From NCBI RefSeq assembly GCF_019375555.1, contig NZ_JAHXDN010000001.1:62001-126000 (forward strand): DNA of 64,000 nt, in the 5' to 3' direction. A program made the position numbers and the translations under genes. This document shows, one piece after another, positions 1 through 64,000 of the stretch. Source of the DNA: Roseobacter insulae. Its GTDB lineage: Bacteria > Pseudomonadota > Alphaproteobacteria > Rhodobacterales > Rhodobacteraceae. Each line of letters starts with the position of its first letter. Position 1 is the stretch's first letter. Below the pieces are notes generated by a model that saw only the letters and a list, made by a program, of their open reading frames with translations, made no database searches and had not been told where the DNA came from.

Positions 1-718
1 CGGCCCCCTTCAACAGCTTGCGCCCCACGCCGGTGGAGCCGGTAAAGCTGATCACACGCACGCGCGGGTCCTGCATCATATGATCAACCAGCGCCCCGGT
101 GCGCCGGGAAGGCAACACGTTGACCAACCCCGGCGGCACACCCGCCTCCGCCAACAGCGGCATCAGCGCCAGCATGGTCAGGGGCGTTTCCGATGCCGGC
201 TTGATGATCACCGCGCATCCTGCGGCAAGCGCGGGTGCGATTTTGCGCGTGCCCATGGCGGCGGGATAGTTCCAGGGCGTCACCAGCACCGCCAGCCCCG
301 CCGGTTTGTGCTGCACCACGATCCGTGCGCCGGACCCGGGGGCATGGGTGATCATCCCGTCCGCGCGCACCGCTTCCTCGGCGAACCAGCGGAAGAATTC
401 CGCGGCATAGCGCGCCTCCCCCATCGCATCGGCGCGGGCCTTGCCGTTTTCCAGCGTGATCAGATCGGCAAAATCCTCCAGACGGGCGGTCATCAGGTCC
501 CATGCCCTGCGCAACACCTCGGATCGGTCACGCGGCGTTCGGGCGACCCAGTCTGCCATCGCCGTTTCCGCGGCGTCGAGGGCTGCATCGGCATCGGCGA
601 TCTCGGCGGAGGCAACCGTGGTAATGACCTTCTCGGTCGCAGGGTTGATCACGTCGAAACGCAGGTTGGCGGCCCCTGCCCGCCATTGGCCGTTGATGTA
701 CAGATCGGTGTGTTTCAT
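1..718 (-). CDS. NAD(P)-dependent aldehyde dehydrogenase, succinate-semialdehyde dehydrogenase-like (C-terminal part beyond window)
   Basis: About 239 codons are present, from ATG at 718 to the left edge, so roughly the C-terminal half is missing, including the expected catalytic cysteine. The protein starts MKHTDLYINGQW and carries the family's Rossmann-side motifs: a TPWNYPAAMGTRKIAPAL segment, the IIKPASETP cofactor-binding lysine region, and FTGSTGVGRKL, the nucleotide-binding loop. It most resembles the succinate/glutarate semialdehyde dehydrogenase group, but substrate cannot be fixed from this half. It is the last visible gene of the minus-strand operon, 16 bases after the lipoyl protein, so it probably oxidises the aldehyde released by the thiamine-dependent dehydrogenase upstream. 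That role is inference. Confidence 0.85.
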   Translation of the reverse strand, partial: MKHTDLYINGQWRAGAANLRFDVINPATEKVITTVASAEIADADAALDAAETAMADWVARTPRDRSEVLRRAWDLMTARLEDFADLITLENGKARADAMGEARYAAEFFRWFAEEAVRADGMITHAPGSGARIVVQHKPAGLAVLVTPWNYPAAMGTRKIAPALAAGCAVIIKPASETPLTMLALMPLLAEAGVPPGLVNVLPSRRTGALVDHMMQDPRVRVISFTGSTGVGRKLLKGA

Positions 719-734
719 GTGAGATCCAGTTCGC

Positions 735-1733
735 TCAAAGCAGGTGATGCAAGGGGTCGGCGAGGCGCTCTGCAAATCCCGACATCAGGGCGATTGCGGC
801 GGCGTCATCCAGTTGGCCAGTGGTGAAATCAAGGCTCAGGCGCAGCCACTCGCCGTCGCTCGCAATGCTGAGAACGGGCGTCGCGTCAGCGCTCAGGCGC
901 AACCCGGTGATCGGACTGCCCGTCAGGTCCCTCAACACAATGTCCGCCGCATCAGTCGGCGCTGCGACCTGATGCAGCAGCCGCGTCTTGTCGGGGTTCA
1001 GCACGGCACCTGTCGCGCCGGTCAGATCGGAAAGCATCACGGTCAGATCACCGGCATCCGGCACGGCGCGGCGCATCGCACCGGCGGCAAAGCTGGCCCA
1101 GAGCGCAGTGGCGGCAATACTGATCCCACCGTCTTCCAGCATCCACGCGAGAAATTCATCGGTCCCGGCGCGCGGCGCGCTGGCGGTGATCTGAAACAGC
1201 CCGGGCGCGATGTCCGGGCCATTGCGGCCTGCCACCGGCAGATCTTTCAGCACCTCGATATCCACAGCGCGATAGGGTTGCGGATGCCCGGCGGCAACCA
1301 GTCGGTTGAGGTCCAGCCCCGCCTGATGGGCAAGCCGCCGCGCCTTGGGGGACGCGAGAACACGGCCGTCGCCCGCTGGGGCCTCGGCCTTCCGTGCCTG
1401 CGGCGGCCGCGGTGCGGGCGCATCGGGCTTTGTGACCGGCGTGTCGGCCTGCGCCACCGGCTTTGCGGCAGGCTGCATCGTGGGCGCCTGGGGTTTTTCT
1501 GCGCTAATAATCGCGATGGTCTGACCGGTCGGGACGTCCTCTCCCGGCTCTGCCAGCAGCGCCGATATGTATCCATCCGCCCCGGCGGGCACTTCCATCG
1601 TGCTCTTGTCGGTCTCAACCTCGAACAACACATCCTCGGCGGTTACCGCGTCACCCGGCGCTTTCTGCCATGTGACCAGCAGGCCGGAGTCCTGCGCCAT
1701 GCCAAGCACTGGCATGATCACCTCATGCGGCAT
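735..1733 (-). CDS. Lipoyl-domain E2-like protein with degenerate acyltransferase domain
   Basis: A 332-residue protein laid out like a dihydrolipoamide acyltransferase. The lipoyl domain spans about 1-78, with the lipoylation lysine K43 in VETDKSTMEV. An Ala/Pro-rich linker follows (about 79-120), then a peripheral-subunit-binding domain (about 124-160) and a shortened C-terminal domain (about 175-332). Normal E2 catalytic domains are near 230 residues and end in a DHRVVDG-type motif whose His and Asp do catalysis. Here the corresponding stretch reads LDFTTGQLDD, so the catalytic His is absent. The start overlaps the end of the E1 beta gene by 11 bases, which suggests translational coupling. 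It may serve as a lipoyl carrier or scaffold rather than as an acyltransferase. No E3 gene is visible in the window. Confidence 0.8.
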   Translation of the reverse strand: MPHEVIMPVLGMAQDSGLLVTWQKAPGDAVTAEDVLFEVETDKSTMEVPAGADGYISALLAEPGEDVPTGQTIAIISAEKPQAPTMQPAAKPVAQADTPVTKPDAPAPRPPQARKAEAPAGDGRVLASPKARRLAHQAGLDLNRLVAAGHPQPYRAVDIEVLKDLPVAGRNGPDIAPGLFQITASAPRAGTDEFLAWMLEDGGISIAATALWASFAAGAMRRAVPDAGDLTVMLSDLTGATGAVLNPDKTRLLHQVAAPTDAADIVLRDLTGSPITGLRLSADATPVLSIASDGEWLRLSLDFTTGQLDDAAAIALMSGFAERLADPLHHLL

Positions 1734-2718
1734 CTATCATCTCCCCGGACATCAGCTTGCGGGCGGTGTCGGCAACGCCTTCGGGCGTGGGCACGGTGAT
1801 ATCTTCCAAAGCCGGGGAAAACGGCACCGGCACATCCATCGCGCCCATCCGCAGCGCCGGTGCATCCAGATGATAGAAGGCCTTCTCGTTGATCCGGCTG
1901 GCGATTTCCGCCGTGACACCAAAGCTCTGGTGCCCTTCATCCACAACGATCACGCGGCTGGTTTTCCGGGCCGAGGCCAGCAGCGTGGCCTCGTCCAACG
2001 GCACGATCGTGCGCGGGTCGATCACTTCCGCGGAAATCCCCTCGGCGGCAAGCAGGTCAGCGGCCTTTTCACAGACCTGCACCATGGAGGATGTCCCGAT
2101 CAGCGTGACATCCGTGCCGTCGCGTTTGATATTGGCCTCGCCGAAGGGGATCAGGAATTCCTCTTCCGGCACCGGGGCCTTGTCCTGATACATCAGCTTG
2201 TCTTCGAAGATCACCACCGGGTTGTCGTCCCGGATCGCGGTTTTCAGCAGCCCCTTGGCCTCGTAGGCCGAACTGGGCAGCGCAACCTTCAGACCGGGGA
2301 TATGGGCCACCAGCGCATGCAGCGATTGCGAATGCTGGGCCGCCGACCGCCGTGTCGCCCCGAGGTTGGTGCGCAGGACCAGCGGCGCGCTCATCTTGCC
2401 GCCCGACATGTAGTGGGTCTTGGCCGCCTGATTGCACAGCTGATCCATGATCAGAAAAATGAAATCTCCGAACATCAGGTCGACGATGGGCCGGGTGCCG
2501 GTCATCGCAGCCCCCACGGCCAGCCCCATGAACCCCGGCTCCGCAATCGGCGTGTCGACCACGCGGCTGGTCCCGAATTCCTCGACGAGGCCGGACAGGA
2601 TCTTGAACGGCGTGCCGGCCTCCGCCACGTCCTCGCCAATGATGAAGGTGGTCGGGTCGCGGCGCATTTCCTCGGCCAGCGCTTCGTTCACGGCCTGCGA
2701 CAGTGTAATTTCCCGCAT
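1723..2718 (-). CDS. 2-oxoacid/acetoin dehydrogenase E1 component, beta subunit
   Basis: A 331-residue transketolase-like beta subunit of a thiamine diphosphate-dependent dehydrogenase (AcoB/PdhB/BkdB group). It begins MREITLSQAVNEAL and contains the family segments IGEDVAEAGTPFK, VDTPIAEPGF and, near the C-terminus, VIDPRTIVPLD and VVDEGHQSFG. Start 2718 is chosen over an upstream in-frame codon at 2784 because homology begins here and an AGGAGAGAG stretch precedes it. It pairs with the E1 alpha gene 10 bases upstream to form the alpha2beta2 decarboxylase or ligase-cleaving enzyme. By family the substrate could be pyruvate, a branched 2-oxoacid or acetoin. The catabolic setting, with no housekeeping E3, favours an acetoin-type or specialised substrate, but this is inference. 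Confidence 0.9.
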   Translation of the reverse strand: MREITLSQAVNEALAEEMRRDPTTFIIGEDVAEAGTPFKILSGLVEEFGTSRVVDTPIAEPGFMGLAVGAAMTGTRPIVDLMFGDFIFLIMDQLCNQAAKTHYMSGGKMSAPLVLRTNLGATRRSAAQHSQSLHALVAHIPGLKVALPSSAYEAKGLLKTAIRDDNPVVIFEDKLMYQDKAPVPEEEFLIPFGEANIKRDGTDVTLIGTSSMVQVCEKAADLLAAEGISAEVIDPRTIVPLDEATLLASARKTSRVIVVDEGHQSFGVTAEIASRINEKAFYHLDAPALRMGAMDVPVPFSPALEDITVPTPEGVADTARKLMSGEMIDAA

Positions 2719-2728
2719 CTCTCTCTCC

Positions 2729-3727
2729 TCAGGCCAGCGCGTGCCGGACGTCGGTAAAGACGTGCATGTCGACCTCCGACACATCGGGGTATTTTGCGTT
2801 CAGCGCGTAATCCACGGCGTCGGCGGCTTCGGCCCTGATCTCGGCGTTCACCGCCTCCAGCGCGTCATCCGACGCGATGCCTTCCGCCACCAGCCACGAC
2901 CGGAACCGGATGATCGGATCGCGGTTTTCCTTCCAGTCCTTCTCCTCTGCCCTGGAGCGGTAGTAGTCACGGTTGATGTCGCCCACGTGGTGCCCGTGAT
3001 AGCGGTAGGTCATGAGCTCGATGAAAAACGGGCCGTCGCCGGTGCGGGCGCGGGCCACCAGTTTCTGGGCCAGATCATTGACCGCCAGCACGTCCTGACC
3101 ATCGACCTGATGCGCTTCGATACCGAAGGCCTCCGCACGGGCAAGGATGGACCCGGCGGCAATCTCGTCAGTGCGGGTGTATTCCGAATAGCCGTTGTTT
3201 TCACAGGCATAAATCACCGGCAGGCGCCACAGGGCGGCCATGTTCATGACCTCGTACATCAGCCCCTGCGCGGTCGCCCCGTCGCCGAAAAAGCAGACAG
3301 TGACATCCTCGGTACCCAGCAGTTTGGCGGTAAATGCCGCGCCCGTGGCAATACCCATCGACCCGCCCACGATCGCATTCGCCCCGAGGTTCCCGTTCGA
3401 CTGATCGGCAATATGCATCGACCCGCCCTTGCCGCGGCAATAGCCTTCTTCCTTGCCCAGCAGTTCGCAGAACATCTCTTTGAAATCCGCCCCCTTGGCC
3501 ACGCAATGGCCATGGCCGCGATGGGTCGATGTGATCTTGTCGGTGACGGTCAAGGCTTCGCAGATGCCTACCGCCACGGCCTCTTCACCCGAATACATAT
3601 GGGTCAGCCCCGGCATCTTGGCCGACAGGTACAGCTGGTTGGCGTTGTCCTCGAAGGTTCGGATGCGCACCATCTGGCGATACATGCGCAGGTAGTCTTC
3701 GGAATTGGTCTGCTTGGCGGGGCTCAT
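2729..3727 (-). CDS. 2-oxoacid/acetoin dehydrogenase E1 component, alpha subunit
   Basis: A 332-residue thiamine diphosphate-binding alpha subunit (AcoA/PdhA group). The TPP motif is clear: GDGATAQG, followed about 25 residues later by ENNGYSEYT. Also present are the phosphorylation-loop-like HRGHGHCVAKG and the TYRYHGHHVGD segment. Two in-frame ATGs exist at 3733 and 3727. The second is preferred because the AAGAGA ribosome-binding sequence lies about seven bases before it and is too close to the first. It sits 57 bases after the M24 gene on the same strand and is followed closely by the beta subunit, so the complex is made from this operon. Confidence 0.9.
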   Translation of the reverse strand: MSPAKQTNSEDYLRMYRQMVRIRTFEDNANQLYLSAKMPGLTHMYSGEEAVAVGICEALTVTDKITSTHRGHGHCVAKGADFKEMFCELLGKEEGYCRGKGGSMHIADQSNGNLGANAIVGGSMGIATGAAFTAKLLGTEDVTVCFFGDGATAQGLMYEVMNMAALWRLPVIYACENNGYSEYTRTDEIAAGSILARAEAFGIEAHQVDGQDVLAVNDLAQKLVARARTGDGPFFIELMTYRYHGHHVGDINRDYYRSRAEEKDWKENRDPIIRFRSWLVAEGIASDDALEAVNAEIRAEAADAVDYALNAKYPDVSEVDMHVFTDVRHALA

Positions 3728-3784
3728 ATGCATATCTCTTCGGAAAAGAGCCCGGCCCCGAAAGGCCGGGCAGTCTCAGGGAGG

Positions 3785-5083
3785 TCAGTAGCGATTGGCG
3801 ATTGGCAGGTCTTCGGCGGGGAAAAGGCTGATCACCTCGCAGCCGGCCTCGGTCACCACCACCTCTTCCTCGATCCGGGCCGCCGAATAGCCGTCGGCGG
3901 CGGGGCAATAGGTCTCCAGCGCGAAAACCATGCCGGTCTGAATCTCCATCGGATGATCCAGTGACACCGCCCGGCTGATGATGGGCCGCTCGTGCAGCGC
4001 CAATCCCAGCCCGTGCCCAAACTGCAGCCCAAAGGCCGAATCCTCATCCGGAAACCCGAATTCCTCCGCCCTGGGCCAGACCTCGGCCACCTTGTCGGTG
4101 CTCACCCCCGGTCTGATCATCGCGATGGAGGCATCGATCCATTCGCGCGCCTTCACATAGGCATCGTTTTGCGCAGGTGTCGCCCGGCCGATGTTGAAGG
4201 TCCGGTAATAGCAGGTGCGGTAGCCCTGATAGGATTGCAGGATGTCAAAGAACGCCTGATCGCCGGGCCGGAAATACCGGTCGGTGAAGTTATGCGGATG
4301 CGGGTTGCAGCGCTCGCCGGAGATTGCGTTGATCGCCTCGACATCGTCGGACCCCATCTCGTAGAGCATCTTGTTGCTGAGCGCGACAATATCGTTTTCG
4401 CGCACGCCCGGTTTCAGCTCTTCGTAGATCATGTGATAGACGCCATCGACCATGCTGGCCGCCTGGGTCAGTAGCTGGATCTCGTCCCAGTTCTTGATCT
4501 CGCGCGCCGCCAGCATGATCTGCTGGCCGTCAACGACATTGATGCCCTCTTCCTTCAGCGCGTGGAACATCGCGGTTTCCGCATAATCCACACCCACGGG
4601 CATATCGGCCATCCCCGCGTCACGGATCAGGCCCGCGATTTCCCGGGCATATTTGCGCATCAGGCCGAATTCCGGCGGGATCGTGCCGCGCATGCCCACC
4701 ACCCCGGCCCGGCAATGCTCCGGCACCAGCCAGTCGGAAAACTTCTTGTGGTGCATCGCGGCAGAGCCGAAATCCCACACGTAGGGGGCGTCATCGCCGG
4801 TCAGCAGGCAGAAACGGCACATCTTGTCGCGTTCCCATTCGCCGATCTTGGTGGACGAGACGTAGCGGATGTTGTTCACGTCGAACAGCAGCAGGGTGCC
4901 GGCGCCGGAGGCCTGAAGCGCCTGCCGCGTGCGCGCCAGCCGGTAGCGGCGCAGACGGTCATGGTCGATCCGGCGTTCGAAATCGACCGATGTATGACCC
5001 CAGGCGGGCAGACGCCCCTCCCACTGCCAGTTGGGTTCAAGGTCCTGCGGGGTCAGCAGGTTCGGCATCAAGGCACGTGACAT
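3785..5083 (-). CDS. M24-family (creatinase/aminopeptidase P fold) protein with altered metal site
   Basis: A 432-residue protein with a creatinase-like N-terminal domain (about 40-190) and a pita-bread C-terminal domain (about 200-430). M24 metallohydrolases use five metal ligands: Asp, Asp, His, Glu, Glu. Here the first is present as D280 in AFFDIL, His as H357 in GHGLGL, and the glutamates as E390 in ALETY and E405 in RIEEE. The second Asp, expected in a GYxxDxxRTF context, is Cys291 in GYRTCYYRTF. The fold is shared with Xaa-Pro aminopeptidases, creatinase and the marine DMSP lyase DddP. I do not call it DddP, because that enzyme keeps all its aspartates. The gene lies between a short-chain dehydrogenase and the E1 genes, so a role in the island's catabolic pathway is more likely than general peptide turnover. 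An AGGA sequence precedes the chosen start. Confidence 0.75.
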   Translation of the reverse strand: MSRALMPNLLTPQDLEPNWQWEGRLPAWGHTSVDFERRIDHDRLRRYRLARTRQALQASGAGTLLLFDVNNIRYVSSTKIGEWERDKMCRFCLLTGDDAPYVWDFGSAAMHHKKFSDWLVPEHCRAGVVGMRGTIPPEFGLMRKYAREIAGLIRDAGMADMPVGVDYAETAMFHALKEEGINVVDGQQIMLAAREIKNWDEIQLLTQAASMVDGVYHMIYEELKPGVRENDIVALSNKMLYEMGSDDVEAINAISGERCNPHPHNFTDRYFRPGDQAFFDILQSYQGYRTCYYRTFNIGRATPAQNDAYVKAREWIDASIAMIRPGVSTDKVAEVWPRAEEFGFPDEDSAFGLQFGHGLGLALHERPIISRAVSLDHPMEIQTGMVFALETYCPAADGYSAARIEEEVVVTEAGCEVISLFPAEDLPIANRY

Positions 5084-5108
5084 GTGAAAATCCTGTTCGG
5101 GGCGGGCA

Positions 5109-5165
5109 CCTGCCGGCCGGATATGTGAAACTGGTTGACGGGCGGGTCAGCACCGCGCCGGCAGG
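5109..5165 (-). repeat. 9-bp perfect inverted repeat between SDR and M24 genes
   Basis: CCTGCCGGC at 5109-5117 and GCCGGCAGG at 5157-5165 are perfect inverted copies separated by 39 bases, filling the gap between the short-chain dehydrogenase stop codon and the M24 start. In the polycistronic message this could fold into a long-loop hairpin that affects processing or relative expression. There is no U-tract, so it does not look like a simple terminator. Confidence 0.4.
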
Positions 5166-5166
5166 G

Positions 5167-5976
5167 TCACTGGATGCACCAGCCACCATCGATGTGGATC
5201 ATCTGGCCGGTCATGTAGTCGCTGTCGTCACTGGCCAGAAACGAGGCGGTGCCGACGATGTCATCGGGATAGGACACCCGCTTGATCTGCAGCGCGTCGC
5301 GAACGATGTCGTCATAGGCCTGCCCTTCCCGCTCCTTGAAACCGATGTCGACAAGGTCCTTGTCGAGCTGTTCCCAAAGCGGGGTGACAACGACGCCCGG
5401 CGCATAGCCGTTGACCGTGATGCCATGCTCGGCCAGCGCCACGGCCCCGCAATGGGTCAGGGCGAGACAACCGTATTTGGAGGTACAATAGACCGTTACA
5501 TCCACCAGTGGCTTGCGCGAGGCGATGCTGCCGACATTGATCAGCTTGTAGGGATGCCCTTCCATCGGACCCTGGGCAATCATCCGACGGGCGGTTTCCT
5601 GCATACCCAGCCACATCGCCTTGGTGTTGACGTTCATGATCATGTCCCAGTTGTCTTCGTCGATATCCATGAAGAACCGGGGTTTGTTCAGGCCCGCGTT
5701 GAAGACGCCCACGTTGATGCTGCCGAAATTGTCGACGGTTGCATCGACGGCAGCGGCATTGTCCGCGCGTTTCGTGACATCCATACGGACCGCAATCGCC
5801 GAGCCGTTGCCCTTGGCATTGATCCCCTCGGCAACGCTTTGCGCCTTGTCCTGATCCAGGTCACCGATGCAGACATTGGCCCCCTGGGCGGCAAAGGTCT
5901 CGGCGTTGGCCTGGCCCATGCCGCGCGCGGCACCGGTGATCAGAATATTCTTACCTTTCAGGCGATTGGGGTCCAT
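5167..5976 (-). CDS. Short-chain dehydrogenase/reductase (SDR), island copy 1
   Basis: A 269-residue classical SDR. It has the TGAARGMG cofactor-binding glycine motif near residue 15, NAGLNKP, a catalytic serine in GSIASR and the catalytic YCTSK tyrosine/lysine. It ends in the usual MTGQMIHIDGGW. No signal peptide is visible; it should be a cytoplasmic NAD(P)-dependent alcohol or polyol dehydrogenase. Start 5976 is chosen because GAGGAGGA lies just upstream and homology begins at once; an upstream in-frame codon at 6087 would only add an unrelated tail. It follows the regulator gene by 16 bases. It is clearly paralogous to the SDR at 9072-9869: both share NAG(L/V)NKP, a following Asn-Trp, SIASR and DSDYMTGQ. 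The two may act on successive or epimeric substrates. Confidence 0.9.
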   Translation of the reverse strand: MDPNRLKGKNILITGAARGMGQANAETFAAQGANVCIGDLDQDKAQSVAEGINAKGNGSAIAVRMDVTKRADNAAAVDATVDNFGSINVGVFNAGLNKPRFFMDIDEDNWDMIMNVNTKAMWLGMQETARRMIAQGPMEGHPYKLINVGSIASRKPLVDVTVYCTSKYGCLALTHCGAVALAEHGITVNGYAPGVVVTPLWEQLDKDLVDIGFKEREGQAYDDIVRDALQIKRVSYPDDIVGTASFLASDDSDYMTGQMIHIDGGWCIQ

Positions 5977-5992
5977 GGTTTCCTCCTCGGTG

Positions 5993-7822
5993 TTATTTTT
6001 GTCGATTGTCGTCAAGCGTGGCATCCGCGCGTTCCTGCGCCCGCCGCAAGGCGTCGCGCGGGGGGACGATCCCGCGCAGCATGTCATGCAGTTCCTCGCC
6101 GCAGATGCGGATCACCTCGCTGATCTCCGGCACCGGTGGGCGCGGCCAGAACTGCAACTCGTCCCGCCACGACATCGCGTCCACAGCCTCGAATATCGGC
6201 GAGGCGCGGCGCACCTCCGGATCGGCGCCGACGGAGTAGCGCGGGTTGGTGCGGCTGCCATTCTGGACATAGAGTTTCTGCGCCTCGGGCGAGGTGAACA
6301 CGCGCAGCGCTTCGGCTGCGGCGGCCCGGCGGTCCCTGGGCAGGTTGGCCGGTATGCCCATCACGTAACCGCCCACCGGCGCCACCGGCGTGGCTCCCGG
6401 CCCCGCCGGGTGCGGCAGGAACCCGGTCTGCCCGAAGGCGGGCGACGCGGGGTCGCCTTCGAAATACGGGGCGAGCAGCGTATAGCCATATGCCATCGCC
6501 ACATTACCGGCGGCAAAGGGGCGAATACGCTCGTACCATGACATCGACAGAATATCGGGCGGCGAATATTTCAGCAGCTCCATCAGGTATTCGGCGGCCA
6601 GCAACCCGGTTTCGGTGTCGATGGTGAAGCGATAGCCGCCGCGGTCCAGCTGTTCGGTGTCAAAGCCCCCGGCGATCTGGTGCAAGTCCACGATCGGTTG
6701 TCCGAAATCCGACAGGGTGGTCAGAAACGTGTGGCCCAGCGCGGTGCCCCGGGCGGCGTTCCACGCGATCCCGTAGCGCCCATGGTGCGGGTCGTGCAGC
6801 GCTTTGGCCGCGCTCAGCAACGCGTCGGTGGTGGCGGGCGGCTCCAGCCCGGCATTGGCGAACCGGTCACGCCGGTAAAACAGCAGCTCCGGCGTCGTCT
6901 GGGCCGGAACGCCGTAGGCGCGGCCGCCCCAATGGGCCGCCTTCCAGCCCGCGGTATGGAAATCTGCCGGGTCCAGCCGCGCAATATCCATGACCTCGTC
7001 CAGCGGCAGCAACACGCCCTTCTCGACGAATTCACCGATCCACGGCAGATCCACGGCGATGATGTCGTAGCGGCTGGTCGGCCGCTCGGCGTTCTTCAAC
7101 GCCTCTTCGCGCAGCCGGTCGATTGAAAAGGCGCGTTGCTGGATCTGCGCGCCGATCACCTGTTCGAACTGCCGCTTGAGGGTTTCCATCACCATGAAGG
7201 TCGGATCGCCATGCACCAGAACCCGCACACCGCCCGACAGCTTCAACGGCTCGCCAAGCACCTGGAGCGGCGGGATGGACTTGGTCGCCATATAGGAACC
7301 GCCGAAATAGTAGTCCGCGGATTCGGCGCGCATTTCACTGGCGCCGAATTCGATCTCGGCCAGACGCCGGACGCGCGCCGAGAGCTGCATCCAGCCGTCA
7401 AACAGCAACTCGCTCGGATGCAGCGAGAAACTCTTGCCCGAGCGGGTGCGCGGACGCTGTTCGATCAGCCCGGTTTCGATCATCTCCTTCACGCGGCGCG
7501 AGGCCGTGGCATAGGGGATATGCGATGCCGAGATCAGCGAGGTCGGCGTGACCGTCTTGCCCTCGATATGATTGCGGATCAGGAACAGGGACATCAGGAA
7601 GAAGGGGTTCGGCGCAAAGACCTCGATCACGTCTTCGAGTTCTTCGCAGAAGCTTTCCAGAAACGAGATCACCTGCAGCATTTCGATCCGGTCGCGCGGC
7701 GAGACTGTCTGAAATGTCAAAGCTGAGCCGTCCATAGGTCTGTACCGTTTTGCATCCCGGTCGGGGGGGTGCGCCGGGCTTGGCGCATTTTTGTTCGATT
7801 TGGACAAATTCGATTCGGTCAT
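5993..7822 (-). CDS. Predicted cytoplasmic regulator: winged-helix DNA-binding domain fused to a MalE-type solute-binding-protein fold
   Basis: A 609-residue protein. Residues 1-38 are polar with no signal peptide. About 45-160 look like a MarR-type winged helix: a helical stretch, then TPTSLISASHIPYATASRRV as helix-turn-helix and a wing around EQRPRTRSGKSF. About 197-590 match family 1 extracellular solute-binding proteins, with GVRVLVHGDPT at the first strand, then YDIIAVDLPWIGEFVEKG and the PLDEVM hinge region typical of sugar binding proteins. Lacking an export signal, the protein should stay in the cytoplasm and use the binding-protein fold as a ligand sensor. It is the first gene of the minus-strand operon and diverges from the ABC importer, the classical position for a local regulator. 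The importer's own binding protein belongs to a different (ribose-type) family. Ligand, and whether it activates or represses, are unknown. Confidence 0.75.
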   Translation of the reverse strand: MTESNLSKSNKNAPSPAHPPDRDAKRYRPMDGSALTFQTVSPRDRIEMLQVISFLESFCEELEDVIEVFAPNPFFLMSLFLIRNHIEGKTVTPTSLISASHIPYATASRRVKEMIETGLIEQRPRTRSGKSFSLHPSELLFDGWMQLSARVRRLAEIEFGASEMRAESADYYFGGSYMATKSIPPLQVLGEPLKLSGGVRVLVHGDPTFMVMETLKRQFEQVIGAQIQQRAFSIDRLREEALKNAERPTSRYDIIAVDLPWIGEFVEKGVLLPLDEVMDIARLDPADFHTAGWKAAHWGGRAYGVPAQTTPELLFYRRDRFANAGLEPPATTDALLSAAKALHDPHHGRYGIAWNAARGTALGHTFLTTLSDFGQPIVDLHQIAGGFDTEQLDRGGYRFTIDTETGLLAAEYLMELLKYSPPDILSMSWYERIRPFAAGNVAMAYGYTLLAPYFEGDPASPAFGQTGFLPHPAGPGATPVAPVGGYVMGIPANLPRDRRAAAAEALRVFTSPEAQKLYVQNGSRTNPRYSVGADPEVRRASPIFEAVDAMSWRDELQFWPRPPVPEISEVIRICGEELHDMLRGIVPPRDALRRAQERADATLDDNRQK

Positions 7823-8038
7823 GTTGCCCTCTCCCTCAAAATGTTCAGAATGGCCGCGGACCAGTATTGCTTAGATATCCGATCTGGACACCAGGATTCT
7901 CAAATTGGATATTTTCGGGGGATTTCAGCACACCGGATTTCGCCACCCTGTCGGAGCCAATCCGATCAACGGATAACGATTCCCGCGGAGGAGAGCCGGG
8001 AATTGGCAGAACAAGAATGTTACCCGGGAGGAAACACT
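7823..8038. promoter_or_regulatory. Divergent promoter/operator region of the catabolic island
   Basis: The 216 bases between the regulator and the ABC binding-protein gene must carry both operons' promoters. The octamer ATCCGATC occurs twice in direct orientation, at 7877-7884 and 7960-7967, 83 bases apart (close to eight helical turns). The second copy lies in a perfect inverted repeat, ATCCG-ATCAA-CGGAT at 7960-7974, about 65 bases before the transporter start. These are reasonable operator candidates for the adjacent regulator. I could not assign a confident -35/-10 pair. Confidence 0.5.
7960..7974. promoter_or_regulatory. Candidate operator: ATCCG-N5-CGGAT inverted repeat
   Basis: Perfect 5-bp arms around ATCAA form a 15-bp palindromic element upstream of the ABC transporter operon. 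Its left arm is part of the octamer ATCCGATC that recurs at 7877-7884. A role as binding site for the winged-helix regulator is inferred from position only. Confidence 0.4.
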
Positions 8039-8995
8039 ATGAATATCCGCACGACTCTTGCTGCAACCTCTGCCCTGGCCATGACGGCTGTCGGCGGATC
8101 GGTCGCGGCCGAAACGATGACCATCGGCATCACCCAGAACAACGTGGGTGTCGACAGCTATCAGACCACCTACGAGAAAGCGTTTATCGCCGCTGCGGAA
8201 GCCAACAGTAAAGTTGATGTCGTGGTTCTGGATGCCGGCGGCGATGTCGCGCGCCAGATCGCCCAGATGGAAGATCTGATCCAGCAGGAAGTTGACGCCA
8301 TCATCATCTGGCCCACCAATGGCGAAGCCGTCATTCCTGCGGTGCGCAAGGCAAGCAAGGCCAACATCCCCGTGGTTGTGACCAACTCCAACATCGCCGA
8401 GGCGGGCTTTCCTTTCGTCGCGTCCTTCTCCGGCCCTGACAACATCACGCAAGGATCGCGCTCGGCGGAAATCATGTGTGACAAGTTCAAGGAAATGGGC
8501 ATCGAGAACGAGGCCCGCGTGGTGCAGATCTCCGGCCAGCCCGGCTACACGACAGCCATCGAACGCCAGAAGGGTTTTGATGACCGCCTGCCCGAGGTCT
8601 GCCCCAACGTGACGCTTGTCGAAACCCAGCCCGGTGACTGGAACCGCGAGAAATCCCAGAAGGTGATGGAAGCGTTCCTCGTCAAATATGATGACATCGA
8701 CGGCGTCTATTCCGGCGATGACAACATGGGTGTCGGCGCGCTGAACGCGGCAAAGGCTGCGGGCCGTGACGGCATCATCTTTGTCGGCGCCACCAACTTC
8801 GCCGTCGGCTACGAAGCGATGGAGCGGGGCGAATACTGGGGCTCGATCTACCAGTCTCCGGTCGACGATGCCAAGGCCGCGCTGAAAACCGCGATCGAGA
8901 CGCTGGAAGGCAAGGAACTGCCCTTCCTGAACTACTTCGACACGCCGAAGATCACCCAGGACAACATGGGCGACTTCACCAAGCCTGTTTTCTGA
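8039..8995 (+). CDS. Ribose-type ABC transporter periplasmic substrate-binding protein
   Basis: A 318-residue periplasmic binding protein of the RbsB/Peripla_BP_4 type. Residues 1-24 form a clear Sec signal peptide with cleavage after SVAA. The mature protein begins ETMTIGITQNNVG and shows the family pattern: QMEDLIQQEVDAIIIWPTN, then VVVTNSNI and GVYSGDDNMGVG. It delivers the ligand to the two permeases encoded downstream. Start 8039 is chosen because GGGAGG lies just upstream and the signal peptide follows; the open frame extends upstream to 7769 without coding character. It is the first gene of the plus-strand operon, and the stem-loop at 9007-9036 probably favours its expression over the later genes. 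Confidence 0.93.
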   Translation: MNIRTTLAATSALAMTAVGGSVAAETMTIGITQNNVGVDSYQTTYEKAFIAAAEANSKVDVVVLDAGGDVARQIAQMEDLIQQEVDAIIIWPTNGEAVIPAVRKASKANIPVVVTNSNIAEAGFPFVASFSGPDNITQGSRSAEIMCDKFKEMGIENEARVVQISGQPGYTTAIERQKGFDDRLPEVCPNVTLVETQPGDWNREKSQKVMEAFLVKYDDIDGVYSGDDNMGVGALNAAKAAGRDGIIFVGATNFAVGYEAMERGEYWGSIYQSPVDDAKAALKTAIETLEGKELPFLNYFDTPKITQDNMGDFTKPVF

Positions 8996-9006
8996 GGCTC
9001 TCCCGT

Positions 9007-9036
9007 GATGCGTGGGGCCGTCGGGTCCCGCGCATC
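9007..9036 (+). promoter_or_regulatory. Intercistronic stem-loop after the binding-protein gene
   Basis: GATGCGTGGG (9007-9016) pairs with CCCGCGCATC (9027-9036) over ten positions with one G-U wobble, around a 10-base loop. It begins 11 bases after the binding-protein stop and is not followed by a U-tract. Such hairpins after periplasmic binding-protein genes commonly protect the upstream message and lower read-through into the next genes; that role is inferred here. Confidence 0.55.
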
Positions 9037-9071
9037 CATTTCCCAGGAATTGCCAAGCGAGGGAGGAACCC

Positions 9072-9869
9072 ATGGGTCGGGTCTCTGGACGGTCCTGCAT
9101 TGTCACGGGTGCTGCACAAGGCATCGGGCGCGCCATTGGCGAGGCGTTGCTGGATGAAGGCGCCGACGTTTGTTTTGCCGACATCAACGGCGAGAAGGTC
9201 GCCGAGGTGGCACTGGCGAACACAGATCGGGCCCGCGCGAACGGCGGCAGGCTGACGCACCGGGCGGTCGATGTCACCGATCGCGATCAGGTCTGCGCCA
9301 TGATCGGTCACGCGGTCGGGGTGTTTGGCAAGCTGGACGTGAAATTCAACAATGCCGGTGTCAACAAACCGATGAATTTCCTCGATGTCACGAACGAGAA
9401 CTGGCATTTCATCATGGGTGTGAACGGGCTGGGCTGCATGATCGGCATGCAGGAAGCCGCCCGCCAGATGATCGCGCAGGGCACCGGTGGCAAGATCATC
9501 AACACCGCCTCGATCGCCAGCCGCCAGGGGTTCGACAACGTCGCCCCCTATTGCGCCTCGAAATGGGCCGTGGTGTCATTGACCCAGTCGGGCGCGCGCG
9601 ATCTGGCCAAACACGGCATCACCGTGACCGGTTTTGCGCCGGGCGTGGTGGACACCGAGATGTGGGAGGAGGTCGACCGCGACCTGATGGAGATCGGCGC
9701 GGCCCAGCGCCCGGGGCAGGCAATGGAGGAGTTTTCCGCCGACATCCTGAAAGGCCGGGTCGCGCAACCGGATGACATAACCGGCACAACGACATTCCTC
9801 GCGTCAGCGGACAGCGACTACATGACCGGCCAGATCGTGATGATCGACGGCGGCATGACGCTGGTCTGA
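9072..9869 (+). CDS. Short-chain dehydrogenase/reductase (SDR), island copy 2
   Basis: A 265-residue classical SDR with TGAAQGIG at the cofactor site, NAGVNKP, a serine in ASIASR, the catalytic YCASK and a C-terminal DYMTGQIVMIDGG. Start 9072 follows GGGAGGAACC, a good ribosome-binding site; an in-frame codon at 9012 is rejected. It resembles acetoin/polyol dehydrogenases of the SDR family. The sequence is clearly related to the SDR at 5167-5976 in the divergent operon. It lies between the binding protein and the first permease, so it is expected to be co-expressed with the importer and to oxidise the imported compound or its first product. Confidence 0.9.
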   Translation: MGRVSGRSCIVTGAAQGIGRAIGEALLDEGADVCFADINGEKVAEVALANTDRARANGGRLTHRAVDVTDRDQVCAMIGHAVGVFGKLDVKFNNAGVNKPMNFLDVTNENWHFIMGVNGLGCMIGMQEAARQMIAQGTGGKIINTASIASRQGFDNVAPYCASKWAVVSLTQSGARDLAKHGITVTGFAPGVVDTEMWEEVDRDLMEIGAAQRPGQAMEEFSADILKGRVAQPDDITGTTTFLASADSDYMTGQIVMIDGGMTLV

Positions 9870-9936
9870 ACGCGGGAGACGGATAAGACTGCCCTGCGGG
9901 GAACAGCTTCGACACAGCGGAGCGAGGGAGTATGGG

Positions 9937-10911
9937 ATGGCACAGCTGACGAAATCTGACATCGGGGGTTTTCTGGCCCGACAGGGCATCCTTGTGGCCT
10001 TCGCCGTCTTCATCATCGGGTTCACTCTCGCGAACCCGCGGTTTCTTGACCCCGATAACATCATGGGCGTGATCCGCTCCTCCGCCATTCTGGGCGTGAT
10101 GGCGCTGGGGGTTACCTTCGTGGTGATCAGCGGCAACCTCGATCTTTCCGTCGGGTCGATGATGTCCTTTTCGACTATCGTTGTGCTGGATCTTCACGAC
10201 AAGCTCGGGCCGACACTGGCGATCCCGGCAATGTTCGCGATGACCTTATGTCTCGGTGCGCTGATCGGGTTTCTGGTGGGCTACCTCAAGCTCAACTCAC
10301 TGATCGTGACGCTGGGTATGCTGTCGGCGATCCATGGCCTGACGCTGACCTACTCCGGCGGCAAGAACATGGACATCGCCGATAAGGAGGGCACGTGGTT
10401 CAGTGTCTTCGGGCAAGGCGACGCCCTGGGCATTCCCGTGCCGATCCTGCTCTTCGTCCTGCTGGCGGCCTTTCTGGGCATCGTGCTGGCGAAAACGCCC
10501 TTTGGCCGCAAGGTCTATGCGGTGGGCGGCAACGGGGTCGCCGCGACATTCTCGGGCATCCGGCGGGCGCGGGTCGTCTTTACCTGCTATCTCGCCTCCG
10601 CCTTCTGCGTCGCAACCGCCGGCCTCCTTCAGGCCAGCCGGTCCATGGGCAGCCAGAACACGGTGGGCCAGGGGCTGGAGCTGGAGGTGCTGGCCGCCGT
10701 CATCCTGGGCGGCGCGTCCCTGCTCGGCGGCTCCGGCACGATCTTCAAGACCGTCATCGGCGTGCTGATGCTGGGGTTCATCCAGAACGGTCTGCTTCTG
10801 GTCGGGCTGCAGTTCTACGTCCAGTACGTGGTGACCTGGGTGATCATCATTCTGGCCGTCTGGCTCGATATCGCCGCCAAGCGCGGCACACTCTGGTCAC
10901 CGATCGCGTAG
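9937..10911 (+). CDS. Ribose-type ABC transporter permease 1
   Basis: A 324-residue inner-membrane permease of the RbsC/BPD_transp_2 family with about eight to ten hydrophobic segments. It contains the family motif ISGNLDLSVGSM after the second helix and, near the C-terminus, AAVILGGASLLGGSGT. The N-terminus is short and cytoplasmic. It should form the channel with the second permease encoded 13 bases downstream. Confidence 0.93.
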   Translation: MAQLTKSDIGGFLARQGILVAFAVFIIGFTLANPRFLDPDNIMGVIRSSAILGVMALGVTFVVISGNLDLSVGSMMSFSTIVVLDLHDKLGPTLAIPAMFAMTLCLGALIGFLVGYLKLNSLIVTLGMLSAIHGLTLTYSGGKNMDIADKEGTWFSVFGQGDALGIPVPILLFVLLAAFLGIVLAKTPFGRKVYAVGGNGVAATFSGIRRARVVFTCYLASAFCVATAGLLQASRSMGSQNTVGQGLELEVLAAVILGGASLLGGSGTIFKTVIGVLMLGFIQNGLLLVGLQFYVQYVVTWVIIILAVWLDIAAKRGTLWSPIA

Positions 10912-10924
10912 GGGGAACCGACAC

Positions 10925-11926
10925 ATGCAGGCTGGCACACTGAGCACTTTTCTCAAACGCGGCGCGATCTGGGGCTTCATCCTGTTCGAGCTGATCTTCT
11001 TCAGCGTCGCGGGCGCATTCCTGTCCCTCAGCGACAAGGCGTTCATGGACCTCGACAACATGCTGCGGCTGTTCAAACAGTCCGCCCCCATCGGGATCAT
11101 CGCGATGGGCATGACCATCATCATGATCAACGGCAATATCGACCTCAGCGTCGGAGCCACCTTCGCGCTCTGCGCCATTGTCCTGCTCGACAGCCTGACA
11201 TGGCCGATCTTTGCCGGGCTGGGCGACTGGGTGATCCCGGTGTCCTGGGCGCTGGCGCTGCTGACAGGCGTCTTGCTGGGGGCGATCAACGGGCTGATTG
11301 TCTGGAAGACCGGGGTGGATGCCTTCATCGTGACGCTGGGGTCCATGCTGGGCTACCGCGGGCTGGTCTTCATGTACAACGGCGAACAACCCACCAGCCA
11401 CCTGAACTGGACACTGGTGGATTTCGCCGAGACGCAGTTCCTGGGCCTGCACACCGCCACATGGTTCCTGCTGGCCGTGACCCTGGTGATCTGGTTCCTG
11501 ATGACCCGCACCATTCACGGCCGCAACGCCTATGCCATCGGCGACAACCGCGAAGCGGCCGTGAATGCCGGCATCCGGGTCGGGCCGCACATGATGATCA
11601 ACTTCATGATCATCGGCTTTCTGGCCGCCCTCTCCGCCGTGGTCTTCTATTCCGAAAGCGGCTCGGTCAACCCCAACGACGGCGAACTTTACGAGCTCTG
11701 GATCATCACCGCCGTGGTGCTCGGCGGCACCAAGCTGACCGGCGGCGCGGGTTCGGTGATCTCGACCTTCGGCGGCGTGCTGGCGATCCAGCTGCTGCGC
11801 AAGGGTCTGGGCCATATCGGCGCGGATACCTCGACCGTGAACCTCGTGATCGGGCTCATCCTGATCGCCGTGCTCTACCTTGACCGGCAACTGAACCGCA
11901 AAGGCGCAGAGGAGTTGAAGATATGA
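10925..11926 (+). CDS. Ribose-type ABC transporter permease 2
   Basis: A 333-residue permease of the same RbsC-like family as its upstream neighbour. It has INGNIDLSVGATFAL in place of the first permease's motif and AVVLGGTKLTGGAGS near the C-terminus. Two distinct permeases imply a heterodimeric channel rather than the usual RbsC homodimer. Its stop overlaps the ATPase start in an ATGA arrangement (11923-11926), indicating translational coupling. Confidence 0.93.
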   Translation: MQAGTLSTFLKRGAIWGFILFELIFFSVAGAFLSLSDKAFMDLDNMLRLFKQSAPIGIIAMGMTIIMINGNIDLSVGATFALCAIVLLDSLTWPIFAGLGDWVIPVSWALALLTGVLLGAINGLIVWKTGVDAFIVTLGSMLGYRGLVFMYNGEQPTSHLNWTLVDFAETQFLGLHTATWFLLAVTLVIWFLMTRTIHGRNAYAIGDNREAAVNAGIRVGPHMMINFMIIGFLAALSAVVFYSESGSVNPNDGELYELWIITAVVLGGTKLTGGAGSVISTFGGVLAIQLLRKGLGHIGADTSTVNLVIGLILIAVLYLDRQLNRKGAEELKI

Positions 11927-13443
11927 CCGGGCAAACCCCCGCCCTGCGTCTCGAAGGGATCGTCAAGACCTTCCCCGGCGTGCGCGCGCTCGATGGCGTG
12001 TCCTTTTCCGTCATGCCCGGCGAGGTCCACGCCCTGATGGGCGAAAACGGTGCCGGAAAATCCACCCTGATGAAGGTTCTCGGCGGTATCTACCAGCCCG
12101 ATGCGGGCCAGATCCTGATCGAGGAGGCCCCCACCGTCATGGCCTCCCCGCTGGAGGCCAAGGCCAAGGGGGTTGTCTTCATCCACCAGGAACTCAGCCT
12201 TGCAGACGAGCTGTCGGTTGCCGAGAATGTCTATCTGGGCGAGTTGCCACGCAAATCCTTCGGACGCGTCGACTGGGACAGGCTCTATGCGGATACCGAA
12301 AGAATTCTCGACCGGCTGAAGGTCGGGTTCACCCCGCAGACCCTCGTGGGCGATCTGTCGATTGCCAACAAGCAGATGGTCGAGATTGCCCGCGCCCTCA
12401 CGGTTGATGCCAAGGCGGTGATCTTCGATGAACCCACCGCCTCGCTGACCGATGCCGAAAAGGATGTGCTGTTTGAGGTCATCGCCGACCTCAAGGCGCG
12501 CAACGTGGGCATCATCTACATCTCGCACCGGATGGAAGAGATCTTCCGCATCACCGACCGGGTCAGCGTGCTGCGCGACGGCCAGCATACCGGCACCGCG
12601 ATCACCGCCGATACCAACGAGGAGGCGGTGACCCAGATGATGATCGGGCGCAAGCTCGACCTGTCGCGCAACGTCGCGCACCACGAATTGGGCGACGTGG
12701 CCCTTGAGGTGCGCAACCTCAGCTGCGGCCACCTCTACAAGGATGTCAGTTTCAAAATCCGGCGCGGCGAGGTGGTGGGTTTCTACGGGCTTGTCGGGGC
12801 GGGGCGCACCGAAATCGCGGAAACCCTGTTTGGGTTGCGCGACCCCTCTGCCGGGCAGATCCTGCTTGATGGTCAGGCGCTGCGCATAACCTCCCCTACC
12901 GACGCGATCGAACGCGGCATCTCACTGGTGCCCGAAGACCGCAAGGGCCAGGGCCTCGTGCTGGGCATGAACTGCCGGGACAATATGACCCTGCCGCAGG
13001 TCGACGATCTCAAAGCCGGGCCTTTCGTCGCCGAAGGCGCGGAGGTGGCGATCTTTGACCAGTATCGCGACCGGCTGGATATCCGCACGCCGGGCTGGAA
13101 GCAGCTTGTCGGCAACCTCTCGGGCGGCAACCAGCAGAAGATCGTGATCGGCAAGTGGCTCAGCATGCACCCCAATGTGCTGATCGTCGATGAACCGACC
13201 CGCGGCATCGACGTGGGCAGCAAATCCGAAATCCACAACCTGATCCGCGACCTCGCAGCGCAGGGCTACGCGGTAATCGTGATCTCCTCGGAAATGCCCG
13301 AGGTGCTGCATGTGGCAGACCGGATTTACGCTCTCTTCCAGGGGCGGATCACCCGCGAGTTCACCTCCGAGGACGTGACCGAGGACAGCCTCGTGCGGGC
13401 GATCTCGGGGCTTGCCGACAACGGCGGGGCGCAGGTGGCATGA
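11923..13443 (+). CDS. Ribose-type ABC transporter ATPase with two nucleotide-binding domains
   Basis: A 506-residue RbsA/MglA-type protein. The first ATPase half has a full Walker A, GENGAGKST, and Walker B IFDEPTAS. The second half has the usual degenerate A-loop region GLVGAGRTE, the PEDRKGQGL segment, the signature LSGGNQQK and Walker B IVDEPTRGID. The length is standard for the family. It overlaps both neighbours by four bases (ATGA), so permease, ATPase and the following dehydrogenase are coupled in translation. Confidence 0.95.
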   Translation: MTGQTPALRLEGIVKTFPGVRALDGVSFSVMPGEVHALMGENGAGKSTLMKVLGGIYQPDAGQILIEEAPTVMASPLEAKAKGVVFIHQELSLADELSVAENVYLGELPRKSFGRVDWDRLYADTERILDRLKVGFTPQTLVGDLSIANKQMVEIARALTVDAKAVIFDEPTASLTDAEKDVLFEVIADLKARNVGIIYISHRMEEIFRITDRVSVLRDGQHTGTAITADTNEEAVTQMMIGRKLDLSRNVAHHELGDVALEVRNLSCGHLYKDVSFKIRRGEVVGFYGLVGAGRTEIAETLFGLRDPSAGQILLDGQALRITSPTDAIERGISLVPEDRKGQGLVLGMNCRDNMTLPQVDDLKAGPFVAEGAEVAIFDQYRDRLDIRTPGWKQLVGNLSGGNQQKIVIGKWLSMHPNVLIVDEPTRGIDVGSKSEIHNLIRDLAAQGYAVIVISSEMPEVLHVADRIYALFQGRITREFTSEDVTEDSLVRAISGLADNGGAQVA

Positions 13444-14315
13444 GGCGCGCGGGCTTTGCGGGGCTGGGGCGCATGGGTCGCCGGATGGCGGCCAATTGCG
13501 CGCGAGCGGGCCACGATGTGACGGTCTGGAACCGCAGCAGCGGGCCCGCGCAGGCCTTCGTTCAGGCGGCTGGCGGGCGTATCGCGGACACGCCGGCGGT
13601 GCTGTCCGGCCAATCGGATGTCGTGATCACCATGCTCGCGGATGATGCGGCCGCCCGGTCGGTCTATTTCGGTGAGGGCGGGCTCATCGCTGCCCCCGGT
13701 GCCCGCCTTCTGGTCGAAATGGGCACGATGAGCCCGGCGCTGGTCACGCAGATTGCGCAGGCGGCAGCGGCGGCGGGCAAGCGGTTTGTCGATGCCCCCG
13801 TCTCCGGCGCCACCAATGCCGCCGAGCAGGCCACCCTGCTGATCATGGCCGGGGCGGACAGCGATCTTGCCCCGCAGCTTGCGCCGCTCTTTGACGCGAT
13901 GGGGCGCAAGACCATCTGGCTGGGTCAGGTCGGCGCCGGCGCGACGATGAAACTGGCGGTCAATATGCTGATCCACGGTATGAACCAGACGGTCTCCGAG
14001 GCGCTGTGTCTGGCCGAGAAGGCGGGCATCGCCACCGACCGCGCCTTTGACGTGATCGAAAATTCCGCCGCCGCCGCACCGATGCTGAAGTTCCGGCGTC
14101 CGATCTACCTCGATGAGGCCCGCCACGAGGTGACCTTCACCGTCGCCCTCGCCCGCAAGGATGTGGGGCTGGCGCTTGATCTGGCCCGGCGTACAGGCGT
14201 GCCGCTGCCGCAGACCGAAACCACCTACCAGGTTCTGAAGGCCGCCGAAGCGCAGGGTTTCGAAGCCCGCGACATGGCCGCCATCTTCAACTACATGCGA
14301 GGAAACACCGAATGA
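13440..14315 (+). CDS. 3-hydroxyisobutyrate dehydrogenase-family NAD(P)-dependent oxidoreductase
   Basis: A 291-residue beta-hydroxyacid dehydrogenase. It has the N-terminal GLGRMG dinucleotide-binding loop, the substrate-binding DAPVSGATNAAEQATL signature and the catalytic lysine in GAGATMKLAVNML. The family includes 3-hydroxyisobutyrate dehydrogenase and tartronate semialdehyde reductase; the residues do not decide between them. It is translationally coupled on both sides (ATGA at 13440 and 14312), so it belongs to the import operon and probably handles a hydroxyacid or semialdehyde intermediate. Confidence 0.88.
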   Translation: MRRAGFAGLGRMGRRMAANCARAGHDVTVWNRSSGPAQAFVQAAGGRIADTPAVLSGQSDVVITMLADDAAARSVYFGEGGLIAAPGARLLVEMGTMSPALVTQIAQAAAAAGKRFVDAPVSGATNAAEQATLLIMAGADSDLAPQLAPLFDAMGRKTIWLGQVGAGATMKLAVNMLIHGMNQTVSEALCLAEKAGIATDRAFDVIENSAAAAPMLKFRRPIYLDEARHEVTFTVALARKDVGLALDLARRTGVPLPQTETTYQVLKAAEAQGFEARDMAAIFNYMRGNTE

Positions 14316-15022
14316 AGGCAGCATTGTTCGTCGGCGGCTGGCAGGGTCACGCCCCCACACAATTCAGCGACTGGTACGAAGCGCTGCTGCGCGACAACGG
14401 GTTCGAGGTCGATGTCTACGACACGCTGGAACCGCTGGAGGATCCGGCCGCCCTTGCTGATCTGGACCTGATCACGCCGATCTGGTCCTCCGCCCGGTCC
14501 GGCCACAAGGACAAATACGGCAATATGACTAAGCCGCAGGAAGACGGCTTGCTGCACCTTGTCGGCAACGGCTGTGGCCTTGCGGGATGGCACGGTCACA
14601 TGGGCGATGCGTTCCGCGACCGCCCGACCTATCATTTCCTGATCGGCGGCCAGTTCGTCGCCCATCCGCCGGGCTGGCCCGACAATCTGCAGCCGCGCGA
14701 GGATTACATCGATTATGACGTGACGATCTGCAAACCGGACGACCCGATCGTTGAAGGGATCAGGAGCTTTCGGCTGACGACGGAGCAGTATTACATGCTG
14801 GTCGATCCCTCGAACGAGGTGCTGGCCACCACCACGTTTTCAGGCGACCACCTGTGGTGGATCGAGGGTACTGTGATCCCGGTCATCTGGAAACGCCGCT
14901 GGGACAGGGGCCGCGTCTTTTACTGCTCCATCGGTCACGAACTGGACGATTTGAAGGTCCCGCAGGTGACCGAAATCATCCACCGCGGCGCCGTCTGGGC
15001 GGCCGAGGGCAAGGCCCGCTAA
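14312..15022 (+). CDS. ThuA-domain protein (trehalose-utilisation-type, GATase-like fold)
   Basis: A 236-residue protein matching the ThuA family. It starts MKAALFVGGWQGHAP, followed by a predicted alpha/beta core and the GNGCGLAGWHGHMGDAF segment. ThuA proteins resemble class I glutamine amidotransferases in fold and occur in carbohydrate-use operons, including trehalose and sucrose catabolism, without a settled biochemical role. It is the last gene of the plus-strand operon, overlapping the dehydrogenase by four bases. Its presence supports a carbohydrate-like substrate for the island. Confidence 0.85.
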   Translation: MKAALFVGGWQGHAPTQFSDWYEALLRDNGFEVDVYDTLEPLEDPAALADLDLITPIWSSARSGHKDKYGNMTKPQEDGLLHLVGNGCGLAGWHGHMGDAFRDRPTYHFLIGGQFVAHPPGWPDNLQPREDYIDYDVTICKPDDPIVEGIRSFRLTTEQYYMLVDPSNEVLATTTFSGDHLWWIEGTVIPVIWKRRWDRGRVFYCSIGHELDDLKVPQVTEIIHRGAVWAAEGKAR

Positions 15023-15364
15023 AGCGGTCAGGCTGACTTTGCCGCCGCTTTCTGCACCGCCTCCGGGGCGGCCCGCCGTGGGCCGCAAAGATCGCCGCCG
15101 GCTTATGGGGCATGACCCGCGGGCTGGTGCCGGGTGCCGCGTGACACCTCCCTGCGATCCCAAGGCGGACGGTCCGGTTTCCAATGCCCCCCGCCCGCTG
15201 CCCCGGTCACGCACTCCTGCGCGTGTCTGTCAGGCGATCTTGCCCCGTTCCCCGACACGGCCACTCACTAAATTTCTAAACAGATTTTGCGCCGCTCATT
15301 CATGAAATGAAGACGGGTTTATTGCAGCTTGCGCCGGATATTTCAGTTTACGACGAGTTCAGGT
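15023..15364. other. Intergenic region after the import operon
   Basis: No supportable gene. The 5' part is very GC-rich and contains a hairpin at 15068-15086. The last 100 bases before the GGDEF-EAL gene become AT-rich (around 15265-15310) and probably contain its promoter, but I cannot place the elements. Confidence 0.5.
15068..15086 (+). terminator. Possible terminator hairpin of the import operon
   Basis: GCGGCCC (15068-15074) and GGGCCGC (15080-15086) form a perfect 7-bp stem with a five-base loop, 45 bases after the ThuA stop codon. No U-run follows, so intrinsic termination is uncertain. Confidence 0.35.
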
Positions 15365-16984
15365 ATGAGACCAGTTTCATCAGTTTCGTTCAGGCATTTT
15401 GCCAGGGTGTTTGCCATACCGATTGCTTTCTTTCTGTCTGCAATCATTACGTGGCCCATACTGGCCGAGATGGAGCTATTCGAACGGTTTTACGCCTACA
15501 GCCGCGCGCATGAAGACTGGGATCTGGACGAGCTTGTCTTGCTTATCGGCAACCTGACGATCGCCCTGATCTTTTCAATCCTGTTTCAATGGCGCAGGTT
15601 AAAAAAACTCACGGCAGAACGCGAGATGCAGCGGCAGCGCGCGGAAAAAAATGCACGCCACGACCCGCTCACCGGGCTGATGAACCGTCGCGCCTTCACA
15701 TCGGCGCTTGAGAAAATCTCAGACCCAGCCTCCAGGCCGAAGGACCGGGTCATTGCTATGGTCGATCTCGACAGGTTCAAACCCGTAAATGACCTTTATG
15801 GTCATGCGGCAGGCGATGCGACCCTTCAGACGGTTGCGCAAAGGCTCAGCGACGAGGTCGGTTCCGACGGTATCCTGGCGCGTCTCGGGGGGGATGAATT
15901 TGCAATCATCTATGAAGGCACCATCGACACCAATCAGGCAGAACGTATATCCCGGCGTATCCTGCACAGGATGGAAGAGGCCGTCGAGTTCGAGGAATGC
16001 CGGATTTTCATCAGCAGCAGCATCGGGCTAGTGAAATGGAACACCGCGACGCCCTGTGCCGAAGCGGTGCGCCGGGCAGACAAGGCACTATACACGGCAA
16101 AGAAAGAAGGCCGCGGTCAATTCGCCTGGTATGATGCGGAGCTGGACCGGCAGTCGCATGCGCGGGCGGAAATAGAATCCGACCTTCGCGAAGCCATTCT
16201 CAACTGCGACATCGAGCCATGGTTTCAACCGATCATCCAGATTGAATCGAACACGCTGACCGGTTTTGAGGTGCTGGCGCGCTGGAATCATAAATCGCAC
16301 GGTCAGATTCCGCCCAGTACCTTCATCACCATTGCGGAGGATAGCGGCCAGATCGGCAATCTTGGTCTGAGCATCTTGCGGCAGGCGTGTTTGGCAGCCA
16401 GCCACTGGGACCCGAAACTCACCATTTCGTTCAACGTCTCCCCTTACCAGTTCCACGATCCGCAACTCGTGGATCAAATCAAGGAGATCGTCAGCGAGTG
16501 CGACTTTGACGCAAGACGGCTGACCATCGAGGTTACGGAAAGCTCCGTCATCAATGATTTTGAGGTGGCGCGGGCAAAGCTGGATGCGTTGAAGAACATC
16601 GGTGTGGCGGTGGCGCTTGATGATTTCGGCACCGGCTATTCCAGCCTGGCGAGCCTGCGGCAACTGCCCTTTGACCGGATCAAGATTGACCGGAGCTTCG
16701 TCACCAACATCGCGGCGGAACCGCAAAATCAGAAAATCGTTTCAGGCATTATGGCGCTGGCGAGCGGGCTTGAGCTTGATGTCACCGCCGAAGGCATCGA
16801 ATCGTCTGATGATCTCAGTTATCTTCAATCGCTCGATTGCTCATTGGGCCAGGGGTTCCTGTTCGAAAAAGCGGTCCCTGCCAAACAAATTTCCTGGCTG
16901 CTGGAATCGAAGTGGATCGACCGGCATGTCGATCCGCTGGACCGGGGCATCGAGCCTCCCAAAGACCTTCGCGACGCGGGCTAG
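15365..16984 (+). CDS. Membrane-anchored GGDEF-EAL cyclic-di-GMP protein
   Basis: A 539-residue protein. Two transmembrane segments at about 16-33 and 58-76 frame a short periplasmic loop. They are followed by a GGDEF domain with an intact RLGGDEF motif (about 175-179) and a C-terminal EAL domain. In the EAL domain the signature is EVL rather than EAL, but DDFGTGYSSL, KIDRSF and AEGIE, which hold metal and catalytic residues, are present. The RxxD inhibitory site before GGDEF is not visible (VGSD occupies it). It may make, degrade, or do both to cyclic-di-GMP. ATG at 15365 is preferred to a TTG at 15329. There is no periplasmic sensor domain of note. Confidence 0.9.
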   Translation: MRPVSSVSFRHFARVFAIPIAFFLSAIITWPILAEMELFERFYAYSRAHEDWDLDELVLLIGNLTIALIFSILFQWRRLKKLTAEREMQRQRAEKNARHDPLTGLMNRRAFTSALEKISDPASRPKDRVIAMVDLDRFKPVNDLYGHAAGDATLQTVAQRLSDEVGSDGILARLGGDEFAIIYEGTIDTNQAERISRRILHRMEEAVEFEECRIFISSSIGLVKWNTATPCAEAVRRADKALYTAKKEGRGQFAWYDAELDRQSHARAEIESDLREAILNCDIEPWFQPIIQIESNTLTGFEVLARWNHKSHGQIPPSTFITIAEDSGQIGNLGLSILRQACLAASHWDPKLTISFNVSPYQFHDPQLVDQIKEIVSECDFDARRLTIEVTESSVINDFEVARAKLDALKNIGVAVALDDFGTGYSSLASLRQLPFDRIKIDRSFVTNIAAEPQNQKIVSGIMALASGLELDVTAEGIESSDDLSYLQSLDCSLGQGFLFEKAVPAKQISWLLESKWIDRHVDPLDRGIEPPKDLRDAG

Positions 16985-17316
16985 CGCCGGGTCGCATGTT
17001 GCGGGGGCACGCGTGCCACGGGCTGGCGCCCTCCCCAGACACCCCGGCAGGTGGTGTCATTCCCTTGCAGGCGCGGCCCTTGGCACCGGCGCGGCGGCGG
17101 GCGGTTTTGCGCCGCAAGGACGACGTTTACCTTTTGGTATCAAAGCCAGCCGGGCGCTGCGTTAACCTGCCCCGCAGCGCACAGCCGGTGCACAACTGGT
17201 GTACGGTTCGTGCACGGGTGGTGCAACGCCCAATGGCCTTGTTTTGCGGGCGTTAACCGGCGGGTCGCGGGTTTGCGTGGCCACCCCCCACCGGGCGTTG
17301 CGCCGGGCGCGGGGGG
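16985..17316. other. Convergent intergenic region between GGDEF-EAL and photolyase genes
   Basis: No supportable gene. It contains the 11-bp periodic repeat at 17176-17230. A C6 run at 17284-17289 could pair with the G6 run at 17311-17316 just outside the photolyase stop, possibly as part of a terminator. A GCGGCG/CGCCGC pair near 17094-17115 is another weak hairpin. Confidence 0.5.
17176..17230. repeat. Five degenerate 11-bp tandem units with GTGCA core
   Basis: Consecutive 11-mers are AGCGCACAGCC, GGTGCACAACT, GGTGTACGGTT, CGTGCACGGGT and GGTGCAACGCC. The GTGCA(C) core recurs every 11 bases, about one helical turn, so all cores lie on the same DNA face. The period is not a multiple of three and no gene covers it, so selection, if any, is on the DNA. 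Confidence 0.5.
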
Positions 17317-18846
17317 TCAGATGGTCTCACCGGCTGCAAGCCGCTCCAGGAAGGCCTCCGCTTCGCTCAGCACCGTCTCGCGCTTTTCCGCATCCATCCG
17401 GTCCCATGTCCGGTACATGTTGCCCATGCGCGCATTGTTTTCGAACCGGTCCCGGTGGCGGTCGAGAAAGTGCCAGTAGAGCAGGTTGAACGGGCAGGCC
17501 CCCTCGCCTGTTTTCCGGCTGACCGCATACGCACAGCCCTTGCAGTAATCCGACATGCGGTTGATGTAGGCGCCGCTGGAGACGTAGGGTTTGGAGGCAA
17601 TGATCCCGCCGTCGGCGAACTGGCTCATGCCCACCGTATTGGGCGCTTCGACCCACTCGAAAGCATCCATGTAGACGGCCAGATACCAGCGGTGAACCTG
17701 CGCCGGGTCGATCCCGGCCAGAAGCGCGAAATTCCCTGTGATCATAAGGCGTTGAATATGGTGCGCATAGGCCTCATCGCGGGTCTGTTCCACCGCTTTT
17801 GACAGGCACCGCATATGCGTTTCGCCACCCCAGAAAAGGCCGGGCAGATCGCGGTCGTGGGCCAGCACATTCCGGTCGGTATAGTCCGGCCCTTCGAGGA
17901 AATAGATGCCGCGCATGTATTCGCGCCACCCGATGATCTGACGGATGAACCCCTCGGCAGCGTTGATCGGCACCTCGCCCGCGGCATAGGCCGCCGCCAC
18001 CTTCTCGCAGACCTCGCGCGGGTCCAGCAGACCGATGTTGATATAGGCCGAGATCACCGCGTGGTAGAGAAACCTGTTCTCCGCCAGCATCGCGTCCTGG
18101 AAATCCCCGAACTTCGGTAAAGCTTTGGAAATAAAGTGACTTAACGCCCGCCGCGCCTCGCCTTCCGAGGTCGCGAACCAGAACGGGCGCAGCCTGCCGA
18201 AGTGTTCGCCAAAACGTGCCTCCACAAGGTCCAGCACCTCTTCCACAGTCTCGTCGGGGGTGAAGTGCATCGGGCCGTTGAAGTCCACGTCATCCGGTGC
18301 CGGTTTGCGGTTCTCGTGGTCGAAATTCCACCGCCCCTCCACCGGGTCGTCACCGTCCATCAACAGGCCGGTCTTGCGCCGCATCTCGCGGTAGAAATAC
18401 TCCATCCGCAGCTGTTTACGCCCTTCGGCCCAGCCCTCAAACTCCTGATGTGACGCGATAAATCGCGCGTCGGGCAGAATGCGCGTCTTGATCGGGGCAT
18501 GCTTGAGCTTGCTGATCAACCGCCATTCGCCGGGCTCGGTCACAAGCACCTCGGATGCCCCTGTCTCCTCGGCGCGGCGCAAGAGTTCCCCAACGATGGA
18601 CCCGGCATTCCCGGTATCGTCCAACCGCGTGTAGCGCACGTCCCAGCCATCATCGGCAAGGGTCGCCGCGAACTTGCGCATCGCGGCAAGGACCAGCGCG
18701 ATTTTCTTGGGATGATGCTGCACGTATCCGGTCTCTTCCGTGACCTCCGCCATCACCACGATATCCGTCTCAGGATCCGCCTCGCGCAACGCGCTCACCC
18801 CGCGGCTGAGCTGATCGCCAAGCACCGGCACAAGGCGGCTCACCAC
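17317..18846 (-). CDS. Iron-sulfur bacterial cryptochrome/(6-4) photolyase (CryB/PhrB type)
   Basis: A 509-residue protein of the FeS-BCP family (deoxyribodipyrimidine photolyase-related). The N-terminal alpha/beta domain runs to about 140 and the FAD-binding helical domain follows. Four cysteines, C347 (MRCLS), C435 and C438 (YCKGC) and C451 (ACPFN), have the 88/3/13 spacing known for the [4Fe-4S] cluster of PhrB. It should bind FAD and probably a ribolumazine antenna, and repair (6-4) photoproducts or act as a light-dependent regulator. The start is GTG at 18846, overlapping the SDR stop by seven bases. In Rhodobacter, cryB belongs to the RpoHII stress regulon; an RpoHII-type gene also lies in this window at 33922. 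Confidence 0.93.
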   Translation of the reverse strand: MVSRLVPVLGDQLSRGVSALREADPETDIVVMAEVTEETGYVQHHPKKIALVLAAMRKFAATLADDGWDVRYTRLDDTGNAGSIVGELLRRAEETGASEVLVTEPGEWRLISKLKHAPIKTRILPDARFIASHQEFEGWAEGRKQLRMEYFYREMRRKTGLLMDGDDPVEGRWNFDHENRKPAPDDVDFNGPMHFTPDETVEEVLDLVEARFGEHFGRLRPFWFATSEGEARRALSHFISKALPKFGDFQDAMLAENRFLYHAVISAYINIGLLDPREVCEKVAAAYAAGEVPINAAEGFIRQIIGWREYMRGIYFLEGPDYTDRNVLAHDRDLPGLFWGGETHMRCLSKAVEQTRDEAYAHHIQRLMITGNFALLAGIDPAQVHRWYLAVYMDAFEWVEAPNTVGMSQFADGGIIASKPYVSSGAYINRMSDYCKGCAYAVSRKTGEGACPFNLLYWHFLDRHRDRFENNARMGNMYRTWDRMDAEKRETVLSEAEAFLERLAAGETI

Positions 18847-19505
18847 GGCACCGCCTTGCCCGCCCAGTCGAAGAACTGGCCGGTGTCATCCGGTGCCAAC
18901 CCCTCTATAACATTCAACAAATTCTGCGCCGCTTCTTCGGGCGGCACAGATGGATGCCGACCCAGGTATTTCTCGGTGAAGGGCGTGGCCACCGTGCCGG
19001 GGTGCAGCGCCACGCAGATCGATTGCGGATGCGTCCGGCTGAGTTCGATGGAGGCCGTGTGCACGATCTGGTTCACCGCGGCCTTGGCGCTGCGATAGCT
19101 GACCCATCCGCCTATCCTGTTGTCGCCGATCGATCCCACGCGGGCGGACAGAACGGCAAAGACCGCGCGCCTGTCGCGCGGCAACAGGTCGGCAGCATGG
19201 CGCAGAACCAGGGCAGGCCCCAACGCATTGACGGCAAACTGGTCCATCATCGCCGCGGCAGTTACCGACCGGATGGATTTCTCCGGGGCTGCTCCGTCGA
19301 TCTCGAGCGCGCCGGTGGCGACGAGCACCAGATCGAAACTTCCCTCCGTTCCTTCCAGATGCTTTGCCACCGCGGTTTCTTCGGTGATCTCGAACCCATC
19401 GGCCGAACGCGACAGCGCCACCACCGTTTCACCGCGCGCACGACATGCCTTTGCCGCTGCTGCACCCAGACCGCCGGAAGCCCCTATTATCAAAACTCTT
19501 TTCAT
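18840..19505 (-). CDS. Short-chain dehydrogenase of the CsgA/sniffer type, coupled to the photolyase gene
   Basis: A 221-residue SDR beginning MKRVLIIGASGGLGAA, with NALGP in place of NAG, SARVGS as the serine region and YRSAK as the catalytic tyrosine/lysine. It is shorter than typical SDRs and resembles the C-factor/CsgA-like group. Start 19505 is used because the Rossmann strand begins there; the upstream frame to 19622 is not convincing. It overlaps the downstream photolyase gene, so both are probably made together. Substrate unknown. Confidence 0.85.
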   Translation of the reverse strand: MKRVLIIGASGGLGAAAAKACRARGETVVALSRSADGFEITEETAVAKHLEGTEGSFDLVLVATGALEIDGAAPEKSIRSVTAAAMMDQFAVNALGPALVLRHAADLLPRDRRAVFAVLSARVGSIGDNRIGGWVSYRSAKAAVNQIVHTASIELSRTHPQSICVALHPGTVATPFTEKYLGRHPSVPPEEAAQNLLNVIEGLAPDDTGQFFDWAGKAVPW

Positions 19506-19620
19506 CCCCAGCGATCTAGCTGAGCGAAACATCGCTTCAAGGTTCAAAAGCCCTTCGCGCGCCGTGTTTGTCTCAAAAAACCACCTTCCCATTTCCGCCG
19601 GGGCGGGTATAAACAGGCGC

Positions 19621-19704
19621 ATGGCACCGGTTTTTCATATACCCACCTGCCCGCGCTACTCTTTGCGCCCTGCCGCCGCTCTGCTGCTGCTAACCCGCCT
19701 CTGA
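19621..19704 (+). CDS. leuL: Leucine-rich leader peptide of leuA (attenuator)
   Basis: A 27-codon open frame, MAPVFHIPTCPRYSLRPAAA followed by LLLLTRL, ends 76 bases before leuA. Four consecutive leucine codons (CTG CTG CTG CTA, 19681-19692) and one more just before the stop are the mark of a leader that senses charged leucyl-tRNA. The TGA stop lies within the left arm of the hairpin at 19698-19733, so ribosome position would affect folding. Leucine leaders before leuA are described in proteobacteria; this one is called from sequence alone. Confidence 0.7.
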   Translation: MAPVFHIPTCPRYSLRPAAALLLLTRL

Positions 19705-19733
19705 GCGTGCCTGTCGGCGCGCCCGCTCAGAGG
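19698..19733 (+). promoter_or_regulatory. Attenuator hairpin between leader peptide and leuA
   Basis: CCTCTGAGCG (19698-19707) and CGCTCAGAGG (19724-19733) form a perfect 10-bp stem. An alternative pairing joins GGCGCGC in its loop (19715-19721) with GCGCGCC at 19743-19749. No U-run follows either, so control may be by pausing, Rho or translation rather than a classical intrinsic terminator. Confidence 0.6.
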
Positions 19734-19780
19734 GATGTGCAGCGCGCCATGAAAACAGCAGAAAATTGAAAGAACCAGAC

Positions 19781-21349
19781 ATGACAGATAAAGCCAAACA
19801 GGACCGTGTCCTGATTTTTGACACCACGTTGCGGGACGGCGAGCAATCGCCCGGTGCGACCATGACACATGCCGAAAAGCTGGAAATTGCAGGACTTCTG
19901 GACGAAATGGGCGTCGACATCATCGAAGCCGGTTTCCCGATTGCCTCCGAGGGTGACTTCGCCGCCGTTTCCGAGATTGCCAGGCAAACGCAGAATTCGG
20001 TGATCTGCGGGTTGGCCCGGGCGCAGTTCGGCGACATTGATCGCTGCTGGGAAGCGGTGAAACACGCCAAGCGCCCGCGTATCCACACGTTTATCGGCAC
20101 CTCGCCGCTGCACCGCGCGATCCCGAACCTGGACATGGACCAGATGGCCGAGCGTATCCACGAAACCGTGACCCATGCGCGCAATCTGTGTGACAATGTG
20201 CAGTGGTCGCCGATGGACGCGACCCGTACCGAGGAGGATTACCTTTGCCGCGTTGTCGAAATCGCAATCAAGGCCGGGGCCACGACGATCAACATTCCCG
20301 ATACCGTTGGCTATACCGCCCCGCGCGAATCCGCCGAGCTGATCGCGATGCTGTTGCGGCGTGTTCCCGGCGCGGATGAGATCGTCTTCGCGACGCACTG
20401 CCACAACGATCTGGGGATGGCCACGGCCAACAGCCTCGCTGCCGTCGAGGCCGGTGCGCGGCAAATCGAATGCACGATCAATGGCTTGGGCGAACGTGCC
20501 GGTAACACGGCCCTCGAAGAGGTCGTGATGGCCCTGAAGGTGCGCAATGACATCATGCCGTACCAGACCCGCATCGACAGCACCAAGATCATGAACATCT
20601 CGCGCCGCGTCGCGACCGTGTCCGGCTTCCCGGTGCAGTTCAACAAGGCCATTGTCGGCAAGAACGCCTTTGCGCATGAGAGCGGTATCCATCAGGACGG
20701 GATGCTCAAGAACGCCGAGACCTTCGAGATCATGCGCCCCGAGGACGTGGGCCTGTCCGAGACCAACCTGGTGATGGGCAAACACTCGGGCCGGGCCGCG
20801 TTGCGTTCCAAACTGGAAGACCTCGGGTTCGAGCTGGGCGACAACCAGCTCAAGGATGTTTTCGTGCGGTTCAAGGAGCTGGCGGATCGCAAGAAGGAAA
20901 TCTACGACGATGACCTGATTGCCCTGATGCGCACCTCCTCCGATCCGGAAAACGACCGGTTAAAGCTGAAATCTCTCAAGGTGGTGTGCGGCACGGACGG
21001 ACCGCAGCAGGCCGACCTCGTGATGGAAGTGGATGGTGTGGAGAAAGCCACGACTCAAACCGGGGACGGACCGGTTGACGCCTCTTTCAACGCGATCAAG
21101 GCACTGGTGCCGCATACCGCGCGCCTGCAGCTCTATCAGGTGCATGCGGTGACCGAAGGCACTGACGCACAGGCGACAGTGTCTGTGCGCATGGAGGAGG
21201 ACGGGCGCATCGTGACCGGCCAATCAGCCAGTACCGATACGGTTGTTGCCTCCGCGCTGGCCTATATCCATGCGCTGAACCGCCTGCTTGTGCGCCGGGA
21301 AAAAGGCGGCAAGGACAAGCCAGAGATCAGCTACAAGGACGTCAGTTGA
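19781..21349 (+). CDS. leuA: 2-isopropylmalate synthase
   Basis: A 522-residue enzyme that condenses acetyl-CoA and 3-methyl-2-oxobutanoate, the first committed step of leucine synthesis. The N-terminal HMGL-like barrel has FDTTLRDGEQSPGA and the metal-binding HCHNDLGMATAN. The C-terminal part (about 390-520) is the LeuA allosteric dimer domain that binds leucine. ATG at 19781 is preferred to a TTG at 19766. It is preceded by the leader peptide and hairpin and followed by a hairpin at 21374, so it is probably a single-gene unit controlled by leucine supply and feedback. Confidence 0.96.
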   Translation: MTDKAKQDRVLIFDTTLRDGEQSPGATMTHAEKLEIAGLLDEMGVDIIEAGFPIASEGDFAAVSEIARQTQNSVICGLARAQFGDIDRCWEAVKHAKRPRIHTFIGTSPLHRAIPNLDMDQMAERIHETVTHARNLCDNVQWSPMDATRTEEDYLCRVVEIAIKAGATTINIPDTVGYTAPRESAELIAMLLRRVPGADEIVFATHCHNDLGMATANSLAAVEAGARQIECTINGLGERAGNTALEEVVMALKVRNDIMPYQTRIDSTKIMNISRRVATVSGFPVQFNKAIVGKNAFAHESGIHQDGMLKNAETFEIMRPEDVGLSETNLVMGKHSGRAALRSKLEDLGFELGDNQLKDVFVRFKELADRKKEIYDDDLIALMRTSSDPENDRLKLKSLKVVCGTDGPQQADLVMEVDGVEKATTQTGDGPVDASFNAIKALVPHTARLQLYQVHAVTEGTDAQATVSVRMEEDGRIVTGQSASTDTVVASALAYIHALNRLLVRREKGGKDKPEISYKDVS

Positions 21350-21373
21350 TGTAATCCGATAGCTTCGGGCGAC

Positions 21374-21399
21374 GCATCCCCCCGCTGCTCGGGGGATGC
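21374..21399 (+). terminator. Probable leuA terminator hairpin
   Basis: GCATCCCCC (21374-21382) and GGGGGATGC (21391-21399) form a perfect 9-bp stem with an 8-base loop, 24 bases after the leuA stop. Only a short CTTCC follows instead of a U-run. Confidence 0.55.
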
Positions 21400-21505
21400 C
21401 TTCCGACCGATGCTCCGCCGATCGGCCCCGCAAGACTTAACCGCGGGCGTAGACACGACCGGAACGCAAAAGCAACATGCTGCCCACATCATTGTTAACG
21501 CCTCT

Positions 21506-21533
21506 TTCACCTTAACTCGCCTATGCCTATAAG
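21506..21533 (+). promoter_or_regulatory. Candidate promoter of the mre operon
   Basis: TTCACC (21506-21511) and TATAAG (21528-21533) are separated by 16 bases and lie about 65 bases before mreB, in a locally AT-rich stretch. The -35 match is only partial, so this is a weak call. Confidence 0.3.
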
Positions 21534-21590
21534 GGGTCAAAAGCCCGCCTCGCAGGAGTCGCGGGCCAAGAGAAATTCGAGCAAGGTTAA

Positions 21591-22637
<1,047 letters not shown>

Positions 22638-22711
22638 TTGCGTAAGAATAAACCACCCCTTCTCAGTGGCAGGTCTGCCCTGCCTGACACGGGGGCAGGA
22701 GACGCCAAGAA

Positions 22712-23614
22712 ATGGCCAAGGACCGATCGAATAGCAGCGAGTTTACCGGCCCTGTCCGCCGGTTGCTGCTGAGCGTTCTGGTCCTCAGTCTGCTCGGGGT
22801 CTTTCTGGTCTGGCGCATTGACAGCCCGAGGGTGGAGCGGTTCCGGGCGCAGGTCACGGATCGGTTCGTGCCCAATCTGGAATGGGCCATGGCGCCGGTC
22901 ACAGGCGTCGTCAATCTGCTGCAGGATTTTCAAAGCTACCAGCGCCTGGCCGAGCAGAACAGCGAACTGCGCTCTGAACTGCGGCGGATGCAGGCGTGGA
23001 AAGAGGCCGCTTTGCAACTGGAGCAGGAAAACGCCCGGCTGCTGGATCTGAACAAGGTCCGGCTTGATCCGCGGCTCACCTATATCACCGGGGTTGTGCT
23101 GGCCGACAGCGGATCGCCCTTTCGGCAATCTGTCTTGCTGAATGTCGGTGCCCGGGACGGGGTTGTCGACGGATGGGCCACGATGGATGGTATCGGCGTC
23201 GTCGGGCGTATTTCCGGCGTCGCGCAAAACACCGCCCGGGTGATCCTGCTGACGGATGCCTCAAGCCGCATACCGGGCATTATACAGCCATCGGGCCAAA
23301 GGGTTATTGTGTCCGGTGACAATACATCAGCCCCGCCTATCGACTTTCTTGAAGACAGCGATCTGGTGCGTCCCGGTCACCGCGTGATCAGCTCCGGCGA
23401 TGGCGGTGTGTTCCCCGCCGGTCTGCTGATCGGGCAAGTCGCCGCAGATCCCAGCGGCAAGCTGCGCGTGCGTCTGGCGGCCGACTATCAGCGCCTCGAA
23501 TTCCTGCGCGTCCTGCGCCATCACGGCACCGACCCGGTGTCGGATACGGCGCGGATCATCGGACCGCAATTGCCGGCAGCCCCCCTGATTGCCCAGGAGG
23601 AGGTCAGCCAGTGA
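22712..23614 (+). CDS. mreC: Rod shape-determining protein MreC
   Basis: A 300-residue bitopic membrane protein. One transmembrane helix at about 14-32 is followed by a coiled coil (about 70-110) and periplasmic beta domains with VLADSGSPFRQSVLLNVG and the VSGDN(T)-type loops of the family. MreC links MreB and MreD to PBP2 in the periplasm. It lies 74 bases after mreB, and mreD begins in an overlapping GTGA at its end. Confidence 0.95.
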   Translation: MAKDRSNSSEFTGPVRRLLLSVLVLSLLGVFLVWRIDSPRVERFRAQVTDRFVPNLEWAMAPVTGVVNLLQDFQSYQRLAEQNSELRSELRRMQAWKEAALQLEQENARLLDLNKVRLDPRLTYITGVVLADSGSPFRQSVLLNVGARDGVVDGWATMDGIGVVGRISGVAQNTARVILLTDASSRIPGIIQPSGQRVIVSGDNTSAPPIDFLEDSDLVRPGHRVISSGDGGVFPAGLLIGQVAADPSGKLRVRLAADYQRLEFLRVLRHHGTDPVSDTARIIGPQLPAAPLIAQEEVSQ

Positions 23615-24150
23615 GCGAGCTTGCCCAGACGCGTTTGTGGACCATGCGGGCGACGTTTGCACTTCTGGTCTGCGTCATCCTTTTCTTTCACTTGTTGCCC
23701 TTGGAAACCACGCCCCGGCGTTGGGTTGGGCCAGACCTGCTTCTGGCATTTGCCTGCGCGTGGTCCATCCGCCGACCGGAATACGTGCCAGTCGCGGCGC
23801 TGGCGGGACTGTTCCTGCTGGCCGATCTTCTTTTACAGCGCCCGCCGGGTCTATGGGCACTGCTTGCCCTGCTGGGGTGCGAACGCCTGAAGAAACGCGC
23901 AAGGGGTCTGAGGGACACCGGGTTTGCCAGTGAATGGTTGAGCGTGTGTATCGTGGTGGCGGGCGTGGCTGTCCTGTACCGCGCCGGATTGATGATCACG
24001 CTTGTCGAATTGCCCGCCTTTGGCTTGACCCTGTTCGAGACGATCATGACAATGCTGTTTTATCCGCTGGTTGTTGCCGTGACCCATGGCCTGATGCGCG
24101 TGCGCAAGGCAACACCGGGTGATCTCGATGGATCGGGAGGCCGGATATGA
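23611..24150 (+). CDS. mreD: Rod shape-determining protein MreD
   Basis: A 179-residue polytopic membrane protein with about five hydrophobic segments, matching MreD in size and place. The GTG start at 23611 overlaps the mreC stop by four bases. MreD is poorly conserved in sequence; the assignment rests on position between mreC and the PBP2 gene, length and topology. Confidence 0.88.
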   Translation: MSELAQTRLWTMRATFALLVCVILFFHLLPLETTPRRWVGPDLLLAFACAWSIRRPEYVPVAALAGLFLLADLLLQRPPGLWALLALLGCERLKKRARGLRDTGFASEWLSVCIVVAGVAVLYRAGLMITLVELPAFGLTLFETIMTMLFYPLVVAVTHGLMRVRKATPGDLDGSGGRI

Positions 24151-24181
24151 GCTTTGCTGAAACGGCTGCGGAGGCCGGCAG

Positions 24182-26125
24182 ATGAAAAAGACACGCGCCG
24201 AGACGGATTTCAGTCATCGCCGCATTTCCCGACGGGCCGCGTTGCTGGGCGGGGCGCAGTTGCTGTTCATCGGCGGACTCGCGGCGCGCATGCGGTTCCT
24301 GCAGGTCGATCAGGCCGATCAGTTCCGGCTTCTGGCCGAGGAAAACCGGATCAACGTACGCCTCATCCCGCCCTCGCGCGGTGAAGTTTTCGACCGCAAC
24401 GGTATCAGGCTTGCGCAAAACGCACCGTCCTACCGGATTGTCATCGTACGCGAAGACGCGGGCGACACCGATGCAGTGCTGGAAAAGCTGTCGAGGATCA
24501 TCGCGCTGGACGCTGAAACGCTTGAGCGCACCAAGCTGGAACTGAAACGGTCCCCGTCATTTCTGCCGGTGACAATCGCCGAGGATGTCAGCTGGGATGA
24601 CATCAGCCGGGTTTCTGTCAATGCACCGGCGCTGCCGGGTGTGACACCCGAAGTCGGACTTAGCCGCGTCTATCCGCAGGGGTCTGATTTTGCGCATGTA
24701 TTGGGGTATGTCGGCCCGGTCTCCGACTATGATCTGGAGAAAATTGACGACCCGGAACCGGTTCTGCGCATTCCGCGTTTTCAGATCGGCAAGGTCGGTG
24801 TTGAAACCAAGCTGGAACCGATGCTGCGTGGCAGGGCGGGCGCAAAACGCGTTGAGGTCAACGCCGCGGGCCGCGTCATGCGCGAGATTGACCGGCGCGA
24901 GGGGACGCCCGGGTCAGACCTGCAACTGACCATTGACGCCAAGCTGCAGGGATATGTGCAGGCACGGCTGAGCGAGGAAAGCGCAAGTGCAGTGGTGATC
25001 GACTGCGATACCGGAGATCTCGTCGCCTGCGCCTCGGCGCCAACCTTTGACCCCAATCTCTTTGTGCGCGGAATTTCGGTGAAGGATTACAAATCGCTGA
25101 CGGAAAACAAATACCGTCCGCTGGCGAGCAAGACCGTTCAGGGGCTGTATCCTCCCGGGTCGACCTTCAAGATGATGACGGCAATGGCAGCGCTTGAGGC
25201 CGGATTGATCGGACCGGACGAAACGGTTTACTGCCCGGGCCATCTCACGGTCTCCGGTCGCCGGTTTCACTGCTGGAAACGGGCAGGCCACGGGTGGGTC
25301 GACCTGCAGACTTCGCTCAAGCGCTCGTGCGACGTTTATTACTACGACCTTGCAATCAAGATCGGGATCGAGAAGATTTCTGCCATGGCCAAGCGTTTCG
25401 GGCTGGGCGTCAGGCACGATGTTCCGATGTCTGCCGTGGCGCAGGGGATCGCTCCGACGATGGACTGGAAGGCCACCAACTACGGGCAGGACTGGCGTGT
25501 GGGCGACACTGTAAACGTCTCTATCGGACAGGGCTTTATGCTGGCCTCACCGATGCAACTCGCCGTGATGACCGCCCGGCTTGCCACCGGACGGTCGGTT
25601 GAACCACGCCTGATCAAATCCATCGACGGTGTCGAGACGCCCGGGCGCGGCGGTGAAGACCTCGGCATGAACGAGAACAACCTGCGCAAAATGCGCCGCG
25701 CCATGAATGCGGTGGTAAATGACAGGCGCGGCACAGCCTATGGGTCGCGCATTATTGAAGATACCATGCGCATGGCCGGGAAAACCGGGACAAGTCAGGT
25801 GCGTAACATCACCGCCGCGGAACGGCGTGCGGGTGTGATCCGCAACGAGGATCTGCCGTGGGAACGGCGCGACCATGCCCTGTTCGTCAGCTTCGGGCCC
25901 ATCGAAGCCCCCAAATACGCGGCAGCCGTGGTTGTTGAACATGGCGGCGGCGGGTCCAAGGCCGCAGCACCCATCGCACGTGATATCATGCTGCAAGCGC
26001 TTTACGGCGGCATCCCCCCGCTCGACGCTTACCCTGCAAAAGACCGGGAGCGTATTGACGCGCAGCAGGAGAAGCTGCGCGACATGCAACCGCAGGCCTC
26101 TTTCGTCGGGCGGGATCAGGCATGA
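24182..26125 (+). CDS. mrdA: Penicillin-binding protein 2, elongation-specific transpeptidase
   Basis: A 647-residue class B PBP with one N-terminal transmembrane segment (about 20-38), a dimerisation domain containing PPSRGEVFDRNG, and a transpeptidase domain. The active-site motifs are S327TFK, S382CD and K534TG. It cross-links peptidoglycan during side-wall growth. Its stop overlaps rodA by four bases (ATGA), the partner glycosyltransferase. Confidence 0.97.
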   Translation: MKKTRAETDFSHRRISRRAALLGGAQLLFIGGLAARMRFLQVDQADQFRLLAEENRINVRLIPPSRGEVFDRNGIRLAQNAPSYRIVIVREDAGDTDAVLEKLSRIIALDAETLERTKLELKRSPSFLPVTIAEDVSWDDISRVSVNAPALPGVTPEVGLSRVYPQGSDFAHVLGYVGPVSDYDLEKIDDPEPVLRIPRFQIGKVGVETKLEPMLRGRAGAKRVEVNAAGRVMREIDRREGTPGSDLQLTIDAKLQGYVQARLSEESASAVVIDCDTGDLVACASAPTFDPNLFVRGISVKDYKSLTENKYRPLASKTVQGLYPPGSTFKMMTAMAALEAGLIGPDETVYCPGHLTVSGRRFHCWKRAGHGWVDLQTSLKRSCDVYYYDLAIKIGIEKISAMAKRFGLGVRHDVPMSAVAQGIAPTMDWKATNYGQDWRVGDTVNVSIGQGFMLASPMQLAVMTARLATGRSVEPRLIKSIDGVETPGRGGEDLGMNENNLRKMRRAMNAVVNDRRGTAYGSRIIEDTMRMAGKTGTSQVRNITAAERRAGVIRNEDLPWERRDHALFVSFGPIEAPKYAAAVVVEHGGGGSKAAAPIARDIMLQALYGGIPPLDAYPAKDRERIDAQQEKLRDMQPQASFVGRDQA

Positions 26126-27261
26126 GTTATTTAGAGTATGCCGTAAAGTCCGCGCCAACCGGCTATCGCAAGATCTTCTATCTGAACTGGCCGGTGGCAA
26201 TACTGCTTGCCTCTGTTTCCGGGGCCGGGTTCCTGATGCTGTACTCCGTGGCGGGTGGCTCTTTCAGCCCCTGGGCGGAGCCTCAGATAAAACGGTTCGT
26301 GATGGGCTTTTTCCTGATGTTGGGCGTGGCTATGGTGCCGATCTGGTTCTGGCGCAGCCTCGCCGGTATTGCCTATCTGATGACCATCGCGCTGCTTGTC
26401 GCGGTCGAACTCTTCGGCACCGTCGGTATGGGCGCGCAGCGCTGGATCGACCTTGGGTTCATGCGCCTGCAGCCTTCCGAGTTGATGAAGATCACGCTGG
26501 TGATGTTTCTCGCCGCCTATTACGACTGGCTGCCTGCCAAACGCACATCACACCCCTTCTGGGTGATTTTGCCGGTAATTGTCATCATCATTCCGACGTT
26601 TCTGGTGCTGCGTCAGCCTGACCTCGGCACCTCGATCCTGCTGCTGGCCGCGGGTGGTGGCCTGATGTTTCTGGCCGGTGTTCACTGGGCGTATTTCGCC
26701 GCCGTAATCGCCAGTGCCATCGGGTTGGTGACCGCCGTTTTCCAGTCGCGCGGGACGCCGTGGCAGTTGATCAAGGATTACCAGTTCCGCCGGATCGACA
26801 CGTTTCTGGATCCCAGTTCCGACCCACTTGGCGCGGGGTATCACATCACGCAATCAAAAATCGCGCTTGGATCGGGCGGCTGGACCGGACGCGGGTTCAT
26901 GCAGGGCACGCAAAGTCGGTTGAACTTCCTCCCTGAAAAACACACTGATTTCATCTTCACGACGCTGGCGGAGGAGTTCGGGTTCCTTGGGGGCTTCTCG
27001 CTGCTTGGGCTCTACGCCTTGATCATCATATTTTGCGTCTGGTCCGCCCTGATGAACAAGGACCGGTTTTCGTCGCTTCTGATCCTTGGCATCGCACTTA
27101 ATTTCTTTCTGTTTTTCGCCGTGAACATGTCGATGGTCATGGGCATGGCTCCCGTGGTTGGTGTGCCCCTGCCGCTGGTCAGCTACGGCGGTTCCGCGAT
27201 GCTGGTTCTGATGCTGGCGTTCGGATTGATGCAAAGCGCACATGTGCATCGCCTCAGGTAG
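26122..27261 (+). CDS. rodA: SEDS peptidoglycan glycosyltransferase RodA
   Basis: A 379-residue SEDS-family protein with about ten transmembrane helices. Characteristic segments are QRWIDLGFMRLQPSEL, VLRQPDLGTSILL, EKHTDFIFTTLAEEFGF and, near the end, PLVSYGGSAML. It polymerises glycan strands with PBP2. Last gene of the rod operon. Confidence 0.97.
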   Translation: MSYLEYAVKSAPTGYRKIFYLNWPVAILLASVSGAGFLMLYSVAGGSFSPWAEPQIKRFVMGFFLMLGVAMVPIWFWRSLAGIAYLMTIALLVAVELFGTVGMGAQRWIDLGFMRLQPSELMKITLVMFLAAYYDWLPAKRTSHPFWVILPVIVIIIPTFLVLRQPDLGTSILLLAAGGGLMFLAGVHWAYFAAVIASAIGLVTAVFQSRGTPWQLIKDYQFRRIDTFLDPSSDPLGAGYHITQSKIALGSGGWTGRGFMQGTQSRLNFLPEKHTDFIFTTLAEEFGFLGGFSLLGLYALIIIFCVWSALMNKDRFSSLLILGIALNFFLFFAVNMSMVMGMAPVVGVPLPLVSYGGSAMLVLMLAFGLMQSAHVHRLR

Positions 27262-27268
27262 TAAAAGC

Positions 27269-28201
27269 ATGACCGTAAACGTCCTTTTCGCGGCACATCC
27301 GGATCGGTGGGACACCTACCAAACACCGTTGCAGGCAGCATTCACCGAGGCTGGCATAAATGCTCACCTCTCCCCCGATATGGCGCCGGACATGGTGGAT
27401 TACATCATCTACGCCCCGAACGCGCCGCTTCAGGATTTCGCGCCCTATGCGCGCGCCAAGGCGGTGTTGAACCTGTGGGCCGGCGTGGAAGCCGTGGTGG
27501 ACAATCGCACCCTCAAAATCCCGTTGGCACGCATGGTCGATCCCGGCATGACGCAATCCATGACCGAATGGGTGGTGGGACATGTGATGCGATACCACCT
27601 TGGATTTGACCGCCACATCGTGAATCCCGATCACCTGTGGGAGCCGCATACACCCCCCCTCGCGGCAGAGCGCAATGTCTGCATTCTGGGGATGGGAGCG
27701 CTCGGCACATCGGTCGCCGGTAGTTTGAGAGGCCTCGGATTCTCTGTAAGCGGCTGGAGCCGCCGCGCAAAATCCGTGGAAGGGGTCACGCTGCACCACG
27801 GCCCAGACGGCTTGAAAACCGCCTTGTCGGAAGCCGCCATCGTAATTCTTCTGCTGCCCGATACCGCCGCGACGGAGAATACCCTGAACGCTGAAACGCT
27901 TGCGCACCTGCCCAAAGGTGCATTTATCATCAACCCCGGGCGCGGCCCCCTGATTGACGACGCGGCGCTTCTGGCAGCACTGGACAGCGGACACATCGCG
28001 CACGCCACGCTCGATGTATTCCGCATAGAACCCTTACCGCAGGATCACCCCTTCTGGGCGCATCCGGGTGTAACCGTCACGCCGCATGTTGCTGCCGAAA
28101 CGCGCCCGATCACCGCGTCCCGGGTCATTGCTGAAAACATTCGACGCGGCGAAGCGGGCGAGCCGTTTCTGCTCCTCGTGGACCGCAGCCGCGGATACTA
28201 G
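27269..28201 (+). CDS. Glyoxylate/hydroxypyruvate reductase-like D-2-hydroxyacid dehydrogenase
   Basis: A 310-residue D-isomer-specific 2-hydroxyacid dehydrogenase close to the GhrA group. It has LGMGALGTSVAGSL as the NAD(P) loop, INPGRGPLIDD with the conserved arginine region, and the C-terminal HPGVTVTPHVAAET with the catalytic histidine. ATG at 27269 is preferred; an in-frame ATG at 27242 would overlap rodA by 20 bases. It starts 7 bases after rodA and may be co-transcribed with it, although its role is metabolic. Confidence 0.88.
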   Translation: MTVNVLFAAHPDRWDTYQTPLQAAFTEAGINAHLSPDMAPDMVDYIIYAPNAPLQDFAPYARAKAVLNLWAGVEAVVDNRTLKIPLARMVDPGMTQSMTEWVVGHVMRYHLGFDRHIVNPDHLWEPHTPPLAAERNVCILGMGALGTSVAGSLRGLGFSVSGWSRRAKSVEGVTLHHGPDGLKTALSEAAIVILLLPDTAATENTLNAETLAHLPKGAFIINPGRGPLIDDAALLAALDSGHIAHATLDVFRIEPLPQDHPFWAHPGVTVTPHVAAETRPITASRVIAENIRRGEAGEPFLLLVDRSRGY

Positions 28202-28202
28202 G

Positions 28203-30218
28203 TCATGCGGCCGCGAGGCCCCGCCCCTTCAACAGGGCTTCGACACCCGGCAGCCGACCCCGGAACGCCATGTACAACTCGGCGGCGTCCCGACTGCCAC
28301 CTGTTGACAGGATATGCTTTTCCAGCGCCGCCGCCCGGTCGGGGTCAAAGGCTCCGTCGGCCTCTTCAAAGGCGGCAAAGGCGTCTGCATCCATGACCTC
28401 AGACCACATGTAGCTGTAGTATCCGCTGGAATATCCGTCACCGGCAAAGACATGCGCGAAATGCGGTGTCGCGTGGCGCATCGTAATCGCGGCAGGCATC
28501 CCCAGTGACTCCAGAACCTCCTGCTGCCGGGCCATCGGGTCATGCGGCGCAGGACCGTCGTGGAACGCGAGGTCAACAAGTGCGGATGCCACGTATTCCA
28601 CTGTTTGAAAGCCCATGTCGTAGGTTGCGGCTGCCAATACCTTGTCGAGCATCTCCTTGGGCATCGCCTCGCCGGTCTGTGCATGCGTCGCAAATTCGGC
28701 CAGCACCTGCGGCACATCGAGCCAATGCTCGTAAAGCTGGCTCGGCAGTTCGACAAAATCGCGCGCCACCGAGGTGCCCGAGACGCTTTCGTAGGTGACA
28801 TCCGACAACATCTGATGCAGTGCGTGGCCAAATTCGTGAAACAATGTGCGCGCATCATCATACGACAACAGCGCCGGGTCGCTCTTGGCGAAATTGCACA
28901 CGTTCATCACAATGGGCGCTTGCGCTTCGGGAAACTTGGCCTGTGCCCGCATTGCCGAGCACCATGCACCGGACCGCTTCGACCCGCGGGCAAAGTAATC
29001 CCCGATAAAGACCGCAACGTGCCGGCCCTGCCGTGTTACTTCCCATGCCCGGCAGTCCGGATGATACAACGGCACATCAAGCGGGGTGAACTGCAGCCCA
29101 AACAACCGGGTTGCACAGGAAAACGCCGCATCGATCATGCGATCAAGCTGGAAATAGGGTTTCAGCGTGGCCTCGTCCAAATCATGTTCTGCCACGCGGC
29201 GCTTTTCAGAATAATAGCGCCAATCCCACGGAGCGAGCGGACCGTTTACGCCATCTTCCTGCATCATCCCGGTCAGGATTTGGGCGTCGGCTTCGGCCCG
29301 GGCGCGCGCAGGTTCCCAAACTGCCATCAGCAGGTCGCGCACTGCATCCGGCGTTTTGGCCATTTCGGTTTCCAGTTTGTAAGCCGCAAAACTCTCATAT
29401 CCCAACAGCCGCGCCCGTTCTTCGCGCAGGCTCAGGGTTTCGGCAGCAATCGCGCGGTTGTCGGTCTCACCGCCGTTCGCACCCCGCGCCACCCACGCCT
29501 TGAAAGCCTTTTCACGCAGGTCGCGCCGGTCAGAAAACTGCAGGAACGGTACGATCAGCGACCGGGACAGCGTGACCACGGGGCCACCTGCCTGTTTTTC
29601 CTCTCCGGCCGATTTGGCACTGGCCACGACAAAATCCGGCAAGCCGCTCAGATCGCCCTCTTGCAACGGCATGTACCACTCCCGCTCATCCGTCAGCAGG
29701 TTCTGGGTGAAGGTGGTGCCTAGCACCGCAAGCCGCCCCTTGATCTCTTTCATTCGGGCGTCTTCCGCGCCGGTCAGGGCCGCCCCGGCGCGGATAAACC
29801 CGCGATGGGTCAACATCAGCACGCGCGCCTGCTCAGATGTGAGGTCGAGTGTCTCGCGCTTTTGCCAAATGTCCGCCACGCGGGCAAACAACGCCTTGTT
29901 GCTTGAGATTTCCGAGAAATGTGCCGCAAGCTTTGGTGAGAACTGTCTTTGCAGGTCTTCGCGCACCGGGTTGCTGTCCGCGCCTGCCACGGTGAAAAAC
30001 ACACCCAAAACCTTGTCCAGCGCCTTGCCAGCCGCTTCCAATGCTTCGATGGTATTGGCAAAGCTCGCAGGTGTGTCTGAGGAGGCAATCACCTCAATTT
30101 CCGCCGCGTGTTGCGCAAGAGCTTCTTCGAGCGCGGGCGCAAAATCATCGTCGGAAATCCGGTCAAATGGTGCGATCTGAAAGGGCGTGTTCCAGTCTTG
30201 CAGCAATGGGTTTGTCAT
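28203..30218 (-). CDS. M3-family zinc oligopeptidase (OpdA/Dcp type)
   Basis: A 671-residue cytoplasmic peptidase. The zinc motif HEFGHALHQML is complete, with the third ligand expected shortly after in the ESVSGTSVARDFVELPSQ region. The length agrees with oligopeptidase A or dipeptidyl carboxypeptidase, and sequence alone does not decide between them. No signal peptide is seen, so the cytoplasm is likely. Start 30218 follows AGGAGATATTA; the frame continues upstream without a better start. It converges with the hydroxyacid dehydrogenase, the stops being one base apart. Confidence 0.93.
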   Translation of the reverse strand: MTNPLLQDWNTPFQIAPFDRISDDDFAPALEEALAQHAAEIEVIASSDTPASFANTIEALEAAGKALDKVLGVFFTVAGADSNPVREDLQRQFSPKLAAHFSEISSNKALFARVADIWQKRETLDLTSEQARVLMLTHRGFIRAGAALTGAEDARMKEIKGRLAVLGTTFTQNLLTDEREWYMPLQEGDLSGLPDFVVASAKSAGEEKQAGGPVVTLSRSLIVPFLQFSDRRDLREKAFKAWVARGANGGETDNRAIAAETLSLREERARLLGYESFAAYKLETEMAKTPDAVRDLLMAVWEPARARAEADAQILTGMMQEDGVNGPLAPWDWRYYSEKRRVAEHDLDEATLKPYFQLDRMIDAAFSCATRLFGLQFTPLDVPLYHPDCRAWEVTRQGRHVAVFIGDYFARGSKRSGAWCSAMRAQAKFPEAQAPIVMNVCNFAKSDPALLSYDDARTLFHEFGHALHQMLSDVTYESVSGTSVARDFVELPSQLYEHWLDVPQVLAEFATHAQTGEAMPKEMLDKVLAAATYDMGFQTVEYVASALVDLAFHDGPAPHDPMARQQEVLESLGMPAAITMRHATPHFAHVFAGDGYSSGYYSYMWSEVMDADAFAAFEEADGAFDPDRAAALEKHILSTGGSRDAAELYMAFRGRLPGVEALLKGRGLAAA

Positions 30219-30290
30219 TAATATCTCCTTTGAGACACAAGCTAGGGTGCGCCCCGCCATTGCACAACCATCCCGCGCATTTTCCGAAAG

Positions 30291-31352
30291 TTAGCCTGCT
30301 TTGGCCTGCGTGGCGCCGCAGGTTGCGCACGCATCGCGGCGCTGCACAGAGATCGTGCGGCTGTCGCCGTAGAGTGCATCATAGATCACCATCTGACCGC
30401 GCAGCGGCGTTCCCGCCCCGGTAATGAGCTTGATTGCCTCGGCAGCCATCATTGCTCCCACGACACCGGGCAGCGGCCCCAGAACGCCTGCCTCGGCACA
30501 GGACGGCGCCAGCTCAGGCGCGGGCGCTTGCGGAAAGATACATTGGTAGCAGGGTGCGCCGTTTGCAGGGTCAAAAACGCTCAGCTGACCTTCCCATTGG
30601 CTCAACGCCCCCGAAATTAATGGAATGCCCTGCGCCACCGCCGTTCTGTTCACCAGATAACGTGTGTCGAAATTGTCTGTCCCGTCGAGCACCAGATCAT
30701 ATTCGGACAGCAGGTCAGCGGCGATGTCTGCGGACAGGCGGCGGTGATAGGGCCGCACGACCACATGTGGGTTCTGCGCCTCCATTTCCGATTGGGCCGA
30801 GAAGACTTTCGGCATTCCTATCGCTGCATCCTTGTGGATGACCTGCCGCTGCAGATTTACATTCTCCACCGTGTCATCGTCGATCACTCCGATGGTGCCA
30901 ACACCGGCAGCGGTCAGGTACTGCAATGCGGGCGCACCCAGCCCGCCGGCACCAACCACCAGAACCCGGGCGTTCTTGAGTTTTTTCTGCCCCGGGCCGC
31001 CGATCTCCCGCAGCACAATGTGGCGCGCATAGCGGTTGAGTTCCGTGTCGCTGAAAGTTGGCGCGGGTCCCGCCGATGTCCCGGGGGCCTGAGTCTGATC
31101 CGCACGGGCGCGCAAGGCATTCAATCCGCGACGGTACCCCAGTACGATGATGGCAAAACCACCGAGGATCAGCCACGGCGCAGGGCTTCCCCCTGTGGCC
31201 AGCCGCAAAGCGCTGTCCGCTGGCAAGGTGAACTGGATGATCAGGACACCAACATACAGAACCGCCAGCATCGACAGACGCGTGGCGCGCGGTGCACCCA
31301 TAAGCGACCCGATGCCCCAAAGTGCCCCTGCCATGATGATGATCACCAGCAT
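30291..31352 (-). CDS. Membrane-anchored ThiF/MoeB-family adenylyltransferase
   Basis: A 353-residue protein. About the first 80 residues contain three hydrophobic segments (about 1-18, 26-44, 57-74). The rest is an E1-like domain: LNRYARHIVLREIGGPGQ, VVGAGGLGAPALQYL for nucleotide binding, DDDTVENVNLQRQ, and CYQC plus CATC as structural zinc cysteines. MoeB and ThiF adenylate the C-terminus of a ubiquitin-like sulfur carrier for molybdopterin or thiamine synthesis. Which carrier is served is not shown by the neighbours. The ATG start shares a base with the dut stop (TGATG), so it is coupled to dut. Confidence 0.88.
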   Translation of the reverse strand: MLVIIIMAGALWGIGSLMGAPRATRLSMLAVLYVGVLIIQFTLPADSALRLATGGSPAPWLILGGFAIIVLGYRRGLNALRARADQTQAPGTSAGPAPTFSDTELNRYARHIVLREIGGPGQKKLKNARVLVVGAGGLGAPALQYLTAAGVGTIGVIDDDTVENVNLQRQVIHKDAAIGMPKVFSAQSEMEAQNPHVVVRPYHRRLSADIAADLLSEYDLVLDGTDNFDTRYLVNRTAVAQGIPLISGALSQWEGQLSVFDPANGAPCYQCIFPQAPAPELAPSCAEAGVLGPLPGVVGAMMAAEAIKLITGAGTPLRGQMVIYDALYGDSRTISVQRRDACATCGATQAKAG

Positions 31353-31804
31353 CAGTGCCGCCCTGTGGATCCGAAGCCACCCGCGCCGCGGGACGTTTCA
31401 CTCAAAGTCTGGGCGGTCTCAAACTGTCCCTGAACGACCGGGGCAACCACCAGCTGAGCGATGCGCATGCCATGGGTCACTTCAAGAGGAACCCGCCCCG
31501 CATTCATCATGAGGACGCCAACCGGGCCCCGGTAGTCGCTGTCGATCGTACCGGGGCTGTTGACCAGCATGACACCGTGTTTAAGCGCGAGGCCTGAGCG
31601 TGGGCGGACCTGTATTTCATATCCCGCCGGGATTTCCATTTGCAGCCCTGTCGGGATCAATCCGCGCTCTCCCGGGTGTAAGACGACCGGGCCATCGGGC
31701 AGATTTGCCCGTACGTCCGCGCCTGCCGCACCTTCCGTCTCATAAGCGGGCAAGGGAACGCCACGGTCCGCGCCATCGACCCAGGTTATCTTGATCCGAA
31801 CCAA
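31352..31804 (-). CDS. dut: Deoxyuridine 5'-triphosphate nucleotidohydrolase
   Basis: A 150-residue trimeric dUTPase with the five family motifs, among them [38 protein letters not shown] and the C-terminal [10 protein letters not shown] arm. It hydrolyses dUTP to dUMP and keeps uracil out of DNA. The start appears to be TTG at 31804 with GGAGGA just before it. It follows coaBC by 24 bases, the same coaBC-dut linkage seen in many bacteria. Confidence 0.95.
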
Positions 31805-31828
31805 AGCATCCTCCTCCGCCCGATACGA

Positions 31829-33025
31829 TCAGTTTTTCAGCGCTTGCGCGATACGATCCGCGAGACGCCGCGCAACCTGTTCCTTGGGCATCGTGGGCCA
31901 TGTCTCTGCGCCACTCGCATCAATCACCACCACCGTATTGTCAGACCCGCCCATCACACCGGAGGCTGCTGACACGTCATTGGCCACAATCCAGTCGCAC
32001 CCTTTTCTTTTCCACTTCGCGGTTGCGTTCTCGACAACGTCATTGGTCTCCGCTGCGAATCCGATCACGAGTTCGGGGCGGTTCTTCCTGAGGTTCGAGA
32101 CATTTTTCAGAATGTCAGGATTCTCAGCAAACGCCAGATCGGGCAATCCGTCCTTGGATTTCTTGAGTTTGCGATCGCTGGCGCCAGCGACCCGCCAATC
32201 TGCCACGGCGGCCGCAAACACACCGGCATCAACCGGCAAAGCGGCGGTAACCGCATTGAGCATCTCCTCCGCCGTCTGCACTTTGACAATACTGACCCCC
32301 TCCGGAGGAGGGACATCAGCGGGGCCGGTCACAAAAACAACATCCGCCCCAAGCGCAGACAAGGCGCGTGCAATTGCCGTTCCCTGTGCCCCCGACGATC
32401 TGTTGGCGATGTATCGCACGGGGTCTATCGGTTCGTGGGTGGGACCGGAGGTGACCAGCACGCGTTTGCCGGCAAGAGGGCCGTCCGCCAGCTTGGCCTC
32501 GATCGCCGCGACGATTTCCAGCGGCTCCGCCATGCGTCCCGGACCGAATTCGCCGCAGGCCATATCGCCATCGTTGGGACCAACCCGTGCAACGCCATCC
32601 TCTTGCAATGCTACCAGATTGCGTTGTGTCGCCGGATGTTGCCACATGCGAACGTTCATTGCGGGCGCAATCAGTACGGGCGTGTCCGTCGCCAGAAGCA
32701 ATGTGCTGGCCAGATCGTTCGCCAAGCCGCTGGCCATCTTAGCCATCAAGTCCGCTGTCGCGGGTGCCACCACCACGAGATCGGCCACACGGCTGAGTTG
32801 GATATGGCCCATTTCGGCTTCGTCCGTCAGATCAAACAGATCGCGGTACACCTTGCGACCCGCCAGCGCCGAGACCGACAGCGGCGTCACGAAGGCCTCG
32901 CCTGCTTTTGTCAGAACGGGCGTGACAGTCGCACCGCGTTCACGCAGCCTGCGGATCAGATCCAGTGACTTGAACGCGGCGATCCCGCCTCCGACAATCA
33001 GCAAAATATGTTTTCCGGTCAGCAT
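31829..33025 (-). CDS. coaBC: Bifunctional phosphopantothenoylcysteine decarboxylase / phosphopantothenate-cysteine ligase
   Basis: A 398-residue two-domain enzyme for coenzyme A synthesis. The CoaC flavoprotein half (to about 190) has GGGIAAFKS and APAMNVRMWQHPA with the catalytic histidine region. The CoaB half has VTSGPTHEPIDPVRYI and AAVADWRV. It makes 4'-phosphopantetheine from phosphopantothenate and cysteine. It is in the minus-strand series rpoHII-chaN-coaBC-dut-moeB-like. Confidence 0.96.
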   Translation of the reverse strand: MLTGKHILLIVGGGIAAFKSLDLIRRLRERGATVTPVLTKAGEAFVTPLSVSALAGRKVYRDLFDLTDEAEMGHIQLSRVADLVVVAPATADLMAKMASGLANDLASTLLLATDTPVLIAPAMNVRMWQHPATQRNLVALQEDGVARVGPNDGDMACGEFGPGRMAEPLEIVAAIEAKLADGPLAGKRVLVTSGPTHEPIDPVRYIANRSSGAQGTAIARALSALGADVVFVTGPADVPPPEGVSIVKVQTAEEMLNAVTAALPVDAGVFAAAVADWRVAGASDRKLKKSKDGLPDLAFAENPDILKNVSNLRKNRPELVIGFAAETNDVVENATAKWKRKGCDWIVANDVSAASGVMGGSDNTVVVIDASGAETWPTMPKEQVARRLADRIAQALKN

Positions 33026-33097
33026 GATGCGCCCTTGTCCGGGTGGAACTTTCCCTGACCATAAGCCGCCCGCCCGGCAACCACCAGCCCCCGCCGT

Positions 33098-33925
33098 TCA
33101 GTTGAAAGCGTCGCAGGGATCGCCGCGATCAACCGCAGGACCGTCTTGCGTGGCATCAAAGACGCCGTCGGGGTCGGCGCCTGCTTCTCCCTGCCCCAGC
33201 GCAAAAACGGCGATGTCCGGCGACGCCTGTGCCAAGGCATGCGGTGCCCCCCAATCCATACGCGCATGGCCGTTGCCGGTGATCACCACAACCGGACCGC
33301 CGGTTTCCGCAAGGGCGGTGCGCGCGGCACGCGCCAAAACGGCATCCCGCAAGCGCTGAATCGCGACCATCTTGGGCAGCAGGTCTTCTGGCAAGGCATT
33401 ACAATGCGCTACGCGCTGAATGTTTTCGCGCAGTTGCCGCTGATCCTCCGGCAAAGGCCTGTCCAGACCAAAGAGGCTGGCCTGCTCTACTCCGAATGCC
33501 TCGGACAGGGGCATGCCCATCATGTCGCGCACCTGATCCCGGGGGACACCCGCACCGTAGATGGCGGCTGACGGAGCAGCCGAGAAAATCGGATAGTACA
33601 TCGCGAAATCCGGCCAGCCGGATTGATCCCAGTCGAGCACACTGCGCAGCGTCGTGATATCCGTTCGGTTATCGGCCGTGACGGCGTGCGCCTGTTCGGG
33701 CGTCAGCATCTCAAACACCAAGGCCGCGGGTCGAAGGGTCTGAACCCATGCGGCCTGAACCTCGTGATGCCACGGGTTATCGTGTTGTTCGCCGATGAAG
33801 ACAACATCCGCCTGCGCCGCAGCTTCGGGAACAGGGCGTACATCCGGCGTTTCGGCAACAACATAAGGAGCGGCCAATGCGACCGCTCCGAAGTGCAAAA
33901 TCGTGATGATAATGCGGATGTTCAC
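33098..33925 (-). CDS. ChaN-family haem-binding (Cofac_haem_bdg) protein
   Basis: A 275-residue protein with a signal peptide (about 1-24, ending VVAE) and the ChaN domain, recognised by VFIGEQHDNPWHH near residue 42, VFEMLTPEQ and the C-terminal VVVITGNGHARMDWG. ChaN proteins bind haem at a dimer interface and are proposed to take part in iron or haem uptake. No lipobox cysteine is visible, so it should be soluble in the periplasm. The GTG start overlaps the rpoHII stop (GTGA), coupling its translation to the sigma factor. Confidence 0.85.
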   Translation of the reverse strand: MNIRIIITILHFGAVALAAPYVVAETPDVRPVPEAAAQADVVFIGEQHDNPWHHEVQAAWVQTLRPAALVFEMLTPEQAHAVTADNRTDITTLRSVLDWDQSGWPDFAMYYPIFSAAPSAAIYGAGVPRDQVRDMMGMPLSEAFGVEQASLFGLDRPLPEDQRQLRENIQRVAHCNALPEDLLPKMVAIQRLRDAVLARAARTALAETGGPVVVITGNGHARMDWGAPHALAQASPDIAVFALGQGEAGADPDGVFDATQDGPAVDRGDPCDAFN

Positions 33926-34800
33926 ATCAGGAAGTGATGCACTTCACGAGATTGCGTTTCAAGCGACTTGCGCATCTTGCCGAACGCGGCCGCTTCGAGC
34001 TGCCGCACGCGCTCCTTGCTCAGCGACAGCTCCTGTCCGAGGCTTTCCAGTGTCCGGGGCTGATCCCGCAGTTTACGCTCCCGCACGATGAACCGCTCGC
34101 GGTCATTGAGGTTGTTCATCGCCTGCAACAACCACGCCCGCAGCTGTTCGGTATCGTGTTTGTGCTCGACCGTCTCCGCTGCCTGTGCGCTGTCATCTTC
34201 CAGCGCATCAATCCACTCGCGGCCCTCGTCTTCGGTCGACTGCGTGGCGTTCAGCGAATAATCAGACCCCGAAAGACGCCCTTCCATCATCTCGACATCA
34301 TGGAGCGGGACACCGATCTCGGATGAGATCATCTGGCGCAGTTGATGACGGTCCAGCACCTCTCCTGCCGCGGCACTTTCGCGTTCCAGCCGTGCCTGAA
34401 CCCGGCGCATGTTGAAGAACAGGGACTTCTGAGAGGATGTCGACCCGGTGCGCACCATCGACCAGTTGCGCATCACGTAGTCCTGGATGGAGGCCTTGAT
34501 CCACCAGACGGCATAAGTGGAAAACCGCACGCCACGATCGGGGTCGAATTTGTCCGCGGCTTTCATCAACCCAAGACCGGCTTCCTGGATGAGATCGTTC
34601 ATCGGCGCACCGTAGCGCTTGAACTTAGAAGCCATTGAAATAGCAAGCCGCATGTAAGCCGTGATCAACCGATGAAGAGATTTTTCACACCGTTCGTCGC
34701 GCCAGGCATATGCAAGTCGCAGTTCCGTTTCAGCGTCCAAAAGCTCCGCTTTCATCGCTTTCCGCGACAGTGTCATATCTCTTGCCGAGTCCAAAGCCAT
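33922..34800 (-). CDS. rpoH2: RNA polymerase heat-shock-type sigma factor, RpoHII class
   Basis: A 292-residue sigma-70-family factor of the RpoH group. Region 2 contains DLIQEAGLGLMKAADKFDP and RFSTYAVWWIKASIQDYVM. The RpoH box appears as SSQKSLFFNMRR, and region 4 ends with SKERVRQLEAAAFGKMRKSL. The coupled chaN gene resembles the arrangement of rpoHII in Rhodobacteraceae, where it directs the response to singlet oxygen and photo-oxidative stress; assigning class II is inference from this setting and divergence from classical RpoH. Confidence 0.9.
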   Translation of the reverse strand: MALDSARDMTLSRKAMKAELLDAETELRLAYAWRDERCEKSLHRLITAYMRLAISMASKFKRYGAPMNDLIQEAGLGLMKAADKFDPDRGVRFSTYAVWWIKASIQDYVMRNWSMVRTGSTSSQKSLFFNMRRVQARLERESAAAGEVLDRHQLRQMISSEIGVPLHDVEMMEGRLSGSDYSLNATQSTEDEGREWIDALEDDSAQAAETVEHKHDTEQLRAWLLQAMNNLNDRERFIVRERKLRDQPRTLESLGQELSLSKERVRQLEAAAFGKMRKSLETQSREVHHFLM

Positions 34801-34897
34801 AGCGACATCTCCCAGTCAGATGAAGCACACCTTGCCGTGTACAATTGATATAGATACGCACGATACACGTGATTGGTTCACCGCAAAGGTTTATAAA

Positions 34898-35419
34898 ATG
34901 TTGCCAAAATTGACCTTCGTGCTAGGTGGCGCGGCCTCCGGCAAGTCAGTCTGGGCCGAAAACTATTTGTTAAGCAGTCGTTTAGCTCCCGTTTACGTTG
35001 CAACTTCACGGGTGTTCGACGACGAAATAAAAATGCGCGTAGAGCTGCACAGATCGCGCAGATGTGACCGGTGGCTTAATTTTGAGGCAGATTTAGACCT
35101 GTCGCCGGTGCTGATGCAGACAGACGCAACCCAGGGGGTTCTCATCGACTGCGCAACGATGTGGCTCAGCAATCACCTGCTTGATGACAACAACCTGACA
35201 GATGCCCAGAGCGCTCTTCTATCTGGCTTGCAGGCGACACAATCACCCAGTGTGATTGTCTCGAATGAAGTGGGGCACGGAATCGTCCCGGATAATGCGC
35301 TGGCGCGTGGTTTCCGCGAAGCGCAGGGCAGGCTCAATATCGCTCTGGCCGCACAGGCAGATGTGGTTGTCATGGTCATCGCCGGGCTTCCAATGGTTCT
35401 AAAAGGACAGCTGCCGTGA
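34898..35419 (+). CDS. cobU: Adenosylcobinamide kinase / adenosylcobinamide-phosphate guanylyltransferase
   Basis: A 173-residue CobU/CobP protein. The P-loop GGAASGKS is at residue 9-16, followed by YVATSRVFDDE and, near the end, VVSNEVGHGIVPDN and GLPMVLKG. It phosphorylates adenosylcobinamide and transfers GMP in vitamin B12 nucleotide-loop assembly. ATG at 34898 gives the family length; an in-frame ATG at 34820 would add 26 non-homologous residues. The stop overlaps the next gene by four bases. Confidence 0.93.
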   Translation: MLPKLTFVLGGAASGKSVWAENYLLSSRLAPVYVATSRVFDDEIKMRVELHRSRRCDRWLNFEADLDLSPVLMQTDATQGVLIDCATMWLSNHLLDDNNLTDAQSALLSGLQATQSPSVIVSNEVGHGIVPDNALARGFREAQGRLNIALAAQADVVVMVIAGLPMVLKGQLP

Positions 35420-35997
35420 CGACGTGGCATTGGGTGCGTCACGGGCCGACACACGAAAAGGCCTTTGTCGGATGGCGCGATGTTCCCGCCGATTTGTCGG
35501 ATACCGCTCAGATAGAACGTCTGCGCGCGCATCTGCCGCAAGACGCGGTCCTGATTTCCTCCGACCTGATACGCGCAGCCCATACCGCCGATGCCATCGC
35601 CTCGCCAAATCACTTCCGTCTGCCGCATGATCGGCAGCTACGGGAGATGAATTTCGGGGCGTGGGATGGCATGCATTTTGCCGACGTTGCCGACCGGCAC
35701 CCCGATTTGAGCCGGAAGTTCTGGGAATTCCCGGGTGATTTTCGGCCACCGGACGGTGAAAGCTGGAACATGGCGGCGACCCGCGTGGCATCGGCTGTTG
35801 ACCGGATCAGCCTTGCCCACCCAAAGCAACATATCATTGCCGTGGCGCATATCGGCGTCATCCTGACCCAGCTGCAGCACGCCTTGCGGATCACGCCGCA
35901 GGAGGCAATCGGGCAAAAGATCGATAATCTGTCGGTTACGCAGATCACCCTGGCCCCGGCGGGGGCGACAGTGGGCCCGATCAATCACCTTCCGTGA
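35416..35997 (+). CDS. Histidine phosphatase-family protein (CobC/phosphoglycerate mutase-like)
   Basis: A 193-residue phosphatase starting with GTG at 35416, coupled to cobU by GTGA. The catalytic RHG motif is at WVRHGPTHEK and the second His is in AVAHIGVI; the proton donor Glu lies in LREMNFGAWDG. Its coupling to cobU suggests the alpha-ribazole phosphatase role (CobC) in B12 synthesis, but histidine phosphatases are broad and the substrate is not proven by sequence. Confidence 0.82.
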   Translation: MTTWHWVRHGPTHEKAFVGWRDVPADLSDTAQIERLRAHLPQDAVLISSDLIRAAHTADAIASPNHFRLPHDRQLREMNFGAWDGMHFADVADRHPDLSRKFWEFPGDFRPPDGESWNMAATRVASAVDRISLAHPKQHIIAVAHIGVILTQLQHALRITPQEAIGQKIDNLSVTQITLAPAGATVGPINHLP

Positions 35998-36057
35998 TCT
36001 CACTGCGCACAGATCACCATTTGCCAGTTCTCTCCGCTCTATCTTAGGGTCGCTTGC

Positions 36058-36738
36058 ATGACATATGACCTTTATATCGGCGATCGCTCTTTCTCCAGCT
36101 GGTCCCTGCGGGGCTGGCTGATGATGGAGAAATTCGGCATTCCCTTCCGCACACATCTGGTCGGGCTCTACAGTGGAACCATGGCATCCGACCTAGCGCC
36201 GCTCGCGCCTGCGCGCCTTGTGCCCGTCCTGAGGACACCTGATGGCACGATTGTGGGCGAATCCCTTGCGATGGCCGAAACCCTGGCCGAACGACACCCC
36301 GGGAAAGCCTTCTGGCCCAAAGACCCGGCGCAGCGCGCCCGTGCAAGATGGTTGTGCGCAGAAATGGCGTCGGGCTTTTCAGCCTTGCGCGCAGCCTGTC
36401 CCATGCAGTTGCAGCACGTTGATACAGGGTTTGCGCCCTCAGTGGATGTGCTTGCCGATCTGGATCGCATCGAAACGATCTGGACCGACGCGCGACAGAT
36501 ATCGGGTGCCGGCGACGGCTGGCTCTTTGGTGCCTATTCTCTGGCCGACGTCTTTTATGCTCCGGTCGCCGCCCGGATCATCGGATATGATTTGCCGGTG
36601 TCCGACGGCACCCGCGCTTATTGTGACGCAGTACTCGATGATCCGGCATTCAGGCAGTGGCGGGCGGAAGGTCTGAAAGAAGCCTACGATCCCTTTCCCT
36701 ATCCCGTGACTGAAACGGTCACGGACTGGCCTGCCTGA
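36058..36738 (+). CDS. Glutathione S-transferase family protein
   Basis: A 226-residue protein with an N-terminal thioredoxin-like half, including YIGDRSFSSWSLRGWLMMEK where the serine cluster suits a Zeta/Theta-type glutathione site, and an all-helical C-terminal half with LFGAYSLADVFYAPVAAR. It should conjugate or isomerise a substrate with glutathione; gshB lies 1.6 kb downstream on the other strand. Physiological substrate unknown. Confidence 0.88.
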   Translation: MTYDLYIGDRSFSSWSLRGWLMMEKFGIPFRTHLVGLYSGTMASDLAPLAPARLVPVLRTPDGTIVGESLAMAETLAERHPGKAFWPKDPAQRARARWLCAEMASGFSALRAACPMQLQHVDTGFAPSVDVLADLDRIETIWTDARQISGAGDGWLFGAYSLADVFYAPVAARIIGYDLPVSDGTRAYCDAVLDDPAFRQWRAEGLKEAYDPFPYPVTETVTDWPA

Positions 36739-36817
36739 CAATCGCCTGCCGCTGGCATTAACCTTTCATCAACCCCCGTAAAGTACCGATTAACCTTGAT
36801 GATCGGAAGGGGGTCTC

Positions 36818-38332
36818 GTGGTTTCTGTTGCGCATTCGGTTGCCTTTCGGGGGGTGGAAGCCTGCCTCGTGGAAGTGCAATGTTCCCTGTCATCGGGCCT
36901 GCCGGGTTTCAGCATCGTGGGTCTGCCCGACAAAACGGTGTCGGAGGCCAAGGAGAGGGTGCGCGCTGCGCTGGCCTGCATGGCCATCGCGTTTCCGTCG
37001 AAAAAGGTGACCATAAACCTCAGCCCTGCGGATCTGCCAAAGGAGGGGAGCCATTTCGACCTGCCGATCGCCGTCTCGCTGCTCGCCGCTCTCGACATTA
37101 TTCCCAGAGACATCACGCAATCAGTCATCGCAATGGGTGAGTTGTCGCTCGATGGTAAAATCGTACCCGTGACCGGCGCCCTGCCGGCGGCCATGACTGC
37201 CGCTTCCGAAGGCTATGATCTGCTGTGCCCCGAAGCCTGCGGACGCGAAGCGGCATGGGTCAGCGACGCGCGCGTGACAGCCGCAAAATCACTGGGTGAC
37301 GTGGTGCGCCACTTCACAGGACAGGTTCCCATCGCACAGGCCCAGCCGGGAGAAATCCCCGCATCGCCCCAGCGCAGTGATCTGTCTGAGGTGAAGGGAC
37401 AGGAACGCGCCAAGCGCGCATTGGAGATTGCCGCGGCAGGCCGGCACCACCTGATCTTTATCGGCACACCCGGCTCCGGCAAGTCCATGCTTGCCCAGCG
37501 ACTGCCCGGCATTTTACCCCCGATGACCGCTATGGAAGCCCTGGAGACCTCCATGATCCACTCGGTCGCAGGATTGCTGGACGAAGGTGGCATCACCCGA
37601 AACCGGCCCTTTCGGGACCCGCACCACACATCCTCGATGGCGGCCATTATCGGCGGTGGCCGCATGGCAAAACCCGGAGAAGTCTCGCTGGCGCACAACG
37701 GGGTTCTGTTCATGGATGAGTTCCCGGAGTACCAGCGCAATGTGCTTGAGACGCTGCGCCAGCCGGTGGAGACCGCCGAAGTAATGGTCTCTCGTGCCAA
37801 CGCACATGTCAGATATCCCTGCCGGTTCATGCTGGTGGCCGCGGCAAACCCCTGTAAATGCGGGTATCTGTCCGACCCTGAACGCGCATGTGCCCGTGTT
37901 CCGCAGTGTGGTCAGGACTATCTGGGGCGCATCTCGGGTCCGTTGATGGACCGGTTCGACCTGCGCGTCGATGTGCCGCCCGTGACCTATACTGATCTCG
38001 ATCTGCCCGCAAATGGCGAAAAATCCGCGTCCGTCGCCGCGCGCGTGGCTGCGGCCGAGGCGGTGCAAAGCAGGCGCTACGCGGACCGGCCCGGGGTGCG
38101 CACCAATGCCGATGCCGCAGGCGAGGCTCTTGAAGAGATCGCGACGCCCGACACGCAAGGGCGCGAGTTGCTATTGCGCGCAGCGGAACGCTTCAACCTG
38201 TCAGCCAGAGGGTATCACCGGGTTATGCGCGTCGCACGTACCATCGCCGACCTTGACGGCTCCGAGGCTGTGCGTCGGCCGCATGTCGCGGAAGCCATCA
38301 GCTTCCGCCTTGCCAGTCCGGCGGAAGCCTAG
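36818..38332 (+). CDS. comM: YifB/ComM family Mg-chelatase-like AAA+ ATPase
   Basis: A 504-residue protein with an N-terminal Lon-like ChlI domain (about 20-140), the AAA+ core with Walker [13 protein letters not shown] and the FMDEFPEYQ Walker B region, a CKCGYLSDP zinc-like Cys segment and a C-terminal Mg_chelatase domain with [15 protein letters not shown]. In naturally transformable bacteria ComM is a helicase that extends integrated single-stranded DNA; many non-competent bacteria also carry it. The start is GTG at 36818 behind GGAAGGGGG. The stop overlaps that of gshB. Confidence 0.9.
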
Positions 38333-39264
38333 GATATCCGTGCCTCGATGGCCTCCCAGATTTTCGCGGCAATGTTGACGTTGTCAAACCGTTCCAGTTC
38401 CTGAATACCGGTGGGCGATGTCACGTTGATTTCCGTCAGGTAGTCACCGATCACGTCGATCCCGACGAAAATCTGGCCCTTTTCCTTCAGCAAGGGTCCG
38501 ATGGCCGCACAGATTTCCAGGTCCCGCTCCGTCAGGCCGATCTTCTCCGGTCGCCCGCCGACATGCATGTTCGACCGTGTTTCTCCCGCAGCCGGGACCC
38601 GGTTGATCGCCCCGACAGCCTCGCCATCCACAAGGATCACACGTTTATCTCCCTTGGAAACATCCGGCAGAAATTTCTGAACGATCAGGGGCTCGCGGGA
38701 GAATCCGGTGAACAGCTCGTGCAGCGAGCTGAGGTTGCGGTCATTGGCATCCAGACGAAACACGCCCGCGCCACCGTTGCCGTAAAGCGGCTTGAGAATG
38801 ATATCTCCGTGCTTTTCCTTGAACGCCTTGATGGTCGACAGATCCCGCGCAATGCTGGTGGGCGGGGTCAGATCGGGATAGTCCAGCACCAGCAGCTTTT
38901 CAGGATAATTGCGGACCCAGAACGGGTCATTCACCACCAGCGTATCCGGGGTCAGCCGGTCCAACAGGTGGGTGGATGTAATGTAATGCATGTCGAAGGG
39001 CGGATCTTGCCGCAGCCAGACAACATCGAAATCCGCCAAATCGACTTCGCGGGCGTGCCCGAGATGTGCGTGATCGCCCTGCACCCGCTGAACCCGCAGA
39101 TCATGCCCCCGCGCCGTAATACGCCCCTCCTGATAGGCAAGATGATCGGGCGAGTAGAAAAACAGATCATGCCCCCGCGCCTGTGCTTCCTCGGCCAGGC
39201 GGAACGAGCTGTCCGCGGTGATGTCTACGGCCCCGATCGGGTCCATCTGAAAGGCGATTTTCAT
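38329..39264 (-). CDS. gshB: Glutathione synthetase
   Basis: A 311-residue ATP-grasp enzyme joining gamma-glutamylcysteine and glycine. It starts [14 protein letters not shown], typical of GshB, and has [16 protein letters not shown], the [17 protein letters not shown]-binding loop and the C-terminal [21 protein letters not shown] at 39264 is chosen because homology begins there. Its stop codon shares the CTAG at 38329-38332 with the stop of comM on the other strand. Confidence 0.95.
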
Positions 39265-39330
39265 GGCCACTCCTGCATTGCTGCACTCTACATGGCCCAG
39301 CGACTGCAAAGGTGCAATGGCTTCACCAAA

Positions 39331-39708
39331 TCATGAGACTTCAAACGCGTTCTCAATGATCTGCACCGCTCCGACAGCGTCGACGAGGGCCGCGTCAAAA
39401 CGGCACTCCGTCAGTGCGCCCATTGGCTGGGTCACCAGATACTGTTCCGCCGACACGCAGATCCGCTGCATCTGCCGTTTGCTGATGCGGCTGGCCGCGG
39501 CGGCGAAGCTCTTGCTTTTCTTGACTTCTATGAAGACGAGCATGGCCGCCTTTTGGGCAATCAGATCAATCTCGCCACCGAGGCCGCGCCATCGGGTTTC
39601 CAATACCGCAAAGCCACGCTTCTCATACTCTGCCGCGACGATTTCCTCGGCCGCGCTGCCGGCGTGATAGGCCATCTGGCCGGTCGCCGTGCGCGCCTTT
39701 TGTACCAT
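39331..39708 (-). CDS. YraN family (UPF0102) nuclease-fold protein
   Basis: A 125-residue protein with a PD-(D/E)xK-like core: GSAAEEIVAAEYEKRG, then WRGLGGEIDLIA and FIEVKKSKS. The family is widespread and usually found beside rsmI, as here (6 bases apart), and near lpoA. Its function is not established; a DNA- or recombination-related role has been suggested for the family. Confidence 0.88.
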   Translation of the reverse strand: MVQKARTATGQMAYHAGSAAEEIVAAEYEKRGFAVLETRWRGLGGEIDLIAQKAAMLVFIEVKKSKSFAAAASRISKRQMQRICVSAEQYLVTQPMGALTECRFDAALVDAVGAVQIIENAFEVS

Positions 39709-39714
39709 GGTGTC

Positions 39715-40572
39715 TTACTCCTTCGAGAGTTCCAGCGCCAATTGATAGACCTGACGTCTCGGGACGTCATGCGCCTTTGCGATCATGTCCACGGCATCAC
39801 GCATCGACAGTGCTTCCAGGGCCTGCACCAGATCGATCTTTAGGGCATCTTCACTAACGGTTTCTGAACGGTTGCGGTCGATCAGAACCACGATTTCGCC
39901 CTTCGCGGACCGGGCCTCGTACCGTGCGGCCAGTTCTTCCAGCGTACCGCGCTGAACCTCTTCGAATTTTTTGGTCAGTTCGCGGCAGACAACACCGGAT
40001 CGTTCGCGCCCCAACACGCTGCCTGCATCCGCCAGCATTGCCGCCAGCCGTTTCGGGCTTTCATAAAAGACGAGCGTGCCGGGAATGTCGCGCAACGCCT
40101 CAAGGGCGGCCCGCCGCGCGGCTTTTGCGTTGGGCAGGAACCCCGCGAAATGGAATGCATCCGTCGGTAACCCGGCCAGAACCAGCGCGGTGAGCAGCGC
40201 CGACGGTCCGGGGGCGCAGGTGATCATACACCCTGCCTGGCCCGCCGCACGGCCCAGCTCGAACCCGGGGTCCGCGATGAGCGGCATCCCGGCTTCGGAT
40301 GCATAGGCAACCGATTTCCCGTCCCCAATGGCCTTGAGCAGGCGCGCGCTTACCCCCTCCCCGCTGTGATCATGCAGGGCGATCATCGGACGGCCCACCA
40401 ACGGAATGCCGTGAATGTCCATCAGCCGACGTAAACTGCGCGTATCTTCGGCGGCCAATACCTCCGCGGACGCCAGCACGTCCAAGGCCCGCAGCGTGAT
40501 ATCGCGTGCGGTCCCGATCGGCACACCGACAAAGTACAGGCCGGCGCTCAGAGACACCTTTTGAAAATTCAA
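39715..40572 (-). CDS. rsmI: 16S rRNA (cytidine1402-2'-O)-methyltransferase
   Basis: A 285-residue SAM-dependent methyltransferase of the RsmI/YraL family. It has YFVGVPIGTARDITLRAL at the N-terminus, AEDTRSLRRLMD, the ISDPGF-like motif as LIADPGFELG, and the FYESPKRL loop. It methylates C1402 in the decoding centre of 16S rRNA. The start is uncertain: TTG at 40572 or GTG at 40557. It is divergent from the LpoA-like lipoprotein gene, keeping the rsmI/lpoA/yraN neighbourhood known from other proteobacteria. Confidence 0.92.
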   Translation of the reverse strand: MNFQKVSLSAGLYFVGVPIGTARDITLRALDVLASAEVLAAEDTRSLRRLMDIHGIPLVGRPMIALHDHSGEGVSARLLKAIGDGKSVAYASEAGMPLIADPGFELGRAAGQAGCMITCAPGPSALLTALVLAGLPTDAFHFAGFLPNAKAARRAALEALRDIPGTLVFYESPKRLAAMLADAGSVLGRERSGVVCRELTKKFEEVQRGTLEELAARYEARSAKGEIVVLIDRNRSETVSEDALKIDLVQALEALSMRDAVDMIAKAHDVPRRQVYQLALELSKE

Positions 40573-40656
40573 CGCTGGACCCGCCTTTCGTGACGTCTAT
40601 GATTGCGGCAAGAGCGCGATCTCGCGCCTAAACTTTGATCGCTGGAGTGTTTGCAT

Positions 40657-41835
40657 ATGTTTGCTGTTTTCCCATTCGCCCGCAAGGTCTTGCGCGCCGC
40701 CACTTTGCCTTTCATCGCATTGGCGCTGGCGGCTTGCGATCAGGTCCCCGGGGGATTTGGCGGAGGACCCAGCATCAATACGGGCGAGGCCGTGCCCGTG
40801 GCGTTGCTGGTTCCCAGCGGTTCAGGCCAGACCGGCGACGCCATTCTCGCACAAAGCCTTGAAAACGCAGCGCGGCTGGCGATGCGAGATCTCAACGGCG
40901 CGTCGGTGGACCTGCGCGTGTATCAGACCGGGGGAGATGCGGCGACAGCCGCCGCCCGCGCCGAGCAGGCAATAGACGAGGGCGCCAAGATTATTCTCGG
41001 TCCGGTCTATGCGGCTTCTGCCAATGCGGTGGGCAACGCTGTGTCCGGCAAAGGTGTCAGCGTGCTGTCGTTCTCCAACAATGCGGCGATTGCAGGTGGC
41101 AACGTATTTGTTCTGGGCCAGACCTTCCAAAACACCGCCAACCGCATGGTTGGCCACGCCCGCGCGCAGGGCAAGGAACGCTTTGTGATCGTATATGGGC
41201 AGGATTCTGCTGGAACCCAGGGGCGTGATGCGATCAGCAACGCGGTCGCGGCGCAAGGCGCGTCGGTGGTGGGCTCCGTCGGGTACGCATTGTCACAACA
41301 GGACGTCATCGCGGCGATCCCCCAGGTCAAATCAGCGGTGGAAAGCAACGCCGCGGATGCCGTCTTCATGACCACAGACACGGCCACGGCGCTGCCCTTG
41401 CTGTCGCAACTCCTGCCAGAAGCCGGGGTCACAACCGAAACTTCGCAATTCATCGGCCTGACACGCTGGGACATCCCGCCCCAAACGCTCAGCCTGCCGG
41501 GGGTGCAGGGCGGCTGGTTCGCGGTTCCGGACCCGAACGCGACGGCAGCTTTCAGTGCACAGTACCAAAGTGCGTATGGCAGCCTGCCGCATCCCATTGG
41601 CGGTCTCGCCTTTGACGGCATCGCGGCGATTGGTGCGTTGGTCAGCCAGGGTCAGTCCGATGCGCTGACCGGGGCGGCCCTCACGCAGGGTGCCGGTTTC
41701 CGCGGCGCCAGCGGTATCTTCCGGCTACGACCCGATGGCACCAACGAACGCGGATTGGCGGTGGCCACCATTACCGATGCGCAGGTGGTGATTGTCAGCC
41801 CGGCACCACAGTCTTTCGGCGGCGCAGGATTCTAA
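40657..41835 (+). CDS. LpoA-like outer-membrane lipoprotein (penicillin-binding protein activator, Peripla_BP_6 fold)
   Basis: A 392-residue lipoprotein. The signal peptide ends in the lipobox LAAC with Cys27. The mature part has the fold of branched-chain amino-acid binding proteins: VALLVPSGSGQTGD, ILGPVYAASANAV and VIVYGQDSAGTQGRDA. It is shorter than E. coli LpoA, lacking its N-terminal TPR-like domain. By position beside rsmI and yraN it is the alphaproteobacterial counterpart; activation of PBP1-type synthases is known for E. coli LpoA and only inferred here. ATG at 40657 follows CTGGAG and is preferred to TTG at 40651. Confidence 0.85.
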   Translation: MFAVFPFARKVLRAATLPFIALALAACDQVPGGFGGGPSINTGEAVPVALLVPSGSGQTGDAILAQSLENAARLAMRDLNGASVDLRVYQTGGDAATAAARAEQAIDEGAKIILGPVYAASANAVGNAVSGKGVSVLSFSNNAAIAGGNVFVLGQTFQNTANRMVGHARAQGKERFVIVYGQDSAGTQGRDAISNAVAAQGASVVGSVGYALSQQDVIAAIPQVKSAVESNAADAVFMTTDTATALPLLSQLLPEAGVTTETSQFIGLTRWDIPPQTLSLPGVQGGWFAVPDPNATAAFSAQYQSAYGSLPHPIGGLAFDGIAAIGALVSQGQSDALTGAALTQGAGFRGASGIFRLRPDGTNERGLAVATITDAQVVIVSPAPQSFGGAGF

Positions 41836-41844
41836 GGCACCCAA

Positions 41845-44622
41845 ATGGCCCCTTCAGTTCAGCAGGTTGATGCGCCTCCAGCGGGGGGGTTGATCTGCGC
41901 GCCAGAGCAGATTTTCGACACCGGCGCGTTTGATCAGGGCCTCAAAGACGCCTTGAAAGGTACCTCCACATCCGCAGAGATCCGGTCCATCGCGGTCACT
42001 TTGCTGAAGGCGCGTCAAAAACACGGGCGCGAAAACATCGCCAAGGCTTTTGCCGAGCGCCCGTTTGACGCGCGCCCCATGACGCGCGCTTACACGTTCC
42101 TGACGGATAATCTGGTCAAATCCGCGCTGCATGTCGCGAAGGCTGTGCTGCATCCCAAGCCGAATCCGACCGCGAGCGAACATCTGGCGGTCATTGCCGT
42201 GGGCGGGTACGGGCGTGGCGAAATGGCGCCGTTTTCAGATGTCGATCTGCTCTTCCTGACGCCTTACAAGATCACCGCATGGGCGGAGAGCGTCATCGAA
42301 TCCATGCTCTACATCCTGTGGGATCTGAAGCTGAAAGTCGGTCATGCCAGCCGGACAATCGTGGAATGCCTGAGATTGGGCGCGGAAGACTTCACGATCC
42401 GTACCGCCATGCTCGAACAGCGGTTTCTGGCGGGTGACGCTGCGCTTGCGGGCCAGCTCGCAGAGCGGCTTCGAAAGGATTTGTTTGCGGGCTCGGGGCG
42501 GGAATTCGTCGAGGCGAAGCTGAACGAGCGCGAGGCGCGGCACATCAAGTACGGCCAGCGCTATGTCGTCGAACCCAATGTGAAAGAGGGCAAGGGCGGC
42601 CTGCGCGATCTGCAATCGCTCTACTGGATTGCCAAGTACATCCACAGCGTGAATGACGCGGCTGACCTGGTGGATCTGGGCGTTTTCACGGAAGACGAGT
42701 TTAGGGGATTTGTCGCCGCTGAAAACTTCCTCTGGGCCGTGCGCGGGCATCTTCACCTGATCAATAACAGAGCCACGGAACAGCTGACCTTTGACATGCA
42801 GGTCATGGTGGCCGAGGCGATGGGGTACGAAGATGTGAAAGGCCGCCGCGCGGTCGAGATATTCATGCAGGATTTCTTCTTGCACGCAACAGAAGTCGGC
42901 GATCTGACCCGGATTTTCATCACGAAACTTGAAGCCGATCACGTCAAGGCCGAACCCATACTGGAGCGGATTTTCCGACGCCGGCCAAAGGTCAAGGAGG
43001 GATACGTCGTTGTCCACAACCGGATCGCGCTGAAAGACGACAAGGCCTTTCTGTCCGACAAGCTGAACCTGTTGCGACTGTTCGAAGAAGCGCTCCGAAC
43101 CGGTATGCTCATCCACCCCGATGCGATGCGCCTGATCAAATCAAACCTGCATCTCATAGATGGCGAGGTGCGCACCGACCCCGAAGCGCGGCGCATTTTC
43201 TTCGATTTGCTGCTGAAGCACGGCAATCCCGAACGGGCGCTGCGGCGCATGAACGAATTAGGCGTTCTGTCGGCCTTCGTACCGGAATTTGAGCCCATCG
43301 TCGCGATGATGCAGTTCAATATGTATCACAGTTACACTGTAGACGAGCACATCATCCAATGCATCGCCAACCTGGCCCAGATCGAGCGTGGAGAGCTGGA
43401 AGAAGACCTGCCCGTCGCCTCTTCGATCCTGAAGCGCGGTCTCGACCGAAAAACCCTCTATACCGCCCTGCTGCTCCACGACATCGGCAAGGGACGTTCC
43501 GAAGATCACTCCATCCTCGGGGCCCAGATGGCGCGCAAGATCGCGCCGCGGCTGGGCCTGAGCAAGGCCGATACCGATACGGTTGAATGGCTGGTGCGCT
43601 ACCATCTTCTGATGTCCGACATGGCGCAGAAACGCGACATCGCCGACCCGCGCACGGTGCGTGATTTCGCCAAGGCCGTGCAGACCGTTAAACGGCTGGA
43701 TCTGCTCTGTGTGTTGACGGTCTGTGACATTCGCGGTGTGGGTCCGACCACGTGGAATAACTGGAAAGCTGTCCTGATCCGTGCGCTGTACCGCCAGACG
43801 CGGCGGGCGCTGGAGACCGGTCTGGAAGACCTTAACCGCGAAAACCGCGGCGTCGAAGCCAAACGTGCGTTGCGCGAGGCGCTCAGCGACTGGCCACGCA
43901 AAGAGCTGCAAAAGGAAACCTCCCGCCACTATGATCCTTACTGGCAGGCGCTGCATGTAACGGCACACGTGGTTTTTGCCCGGATGTTGCGGGATGTGAA
44001 GGATGATGAAATCCTGATTGATCTGCACCCGGACGAAGAGCGCGATGCCACCCGCGCGTGTTTCGTCATGGCCGACCATCCCGGCATATTTGCACGTCTG
44101 GCAGGTGCGCTTGCGCTGGTTGGCGCCAACGTGGTGGATGCGCGGAGCTATACGACCAAAGATGGCATGGTCACCGACGCCTACTGGATTCAGGACAGCG
44201 ACGGAAACCCCTATGATGCGGCGCGGCTGCCGCGCTTGCGCCAGATGATCGAAAAAACCCTGCGCGGCGAGGTTCTGGCCCGCGAAGCCTTCAAGTCGAA
44301 AGACAAGGTCAAGAAGCGAGAGCGCGCTTTCAAGGTGCCCACGCACATCACCTTCGACAACGAAGGATCGGAAATTTACACGATTATCGAGGTCGACACG
44401 CGTGACCGGCCCGGGCTGCTTTACGATCTGGCACGCACCCTTGCCAATGCCAATGTCTATATCGCGAATGCCGTCATTGCGACCTATGGCGAGCAGGTCG
44501 TTGATACCTTTTACGTCAAGGACATGTTCGGTCTGAAATACCATTCGGAGAACAAACAGCGCGCCCTTGAGAGAAAACTGAGGCAAGCGATCGACGAAGG
44601 TGTTGAAAGGGCAAAAGAGTGA
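41845..44622 (+). CDS. glnD: PII uridylyltransferase / uridylyl-removing enzyme
   Basis: A 925-residue nitrogen sensor. The nucleotidyltransferase motif is AVGGYGRGEMAPFSDVDLL at about residue 113. The HD domain with LLHDIGKGRSEDHS (about 544) removes the nucleotide. Two C-terminal ACT domains, beginning around CFVMADHPGIFARLAG and IIEVDTRDRPGLLYDL, sense glutamine. It modifies GlnB and GlnK according to glutamine level. It begins 9 bases after the LpoA-like gene and overlaps murJ by four bases (GTGA). Confidence 0.96.
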   Translation: MAPSVQQVDAPPAGGLICAPEQIFDTGAFDQGLKDALKGTSTSAEIRSIAVTLLKARQKHGRENIAKAFAERPFDARPMTRAYTFLTDNLVKSALHVAKAVLHPKPNPTASEHLAVIAVGGYGRGEMAPFSDVDLLFLTPYKITAWAESVIESMLYILWDLKLKVGHASRTIVECLRLGAEDFTIRTAMLEQRFLAGDAALAGQLAERLRKDLFAGSGREFVEAKLNEREARHIKYGQRYVVEPNVKEGKGGLRDLQSLYWIAKYIHSVNDAADLVDLGVFTEDEFRGFVAAENFLWAVRGHLHLINNRATEQLTFDMQVMVAEAMGYEDVKGRRAVEIFMQDFFLHATEVGDLTRIFITKLEADHVKAEPILERIFRRRPKVKEGYVVVHNRIALKDDKAFLSDKLNLLRLFEEALRTGMLIHPDAMRLIKSNLHLIDGEVRTDPEARRIFFDLLLKHGNPERALRRMNELGVLSAFVPEFEPIVAMMQFNMYHSYTVDEHIIQCIANLAQIERGELEEDLPVASSILKRGLDRKTLYTALLLHDIGKGRSEDHSILGAQMARKIAPRLGLSKADTDTVEWLVRYHLLMSDMAQKRDIADPRTVRDFAKAVQTVKRLDLLCVLTVCDIRGVGPTTWNNWKAVLIRALYRQTRRALETGLEDLNRENRGVEAKRALREALSDWPRKELQKETSRHYDPYWQALHVTAHVVFARMLRDVKDDEILIDLHPDEERDATRACFVMADHPGIFARLAGALALVGANVVDARSYTTKDGMVTDAYWIQDSDGNPYDAARLPRLRQMIEKTLRGEVLAREAFKSKDKVKKRERAFKVPTHITFDNEGSEIYTIIEVDTRDRPGLLYDLARTLANANVYIANAVIATYGEQVVDTFYVKDMFGLKYHSENKQRALERKLRQAIDEGVERAKE

Positions 44623-46163
44623 CCCCCATCCGCCTGTTGTCCGGGTTTTTTACCGTCGGTGGCTGGACGATGATGAGTCGCATTCTGGGGTTCATACGCG
44701 ATGCGATGATCCTCGCCTTCCTCGGGACCGGGCCGCTCTACCAAGCCTATGTCGTCGCTTTCCGCCTGCCCAACATGTTCCGCCGGTTTTTCGCAGAGGG
44801 CGCGTTCAACATGGCCTTCGTGCCGATGTTCTCAAAACGTCTCGAAGGCGGCGATGATCCGGACGGCTTTGCCTCCGATGCCTTTGCCGGGCTGACGACA
44901 ATCCTGATTGCCTTGACGCTGATCGCCATGGCGGCCATGCCCTGGTTGATCTACGCGCTGGCGTCAGGCTTTGCGGGTCAGGAACAATTTGGACTATCCG
45001 TGGAATTCGGACGGATCGCATTTCCCTACATCCTCTTCATCTCGCTGGCAGCCCTTCTGTCCGGCATGCTCAACGCGGCCGGCCGGTTTGCCGCGGCGGC
45101 GGCGGCGCCCGTGTTGCTCAACATCCTGCTGATCAGCGCAATGGCCGCCGCCGCCTACCTGGGAGGTGATATCGCGCGGGCGCTTGTCTGGGCCATCCCC
45201 GTTGCCGGTGTTGCGCAATTCGCCCTTTTGTGGATCGCCGCCAAACGCGCGGGCTTCACCCTCAAAGTCAAGCGCCCAAGCATGACGGCGGATATGCGAC
45301 GCCTGATCAAAGTGGCGATCCCGGCGGCTCTGGCGGGGGGTGTCGTGCAGATCAACCTGCTGGTCGGACAACAGGTCGCAAGCTATTTCGACAAGGCGGT
45401 GGGCTGGCTTTTTGCGGCAGACCGCCTCTACCAGTTGCCGCTGGGCGTGGTCGGCATCGCGGTGGGTGTGGTGTTGCTGCCCGATCTGTCCCGGCGCTTG
45501 CAGGCCAACGATGACACCGGCGCCCGAAGCGCCCTGAGCCGCGCCGCCGAAGTTTCACTGGCGCTGACCATTCCTGCTGCCGTGGCATTGGTCGTCGTGC
45601 CGTTTCCTCTGGTGTCGGTCTTGTTTGAACGTGGCGCGGCCACGGTGGACGATACCGCCGCCATCGCCGTCGCGGTCGCGATCTATGGGCTGGGTCTGCC
45701 CGCATTCGTCCTGCAAAAGATCATGCAGCCGGTATTTTTTGCCCGCGAAGATACGCGGCGTCCGTTTCATTATGCCGTGGTTTCGATGGTTGTGAATGCG
45801 GCCCTTGCCATTGGGCTGGCACCGGTCGTCGGCTGGATCGCCCCGGCAATTGCGACCTCCGCCGCCGCCTGGATGATGGTGGCGCTGCTGCGCGTCGGCG
45901 CCAGGCAATATGGCGATGTTGCGCGTTTTGATACACGTTTCAAACGCCGGATCTGGCGCATGGTTCTGGCGTCGGGGCTGATGGGCGTTGCGCTTTGGTT
46001 CGGCAACATCCTTCTGAGCCCGTTTCTCGGGATGGCATGGTGGCGCGGGTTGGCGCTCGTCATCCTGATCACCATTGGTATGGTCAGCTATTTCGGTTTC
46101 GCGCATCTTATCGGGGCGATCAAGATATCGGAAATCCGGGGGGCGCTACGCCGCTCTGCCTGA
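44619..46163 (+). CDS. murJ: Lipid II flippase MurJ
   Basis: A 514-residue MviN/MurJ protein of the MOP superfamily with about 14 transmembrane helices. It shows SRILGFIRDAMIL near the N-terminus, FRLPNMFRRFFAEGAFN with the central-cavity arginines, and QVASYFDKAVGWLFAADRLYQLP. It moves lipid II across the inner membrane. The start is GTG at 44619, coupled to glnD. Confidence 0.95.
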   Translation: MTPIRLLSGFFTVGGWTMMSRILGFIRDAMILAFLGTGPLYQAYVVAFRLPNMFRRFFAEGAFNMAFVPMFSKRLEGGDDPDGFASDAFAGLTTILIALTLIAMAAMPWLIYALASGFAGQEQFGLSVEFGRIAFPYILFISLAALLSGMLNAAGRFAAAAAAPVLLNILLISAMAAAAYLGGDIARALVWAIPVAGVAQFALLWIAAKRAGFTLKVKRPSMTADMRRLIKVAIPAALAGGVVQINLLVGQQVASYFDKAVGWLFAADRLYQLPLGVVGIAVGVVLLPDLSRRLQANDDTGARSALSRAAEVSLALTIPAAVALVVVPFPLVSVLFERGAATVDDTAAIAVAVAIYGLGLPAFVLQKIMQPVFFAREDTRRPFHYAVVSMVVNAALAIGLAPVVGWIAPAIATSAAAWMMVALLRVGARQYGDVARFDTRFKRRIWRMVLASGLMGVALWFGNILLSPFLGMAWWRGLALVILITIGMVSYFGFAHLIGAIKISEIRGALRRSA

Positions 46164-46171
46164 GCCGCCTG

Positions 46172-46858
46172 TCAGTTTCTGCGCAACGCATCCAAAACGC
46201 GGGCCACACCTCCCGGCACCAAGAGAGCAGAGGCGGCAAACCCAAAGACAAAGCCAAAGAGATCCGCGACCCATCCGTTTCCAACGTCAAAAAACACGCC
46301 CCAGATCAGCTGCAATCCCATCAGCATGGCGATCAGGGTAAAGGCCCGTAACTGTTCTTCGCCCCGGGCAGCAAGGCTTTGCCACATGACAAAGGAATAC
46401 CCGCCGATGAGGCCATAGACCGACGGAAAGCCCCCCACCAGCCACTCCGGATCATTGAGCGTCAGGGCGTAGAGCAAGGCCCCGAAAATGCCGCCTCCGA
46501 CGAAGAGGACAAGCACTGCGACCTGCCCCATGACCTCGCCGACAAGCTTGCCCAGGGCAAGCAGCAGCACCGCCGCGAACAGAGTGCCGGTAAAGCTTGT
46601 GTGCACGAAGGGGTATGTGAGGAACCTCACCAGATGCTCGGGCAGCCATCGCCCGTTGGTCACCATCCAGTCAAAGATGTCGCCGGAAAACCCGTAGCTC
46701 TGAATGGCCGCCAGCCGCCATCCAACCGCTTCGGCACCGCCGATCACCCCTTTCGCACCAAGGCTGAAAGCCGCCTCGGGCAGGATGACGGCCAGGAACA
46801 GGATCACCACGACAGGGGGTAGCGGATTGACCGGGGGGGCTTCTTTGTGGTCGTGCAT
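46172..46858 (-). CDS. Rhomboid-like membrane protein without the catalytic Ser-His dyad
   Basis: A 228-residue protein with about six transmembrane segments and a rhomboid framework: RFLTYPFVHTSF in loop 1, then a GGFPSVYGLIGG helix where active rhomboids have GxSGVxYALxG, and VADLFGFVFG where they have HLxGxxxG. The catalytic histidine position is Asp199. In the natural alignment the serine position falls on Phe144, with Ser146 two residues away. It is therefore more likely a non-proteolytic rhomboid pseudoenzyme. ATG at 46858 follows AAGGA. It converges with murJ (8-base gap). Confidence 0.78.
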   Translation of the reverse strand: MHDHKEAPPVNPLPPVVVILFLAVILPEAAFSLGAKGVIGGAEAVGWRLAAIQSYGFSGDIFDWMVTNGRWLPEHLVRFLTYPFVHTSFTGTLFAAVLLLALGKLVGEVMGQVAVLVLFVGGGIFGALLYALTLNDPEWLVGGFPSVYGLIGGYSFVMWQSLAARGEEQLRAFTLIAMLMGLQLIWGVFFDVGNGWVADLFGFVFGFAASALLVPGGVARVLDALRRN

Positions 46859-46935
46859 GGGCTCATTCCTTGACGATGCTCTGGCCCATGGGTAAGCCAG
46901 CGCAAACTGCTTTTCCAGCCTGAACGGAACGTGAC

Positions 46936-47952
46936 ATGACAACCCCGACTTTTACGCCCCGCGTTTTCTCCGGCATTCAGCCGTCGGGCGGGCTGACGCT
47001 GGGCAATTATCTGGGTGCGATCAAGCGTTTCGTACAGATGCAGGAGGAAGGTCTGCCAACCGTTTACTGCATGGTTGACCTGCACGCGATCACGGTGTGG
47101 CAGGACCCTGCTGACCTGCGCCACAACACGCGTGAGCTTGCGGCGGGGTTCATCGCCAGCGGCATCAGCCCTGAAAAATCGATCCTGATCAACCAGAGCC
47201 AGGTGCCCGAGCACGCGCAATTGGGATGGGTGTTTTCCTGCGTGGCGCGCATGGGATGGATGCAGCGCATGACGCAGTTCAAGGACAAGGCCGGCAAGAA
47301 TACGCAAAATGTATCGCTGGGGCTGTTCGGGTATCCGGCCCTGATGGCCGCCGACATTCTGGTTTACCACGCAACGCACGTTCCGGTTGGCGAGGATCAG
47401 AAGCAGCATCTTGAATTGACCCGCGACATCGCAACGAAGTTCAACCACGACTATGGCGTCGATTTCTTTCCCATCACCGAACCGGTGATCGAAGGTGCCG
47501 CCACCCGTGTGATGTCGCTGCGTGACGGTTCCAAGAAAATGTCGAAATCCGACCCCTCGGATGCCTCGCGCATCAATATGACCGATGATGCCGATACAAT
47601 CGCCAGGAAAATCCGCAAGGCCAAGACAGATCCGGATGCCCTGCCCTCCGAGACAGAGGGCCTGACCGAACGTCCCGAAGCGCGCAATCTGGTGAATATT
47701 TACGCCGCTCTGAGCGATCAGTCGGTCGATCAGGTTTTGAACGAGGTCGGTGGTCAGCAATTTGGCAGCTTCAAACCGCTGCTGGCGGAACTTGCCGTCG
47801 CCAAGCTCTCTCCGATCTCAACGGAAATGGCCCGGTTGATGTCGGACCCCGCAGAAATTGACCGCATCCTGGCGCGAGGGGCCGAACAGGCGCGCGAAAT
47901 CACGGTCCCGATCCTTGAGAAGACCTACGAAATCATGGGGATGGTTCGCTAG
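46936..47952 (+). CDS. trpS: Tryptophanyl-tRNA synthetase
   Basis: A 338-residue class I synthetase. The HIGH-type motif appears as [12 protein letters not shown] and the KMSKS loop as KKMSKSDPS. It charges tRNA-Trp. ATG at 46936 is preceded by a suitable spacer, and the length is normal. Its TAG stop shares a CTAG with the stop of the opposite-strand gene. Confidence 0.97.
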
Positions 47953-48488
47953 TCGGTGACCTTCTGCAAAACGTTGCGAAGGAAGGTGCTTTCATGCGGT
48001 CTGTCCGCTTCGACGCGCCATGCATGGGTCTGCTCGACACCCGCCTGTGCCAGCCTGCGCTTCGCCGAGGAGACACGCTGGTGACCGAACACGAATGACG
48101 AAACGCTGAATGCAAAGCAAGCGTAGGCACTGGCCGTACAGAATGCCGCAAACACACTCTGATTTTCAGGTAAGGTGATTCCCTTGAGAAAGAAAACAAG
48201 TGCCAGAATGGCCGTGAAGATGCTGGTAAAGGTGATCACCGTGGTGCGACGCAGGCCCCAAATGGGCTTCAGGTCGCGGTAGGGATTGTCGGATTTCTGC
48301 AACTGGTGCAGCCAGAAACTCAGCGCCGTACCCGCCATACCAGCGGCGACAACCATGAAAATCTTGGTCCAGAGCACCGCGATCGCAAACACCAAAGCAC
48401 CACAGAGCGCCAGAAAACTGCCCTGCGGAGTCTCAGCGATCTTTTGGTAGAAATCTCTCGACATCACCAAATTTGCCAAGCGAGACAT
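47949..48488 (-). CDS. Hypothetical protein with four predicted transmembrane helices
   Basis: A 179-residue protein I do not recognise. It has hydrophobic stretches at about 26-42, 44-60, 84-102 and 112-133, a short positively charged N-terminus ([17 protein letters not shown]) and a charged C-terminal tail of about 45 residues rich in Arg and Glu. The layout suggests two hairpins with the tail in the cytoplasm. Neighbours (trpS, a VOC protein) give no functional hint. Confidence 0.7.
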
Positions 48489-48681
48489 AGTGTTACCTCC
48501 ATCCTCGGAGACTCAAAACTAGCACAGGCGGCGGATTGTGTCTCACGCTCTTCCCCTATAAGGCGAAAAATTGCCGATCTGCAACTTTGGTTAATGCACA
48601 GATGCTGCGCGCCGGGACATCTGGTTTCGCAGCCGGCCCACGCCTATGTCTCCAAAGTGACCCAGATAAAAGGATCCTGAA

Positions 48682-49161
48682 ATGTCGCATTCGGCACACG
48701 CCAGCGTTGGACACGTGCATCTCAAAGTGTCGGACTTGGAGCGCGCGATATCATTCTACCGTGACGTTCTGGGCTTTGAGGTGACCCAGCGCTACGGCAA
48801 TGCGGCAGCCTTTCTGGGCGCTGGCGGATATCACCACCATATCGGTCTGAACACCTGGCACAGCGCAGGTGCATTGCCGCCGCCCGAAAGGCACACCGGG
48901 CTGTACCACGCCGCCTTCCTTTACCCGGACCGAAAAAGCCTGGCGACAGTGCTCAAGCGCGTCCATGACGTCGGCATTGCCCTTGACGGCGCCGCGGACC
49001 ATGGCGTCAGTGAAGCGGTTTACCTGCGGGACCCGGACGGCAACGGCGTCGAGCTTTACCGTGACCGCGACCCGCAGGACTGGCCCCGTGATGACACCGG
49101 CGCACTTGCCATGGTGAACGATCCGCTGGACGTCGCGGCGCTGCTGGCCGAGGCGGATTAG
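48682..49161 (+). CDS. VOC superfamily protein (glyoxalase/extradiol dioxygenase fold)
   Basis: A 159-residue protein with paired beta-alpha-beta-beta-beta modules. Likely metal ligands are the His of GHVHLKVSDLERA, a His in GLYHAAFLYP and the Glu in GNGVELYRDR. It resembles the CatE-type group of small VOC proteins, which includes dioxygenases and lyases; substrate unknown. It leads a compact plus-strand series with the amidohydrolase, nitroreductase and EI24-domain genes. Confidence 0.85.
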   Translation: MSHSAHASVGHVHLKVSDLERAISFYRDVLGFEVTQRYGNAAAFLGAGGYHHHIGLNTWHSAGALPPPERHTGLYHAAFLYPDRKSLATVLKRVHDVGIALDGAADHGVSEAVYLRDPDGNGVELYRDRDPQDWPRDDTGALAMVNDPLDVAALLAEAD

Positions 49162-49235
49162 ACACCTGCTCTTTGCATGGACAATCGGGCGGCACTGCGC
49201 CACTTTCTGCTCAGGGTCCAACAACGGGGATATCG

Positions 49236-50336
49236 ATGGCAACCGGTTTTTTCTGGGATGAAAAATGCTTCTGGCATGGGGGGGGTAACTATGCCTTCAC
49301 CCTGCCGATCGGGGGCCATGTGCAGCCGCTGGCCGCAGGTGGTCTGCCGGAGAACCCGGAAACGAAACGGCGCCTGAAAAACCTCATGGATGTCACGGGC
49401 ATTTCCGCGGAACTGGACATGCGCAGTGCCCCCATGGCCAGCCGCGAGGCGTTGCTGCGCGTGCATCCGGTAGGCTATCTGGACCGCTTCAAAAGCCTTT
49501 CGGACGCAGGCGGCGGTGAGCTGGGGCGCCGTACCCCTTTCGCCGCCGGTGGCTATGAGATCGCCGCACTCTCTGCGGGGCTGGCCGTGGCCGCAGTGGA
49601 TGCGGTCATGACCGGCGCTGTGGATAATGCATATGCGCTGTCCCGCCCGCCGGGGCATCATTGCTTGCCGGACTTCCCAAATGGTTTTTGCCTGTTGGCC
49701 AATATTGCAATCGCTGTTGAAGAGGCCCAGTCTAAGGGCCTGGCGAACCGTGTCGCGGTGCTGGATTGGGATGTCCATCATGGCAACGGTACCGAGGCCA
49801 TCTATTATGACCGCGACGATGTGCTGACAATTTCCTTGCACCAAGAGGGGAATTACCCACTGGACACCGGTGCCATCTCAGATCGCGGAAGGGGCGCAGG
49901 CGATGGTTTCAACATCAACCTGCCCTTGCCAGCGGGTGCCGGCCATACGGCGTACCTACATGCAATGGACACGGTTGTGCTGCCTCAGATCGAGGCTTTC
50001 AAACCGGACGTCATCATTGTTGCCTGCGGGTACGACGCCAGTGCAATTGATCCTCTGGCGCGAATGCTTGCCACCGCGGATACCTTCCGCCAGATGACCC
50101 GGCGGGTCAAAACTGCCGCCGAAACCCTGTGTGATGGGCGATTGGTCCTGGTGCACGAAGGTGGATATTCAGAAGTCTACGTTCCGTTTTGCGGCCACGC
50201 GACACTCGAAGCCCTGTCTGGCAGTGCCATTACCGCCCCCGACCCTCTTGGCCCGGCGTTGGACGTGCGACAGCCCGGCCCCCGGTTTGACGCGTTTCTC
50301 AAGGCTGAAATCGATCATCTCGCCCAACAACTCTGA
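49236..50336 (+). CDS. Class II histone deacetylase-like amidohydrolase (acetylpolyamine/AcuC type)
   Basis: A 366-residue zinc-dependent deacetylase fold. Active-site features are RPPGHHC (paired histidines), DWDVHHGNGT with Asp and His zinc ligands, and the GYDAS aspartate near residue 266. In bacteria such proteins deacetylate polyamines or acetyl-CoA synthetase; the target here is not known. ATG at 49236 is chosen since the family begins at MATGFFWDEKCFWHG. Confidence 0.9.
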   Translation: MATGFFWDEKCFWHGGGNYAFTLPIGGHVQPLAAGGLPENPETKRRLKNLMDVTGISAELDMRSAPMASREALLRVHPVGYLDRFKSLSDAGGGELGRRTPFAAGGYEIAALSAGLAVAAVDAVMTGAVDNAYALSRPPGHHCLPDFPNGFCLLANIAIAVEEAQSKGLANRVAVLDWDVHHGNGTEAIYYDRDDVLTISLHQEGNYPLDTGAISDRGRGAGDGFNINLPLPAGAGHTAYLHAMDTVVLPQIEAFKPDVIIVACGYDASAIDPLARMLATADTFRQMTRRVKTAAETLCDGRLVLVHEGGYSEVYVPFCGHATLEALSGSAITAPDPLGPALDVRQPGPRFDAFLKAEIDHLAQQL

Positions 50337-50352
50337 TATCCGGACCCAACGC

Positions 50353-50931
50353 ATGCCCTCTGCCAACCCTGCCGCCATGGACTTCCTGCTGAGCCGTCGG
50401 TCGCGGCCTGCCAAAACACTGCGCCCGCCGGTGCCATCGGCCACGCAGCTTGCCCCGTTGCTGCAAGCCGCCGCACGGACACCGGATCATGGCAAACTTG
50501 AACCCTGGCGTTTCATGGTGATCGAAAAACCCGCGATGGGCAGATTGGCAGATATCGCCGAAGCCTGTAGCCGCGCGCTGGGTCTTGAGCAGGAGCAGAT
50601 TGCAAAAGGGCGCAGCCAATTCGATCAGGGTCATCTGGCCGTGGCCGTAATCGAGGTTCAAAAGCGGTCCGAGAAAATTCCGGCATTGGAGCAGACCTAT
50701 TCCGCCGGTGCCGTGTGTCTGGCGCTCCTCAACGCCGCGCTGGCAGCAGGCTGGGGGGCCAACTGGCTCAGTGGCTGGCCCAGCCATGACAGAATTTTCA
50801 TGCAGGACGCCCTGGGGCTTGAACCGCATGAGCGCATCGCGGGTCTGATCCATATCGGAACCGAAACAACTGCGCCACCAGAGCGCCCGCGCCCAGACGT
50901 TGACAGCATCACGACATGGGTGAGCAGATGA
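50353..50931 (+). CDS. Nitroreductase family FMN oxidoreductase
   Basis: A 192-residue nitroreductase-fold flavoprotein: FLLSRRSRPAKTL at the N-terminus with FMN-phosphate arginines, AARTPDHGKLEPWRF and ALAAGWGANWLSGWP near the C-terminal half. It should reduce a quinone or nitro compound with NAD(P)H, or act in another FMN reaction. ATG at 50353 is preferred; the frame is open further upstream inside the previous gene. It overlaps the next gene by four bases. Confidence 0.9.
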   Translation: MPSANPAAMDFLLSRRSRPAKTLRPPVPSATQLAPLLQAAARTPDHGKLEPWRFMVIEKPAMGRLADIAEACSRALGLEQEQIAKGRSQFDQGHLAVAVIEVQKRSEKIPALEQTYSAGAVCLALLNAALAAGWGANWLSGWPSHDRIFMQDALGLEPHERIAGLIHIGTETTAPPERPRPDVDSITTWVSR

Positions 50932-51629
50932 TCCTGACCGCCTTCTTCGCCGCATTGGGACAAATCACAGACCCGCGGTTTCGCCGGGTTCTGTTGCTCG
51001 GCATCGGGCTGACATTTGTCCTTCTGGTTGCCGTAAGCGCCGGATTTGTCTGGCTGCTGTCCGGGCTGGTGGGCGATCAGACCACCCTACCCTTCATCGG
51101 CGAGGTGCATTGGCTCAACGATCTCGTCAGCTGGGGGTCGGCCTTCCTGCTGGCCGTCCTGTCGGTTTTTCTCATGGTCCCGGTGGCCGCGGCGATTACC
51201 TCGATTTTCCTCGACGCGGTGGCACAGGCGGTTGAAGACGAGCATTATCCCCATTTGCCCCGAGCCGCCTCCGTTCCCATCGCCGATGCGCTTCGCGACA
51301 TGGTGAACTTTCTGGGGGTCCTGATCGGGGCCAACCTGCTGGCCCTGATCCTCTACATCCTCTTTGCGCCCGCCGCCCCGCTGATATTCTGGGGGCTCAA
51401 CGGGTTTTTGCTGGGCCGGGAGTATTTTACCCTGGCCGCCATGCGCCGCGTGGGTCGGGCACAGGCGAAACAGATGCGGTCACGTCACATGATCACAATC
51501 TGGATCGCGGGTGTGCTGATGGCCATTCCGCTATCCGTACCACTCCTGAATCTCGTGATCCCAATTCTGGGCGCAGCGACCTTTACCCACCTGTTCCACT
51601 TGCTGCAGGGGCAGGCGCACCGCGGTTGA
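50928..51629 (+). CDS. EI24/CysZ-family membrane protein
   Basis: A 233-residue protein with four to five hydrophobic segments and the EI24-domain pattern PLIFWGLNGFLLGREYFTLA. CysZ of E. coli is a sulfate permease of the same domain family, but many alphaproteobacterial members have no tested function. ATG at 50928 gives an ATGA overlap with the nitroreductase; ATG at 50916 is also possible. Its 3' end overlaps the opposite-strand DUF1467 gene by 47 bases. Confidence 0.85.
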   Translation: MILTAFFAALGQITDPRFRRVLLLGIGLTFVLLVAVSAGFVWLLSGLVGDQTTLPFIGEVHWLNDLVSWGSAFLLAVLSVFLMVPVAAAITSIFLDAVAQAVEDEHYPHLPRAASVPIADALRDMVNFLGVLIGANLLALILYILFAPAAPLIFWGLNGFLLGREYFTLAAMRRVGRAQAKQMRSRHMITIWIAGVLMAIPLSVPLLNLVIPILGAATFTHLFHLLQGQAHRG

Positions 51630-51879
51630 ACCAGTCTAGATCGCGGACGGTGATCACCTCAAAAATAATGATCGACGAGATGATCGCCCACAGCACAAGA
51701 CTGATAGCGGTGGTCACCCACGCCTTCTTGCGCAGGTTGTGCACCTCGGGCGCGCCCGCATGGGTGCCGGGTACAACCTTGCCGATATCGCCTTGGGTCT
51801 GTACGCGAATGGGCAGAACGACGAGGAAGGTCATCGACCAGATGACTGCGAACAGGACAAGTGCAGAAGTGATCCCCAT
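51583..51879 (-). CDS. DUF1467 family small membrane protein
   Basis: A 98-residue protein with two transmembrane helices (about 4-22 and 53-74) and the conserved linker LPIRVQTQGDIGKVVPGTHA of DUF1467. The family is common in alphaproteobacteria, typically beside methylmalonyl-CoA epimerase as here (22 bases downstream of it). Function unknown. Confidence 0.88.
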   Translation of the reverse strand: MGITSALVLFAVIWSMTFLVVLPIRVQTQGDIGKVVPGTHAGAPEVHNLRKKAWVTTAISLVLWAIISSIIIFEVITVRDLDWFNRGAPAPAASGTGG

Positions 51880-51901
51880 CAGGGCGTCTCCTTATCAGGG
51901 G

Positions 51902-52306
51902 TCAGACCTGTTCCAATTCGACAAGGCATCCGTTGAAGTCCTTGGGGTGCAGAAACAGGACCGGTTTGCCATGCGCGCCGATCTTTGGCTCACCGGAACC
52001 CAGCACGCGCGCGCCGGTTTCGATCAGATGGTCGCGGGCTGACAGGATGTCGTCCACCTCGTAACAGATGTGATGAATCCCGCCTGCCGGGTTCTTGTCG
52101 AGAAACCCCTGTATCGGACTGGCATCGCCCAGAGGGTACAGGAGTTCGATCTTGGTGTTGGGCAACTCGATGAAAATGACGGTCACGCCATGATCGGGTT
52201 CATCCTGAGGCGCGCCGACATTTGCACCCAGTGCTGACCGGTACTGTTCGGCTGCAGCCTCCAGATCGGGAACGGCAATGGCAACGTGATTCAGACGACC
52301 GATCAT
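51902..52306 (-). CDS. mce: Methylmalonyl-CoA epimerase
   Basis: A 134-residue VOC-fold epimerase. It starts MIGRLNHVAIAVPDLEAA with the metal His, has PAGGIHHICYEVDD with another ligand, and ends FLHPKDFNGCLVELEQ with the glutamate. It interconverts the methylmalonyl-CoA epimers in propionyl-CoA use and the ethylmalonyl-CoA route. The start at 52306 is set by homology; the upstream frame to 52771 is antisense to the response regulator region and is discarded. Confidence 0.95.
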   Translation of the reverse strand: MIGRLNHVAIAVPDLEAAAEQYRSALGANVGAPQDEPDHGVTVIFIELPNTKIELLYPLGDASPIQGFLDKNPAGGIHHICYEVDDILSARDHLIETGARVLGSGEPKIGAHGKPVLFLHPKDFNGCLVELEQV

Positions 52307-52469
52307 TTCACACACTCCGACGTTTGTGATCTCGTCGGTCTTATGCGGTGCAGGCGCGCGCGTTGCAAGTGACGCACCGCCGCAGGCCAGTGCCCTCTGA
52401 GCCATTAACGTGCTGTTAGCCATATGTGCGCCATGTTGAGTCGAAACCCGAGTCACTCCGGAGGCGATC

Positions 52470-53189
52470 ATGGATAAAACTGACCCCTTTGCTACGACGA
52501 TTCCCGCACCTACGGCCAACCGCCCACTGCTTGGGCTGACTGTCCTTGTTATCGAGGACAGCCGGTTTGCCTGTGAGGCCATGCGGCTTTTATGCCTGCG
52601 CAGCGGGGCACGTATCAGGCGGGCAGATTGCCTGCGATCCGCACGCCGGCATTTGCAGGTGTATCGCCCTTCCGTTGTGATCGTTGATCTTGGCCTGCCC
52701 GATGGCAATGGCGTCGACCTGATCACGGAACTCACGCAAACAGAACCACGTGTCGATGTCGTGCTTGGCACATCCGGGGATACCGTGGGGGAGGATCAAG
52801 CAATTGCCGCGGGGGCCGATGGCTTTCTGGCAAAACCCATCACCTCCTTGGCAGCATTCCAGCAGGCGGTGCTTTCCAACCTGCCGGCAGAGCGGCAACC
52901 GACCGGCATTCGAGAGTTGACGGATGAGGTCATTCATCCCGACCGGATGGCCTTTCAGGATGATATGGCGCATATCGCTGATGTTCTGGAAGACCCGCCT
53001 GATGATCGCGCCCTTGACTACGTGGCGCAGTTTCTGGGGGGCGTTGCACGCTCCGCGCAGGATCATGGTCTGGAAAAAGCCGCCGCGGCACTGGCCGAGA
53101 AGCGTGCTGCCGGTGAACCCGCCGGGTCAGAAACCGCAGTCCTGGCCGGGCTCATTCAACAACGGCTGACACAAAAACTTGCGATCTGA
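52470..53189 (+). CDS. Response regulator receiver protein with helical C-terminus
   Basis: A 239-residue protein with a receiver domain at about 22-140: acidic pair in VIEDSR, phospho-acceptor Asp in VIVDLGLPDG, the conserved Thr in LGTSGD and Lys in LAKPI. The last 100 residues are predicted helical (KAAAALAEKRAAG) and match no DNA-binding output that I know. It could be a single-domain-like relay with a scaffold or partner-binding tail. ATG at 52470 follows CGGAGG. No kinase gene is adjacent. Confidence 0.83.
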   Translation: MDKTDPFATTIPAPTANRPLLGLTVLVIEDSRFACEAMRLLCLRSGARIRRADCLRSARRHLQVYRPSVVIVDLGLPDGNGVDLITELTQTEPRVDVVLGTSGDTVGEDQAIAAGADGFLAKPITSLAAFQQAVLSNLPAERQPTGIRELTDEVIHPDRMAFQDDMAHIADVLEDPPDDRALDYVAQFLGGVARSAQDHGLEKAAAALAEKRAAGEPAGSETAVLAGLIQQRLTQKLAI

Positions 53190-53921
53190 TCAGGATTGCA
53201 GTGCCGGGTCGCTGGCGACGCGGACCAATTGAGTCAAGTCTCCCAGACGTTCCCGCTGCCTGCCGCCGGTATCGAAGTTGGATGGCGCAAGCCAGGCTTC
53301 GAAAGCGGATTTCAGTGCGGCCCATTCCGCATCGATGACCGCAAACCAAGCGGTATCGCGATTGCGGCCCTTCACGACAGATGCCTGCCGAAAGACACCC
53401 TCGAAACTGAAACCATACCGCTGTGCGGCGCGTCGCGATGCGATATTTAGCGCATTGCATTTCCACTCATAGCGGCGATAGCCGTTAGAGAAGGCCCACC
53501 CCATCATCAGATACATTGCCTCCGTTGCCGCGCGGGTGCGTTGCAAGGCCGGGCTGTAATTGATGTGTCCCACCTCGATCGATCCGTTTGATGGATCTAT
53601 CCTGAGATAGCTGGCGACACCTTCCCAATGCCCGGTTTCCAGATTGCGAATGGCATAGAAAAGCGTGTCAGCGTACTGCGCGGTCTCACGCACCCAGCGG
53701 TGGTACAACGCCGAAGACGAAAAAGGGCCGTAGGGCATATAGTCCCAGACATGATCATGCCCTTCATAGGCACGGTACAGCAGTGCCGCATGCGCATCCG
53801 CGTCCAGTGGTTCCAACCGGGCATAAGCGCCCACAAGAGGTGCGCCCACGGGTGCCGGTGGTGGTGACCAATCGGGCACAAGAGCACCCAGAACCGGTGA
53901 TCTGTCTTCGGAAACGGACAT
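53190..53921 (-). CDS. GNAT family N-acetyltransferase (RimJ/RimL-like)
   Basis: A 243-residue acetyltransferase. It shows LEPLDADAHAALLYRA, WEGVASYLRIDPSNGSIEVG and the C-terminal WKCNALNIASRRAAQRYGF acetyl-CoA-binding pattern. Related proteins acetylate ribosomal protein N-termini or small molecules. It converges end-to-end with the response regulator gene, with no bases between. Confidence 0.9.
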   Translation of the reverse strand: MSVSEDRSPVLGALVPDWSPPPAPVGAPLVGAYARLEPLDADAHAALLYRAYEGHDHVWDYMPYGPFSSSALYHRWVRETAQYADTLFYAIRNLETGHWEGVASYLRIDPSNGSIEVGHINYSPALQRTRAATEAMYLMMGWAFSNGYRRYEWKCNALNIASRRAAQRYGFSFEGVFRQASVVKGRNRDTAWFAVIDAEWAALKSAFEAWLAPSNFDTGGRQRERLGDLTQLVRVASDPALQS

Positions 53922-53971
53922 GGCGGGACGTTAGACCGCCGCTGAAACAAGGCCAACCACAATCCGCATGG

Positions 53972-55747
53972 CTACTCCTGGGGAATGACGCGCAACCCAA
54001 GCTCCATGAGCTGATCGCTCGTCGGGTCGGAGGGTGCCGCCATCATCAGATCCTCGGCGCGCTGGTTCATCGGGAAGAGGATCACTTCGCGGATGTTGCT
54101 CTCTTCCGCCAGCAGCATCACGATGCGGTCAATGCCCGCCGCACATCCGCCATGGGGCGGCGCGCCGTATTGAAACGCGTTGACCATGCCGCCGAAGCGT
54201 TTGCGCACTTCATCCTCACCATAGCCGGCGATCTCGAAGGCTTTGAACATGATTTCAGGCCGGTGATTCCGGATGGCGCCCGACACGAGCTCGTAGCCGT
54301 TGCACGCAAGGTCATACTGGTAGCCCAGCACAGACAGCGGATCACCGTCCAGCGCCGCCATCCCGCCCTGCGGCATCGAAAACGGGTTGTGCTCGAAATC
54401 AACCTTGCCGGTTTCAGCGTCTTTCTCGTAGATCGGAAAATCCACGACCCACGCAAAGGCAAACCGGTTTTCATCGGTCAGGCCAAGCTCGGCACCGATC
54501 ACGTTGCGCGCCTTGCCTGCGATGGCTTCGAACGTCTTGGGTTTGCCTCCCAGGAAAAAGGCCGCATCTCCGACCTCAAGTCCCAATTGCTGTCGGATCG
54601 CCTCTGTCCTTTCAGGACCGATGTTCTTGGCCAGAGGCCCGGCGGCCTCCATGCCGTTGCCCTGATCGCGCCAGAAGATATAGCCCATACCGGGCAAACC
54701 TTCTTTCTGAGCAAAGGCGTTCATCCGGTCGCAGAATTTGCGACTGCCGCCCGTCGGTGCGGGGATCGCCCTGATCTCGGTGCCGTCCTGCTCCAGCAGT
54801 TTGGCAAAGATGGCAAAGCCGGAGCCCGCGAAATGGTCAGACACCACCTGCATCTTGAGCGGGTTGCGCAGGTCCGGTTTGTCTGAGCCATACCACAGGG
54901 CCGCGTCCTTGTAGGAAATCTGCGGCCAGTCCTGATCAACCGTCTTATCGCTGCCGAACTCTTCAAAAATTCCGGTCAGGACGGGCTGGATCGTGTCGAA
55001 TACATCCTGCTGCTCGACAAAGCTCATCTCCATATCCAACTGATAGAAATCGGTTGGCGAGCGATCGGCGCGCGGGTCTTCGTCGCGAAAGCACGGTGCA
55101 ATCTGGAAATACTTGTCAAAGCCAGAGACCATCAGCAGTTGTTTGAACTGCTGGGGGGCTTGCGGCAGCGCATAGAATTTGCCGGGATGCAGCCGCGATG
55201 GCACCAGAAAGTCGCGCGCGCCTTCAGGACTGGAGGCCGTGATGATCGGAGTCTGATACTCGCGAAAGCCACCATCCCACATGCGGCGGCGAATCGAGGC
55301 GACCACGTCTGACCGCAATGCCATGTTGGCCTGCATCTTCTCGCGGCGCAGGTCGAGATAACGATACCGCAAACGGGTTTCTTCGGGATATTCCTGATCG
55401 CCGAACACCTGTAGCGGCAGTTCCGCAGCAGCCCCGAGCACCTCGATATCGCGCACGAATACCTCGATCGCACCGGTGGGGATCTTGGGGTTCACCAGCG
55501 CGGCATCCCGCGCCTTTACTTCGCCGTCAATCCGGATGCACCACTCTGCGCGCACCTTTTCGACGTCGGCAAATACCTTGCTGTCGGGGTCGCACAGCAG
55601 CTGCGTCATGCCGTAGTGATCCCGAAGATCGATGAACAGAACGCCACCATGATCTCGCACGCGGTGCACCCAGCCCGACAGCCGGACGTTTTCGCCCACG
55701 TTATCGGCGGTCAGATCGGCGCAGGAGTGGCTGCGATAGGCGTGCAT
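53972..55747 (-). CDS. aspS: Aspartyl-tRNA synthetase
   Basis: A 591-residue class IIb synthetase of bacterial type. It has the N-terminal OB fold ([14 protein letters not shown]), motif 2 around [20 protein letters not shown], the GAD insert region and motif 3 GIDRIVMLL. It charges tRNA-Asp, possibly also tRNA-Asn if non-discriminating. Confidence 0.97.
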
Positions 55748-56246
55748 GTGCGTTTCCCTTCAGGGTCATAATTCGCGCCAGATACACCTTTTGGGTAAGG
55801 GGAAGTCAAGGCGTGCAGACACAGAATTCAAGGGCATTTGGCAGGGTGACACCGCGAAACCCATACATTCTTGCGCGCATCTTGCCCGGCCGTGTCTTCG
55901 CGACCCCGGGTTTGAGTGTCTCTGCGGCTGCACGCAGGCTTCGAATCCGACACGCGGCTGCTAGGATGGCAGTGACGGCACAGCGCTTGGCCCGCTGGCA
56001 TGCGGTGCCGCCTGCCGCCGATGCGACGGGCAGAGGGCCGATGCCCCCCCCGGCACTTGGCCGAGAATCGGCGTATTTGAGCGGGAAGAACCGCGAGGTG
56101 GTGACAGACATCCCAGACCTGACATGGCTCCGGACAGGAAGGGCGAGCCACCCTTGTCACTCTCCATGAACGCTGACGCTTCTGAGCCGGGTGCCATGTC
56201 ACGGCATGTGCCGTCGGAAGCAGGGGGGCTTCATGTTTCTCACACG
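55748..56246. other. 499-base intergenic region without a supportable gene
   Basis: Small open frames exist on both strands (for example 55813-56169), but none has a ribosome-binding site, conserved motif or coding-like composition. The aspS promoter must lie at its left end. A weak hairpin, GAAGC/GCTTC at 56217-56232, sits just past the glycosyltransferase stop. I cannot exclude a small RNA. Confidence 0.45.
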
Positions 56247-57116
56247 CTAAGGCATGTAGTCGCCGTTCTGGTAGCGCATCATGTCAAAGCGCAGCGTGCC
56301 TTTGAGATAGGCGAGTGCCTGCGCCCTTTTTCGGGCCGACAGCAAATTGAGCGGCGAAGTGATCTTGGCCAAAGCCCTGAGCACGGCCCGCAATCCGGGC
56401 GCAGAAATCCCGTGTCGTCGTTCAACGTACATCCGCGACTGCGCAATGAAGTACGCCTTGAGAGCGGCGCCCTTGATGGAGCTGCCCGACGACTTTCCGC
56501 CCAGATGCGATACGGTAGCCCCATGCTCTATCCGCAGTGTCCAGCCTGCCTGCCGCATGCGAAACACCAGATCGTCATCTTCGTGGTAGAGAAAGATTTT
56601 CTCATCAAAGCCACCAACCTCGTCAAACGCCTGTTGCCGGCAAAATAGCGCCGCACCGGTCAGGATATTCACCTCGACGCTGTCCTTGTTGCCAGCTTCG
56701 GCATAGCGGCGGTCAGTGTATTCCGATGGCGAGATCAGCGCCGACCGGCGATCCAGCCGAAGCGCGCCGCGCCGGTTCAGAATGGCCGGGTTCATCGCGC
56801 CCGCTTTGGGATGTTTCTCTGCTGCCTCAACCAACAGGCGGCAGCAATCGGGTGTCAGCGTCGAATCCGGGTTGCAGAAGAAGACGAACTCCTTGTCATT
56901 TCCCTCTGCACCCCGATTGCAGGCCGTCCCGAAACCGCGGTTTTCCGGCAGAGCAATCACCTTCGCTCCCATCGCCGCCGCGATATCGCGCGAGGCGTCC
57001 TCGCTGTTGTTATCGACCACCACCACCTCGATGCCCTTCGGGACGCTGGCGAGAAAGTCGCCGATGACTTGCGCGCTGTTGAAGGCGACGGAGACTATTC
57101 TGATACGATCATGCAT
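56247..57116 (-). CDS. Family 2 glycosyltransferase (rhamnosyltransferase-like)
   Basis: A 289-residue GT-A fold enzyme. It begins with RIRIVSVAFNSAQ, has VVVDNNSEDAS at the nucleotide-sugar site, ENRGFGTACNRG, CNPDSTL as the metal-binding loop and a GGFDEKIFLYHEDDDL acceptor/catalytic segment. The pattern resembles O-antigen rhamnosyltransferases such as WbbL. It is a lone gene with no polysaccharide cluster around it. Confidence 0.9.
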   Translation of the reverse strand: MHDRIRIVSVAFNSAQVIGDFLASVPKGIEVVVVDNNSEDASRDIAAAMGAKVIALPENRGFGTACNRGAEGNDKEFVFFCNPDSTLTPDCCRLLVEAAEKHPKAGAMNPAILNRRGALRLDRRSALISPSEYTDRRYAEAGNKDSVEVNILTGAALFCRQQAFDEVGGFDEKIFLYHEDDDLVFRMRQAGWTLRIEHGATVSHLGGKSSGSSIKGAALKAYFIAQSRMYVERRHGISAPGLRAVLRALAKITSPLNLLSARKRAQALAYLKGTLRFDMMRYQNGDYMP

Positions 57117-57197
57117 GGGAACCTGACGACTGGAACTACGGCCGGGCCTGAAGAATACCCGTGAACACCGTCAGGCACCAGCCCTCCTGTCGGCCTT

Positions 57198-57230
57198 GCC
57201 GGGACAACCGGGCGTGCCGGTTGTCCCGGC
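57198..57230 (-). terminator. Strong hairpin after the flavin monooxygenase gene
   Basis: GCCGGGACAACCGG (57198-57211) and CCGGTTGTCCCGGC (57217-57230) form a perfect 14-bp stem with a 5-base loop, eight bases beyond the monooxygenase stop. It is the strongest hairpin I found in the window. No clear U-run follows on the minus strand. Confidence 0.7.
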
Positions 57231-57237
57231 GGTATTG

Positions 57238-59040
57238 TCATCGGCCAGTGTGATGGCTTTCCTGCAGTTTGTAGACGGGGGTATCGATCCCTTCCATGCG
57301 GGCCTTCAGTTGCAGCGCCAGAAACTGCGAGTAGTGGCGCGACTGGTGCAGATTGCCACCGTGAAGCCACAGTGCCTCCTGCTGCGTCGGTTTCCACATG
57401 TTGCGCTGCTCGCCCTCCCACGGACCCGGATCTTTTGGCGTGTCCGATCCAAGGCCCCAGACCTTGCCCACCTTATCCGCCGTTTCCTGACCGACGAGAT
57501 CAGCGATCCAGCCATTCATGGAACCGTACCCGGTGGCGTAGACAATCAGGTCCGCCTCGAGCCTGGAGCCATCTTCGAACACCACGCCGTCTTCGACCAC
57601 TTCGCTGACCTGTCCGGCCTTCAGCTTGATGTCACCATCGATCACCAGCTGGCTGGCACCGACATCAATGTAGTAGCCGGACCCGCGGCGCAGATACTTC
57701 ATGAAGAGGCCAGACCCATCGGCGCCCCAATCCAGCTGGAACCCTGCCTTTTCAAGTCCGGCATAGAACTCCGCGTCGACTTCCTTGATCTTTTCGTACA
57801 CCGGAATCTGGAATTCGTGCAGAATCCTGTAAGGCAGCGAGGCAAAGATCAGGTCAGCTTTCTGCGTGGTCATGCCCGCTTCGACCGCGCGCTCGGAGTA
57901 GAGGTCACCCAGACCGATTTCCATCAACGGTTCCGACCGGACGATATGGGTCGAGGATCGCTGCACCATCGTCACGTCCACGCCCGCTTCCCAAAGGGCG
58001 GCGGAAATATCATGCGCCGAGTTATTGGACCCGATCACCACCGCCTTCTTGCCTTTGTAGGCGTCCGGCCCCGGGTGTTTGCTGGAATGATGCTGATCAC
58101 CTTTGAACCGGTCCATACCGGGGAAGCTAGGCACATTTGCCTTGCCTGACATGCCGGTTGCGAAGACCAGTTGCCTGGGTTTGAGCGTGACCTTCTTACC
58201 ATCGCGGTTCACGGTCACCGTCCACTCCCTGCTGGCCTCGTCGAATTCGGCGTGTTCGACGGTGGACCGGGTCCAGTAATTCAGCTCCATGACCTTGGTG
58301 TACATTTCAAGCCAGTCACCAATCTTGTCTTTCGGAGAAAACACCGGCCAGTTCGGAGGAAACGGGAGGTATGGCAAGTGGTCGTACCAGACCGGATCAT
58401 GCAGGCAGAGCGATTTGTAGCGATTGCGCCAACTGTCCCCGGCACGGTCGTTTTTTTCAACGATGATCGTAGGCACGCCCAGTTGGCGCAGGCGCGCGCC
58501 CAATGCGATGCCGCCCTGTCCGCCCCCGATGATCACGGTATAGGGTTGGGTCTTGTAGCCCAGCTCCGCCTGCTCTCGCGCACGCTCTTCGGCCCAGGTC
58601 AGGCGCCCCTTTCCCGCACCGTGTTTGGCGCCCAGGGGACGCTCGTAGCCCAACGGCTCCTCATGCCCCTTCAGTTCTGTCATCGTCGTCAGCAACGTCC
58701 AGATCAATCCGTCCTTCAGACGGATAAGGCCGTAGCCGCGTGCGACATTGGTCTCAAACGAAATCCACGCCGTGATCACCCCACCGTCTTCCGTGGCCAT
58801 TTCGCCTTCCGCGATGCGCCACCCGGTTGGCCTTGTGGCGGCCAGTTGCGACTGAAGCATGTCGCGCACCTGGTCCTGACTTTCCATCGTCCTGATGTTC
58901 CAGGTGAAACTGACCAGGTCACGCCAATAACAATCCGTCTGAAACATGTTTACGGCGGCGTCGATGTCCCCGCTTTCCAGGGCCTTCCCAAACGCGTCCA
59001 GCACCTGTTCCACGTGATCGTTTGTGGTTTTATCGAGCAT
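57238..59040 (-). CDS. Flavin-containing monooxygenase with N-terminal SnoaL/NTF2-like domain
   Basis: A 600-residue protein. Residues about 1-130 look like a SnoaL-like NTF2 fold (EQVLDAFGKALESGDIDAA, then MESQDQVRDML). The rest is a group B flavin monooxygenase: FAD loop IGGGQGGIALGARL at about 174, an FKGDQHHSSKH fingerprint, NADPH loop VIGSNNSAHDI and a C-terminal ATGYGSM. It should oxygenate a ketone, amine or sulfur compound. ATG at 59040 follows GGAGGAGGACG. It lies downstream of a GntR regulator on the same strand. Confidence 0.9.
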   Translation of the reverse strand: MLDKTTNDHVEQVLDAFGKALESGDIDAAVNMFQTDCYWRDLVSFTWNIRTMESQDQVRDMLQSQLAATRPTGWRIAEGEMATEDGGVITAWISFETNVARGYGLIRLKDGLIWTLLTTMTELKGHEEPLGYERPLGAKHGAGKGRLTWAEERAREQAELGYKTQPYTVIIGGGQGGIALGARLRQLGVPTIIVEKNDRAGDSWRNRYKSLCLHDPVWYDHLPYLPFPPNWPVFSPKDKIGDWLEMYTKVMELNYWTRSTVEHAEFDEASREWTVTVNRDGKKVTLKPRQLVFATGMSGKANVPSFPGMDRFKGDQHHSSKHPGPDAYKGKKAVVIGSNNSAHDISAALWEAGVDVTMVQRSSTHIVRSEPLMEIGLGDLYSERAVEAGMTTQKADLIFASLPYRILHEFQIPVYEKIKEVDAEFYAGLEKAGFQLDWGADGSGLFMKYLRRGSGYYIDVGASQLVIDGDIKLKAGQVSEVVEDGVVFEDGSRLEADLIVYATGYGSMNGWIADLVGQETADKVGKVWGLGSDTPKDPGPWEGEQRNMWKPTQQEALWLHGGNLHQSRHYSQFLALQLKARMEGIDTPVYKLQESHHTGR

Positions 59041-59248
59041 TTCTTTCGTCCTCCTCCGTTTCGCAAATCGGGGTCGAGGACATATCACGCGCGACGTGCG
59101 GATCAGCACATCGGAGCGTTCTGGCACCGAAGCTGTGGTGTGGTTCGCCTACGTCCCCCAACCCGATCAACCCTAACGATAGCGCCGGGTTTCACCAAAG
59201 ACTGATTTTCGATGTTCTGAGTAAGGCAATTTGCTGCCCAGCGAGACG

Positions 59249-59926
59249 CTACAGGGCGCGCAGCCGGTGACGCTCCAGCAACGCGACCAGCATTTCCTTG
59301 GATTGCTGACGATGCGCGCGATGTGTGGACCGTGCGGTTTCCGCATCGCCCTCCTTTATGGCGCGGTAGACAAGCCGGTGCGCTTCGTTCGATTTCACGG
59401 GTTTGGGACGCATGAAGAGCGTCACGGCGCGCGCCCGGCGCACCTGATCCCGCATCATGCTCACGATTGACACGACGCGCTGGTTGCCGCCAAGGCGCAC
59501 CAGTTCGATGTGGAACCGATCATCCGCATCGGCCCATGCCTCCAGATCGTTAACGGCAATCGCGACATCCATATCGTCAATTGCGGCCGTCAGTTCAGCG
59601 AGGTCCGCATCGCGATACCCGGCCCGCGCGGCCTCTTCGGCGGCCAGACTTTCCAGCTCTGTCAGCACGTCGTAGATTTCGCGCATGTCGTCCGGCGACA
59701 CCGGCAGAATGCGCACGCCCTTGCGTGGCCGTAATTCCAGCAATCCCTGCGCTTCGAGGGTCAGGACAGCCTCGCGCACCGGTGTGCGCGACATTGCAAG
59801 GCGCTCGGCCAACTCGGATTCCAGATGATCCGACCCCGCCGACAACTGCCCCGAGAAGATCATGCCGCGCAACTCACGCAGGGCGCGTTGCGCGTTGGAT
59901 ACCGATTTACGCTTGTCTGCGGCCAA
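59249..59926 (-). CDS. GntR-family transcriptional regulator (FadR/FCD subfamily)
   Basis: A 225-residue regulator with a winged-helix N-terminus (SELAERLAMSRTPVREAVLTL) and an FCD effector domain with the expected histidines in DDRFHIELVRLGGNQRV and THRAHRQQSKE. FCD domains bind organic acids, often through a metal. The start is a TTG at 59926 with GAGGAG six bases before it. The gene precedes the monooxygenase by 208 bases, so it probably controls it; I found no clear operator. Confidence 0.88.
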   Translation of the reverse strand: MAADKRKSVSNAQRALRELRGMIFSGQLSAGSDHLESELAERLAMSRTPVREAVLTLEAQGLLELRPRKGVRILPVSPDDMREIYDVLTELESLAAEEAARAGYRDADLAELTAAIDDMDVAIAVNDLEAWADADDRFHIELVRLGGNQRVVSIVSMMRDQVRRARAVTLFMRPKPVKSNEAHRLVYRAIKEGDAETARSTHRAHRQQSKEMLVALLERHRLRAL

Positions 59927-60010
59927 GGATGCTCCTCACACGGACACTGACAGGATGCGCCGCGTTCTCTGGCCCGCAGATGGCCCCAAATCATTTGAAA
60001 TTGCAAGATT

Positions 60011-61423
60011 TTACGCAGCGATCAGCGATTGCGCCCTGGCATCGGCGCGGTCTGCCTGACCGTGATCGCCCAGTCCTTTGAACGCCCGGGCGACAGCGCG
60101 CCAGTTCTGCGCGGATGTCGGTTTTATACCGGTGCGTTCGTTGGCAAGCGCGAGGGCAAGGTCGAACTGCCGGGCCCGCAACGCGGCTTCAAGCAATGTC
60201 CAGCCGATGATATCACGCTGGGCGTAGCTTCCGCCAAGGCGGTGGGTCATGTAGCGGATTGGCAACAGCCGGTCGACGCAGCCCGCGTAATTCTCTTTGT
60301 GGAAATCCTGCATCGCCAGACAGAACGGCAAGCCGATTTCCCGCGTCATCGCGACATTGGCATCGGAGGCATTCTCCAGATAGCGCTCATTCGCCGACAG
60401 CAGGGCCTTTTGCGCATCTTCACGGTCATCGGACACGAAGGTGAGCATCGCGTGCACATCGTTGAAGGCATAAAGGGTATCCTGCGCGGCAGGTTCCCAC
60501 TTGTTGGCGAGGTGGGTCCAGCGATCACCCGCGTCCTGCCCCACCAGATTCATCCGCCATAGCAGGGCCGCGGCATCCAGTTCCTCGTACTTGTGGCCAT
60601 CCTTGTTCCGGGAATCGAGATGTGTATCGAAGATGTCGTAGACCTGATCGTATTGCTCCAGATCAAGGTGATACAGACCCGTGTGCCACCAGAGATGATT
60701 GGCGAAATTCGACGTACCCCAGGTTGCCGCATGGTCCCGCATGAACCGGATGCCACCGGCCTGCCGCCCGCGCATTTCCATCACGTGGCTGACGGTGTGA
60801 ACCGCGTAAGGATTATCCGGTCGGATCGACAAGGCGTGCCGGGCCATCTCTTCGGCGCGCGCGAAATCGCGGTTTTCTTCCAAGCCGAAAGAGTAAAAGC
60901 CCAAGACAAATTCGTAACCGGGGATGCTTTCATCCCATAGGTTAAAGACACGCGCGACCACATCGCGCTGCCCGGGAACGTCGCCCAGCAACACCATCGT
61001 GTAGTGGATCAGCTCCAGCGCCAGCAAATCCATCGGGTAACGCGTGAGCACCGCTTCCCACTTTTGCACCGCGCCAAAGAAATCGCCCTCAACCCAGGCC
61101 TTGACGGCCTCAAAGTGACCGCGTTCGCGCTCATTGCAATGCGGAATCAACCGCTCCGCCTGCGCGAGAGAGGCCAACATCGAGTCATAAACGCGGGTCT
61201 CCATGGCTTGCGTCAACCAGCCAGCCCTGAACAGCCAGCCCATCATGAAATCGGGGTGTTCCTCGAGCACGCGGTCAATTTCGGCAATGGCATCCCCGCG
61301 AAAGGACAGGGACATCAACACGGCGCTTTCCAACCCGTCTATCGCCCGGTGATCCGGATAAGATACGGGCACGCCGCGCACATCCTTGAACACCATGGGC
61401 GATTTTGAACTCTTTACTTGCAT
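60011..61423 (-). CDS. Tetratricopeptide repeat protein (TTC38-like)
   Basis: A 470-residue, all-helical protein resembling the TTC38 family. Repeat-like helical pairs recur, for example MLASLAQAERLIPHC, ARAEEMARHALSIRPDNPYA and the C-terminal FDLALALANERTGIKPTSAQ. A conserved central segment AVHTVSHVMEMRG and LWWHTGLYHLDLEQYDQ typifies the family. No signal peptide. Function of the family in bacteria is unknown; neighbours are oxidative enzymes. Confidence 0.85.
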   Translation of the reverse strand: MQVKSSKSPMVFKDVRGVPVSYPDHRAIDGLESAVLMSLSFRGDAIAEIDRVLEEHPDFMMGWLFRAGWLTQAMETRVYDSMLASLAQAERLIPHCNERERGHFEAVKAWVEGDFFGAVQKWEAVLTRYPMDLLALELIHYTMVLLGDVPGQRDVVARVFNLWDESIPGYEFVLGFYSFGLEENRDFARAEEMARHALSIRPDNPYAVHTVSHVMEMRGRQAGGIRFMRDHAATWGTSNFANHLWWHTGLYHLDLEQYDQVYDIFDTHLDSRNKDGHKYEELDAAALLWRMNLVGQDAGDRWTHLANKWEPAAQDTLYAFNDVHAMLTFVSDDREDAQKALLSANERYLENASDANVAMTREIGLPFCLAMQDFHKENYAGCVDRLLPIRYMTHRLGGSYAQRDIIGWTLLEAALRARQFDLALALANERTGIKPTSAQNWRAVARAFKGLGDHGQADRADARAQSLIAA

Positions 61424-61524
61424 CTACGACGCTCCTTGCGGACTCTGGATGGCGCATCGTAAATCGTTCTGCCGGAAAATTGCAGAGTGTAAGCGCGTCT
61501 TCACGCAAAAACTATCGCGCACCG

Positions 61525-62766
61525 TTACGGCGCTTTAACAGCATTGCCGGCTAGCGAATAGCCATCACGTGTCTGCGGTGTTTTCATGCCCAGAACCCGC
61601 CCCGCCACAAGGTTGCGCAACATTTGAGCAGTACCGCCACCAATCGTGAACATACGCGCATCGCGCACCATCCGCTCAATTGGCGCGTGGCGGGAGTACC
61701 CTTTCGCCCCGTGCAGCTGAAGCGCATCGTTCGTCACCTTTACCGCCATTTCTGACGTAAAGACCTTTGCCTGCGCGGCAAGCATCGGGTCGGGAAAACC
61801 AGAGGGCTCTGTTTCGGCACTCAGCGCCGCGCGCCAGATCAGCATGCGGGCAGCGTCAATCTGAATGGACATATCCGCAAGCATCCACTGCAGACCCTGA
61901 AACTCCGCAATGGGCCGGCCGAATTGAGCACGCTCCTTGACATGATCGCGGGCGGCCTCGAACGCTCCTTGCGCGATCCCCAGCGCCACCGTCGCCGCGC
62001 CCACGCGCTGCGCATTGTATGCATTCATCAAGCCTGCAAATCCGTGTTCGATACCGTCGGGCGGTGTCACCAGCCGGTCGAGTGGAATTCGCATATTCCT
62101 GAGGTTGATAACCGTCTCCGGAATGCCGCGCAGACCCATCGTGGGTTCGCGCGCGCCCACATCCAAACCCTCTTCGCCCAGAAACGCGATGAACCCGCCG
62201 ATACCCTGGCAGAGGCCATCCTCCACAACCTGCGCAAAGATGAGGTGCAGTCGCGAGACACCGCCACCGGTGATCCAGTGCTTGGACCCGTTCAGAACCC
62301 AGCTGTCACCATCGCGCACCGCGGTTGTGATCATCTCGGATGCGGCGCTGCCCGCACCGGGCTCGGTAATGCAGATGGCGGGCTTGTCGCCTGACAGAAC
62401 GTGCCGGGCCGCCATTTCCTGCTGACCCTCGCTGCCATATCGCAGGATTGCCCCCACGGCGCCCATGTTCCCTTCGACAACGATGCGCCCGGACACCCCG
62501 CAGCACCGCGCGATTTCCTCCACCACCAGAGCGACCTCGAAACAGCCATGACCGGGCCCGCCCAATGCCTCGGGCACCGACATACCCATGAAACCCGCCT
62601 CGGTCAGACTGCGGACGACCCCTTCCGGATAGGTTTCGGTCAGGTCCGTTTCAGCGGCCTGTGGACGAATGATCGTCTCTGCCAGTTTCCGGGCCCGCGT
62701 CTGTAACGCCTGCTGCCCCGTGCTGAGGCGAAGCGACGGCGCATCCGGTAGGTGTTTATCGAGCAT
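61525..62766 (-). CDS. Acyl-CoA dehydrogenase superfamily protein, predicted 3-sulfinopropanoyl-CoA desulfinase-like
   Basis: A 413-residue FAD protein with the full acyl-CoA dehydrogenase fold: ITEPGAGSAASE, WITGGG and RAQFGRPIAEFQGLQW. True dehydrogenases need a Glu or Asp at one of two places. Here the helix-G place is Gln253 (NAQRVG) and the usual EGT place is Gly377 (TIGGGT). That Gln plus Gly pair is the published signature of the desulfinase Acd of Advenella mimigardefordensis, which removes sulfite from 3-sulfinopropanoyl-CoA to give propanoyl-CoA. An Arg at 94 may match its essential Arg84. The reaction is inferred from these residues. The LysR gene upstream on the same strand may control it. 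Confidence 0.8.
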   Translation of the reverse strand: MLDKHLPDAPSLRLSTGQQALQTRARKLAETIIRPQAAETDLTETYPEGVVRSLTEAGFMGMSVPEALGGPGHGCFEVALVVEEIARCCGVSGRIVVEGNMGAVGAILRYGSEGQQEMAARHVLSGDKPAICITEPGAGSAASEMITTAVRDGDSWVLNGSKHWITGGGVSRLHLIFAQVVEDGLCQGIGGFIAFLGEEGLDVGAREPTMGLRGIPETVINLRNMRIPLDRLVTPPDGIEHGFAGLMNAYNAQRVGAATVALGIAQGAFEAARDHVKERAQFGRPIAEFQGLQWMLADMSIQIDAARMLIWRAALSAETEPSGFPDPMLAAQAKVFTSEMAVKVTNDALQLHGAKGYSRHAPIERMVRDARMFTIGGGTAQMLRNLVAGRVLGMKTPQTRDGYSLAGNAVKAP

Positions 62767-62862
62767 CTGCAGGTTCCGTTTTCGACGATAGTGCCACAGT
62801 ACATCGTCAGAAAATAAAAACGTATCGAGAAATTCTTGCGATTTACTTGAGATAACCTGACG

Positions 62863-63711
62863 TTAAACGGCAGCAAGAAACGTCGCAATCAGAGGGTCAG
62901 AGAGACCACCCGCCGCCACAAGGGCGCCGACATCACGCACGAAGGGCGGTGCCCCGAAGCTCACCGACCGCAGACCCGGCCAGACACCCGGAGCGCCACG
63001 GCAATGAGGCACGATGGACACACCCAGACCTTCGCGGACCATCGCCGCAATCGCGTCGAGTGAATCGATTTCCATCGTTGCCTGCACGCGAATGTCACGC
63101 GCTTTGAGTTCTGCTTCGATACCACTCCCCGCCCAGGTTTTCCGATTGAACCAGATGAAAGGCTGGGTGGTCAGCAAGGTTTCATCGTTGCCTTCAGCTT
63201 CTTTCGGCGCAATGACGACCATCGGCTCATGGGCAATCAAGTGCCACTCCAAGCCGTTGATTGGCTGCGGCGGTTTGGTACAGATCACGATGTCCAGATC
63301 ACCTTGGGCAAGCTGTTCGGCAAGGCTGTCGGAACTGCCGCTGTGCACATCGAATGACAGATCGGGGTGCAGGGTCTTCAACTCCGCCAGCGCCCGGGGA
63401 AGAAAACTGCTCAGAACGGTTGGCACCGCACCGATAACGAGTTTTCCGCGAACCAGCTGGTCATGCACGATGTCTTCCGCCGCATCAAAAAGCGCAATGA
63501 TCTTGCGTGCATGATCAGCAAGGGCACGACATTTCACCGTCGGCATCGGCGGGCGCACAAGCCGGTCAAACAGGACAACGCCGAGCTCTTCTTCAAGGCC
63601 CTTGATCTGCAAACTGATCGCCGAGTGGGAGCGCCCAACCGCATCACCTGCGGCGGCGAATGACCCACCGTCCACGACAGCGATGAGAATACGCATCTGC
63701 TGAATGTTCAT
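62863..63711 (-). CDS. LysR-family transcriptional regulator
   Basis: A 282-residue regulator. The N-terminal winged helix reads QQMRILIAVVDGGSFAAAGD with SHSAISLQIKGLEEELG as recognition helix and VLFDRL. The C-terminal half is a substrate-binding fold with GKLVIGAVPTV and GLGVSIVPHC. It is 96 bases upstream of the acyl-CoA dehydrogenase homologue on the same strand, a tandem rather than divergent layout, so control of that gene is likely but not certain. Confidence 0.92.
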   Translation of the reverse strand: MNIQQMRILIAVVDGGSFAAAGDAVGRSHSAISLQIKGLEEELGVVLFDRLVRPPMPTVKCRALADHARKIIALFDAAEDIVHDQLVRGKLVIGAVPTVLSSFLPRALAELKTLHPDLSFDVHSGSSDSLAEQLAQGDLDIVICTKPPQPINGLEWHLIAHEPMVVIAPKEAEGNDETLLTTQPFIWFNRKTWAGSGIEAELKARDIRVQATMEIDSLDAIAAMVREGLGVSIVPHCRGAPGVWPGLRSVSFGAPPFVRDVGALVAAGGLSDPLIATFLAAV

Positions 63712-63740
63712 CTAGGAAAAGAGCCAACTGGTTGCCATTC

Positions 63741-64000
63741 TCAGGCTCGTTCCATCACTTCGACCGACAGTATCGTCGGTAAATGCCTTGCGATTTCCCG
63801 CCAGGTATCACCTTCGTCGGAGCTTTGGAACACCGACCCGGTGTTCGTGCCAAAGTAGACGCCCGCCGGGTCCCGCTCATCACCACCCATTGCCTGCCTC
63901 AACACGGTGAAAAAGCAGTTCTCCTGCGGCAAACCGTTCCGCAGGGGTTCCCAGTCGCCCCCACCATTGCGGGACCGCCACACCGCTGCCGCCGCCTCCG
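63741..64000 (-). CDS. BNR/Asp-box repeat protein, C-terminal fragment (start beyond window)
   Basis: The frame is open to the right edge; about 86 codons are visible. Two Asp-box-like blades can be seen, SRNGGGDWEPL and SSDEGDTWREI, as in sialidase/Ycf48-type beta-propellers. The visible part ends 11 residues after a strand-like LPTILSVEV. Enzymatic activity is not implied. It ends 29 bases before the LysR start. Confidence 0.75.
   Translation of the reverse strand, partial: EAAAAVWRSRNGGGDWEPLRNGLPQENCFFTVLRQAMGGDERDPAGVYFGTNTGSVFQSSDEGDTWREIARHLPTILSVEVMERA

Follow-up and report, generated by a model that had tools for sequence, protein, structure and literature searches.

A predicted cytoplasmic regulator of Roseobacter insulae that joins a MarR-like winged helix to a family-1 solute-binding protein, and its probable operator dyads

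What does a complete binding protein of the MalE type do in one chain with a winged helix, beside an importer that has a binding protein of its own? This question is raised by a single gene of the window (the whole stretch of 64,000 nucleotides of Roseobacter insulae DNA analysed here). A preliminary description had read the gene as a one-component regulator in which a winged helix precedes a full family-1 solute-binding protein (SBP), with no frameshift between the halves and no export signal. The ORF is intact and encodes 609 amino acids (5993-7822, minus strand, stop included in the coordinates), and it contains both halves. The search for the same domain pair that had been proposed confirmed 266 relatives in one genome collection, and the two halves are kept together in all of the best 80 of them. 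A frameshift or an assembly fusion was rejected, since a single ORF spans both halves in 80 of 80 loci and third-position changes run across their junction. The parts of the regulator are as follows.

5993..7822, minus strand: regulator gene (from residue 47 or earlier to residue 599 or later matched in 80 of 80 loci)
residues about 42-160: winged-helix half, MarR-like
7628..7699, minus strand: N-terminal helix, residues 42-65, possible dimer helix (helix from the model, dimer role putative)
7415..7606, minus strand: winged helix, residues 73-136 (models, PDB matches, weak MarR_2 match)
7475-7513, minus strand: third helix, residues 104-116, probable recognition helix (models)
residues 120-124 and 132-136: wing strands (models)
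7346..7411, minus strand: linker helix, residues 138-159 (models)
5999..7243, minus strand: family-1 SBP domain (MalE/TMBP-class), residues about 194-608 (Pfam, PDB profile, fold)

Ribosome-binding sites favour a start near residue 1, and none of 76 aligned rows has an in-frame stop in codons 4-27; an alternative start, an ATG at residues 25-33, is found in 73 of these rows. No export signal is visible by hydropathy, the measure being 0.29 for the regulator vs. 1.37 for the importer's own SBP. This speaks against an ordinary exported importer SBP whose additional N-terminal domain has no role on DNA, the reading implied by the database name: the regulator is matched by 34 plasmid records, each over at least 80% of the query, and "extracellular solute-binding protein" is the name given in 26, with another name or none in the others. 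Plasmids of Phaeobacter inhibens and Tritonibacter mobilis are among those that carry the gene. Pfam also assigns SBP_bac_1 to the chain, and two distant members do adjoin family-1 importers. On the other hand, the adjacent importer already has a ribose-type SBP, and the listed stretches of two annotated loci from the window's clade contain no gene for a family-1 permease. The N half is kept as a domain, with a column identity of 69% on average (75% for the whole protein, 76 rows), and the locus carries probable operator dyads, described below. We regard an exported SBP as hardly credible, and the databases probably mislabel the family. The domain make-up, with a sensor and a DNA-binding domain in one cytoplasmic chain, supports a one-component regulator, both binding activities being predicted.

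The winged helix that had been claimed is present in the predicted structure, and the best structural (PDB) matches of the predicted N-terminal fold belong to the MarR family. Pfam matches stay below cut-off: MarR_2 scored 21.5 bits at residues 80-125 of the full regulator (cut-off 27) and 23.6 bits with the N half alone, and MarR scored 13.2 bits (cut-off 24.6). At E 0.01, MarR_2 was matched by 16 of 50 family members. A profile search of the PDB with the N half gave a best E of 0.15, and none of the 17 families that the NCBIfam search of this half gave at E ≤ 0.1 was matched in more than 15 of the 76 members (best E 0.0012). In Pfam at E 1, the regulator has neither a listing for the GntR domain (PF00392) nor a match of the LacI or LysR type, and neither SBP_bac_5 nor SgrR_N, which we take to be the name of the N-terminal domain of SgrR, is listed for it; its locus (C1:67996-69822) is also absent from the 30 GntR matches of the genome. 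The head appears MarR-like by its modelled fold, with no Pfam match over the cut-off. The prediction is of a monomer; homodimerisation through the terminal helices may be envisaged, and the dyad symmetry of the sites described below agrees with it.

The C-terminal half is assigned firmly. SBP_bac_1 was matched at residues 251-516 with an E of 2.8e-28 (100.2 bits vs. a cut-off of 26), and by 50 of 50 family members at E 0.01. The best PDB sequence match, 5iai, covers residues 202-599 (E 4e-31), and the modelled C half has the two-lobe SBP fold. It might still be argued that this half has ceased to bind a ligand and serves only for dimerisation or for contacts with other proteins, such as the ATPase of the importer, and the model is indeed poor at residues 523-560 (pLDDT under 50). 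The nearly full-length alignment with solved sugar- and polyol-binding proteins and the position of the invariant columns, 22 of 24 of which fall within the SBP half in 50 sequences, argue against this, and we consider it improbable. Sorbitol-, trehalose- and maltose-binding proteins are among the relatives of this half, and the neighbouring genes suggest a sugar, a polyol or a cyclitol as the ligand of the proposed sensor. A duplication of the importer's own SBP was rejected, as the preliminary description had foreseen: the two proteins belong to different Pfam families.

The SBPs 5iai (Arad_9887), TMBP (1eu8), Thermotoga MalE3 and the Agrobacterium vitis sorbitol SBP (4rya) share the fold and the sequence of the C half; unlike the regulator, they are transporter parts, and SBPs of this type are exported. 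LacI and LysR regulators use periplasmic-binding-protein folds as sensors, of other types and with HTH families other than that of the regulator. Architectures of GntR with SBP_bac_1 occur in Firmicutes. MarR proteins consist of about 140 residues and bind ligands in a helical dimer domain; the regulator has in common with them, by its model, a winged helix with flanking helices, and unlike them it carries an attached SBP and has no Pfam MarR model over cut-off. The closest precedent is the kind represented by SgrR from E. coli and DsvR from Vibrio cholerae, which are one-component regulators with an N-terminal HTH, a C-terminal whole ABC-type solute-binding domain and a sugar-related regulon (PMC13060122, PMC4021124). 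The N-terminal HTH and the whole binding protein are common to both kinds; SgrR and DsvR combine the HTH with SBP_bac_5 (PMC13060122), whereas the present family has SBP_bac_1, another head, other targets and another operator. The architecture had been called uncommon; an HTH joined to a whole ABC-type binding protein is already known (PMC13060122), and it is the pairing of SBP_bac_1 with a MarR-like head that is new. No description of a winged-helix/SBP_bac_1 regulator was found in the open-licence literature, which is weak evidence of absence.

The fusions appear to form one family rather than a series of repeated accidents: among the proteins listed, mainly from distant loci, full-length fusions scored at least 531 bits with the family profile and SBP-only proteins at most 213. 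Matches to the regulator at 1e-20 were found in 21 of 146 related genomes (two of them, G042 and G143, in the SBP half only), and matches to the family profile at 1e-40 in 9 of 385 genomes of the class and 5 of 299 genomes of the phylum, one in each set being restricted to the SBP half. The lowest identity among the members is 26% (Paraburkholderia). This is a distinct family, which reaches Rhizobiaceae, Paraburkholderia and genomes of 1.4 Mb. In one such 1.4-Mb genome, the family regulator (L144, 8307-9992) has relatives of the short-chain dehydrogenase SDR1 and the M24-family protein listed below nearby, together with a different ribose-type importer.

The regulator of the window lies between a divergent importer operon and catabolic genes on its own strand:

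8039..8995, plus strand: ribose-type (Peripla_BP_4) SBP of the divergent importer
9072..9869, plus strand: short-chain dehydrogenase SDR2
9937-10911 and 10925-11926, plus strand: two ribose-type ABC permeases
11923..13443, plus strand: ribose-type ABC ATPase
13440-14315, plus strand: 3-hydroxyisobutyrate/tartronate-semialdehyde reductase-like (HIBADH-like) gene
14312-15022, plus strand: gene in the ThuA place, named from the same position in two plasmids (no NCBIfam match at E 0.01)
5167..5976, minus strand: short-chain dehydrogenase SDR1, directly downstream of the regulator
3785..5083, minus strand: M24-family protein (nearest named family the DMSP lyase DddP, far under cut-off)
735..3733, minus strand: pyruvate-dehydrogenase-like E1 alpha, E1 beta and lipoyl (E2-like) genes

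This arrangement recurs. The importer SBP gene is divergent from the regulator in 76 of the 80 loci (the contigs of the other four end at most 1125 bases before the regulator), and SDR1 follows directly on the same strand in 78, with a median gap of 19 bases. Counted at more than 50% identity, and as lower bounds because some loci are short, the permeases were present in at least 75 and 74 of the 80 loci, the ATPase in at least 73, M24 in 72, SDR2 in 70, E1 alpha in 43, E1 beta in 42, the ThuA-like gene in 28, the HIBADH-like gene in 25 and the E2-like gene in 2; the last is commoner than this threshold shows, being mostly 39-48% identical. A close regulator (at least 65% identity) and the importer SBP (E 1e-100) were found in the same 15 of 146 genomes. 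At E 1e-100, M24 was matched in 19 genomes, which comprise these 15, a further three whose regulators are distant (G032, G058, G117) and G131, which has no regulator match at 1e-20; G023 has a distant regulator and no M24 match. The identification of the M24 protein as DddP was rejected, as its score of 120.6 bits is far below the cut-off of 600 and it is clearly another enzyme. Its conserved association with SDR1 and the E1 genes points to a lyase or hydrolase step of unknown kind. A second M24/E1 alpha/E1 beta/E2-like module is found in the same genome about 93 kb past the end of the window (L165, 6934-11638, on G000:C1), with identities to the window's genes of 87%, 82%, 84% and 38%, respectively, and with no copy of the regulator among the ORFs compared.

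The region 7823-8038, between the regulator and the importer SBP, had been proposed for DNA binding, and it holds a strongly conserved pair of dyads. We compared the corresponding intergenic sequences of the window and 81 of 83 loci (82 in all; L071, where the contig ends, and L119 were left out). All 82 differ, with a median pairwise identity of 46% and seven pairs more than 90% identical. The dyad TATCCA-N3-TGGATA occurs with at most two mismatches in 77 of them, vs. a mean of 0.8 and a maximum of 3 in 30 shuffles, and with at most three mismatches in all 82 (shuffle mean 8.5, maximum 13), counts to be read with the reservation that the motif comes from these very sequences, which are related to one another, and that shuffles and permutations leave their relatedness in. 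The best of 89 permuted half-sites reaches 9 instead of 77, and among half-site gaps of 0-8 only a gap of 3 gives 77, the next best giving 11. Two dyads exactly 21 bp apart are present in 69 of the 82 sequences with at most three mismatches each, and in 80 with at most four. The sites in the window are these:

7876..7890, no strand: predicted operator dyad 1, 2 mismatches to TATCCA-N3-TGGATA
7897..7911, no strand: predicted operator dyad 2, 3 mismatches, 21 bp from dyad 1
7842..7856, no strand: weaker dyad-like site, 5 mismatches, 34 bp from dyad 1
7792..7806, no strand: weaker dyad within the regulator's first codons as called, 4 mismatches, 84 bp from dyad 1
7944..7949, plus strand: CAnnnT element, probable -10 of the importer operon (putative role)

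Taken alone, the window's own dyads, with 2 and 3 mismatches, are not outstanding (12 matches in the window vs. 10.6 expected). In 34 of 76 rows, the stretch of the 7792..7806 site holds a site with no more than three mismatches. Skermanella, which is within the 82 and has a 47% identical regulator with the same importer type, shows sites with 1, 2 and 3 mismatches. A dyad with at most three mismatches is absent from 8 of 13 distant loci (L104, L105, L110, L111, L112, L115, L116, L117); L106, L113 and L118 each have a single three-mismatch match, and L107 has a related palindrome at two mismatches. The site is thus probably clade-specific, as expected if recognition diverges. A genome-wide search for a regulon with the dyad was unproductive, with 76 matches per strand at two mismatches or fewer vs. 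34 for a reversed control; among the matches listed, dyads with 2 and 1 mismatches lie at G000:C11:454580-454777 (L125), their starts 183 bases apart. The comparison of intergenic sequences makes the paired dyads the probable operator of the regulator.

The position of the dyads bears on the direction of regulation. In sequences anchored on the dyad pair, the CAnnnT element stands at +68 to +73 (C in 94%, A in 95% and T in 95%), starting at a fixed distance of 53 bp past the end of dyad 1, and a leftward element lies around -15 to -10; the window's own leftward -10-like sequence fits the consensus poorly. No TTGACA-like -35 upstream of the importer -10 is conserved in the 82 anchored sequences, and in sigma-70 scoring the commonest best match fell within the dyads themselves. 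If the elements are read as -10, the importer promoter would have the dyads near -73 and -52, and dyad 1 would cover the -35 place of the regulator's promoter. Such a layout is that of a self-repressing activator, as known from divergent promoters of the LysR and AraC types. We give about an even chance to the regulator acting in this way, as an activator of the rightward importer operon from the sites near -73/-52 and an autorepressor of the leftward operon. The same protein on the same operators could instead be a MarR-style repressor of both divergent operons, in which the apo-form shuts off transcription until a ligand on the SBP half frees it from DNA. The MarR-like fold agrees with this, as do the weaker dyads that reach the regulator's start and the SDR1, M24 and E1 genes downstream on its strand, which would need induction by the substrate and which plain autorepression would lower too. 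The fixed dyad-to-CAnnnT distance and the missing -35 suit activation better; together with the poor leftward element, the catabolic genes behind the regulator keep double repression a strong rival, which we put somewhat short of an even chance.

Whichever the direction, we hold with high confidence that the protein is a cytoplasmic one-component regulator with the family-1 SBP half as the predicted sensor and the MarR-like head predicted to bind the dyads. Very likely, an imported nutrient is sensed and the neighbouring uptake and breakdown genes are switched by the regulator. We infer that the SBP half, kept in the cytosol, would close on a small carbohydrate-like ligand, either the imported substrate or an early metabolite; the closure would be relayed through the linker helix 138-159 to the winged helix, which as dimers would sit on dyads 21 bp, i.e., two helical turns, apart between the regulator and importer genes.

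Distant regulators adjoin other importers. In G032 and G117, SDR1 relatives (60% and 55% identical) and M24 relatives (82% and 66%) accompany ribose-type importer genes only distantly related to those of the window. Members from Agrobacterium and Aminobacter have importers of family 1 or of the ribose type next to them, together with genes for Gfo/Idh/MocA or maleylacetate reductase, and those from Rhizobium, Sinorhizobium, Loktanella and Shinella lie beside Gfo/Idh/MocA, 2,3-butanediol dehydrogenase or intradiol dioxygenase genes. From these neighbours, the family sensor looks like one that serves several carbohydrate-like substrates. An intradiol dioxygenase adjoins the distant regulators of L111, L112, L115, L117 and L118, with maleylacetate reductase also nearby in L111, L112 and L115 and Gfo/Idh/MocA dehydrogenases in L111, L115 and L117, a combination that may point to a pathway leading from a sugar-like ring to hydroxyquinol.

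Our widest proposal, which we place only just below an even chance, is that of an undescribed family in which a MalE-class cytosolic sensor on a MarR-like head represses its own synthesis and also activates, working as a dual switch on dyads phased by two turns, and is portable across polyol-, cyclitol- and hydroxyquinol-type clusters whose importers are distantly related, in bacteria as far apart as roseobacters, Paraburkholderia and alphaproteobacteria with small genomes. A widespread and probably mislabelled family would thereby gain a concrete role in sensing within the cytosol, together with a predicted operator. As a binding scaffold, family-1 SBPs make up a very large group that has been studied well, and a natural fusion of one to a winged helix would accordingly show how clamshell closure is wired to transcription, a wiring useful for the design of biosensors. 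Moreover, the regulator marks uncharacterised catabolic clusters of the carbohydrate type in marine and soil bacteria, and its sensor could reveal their substrate.
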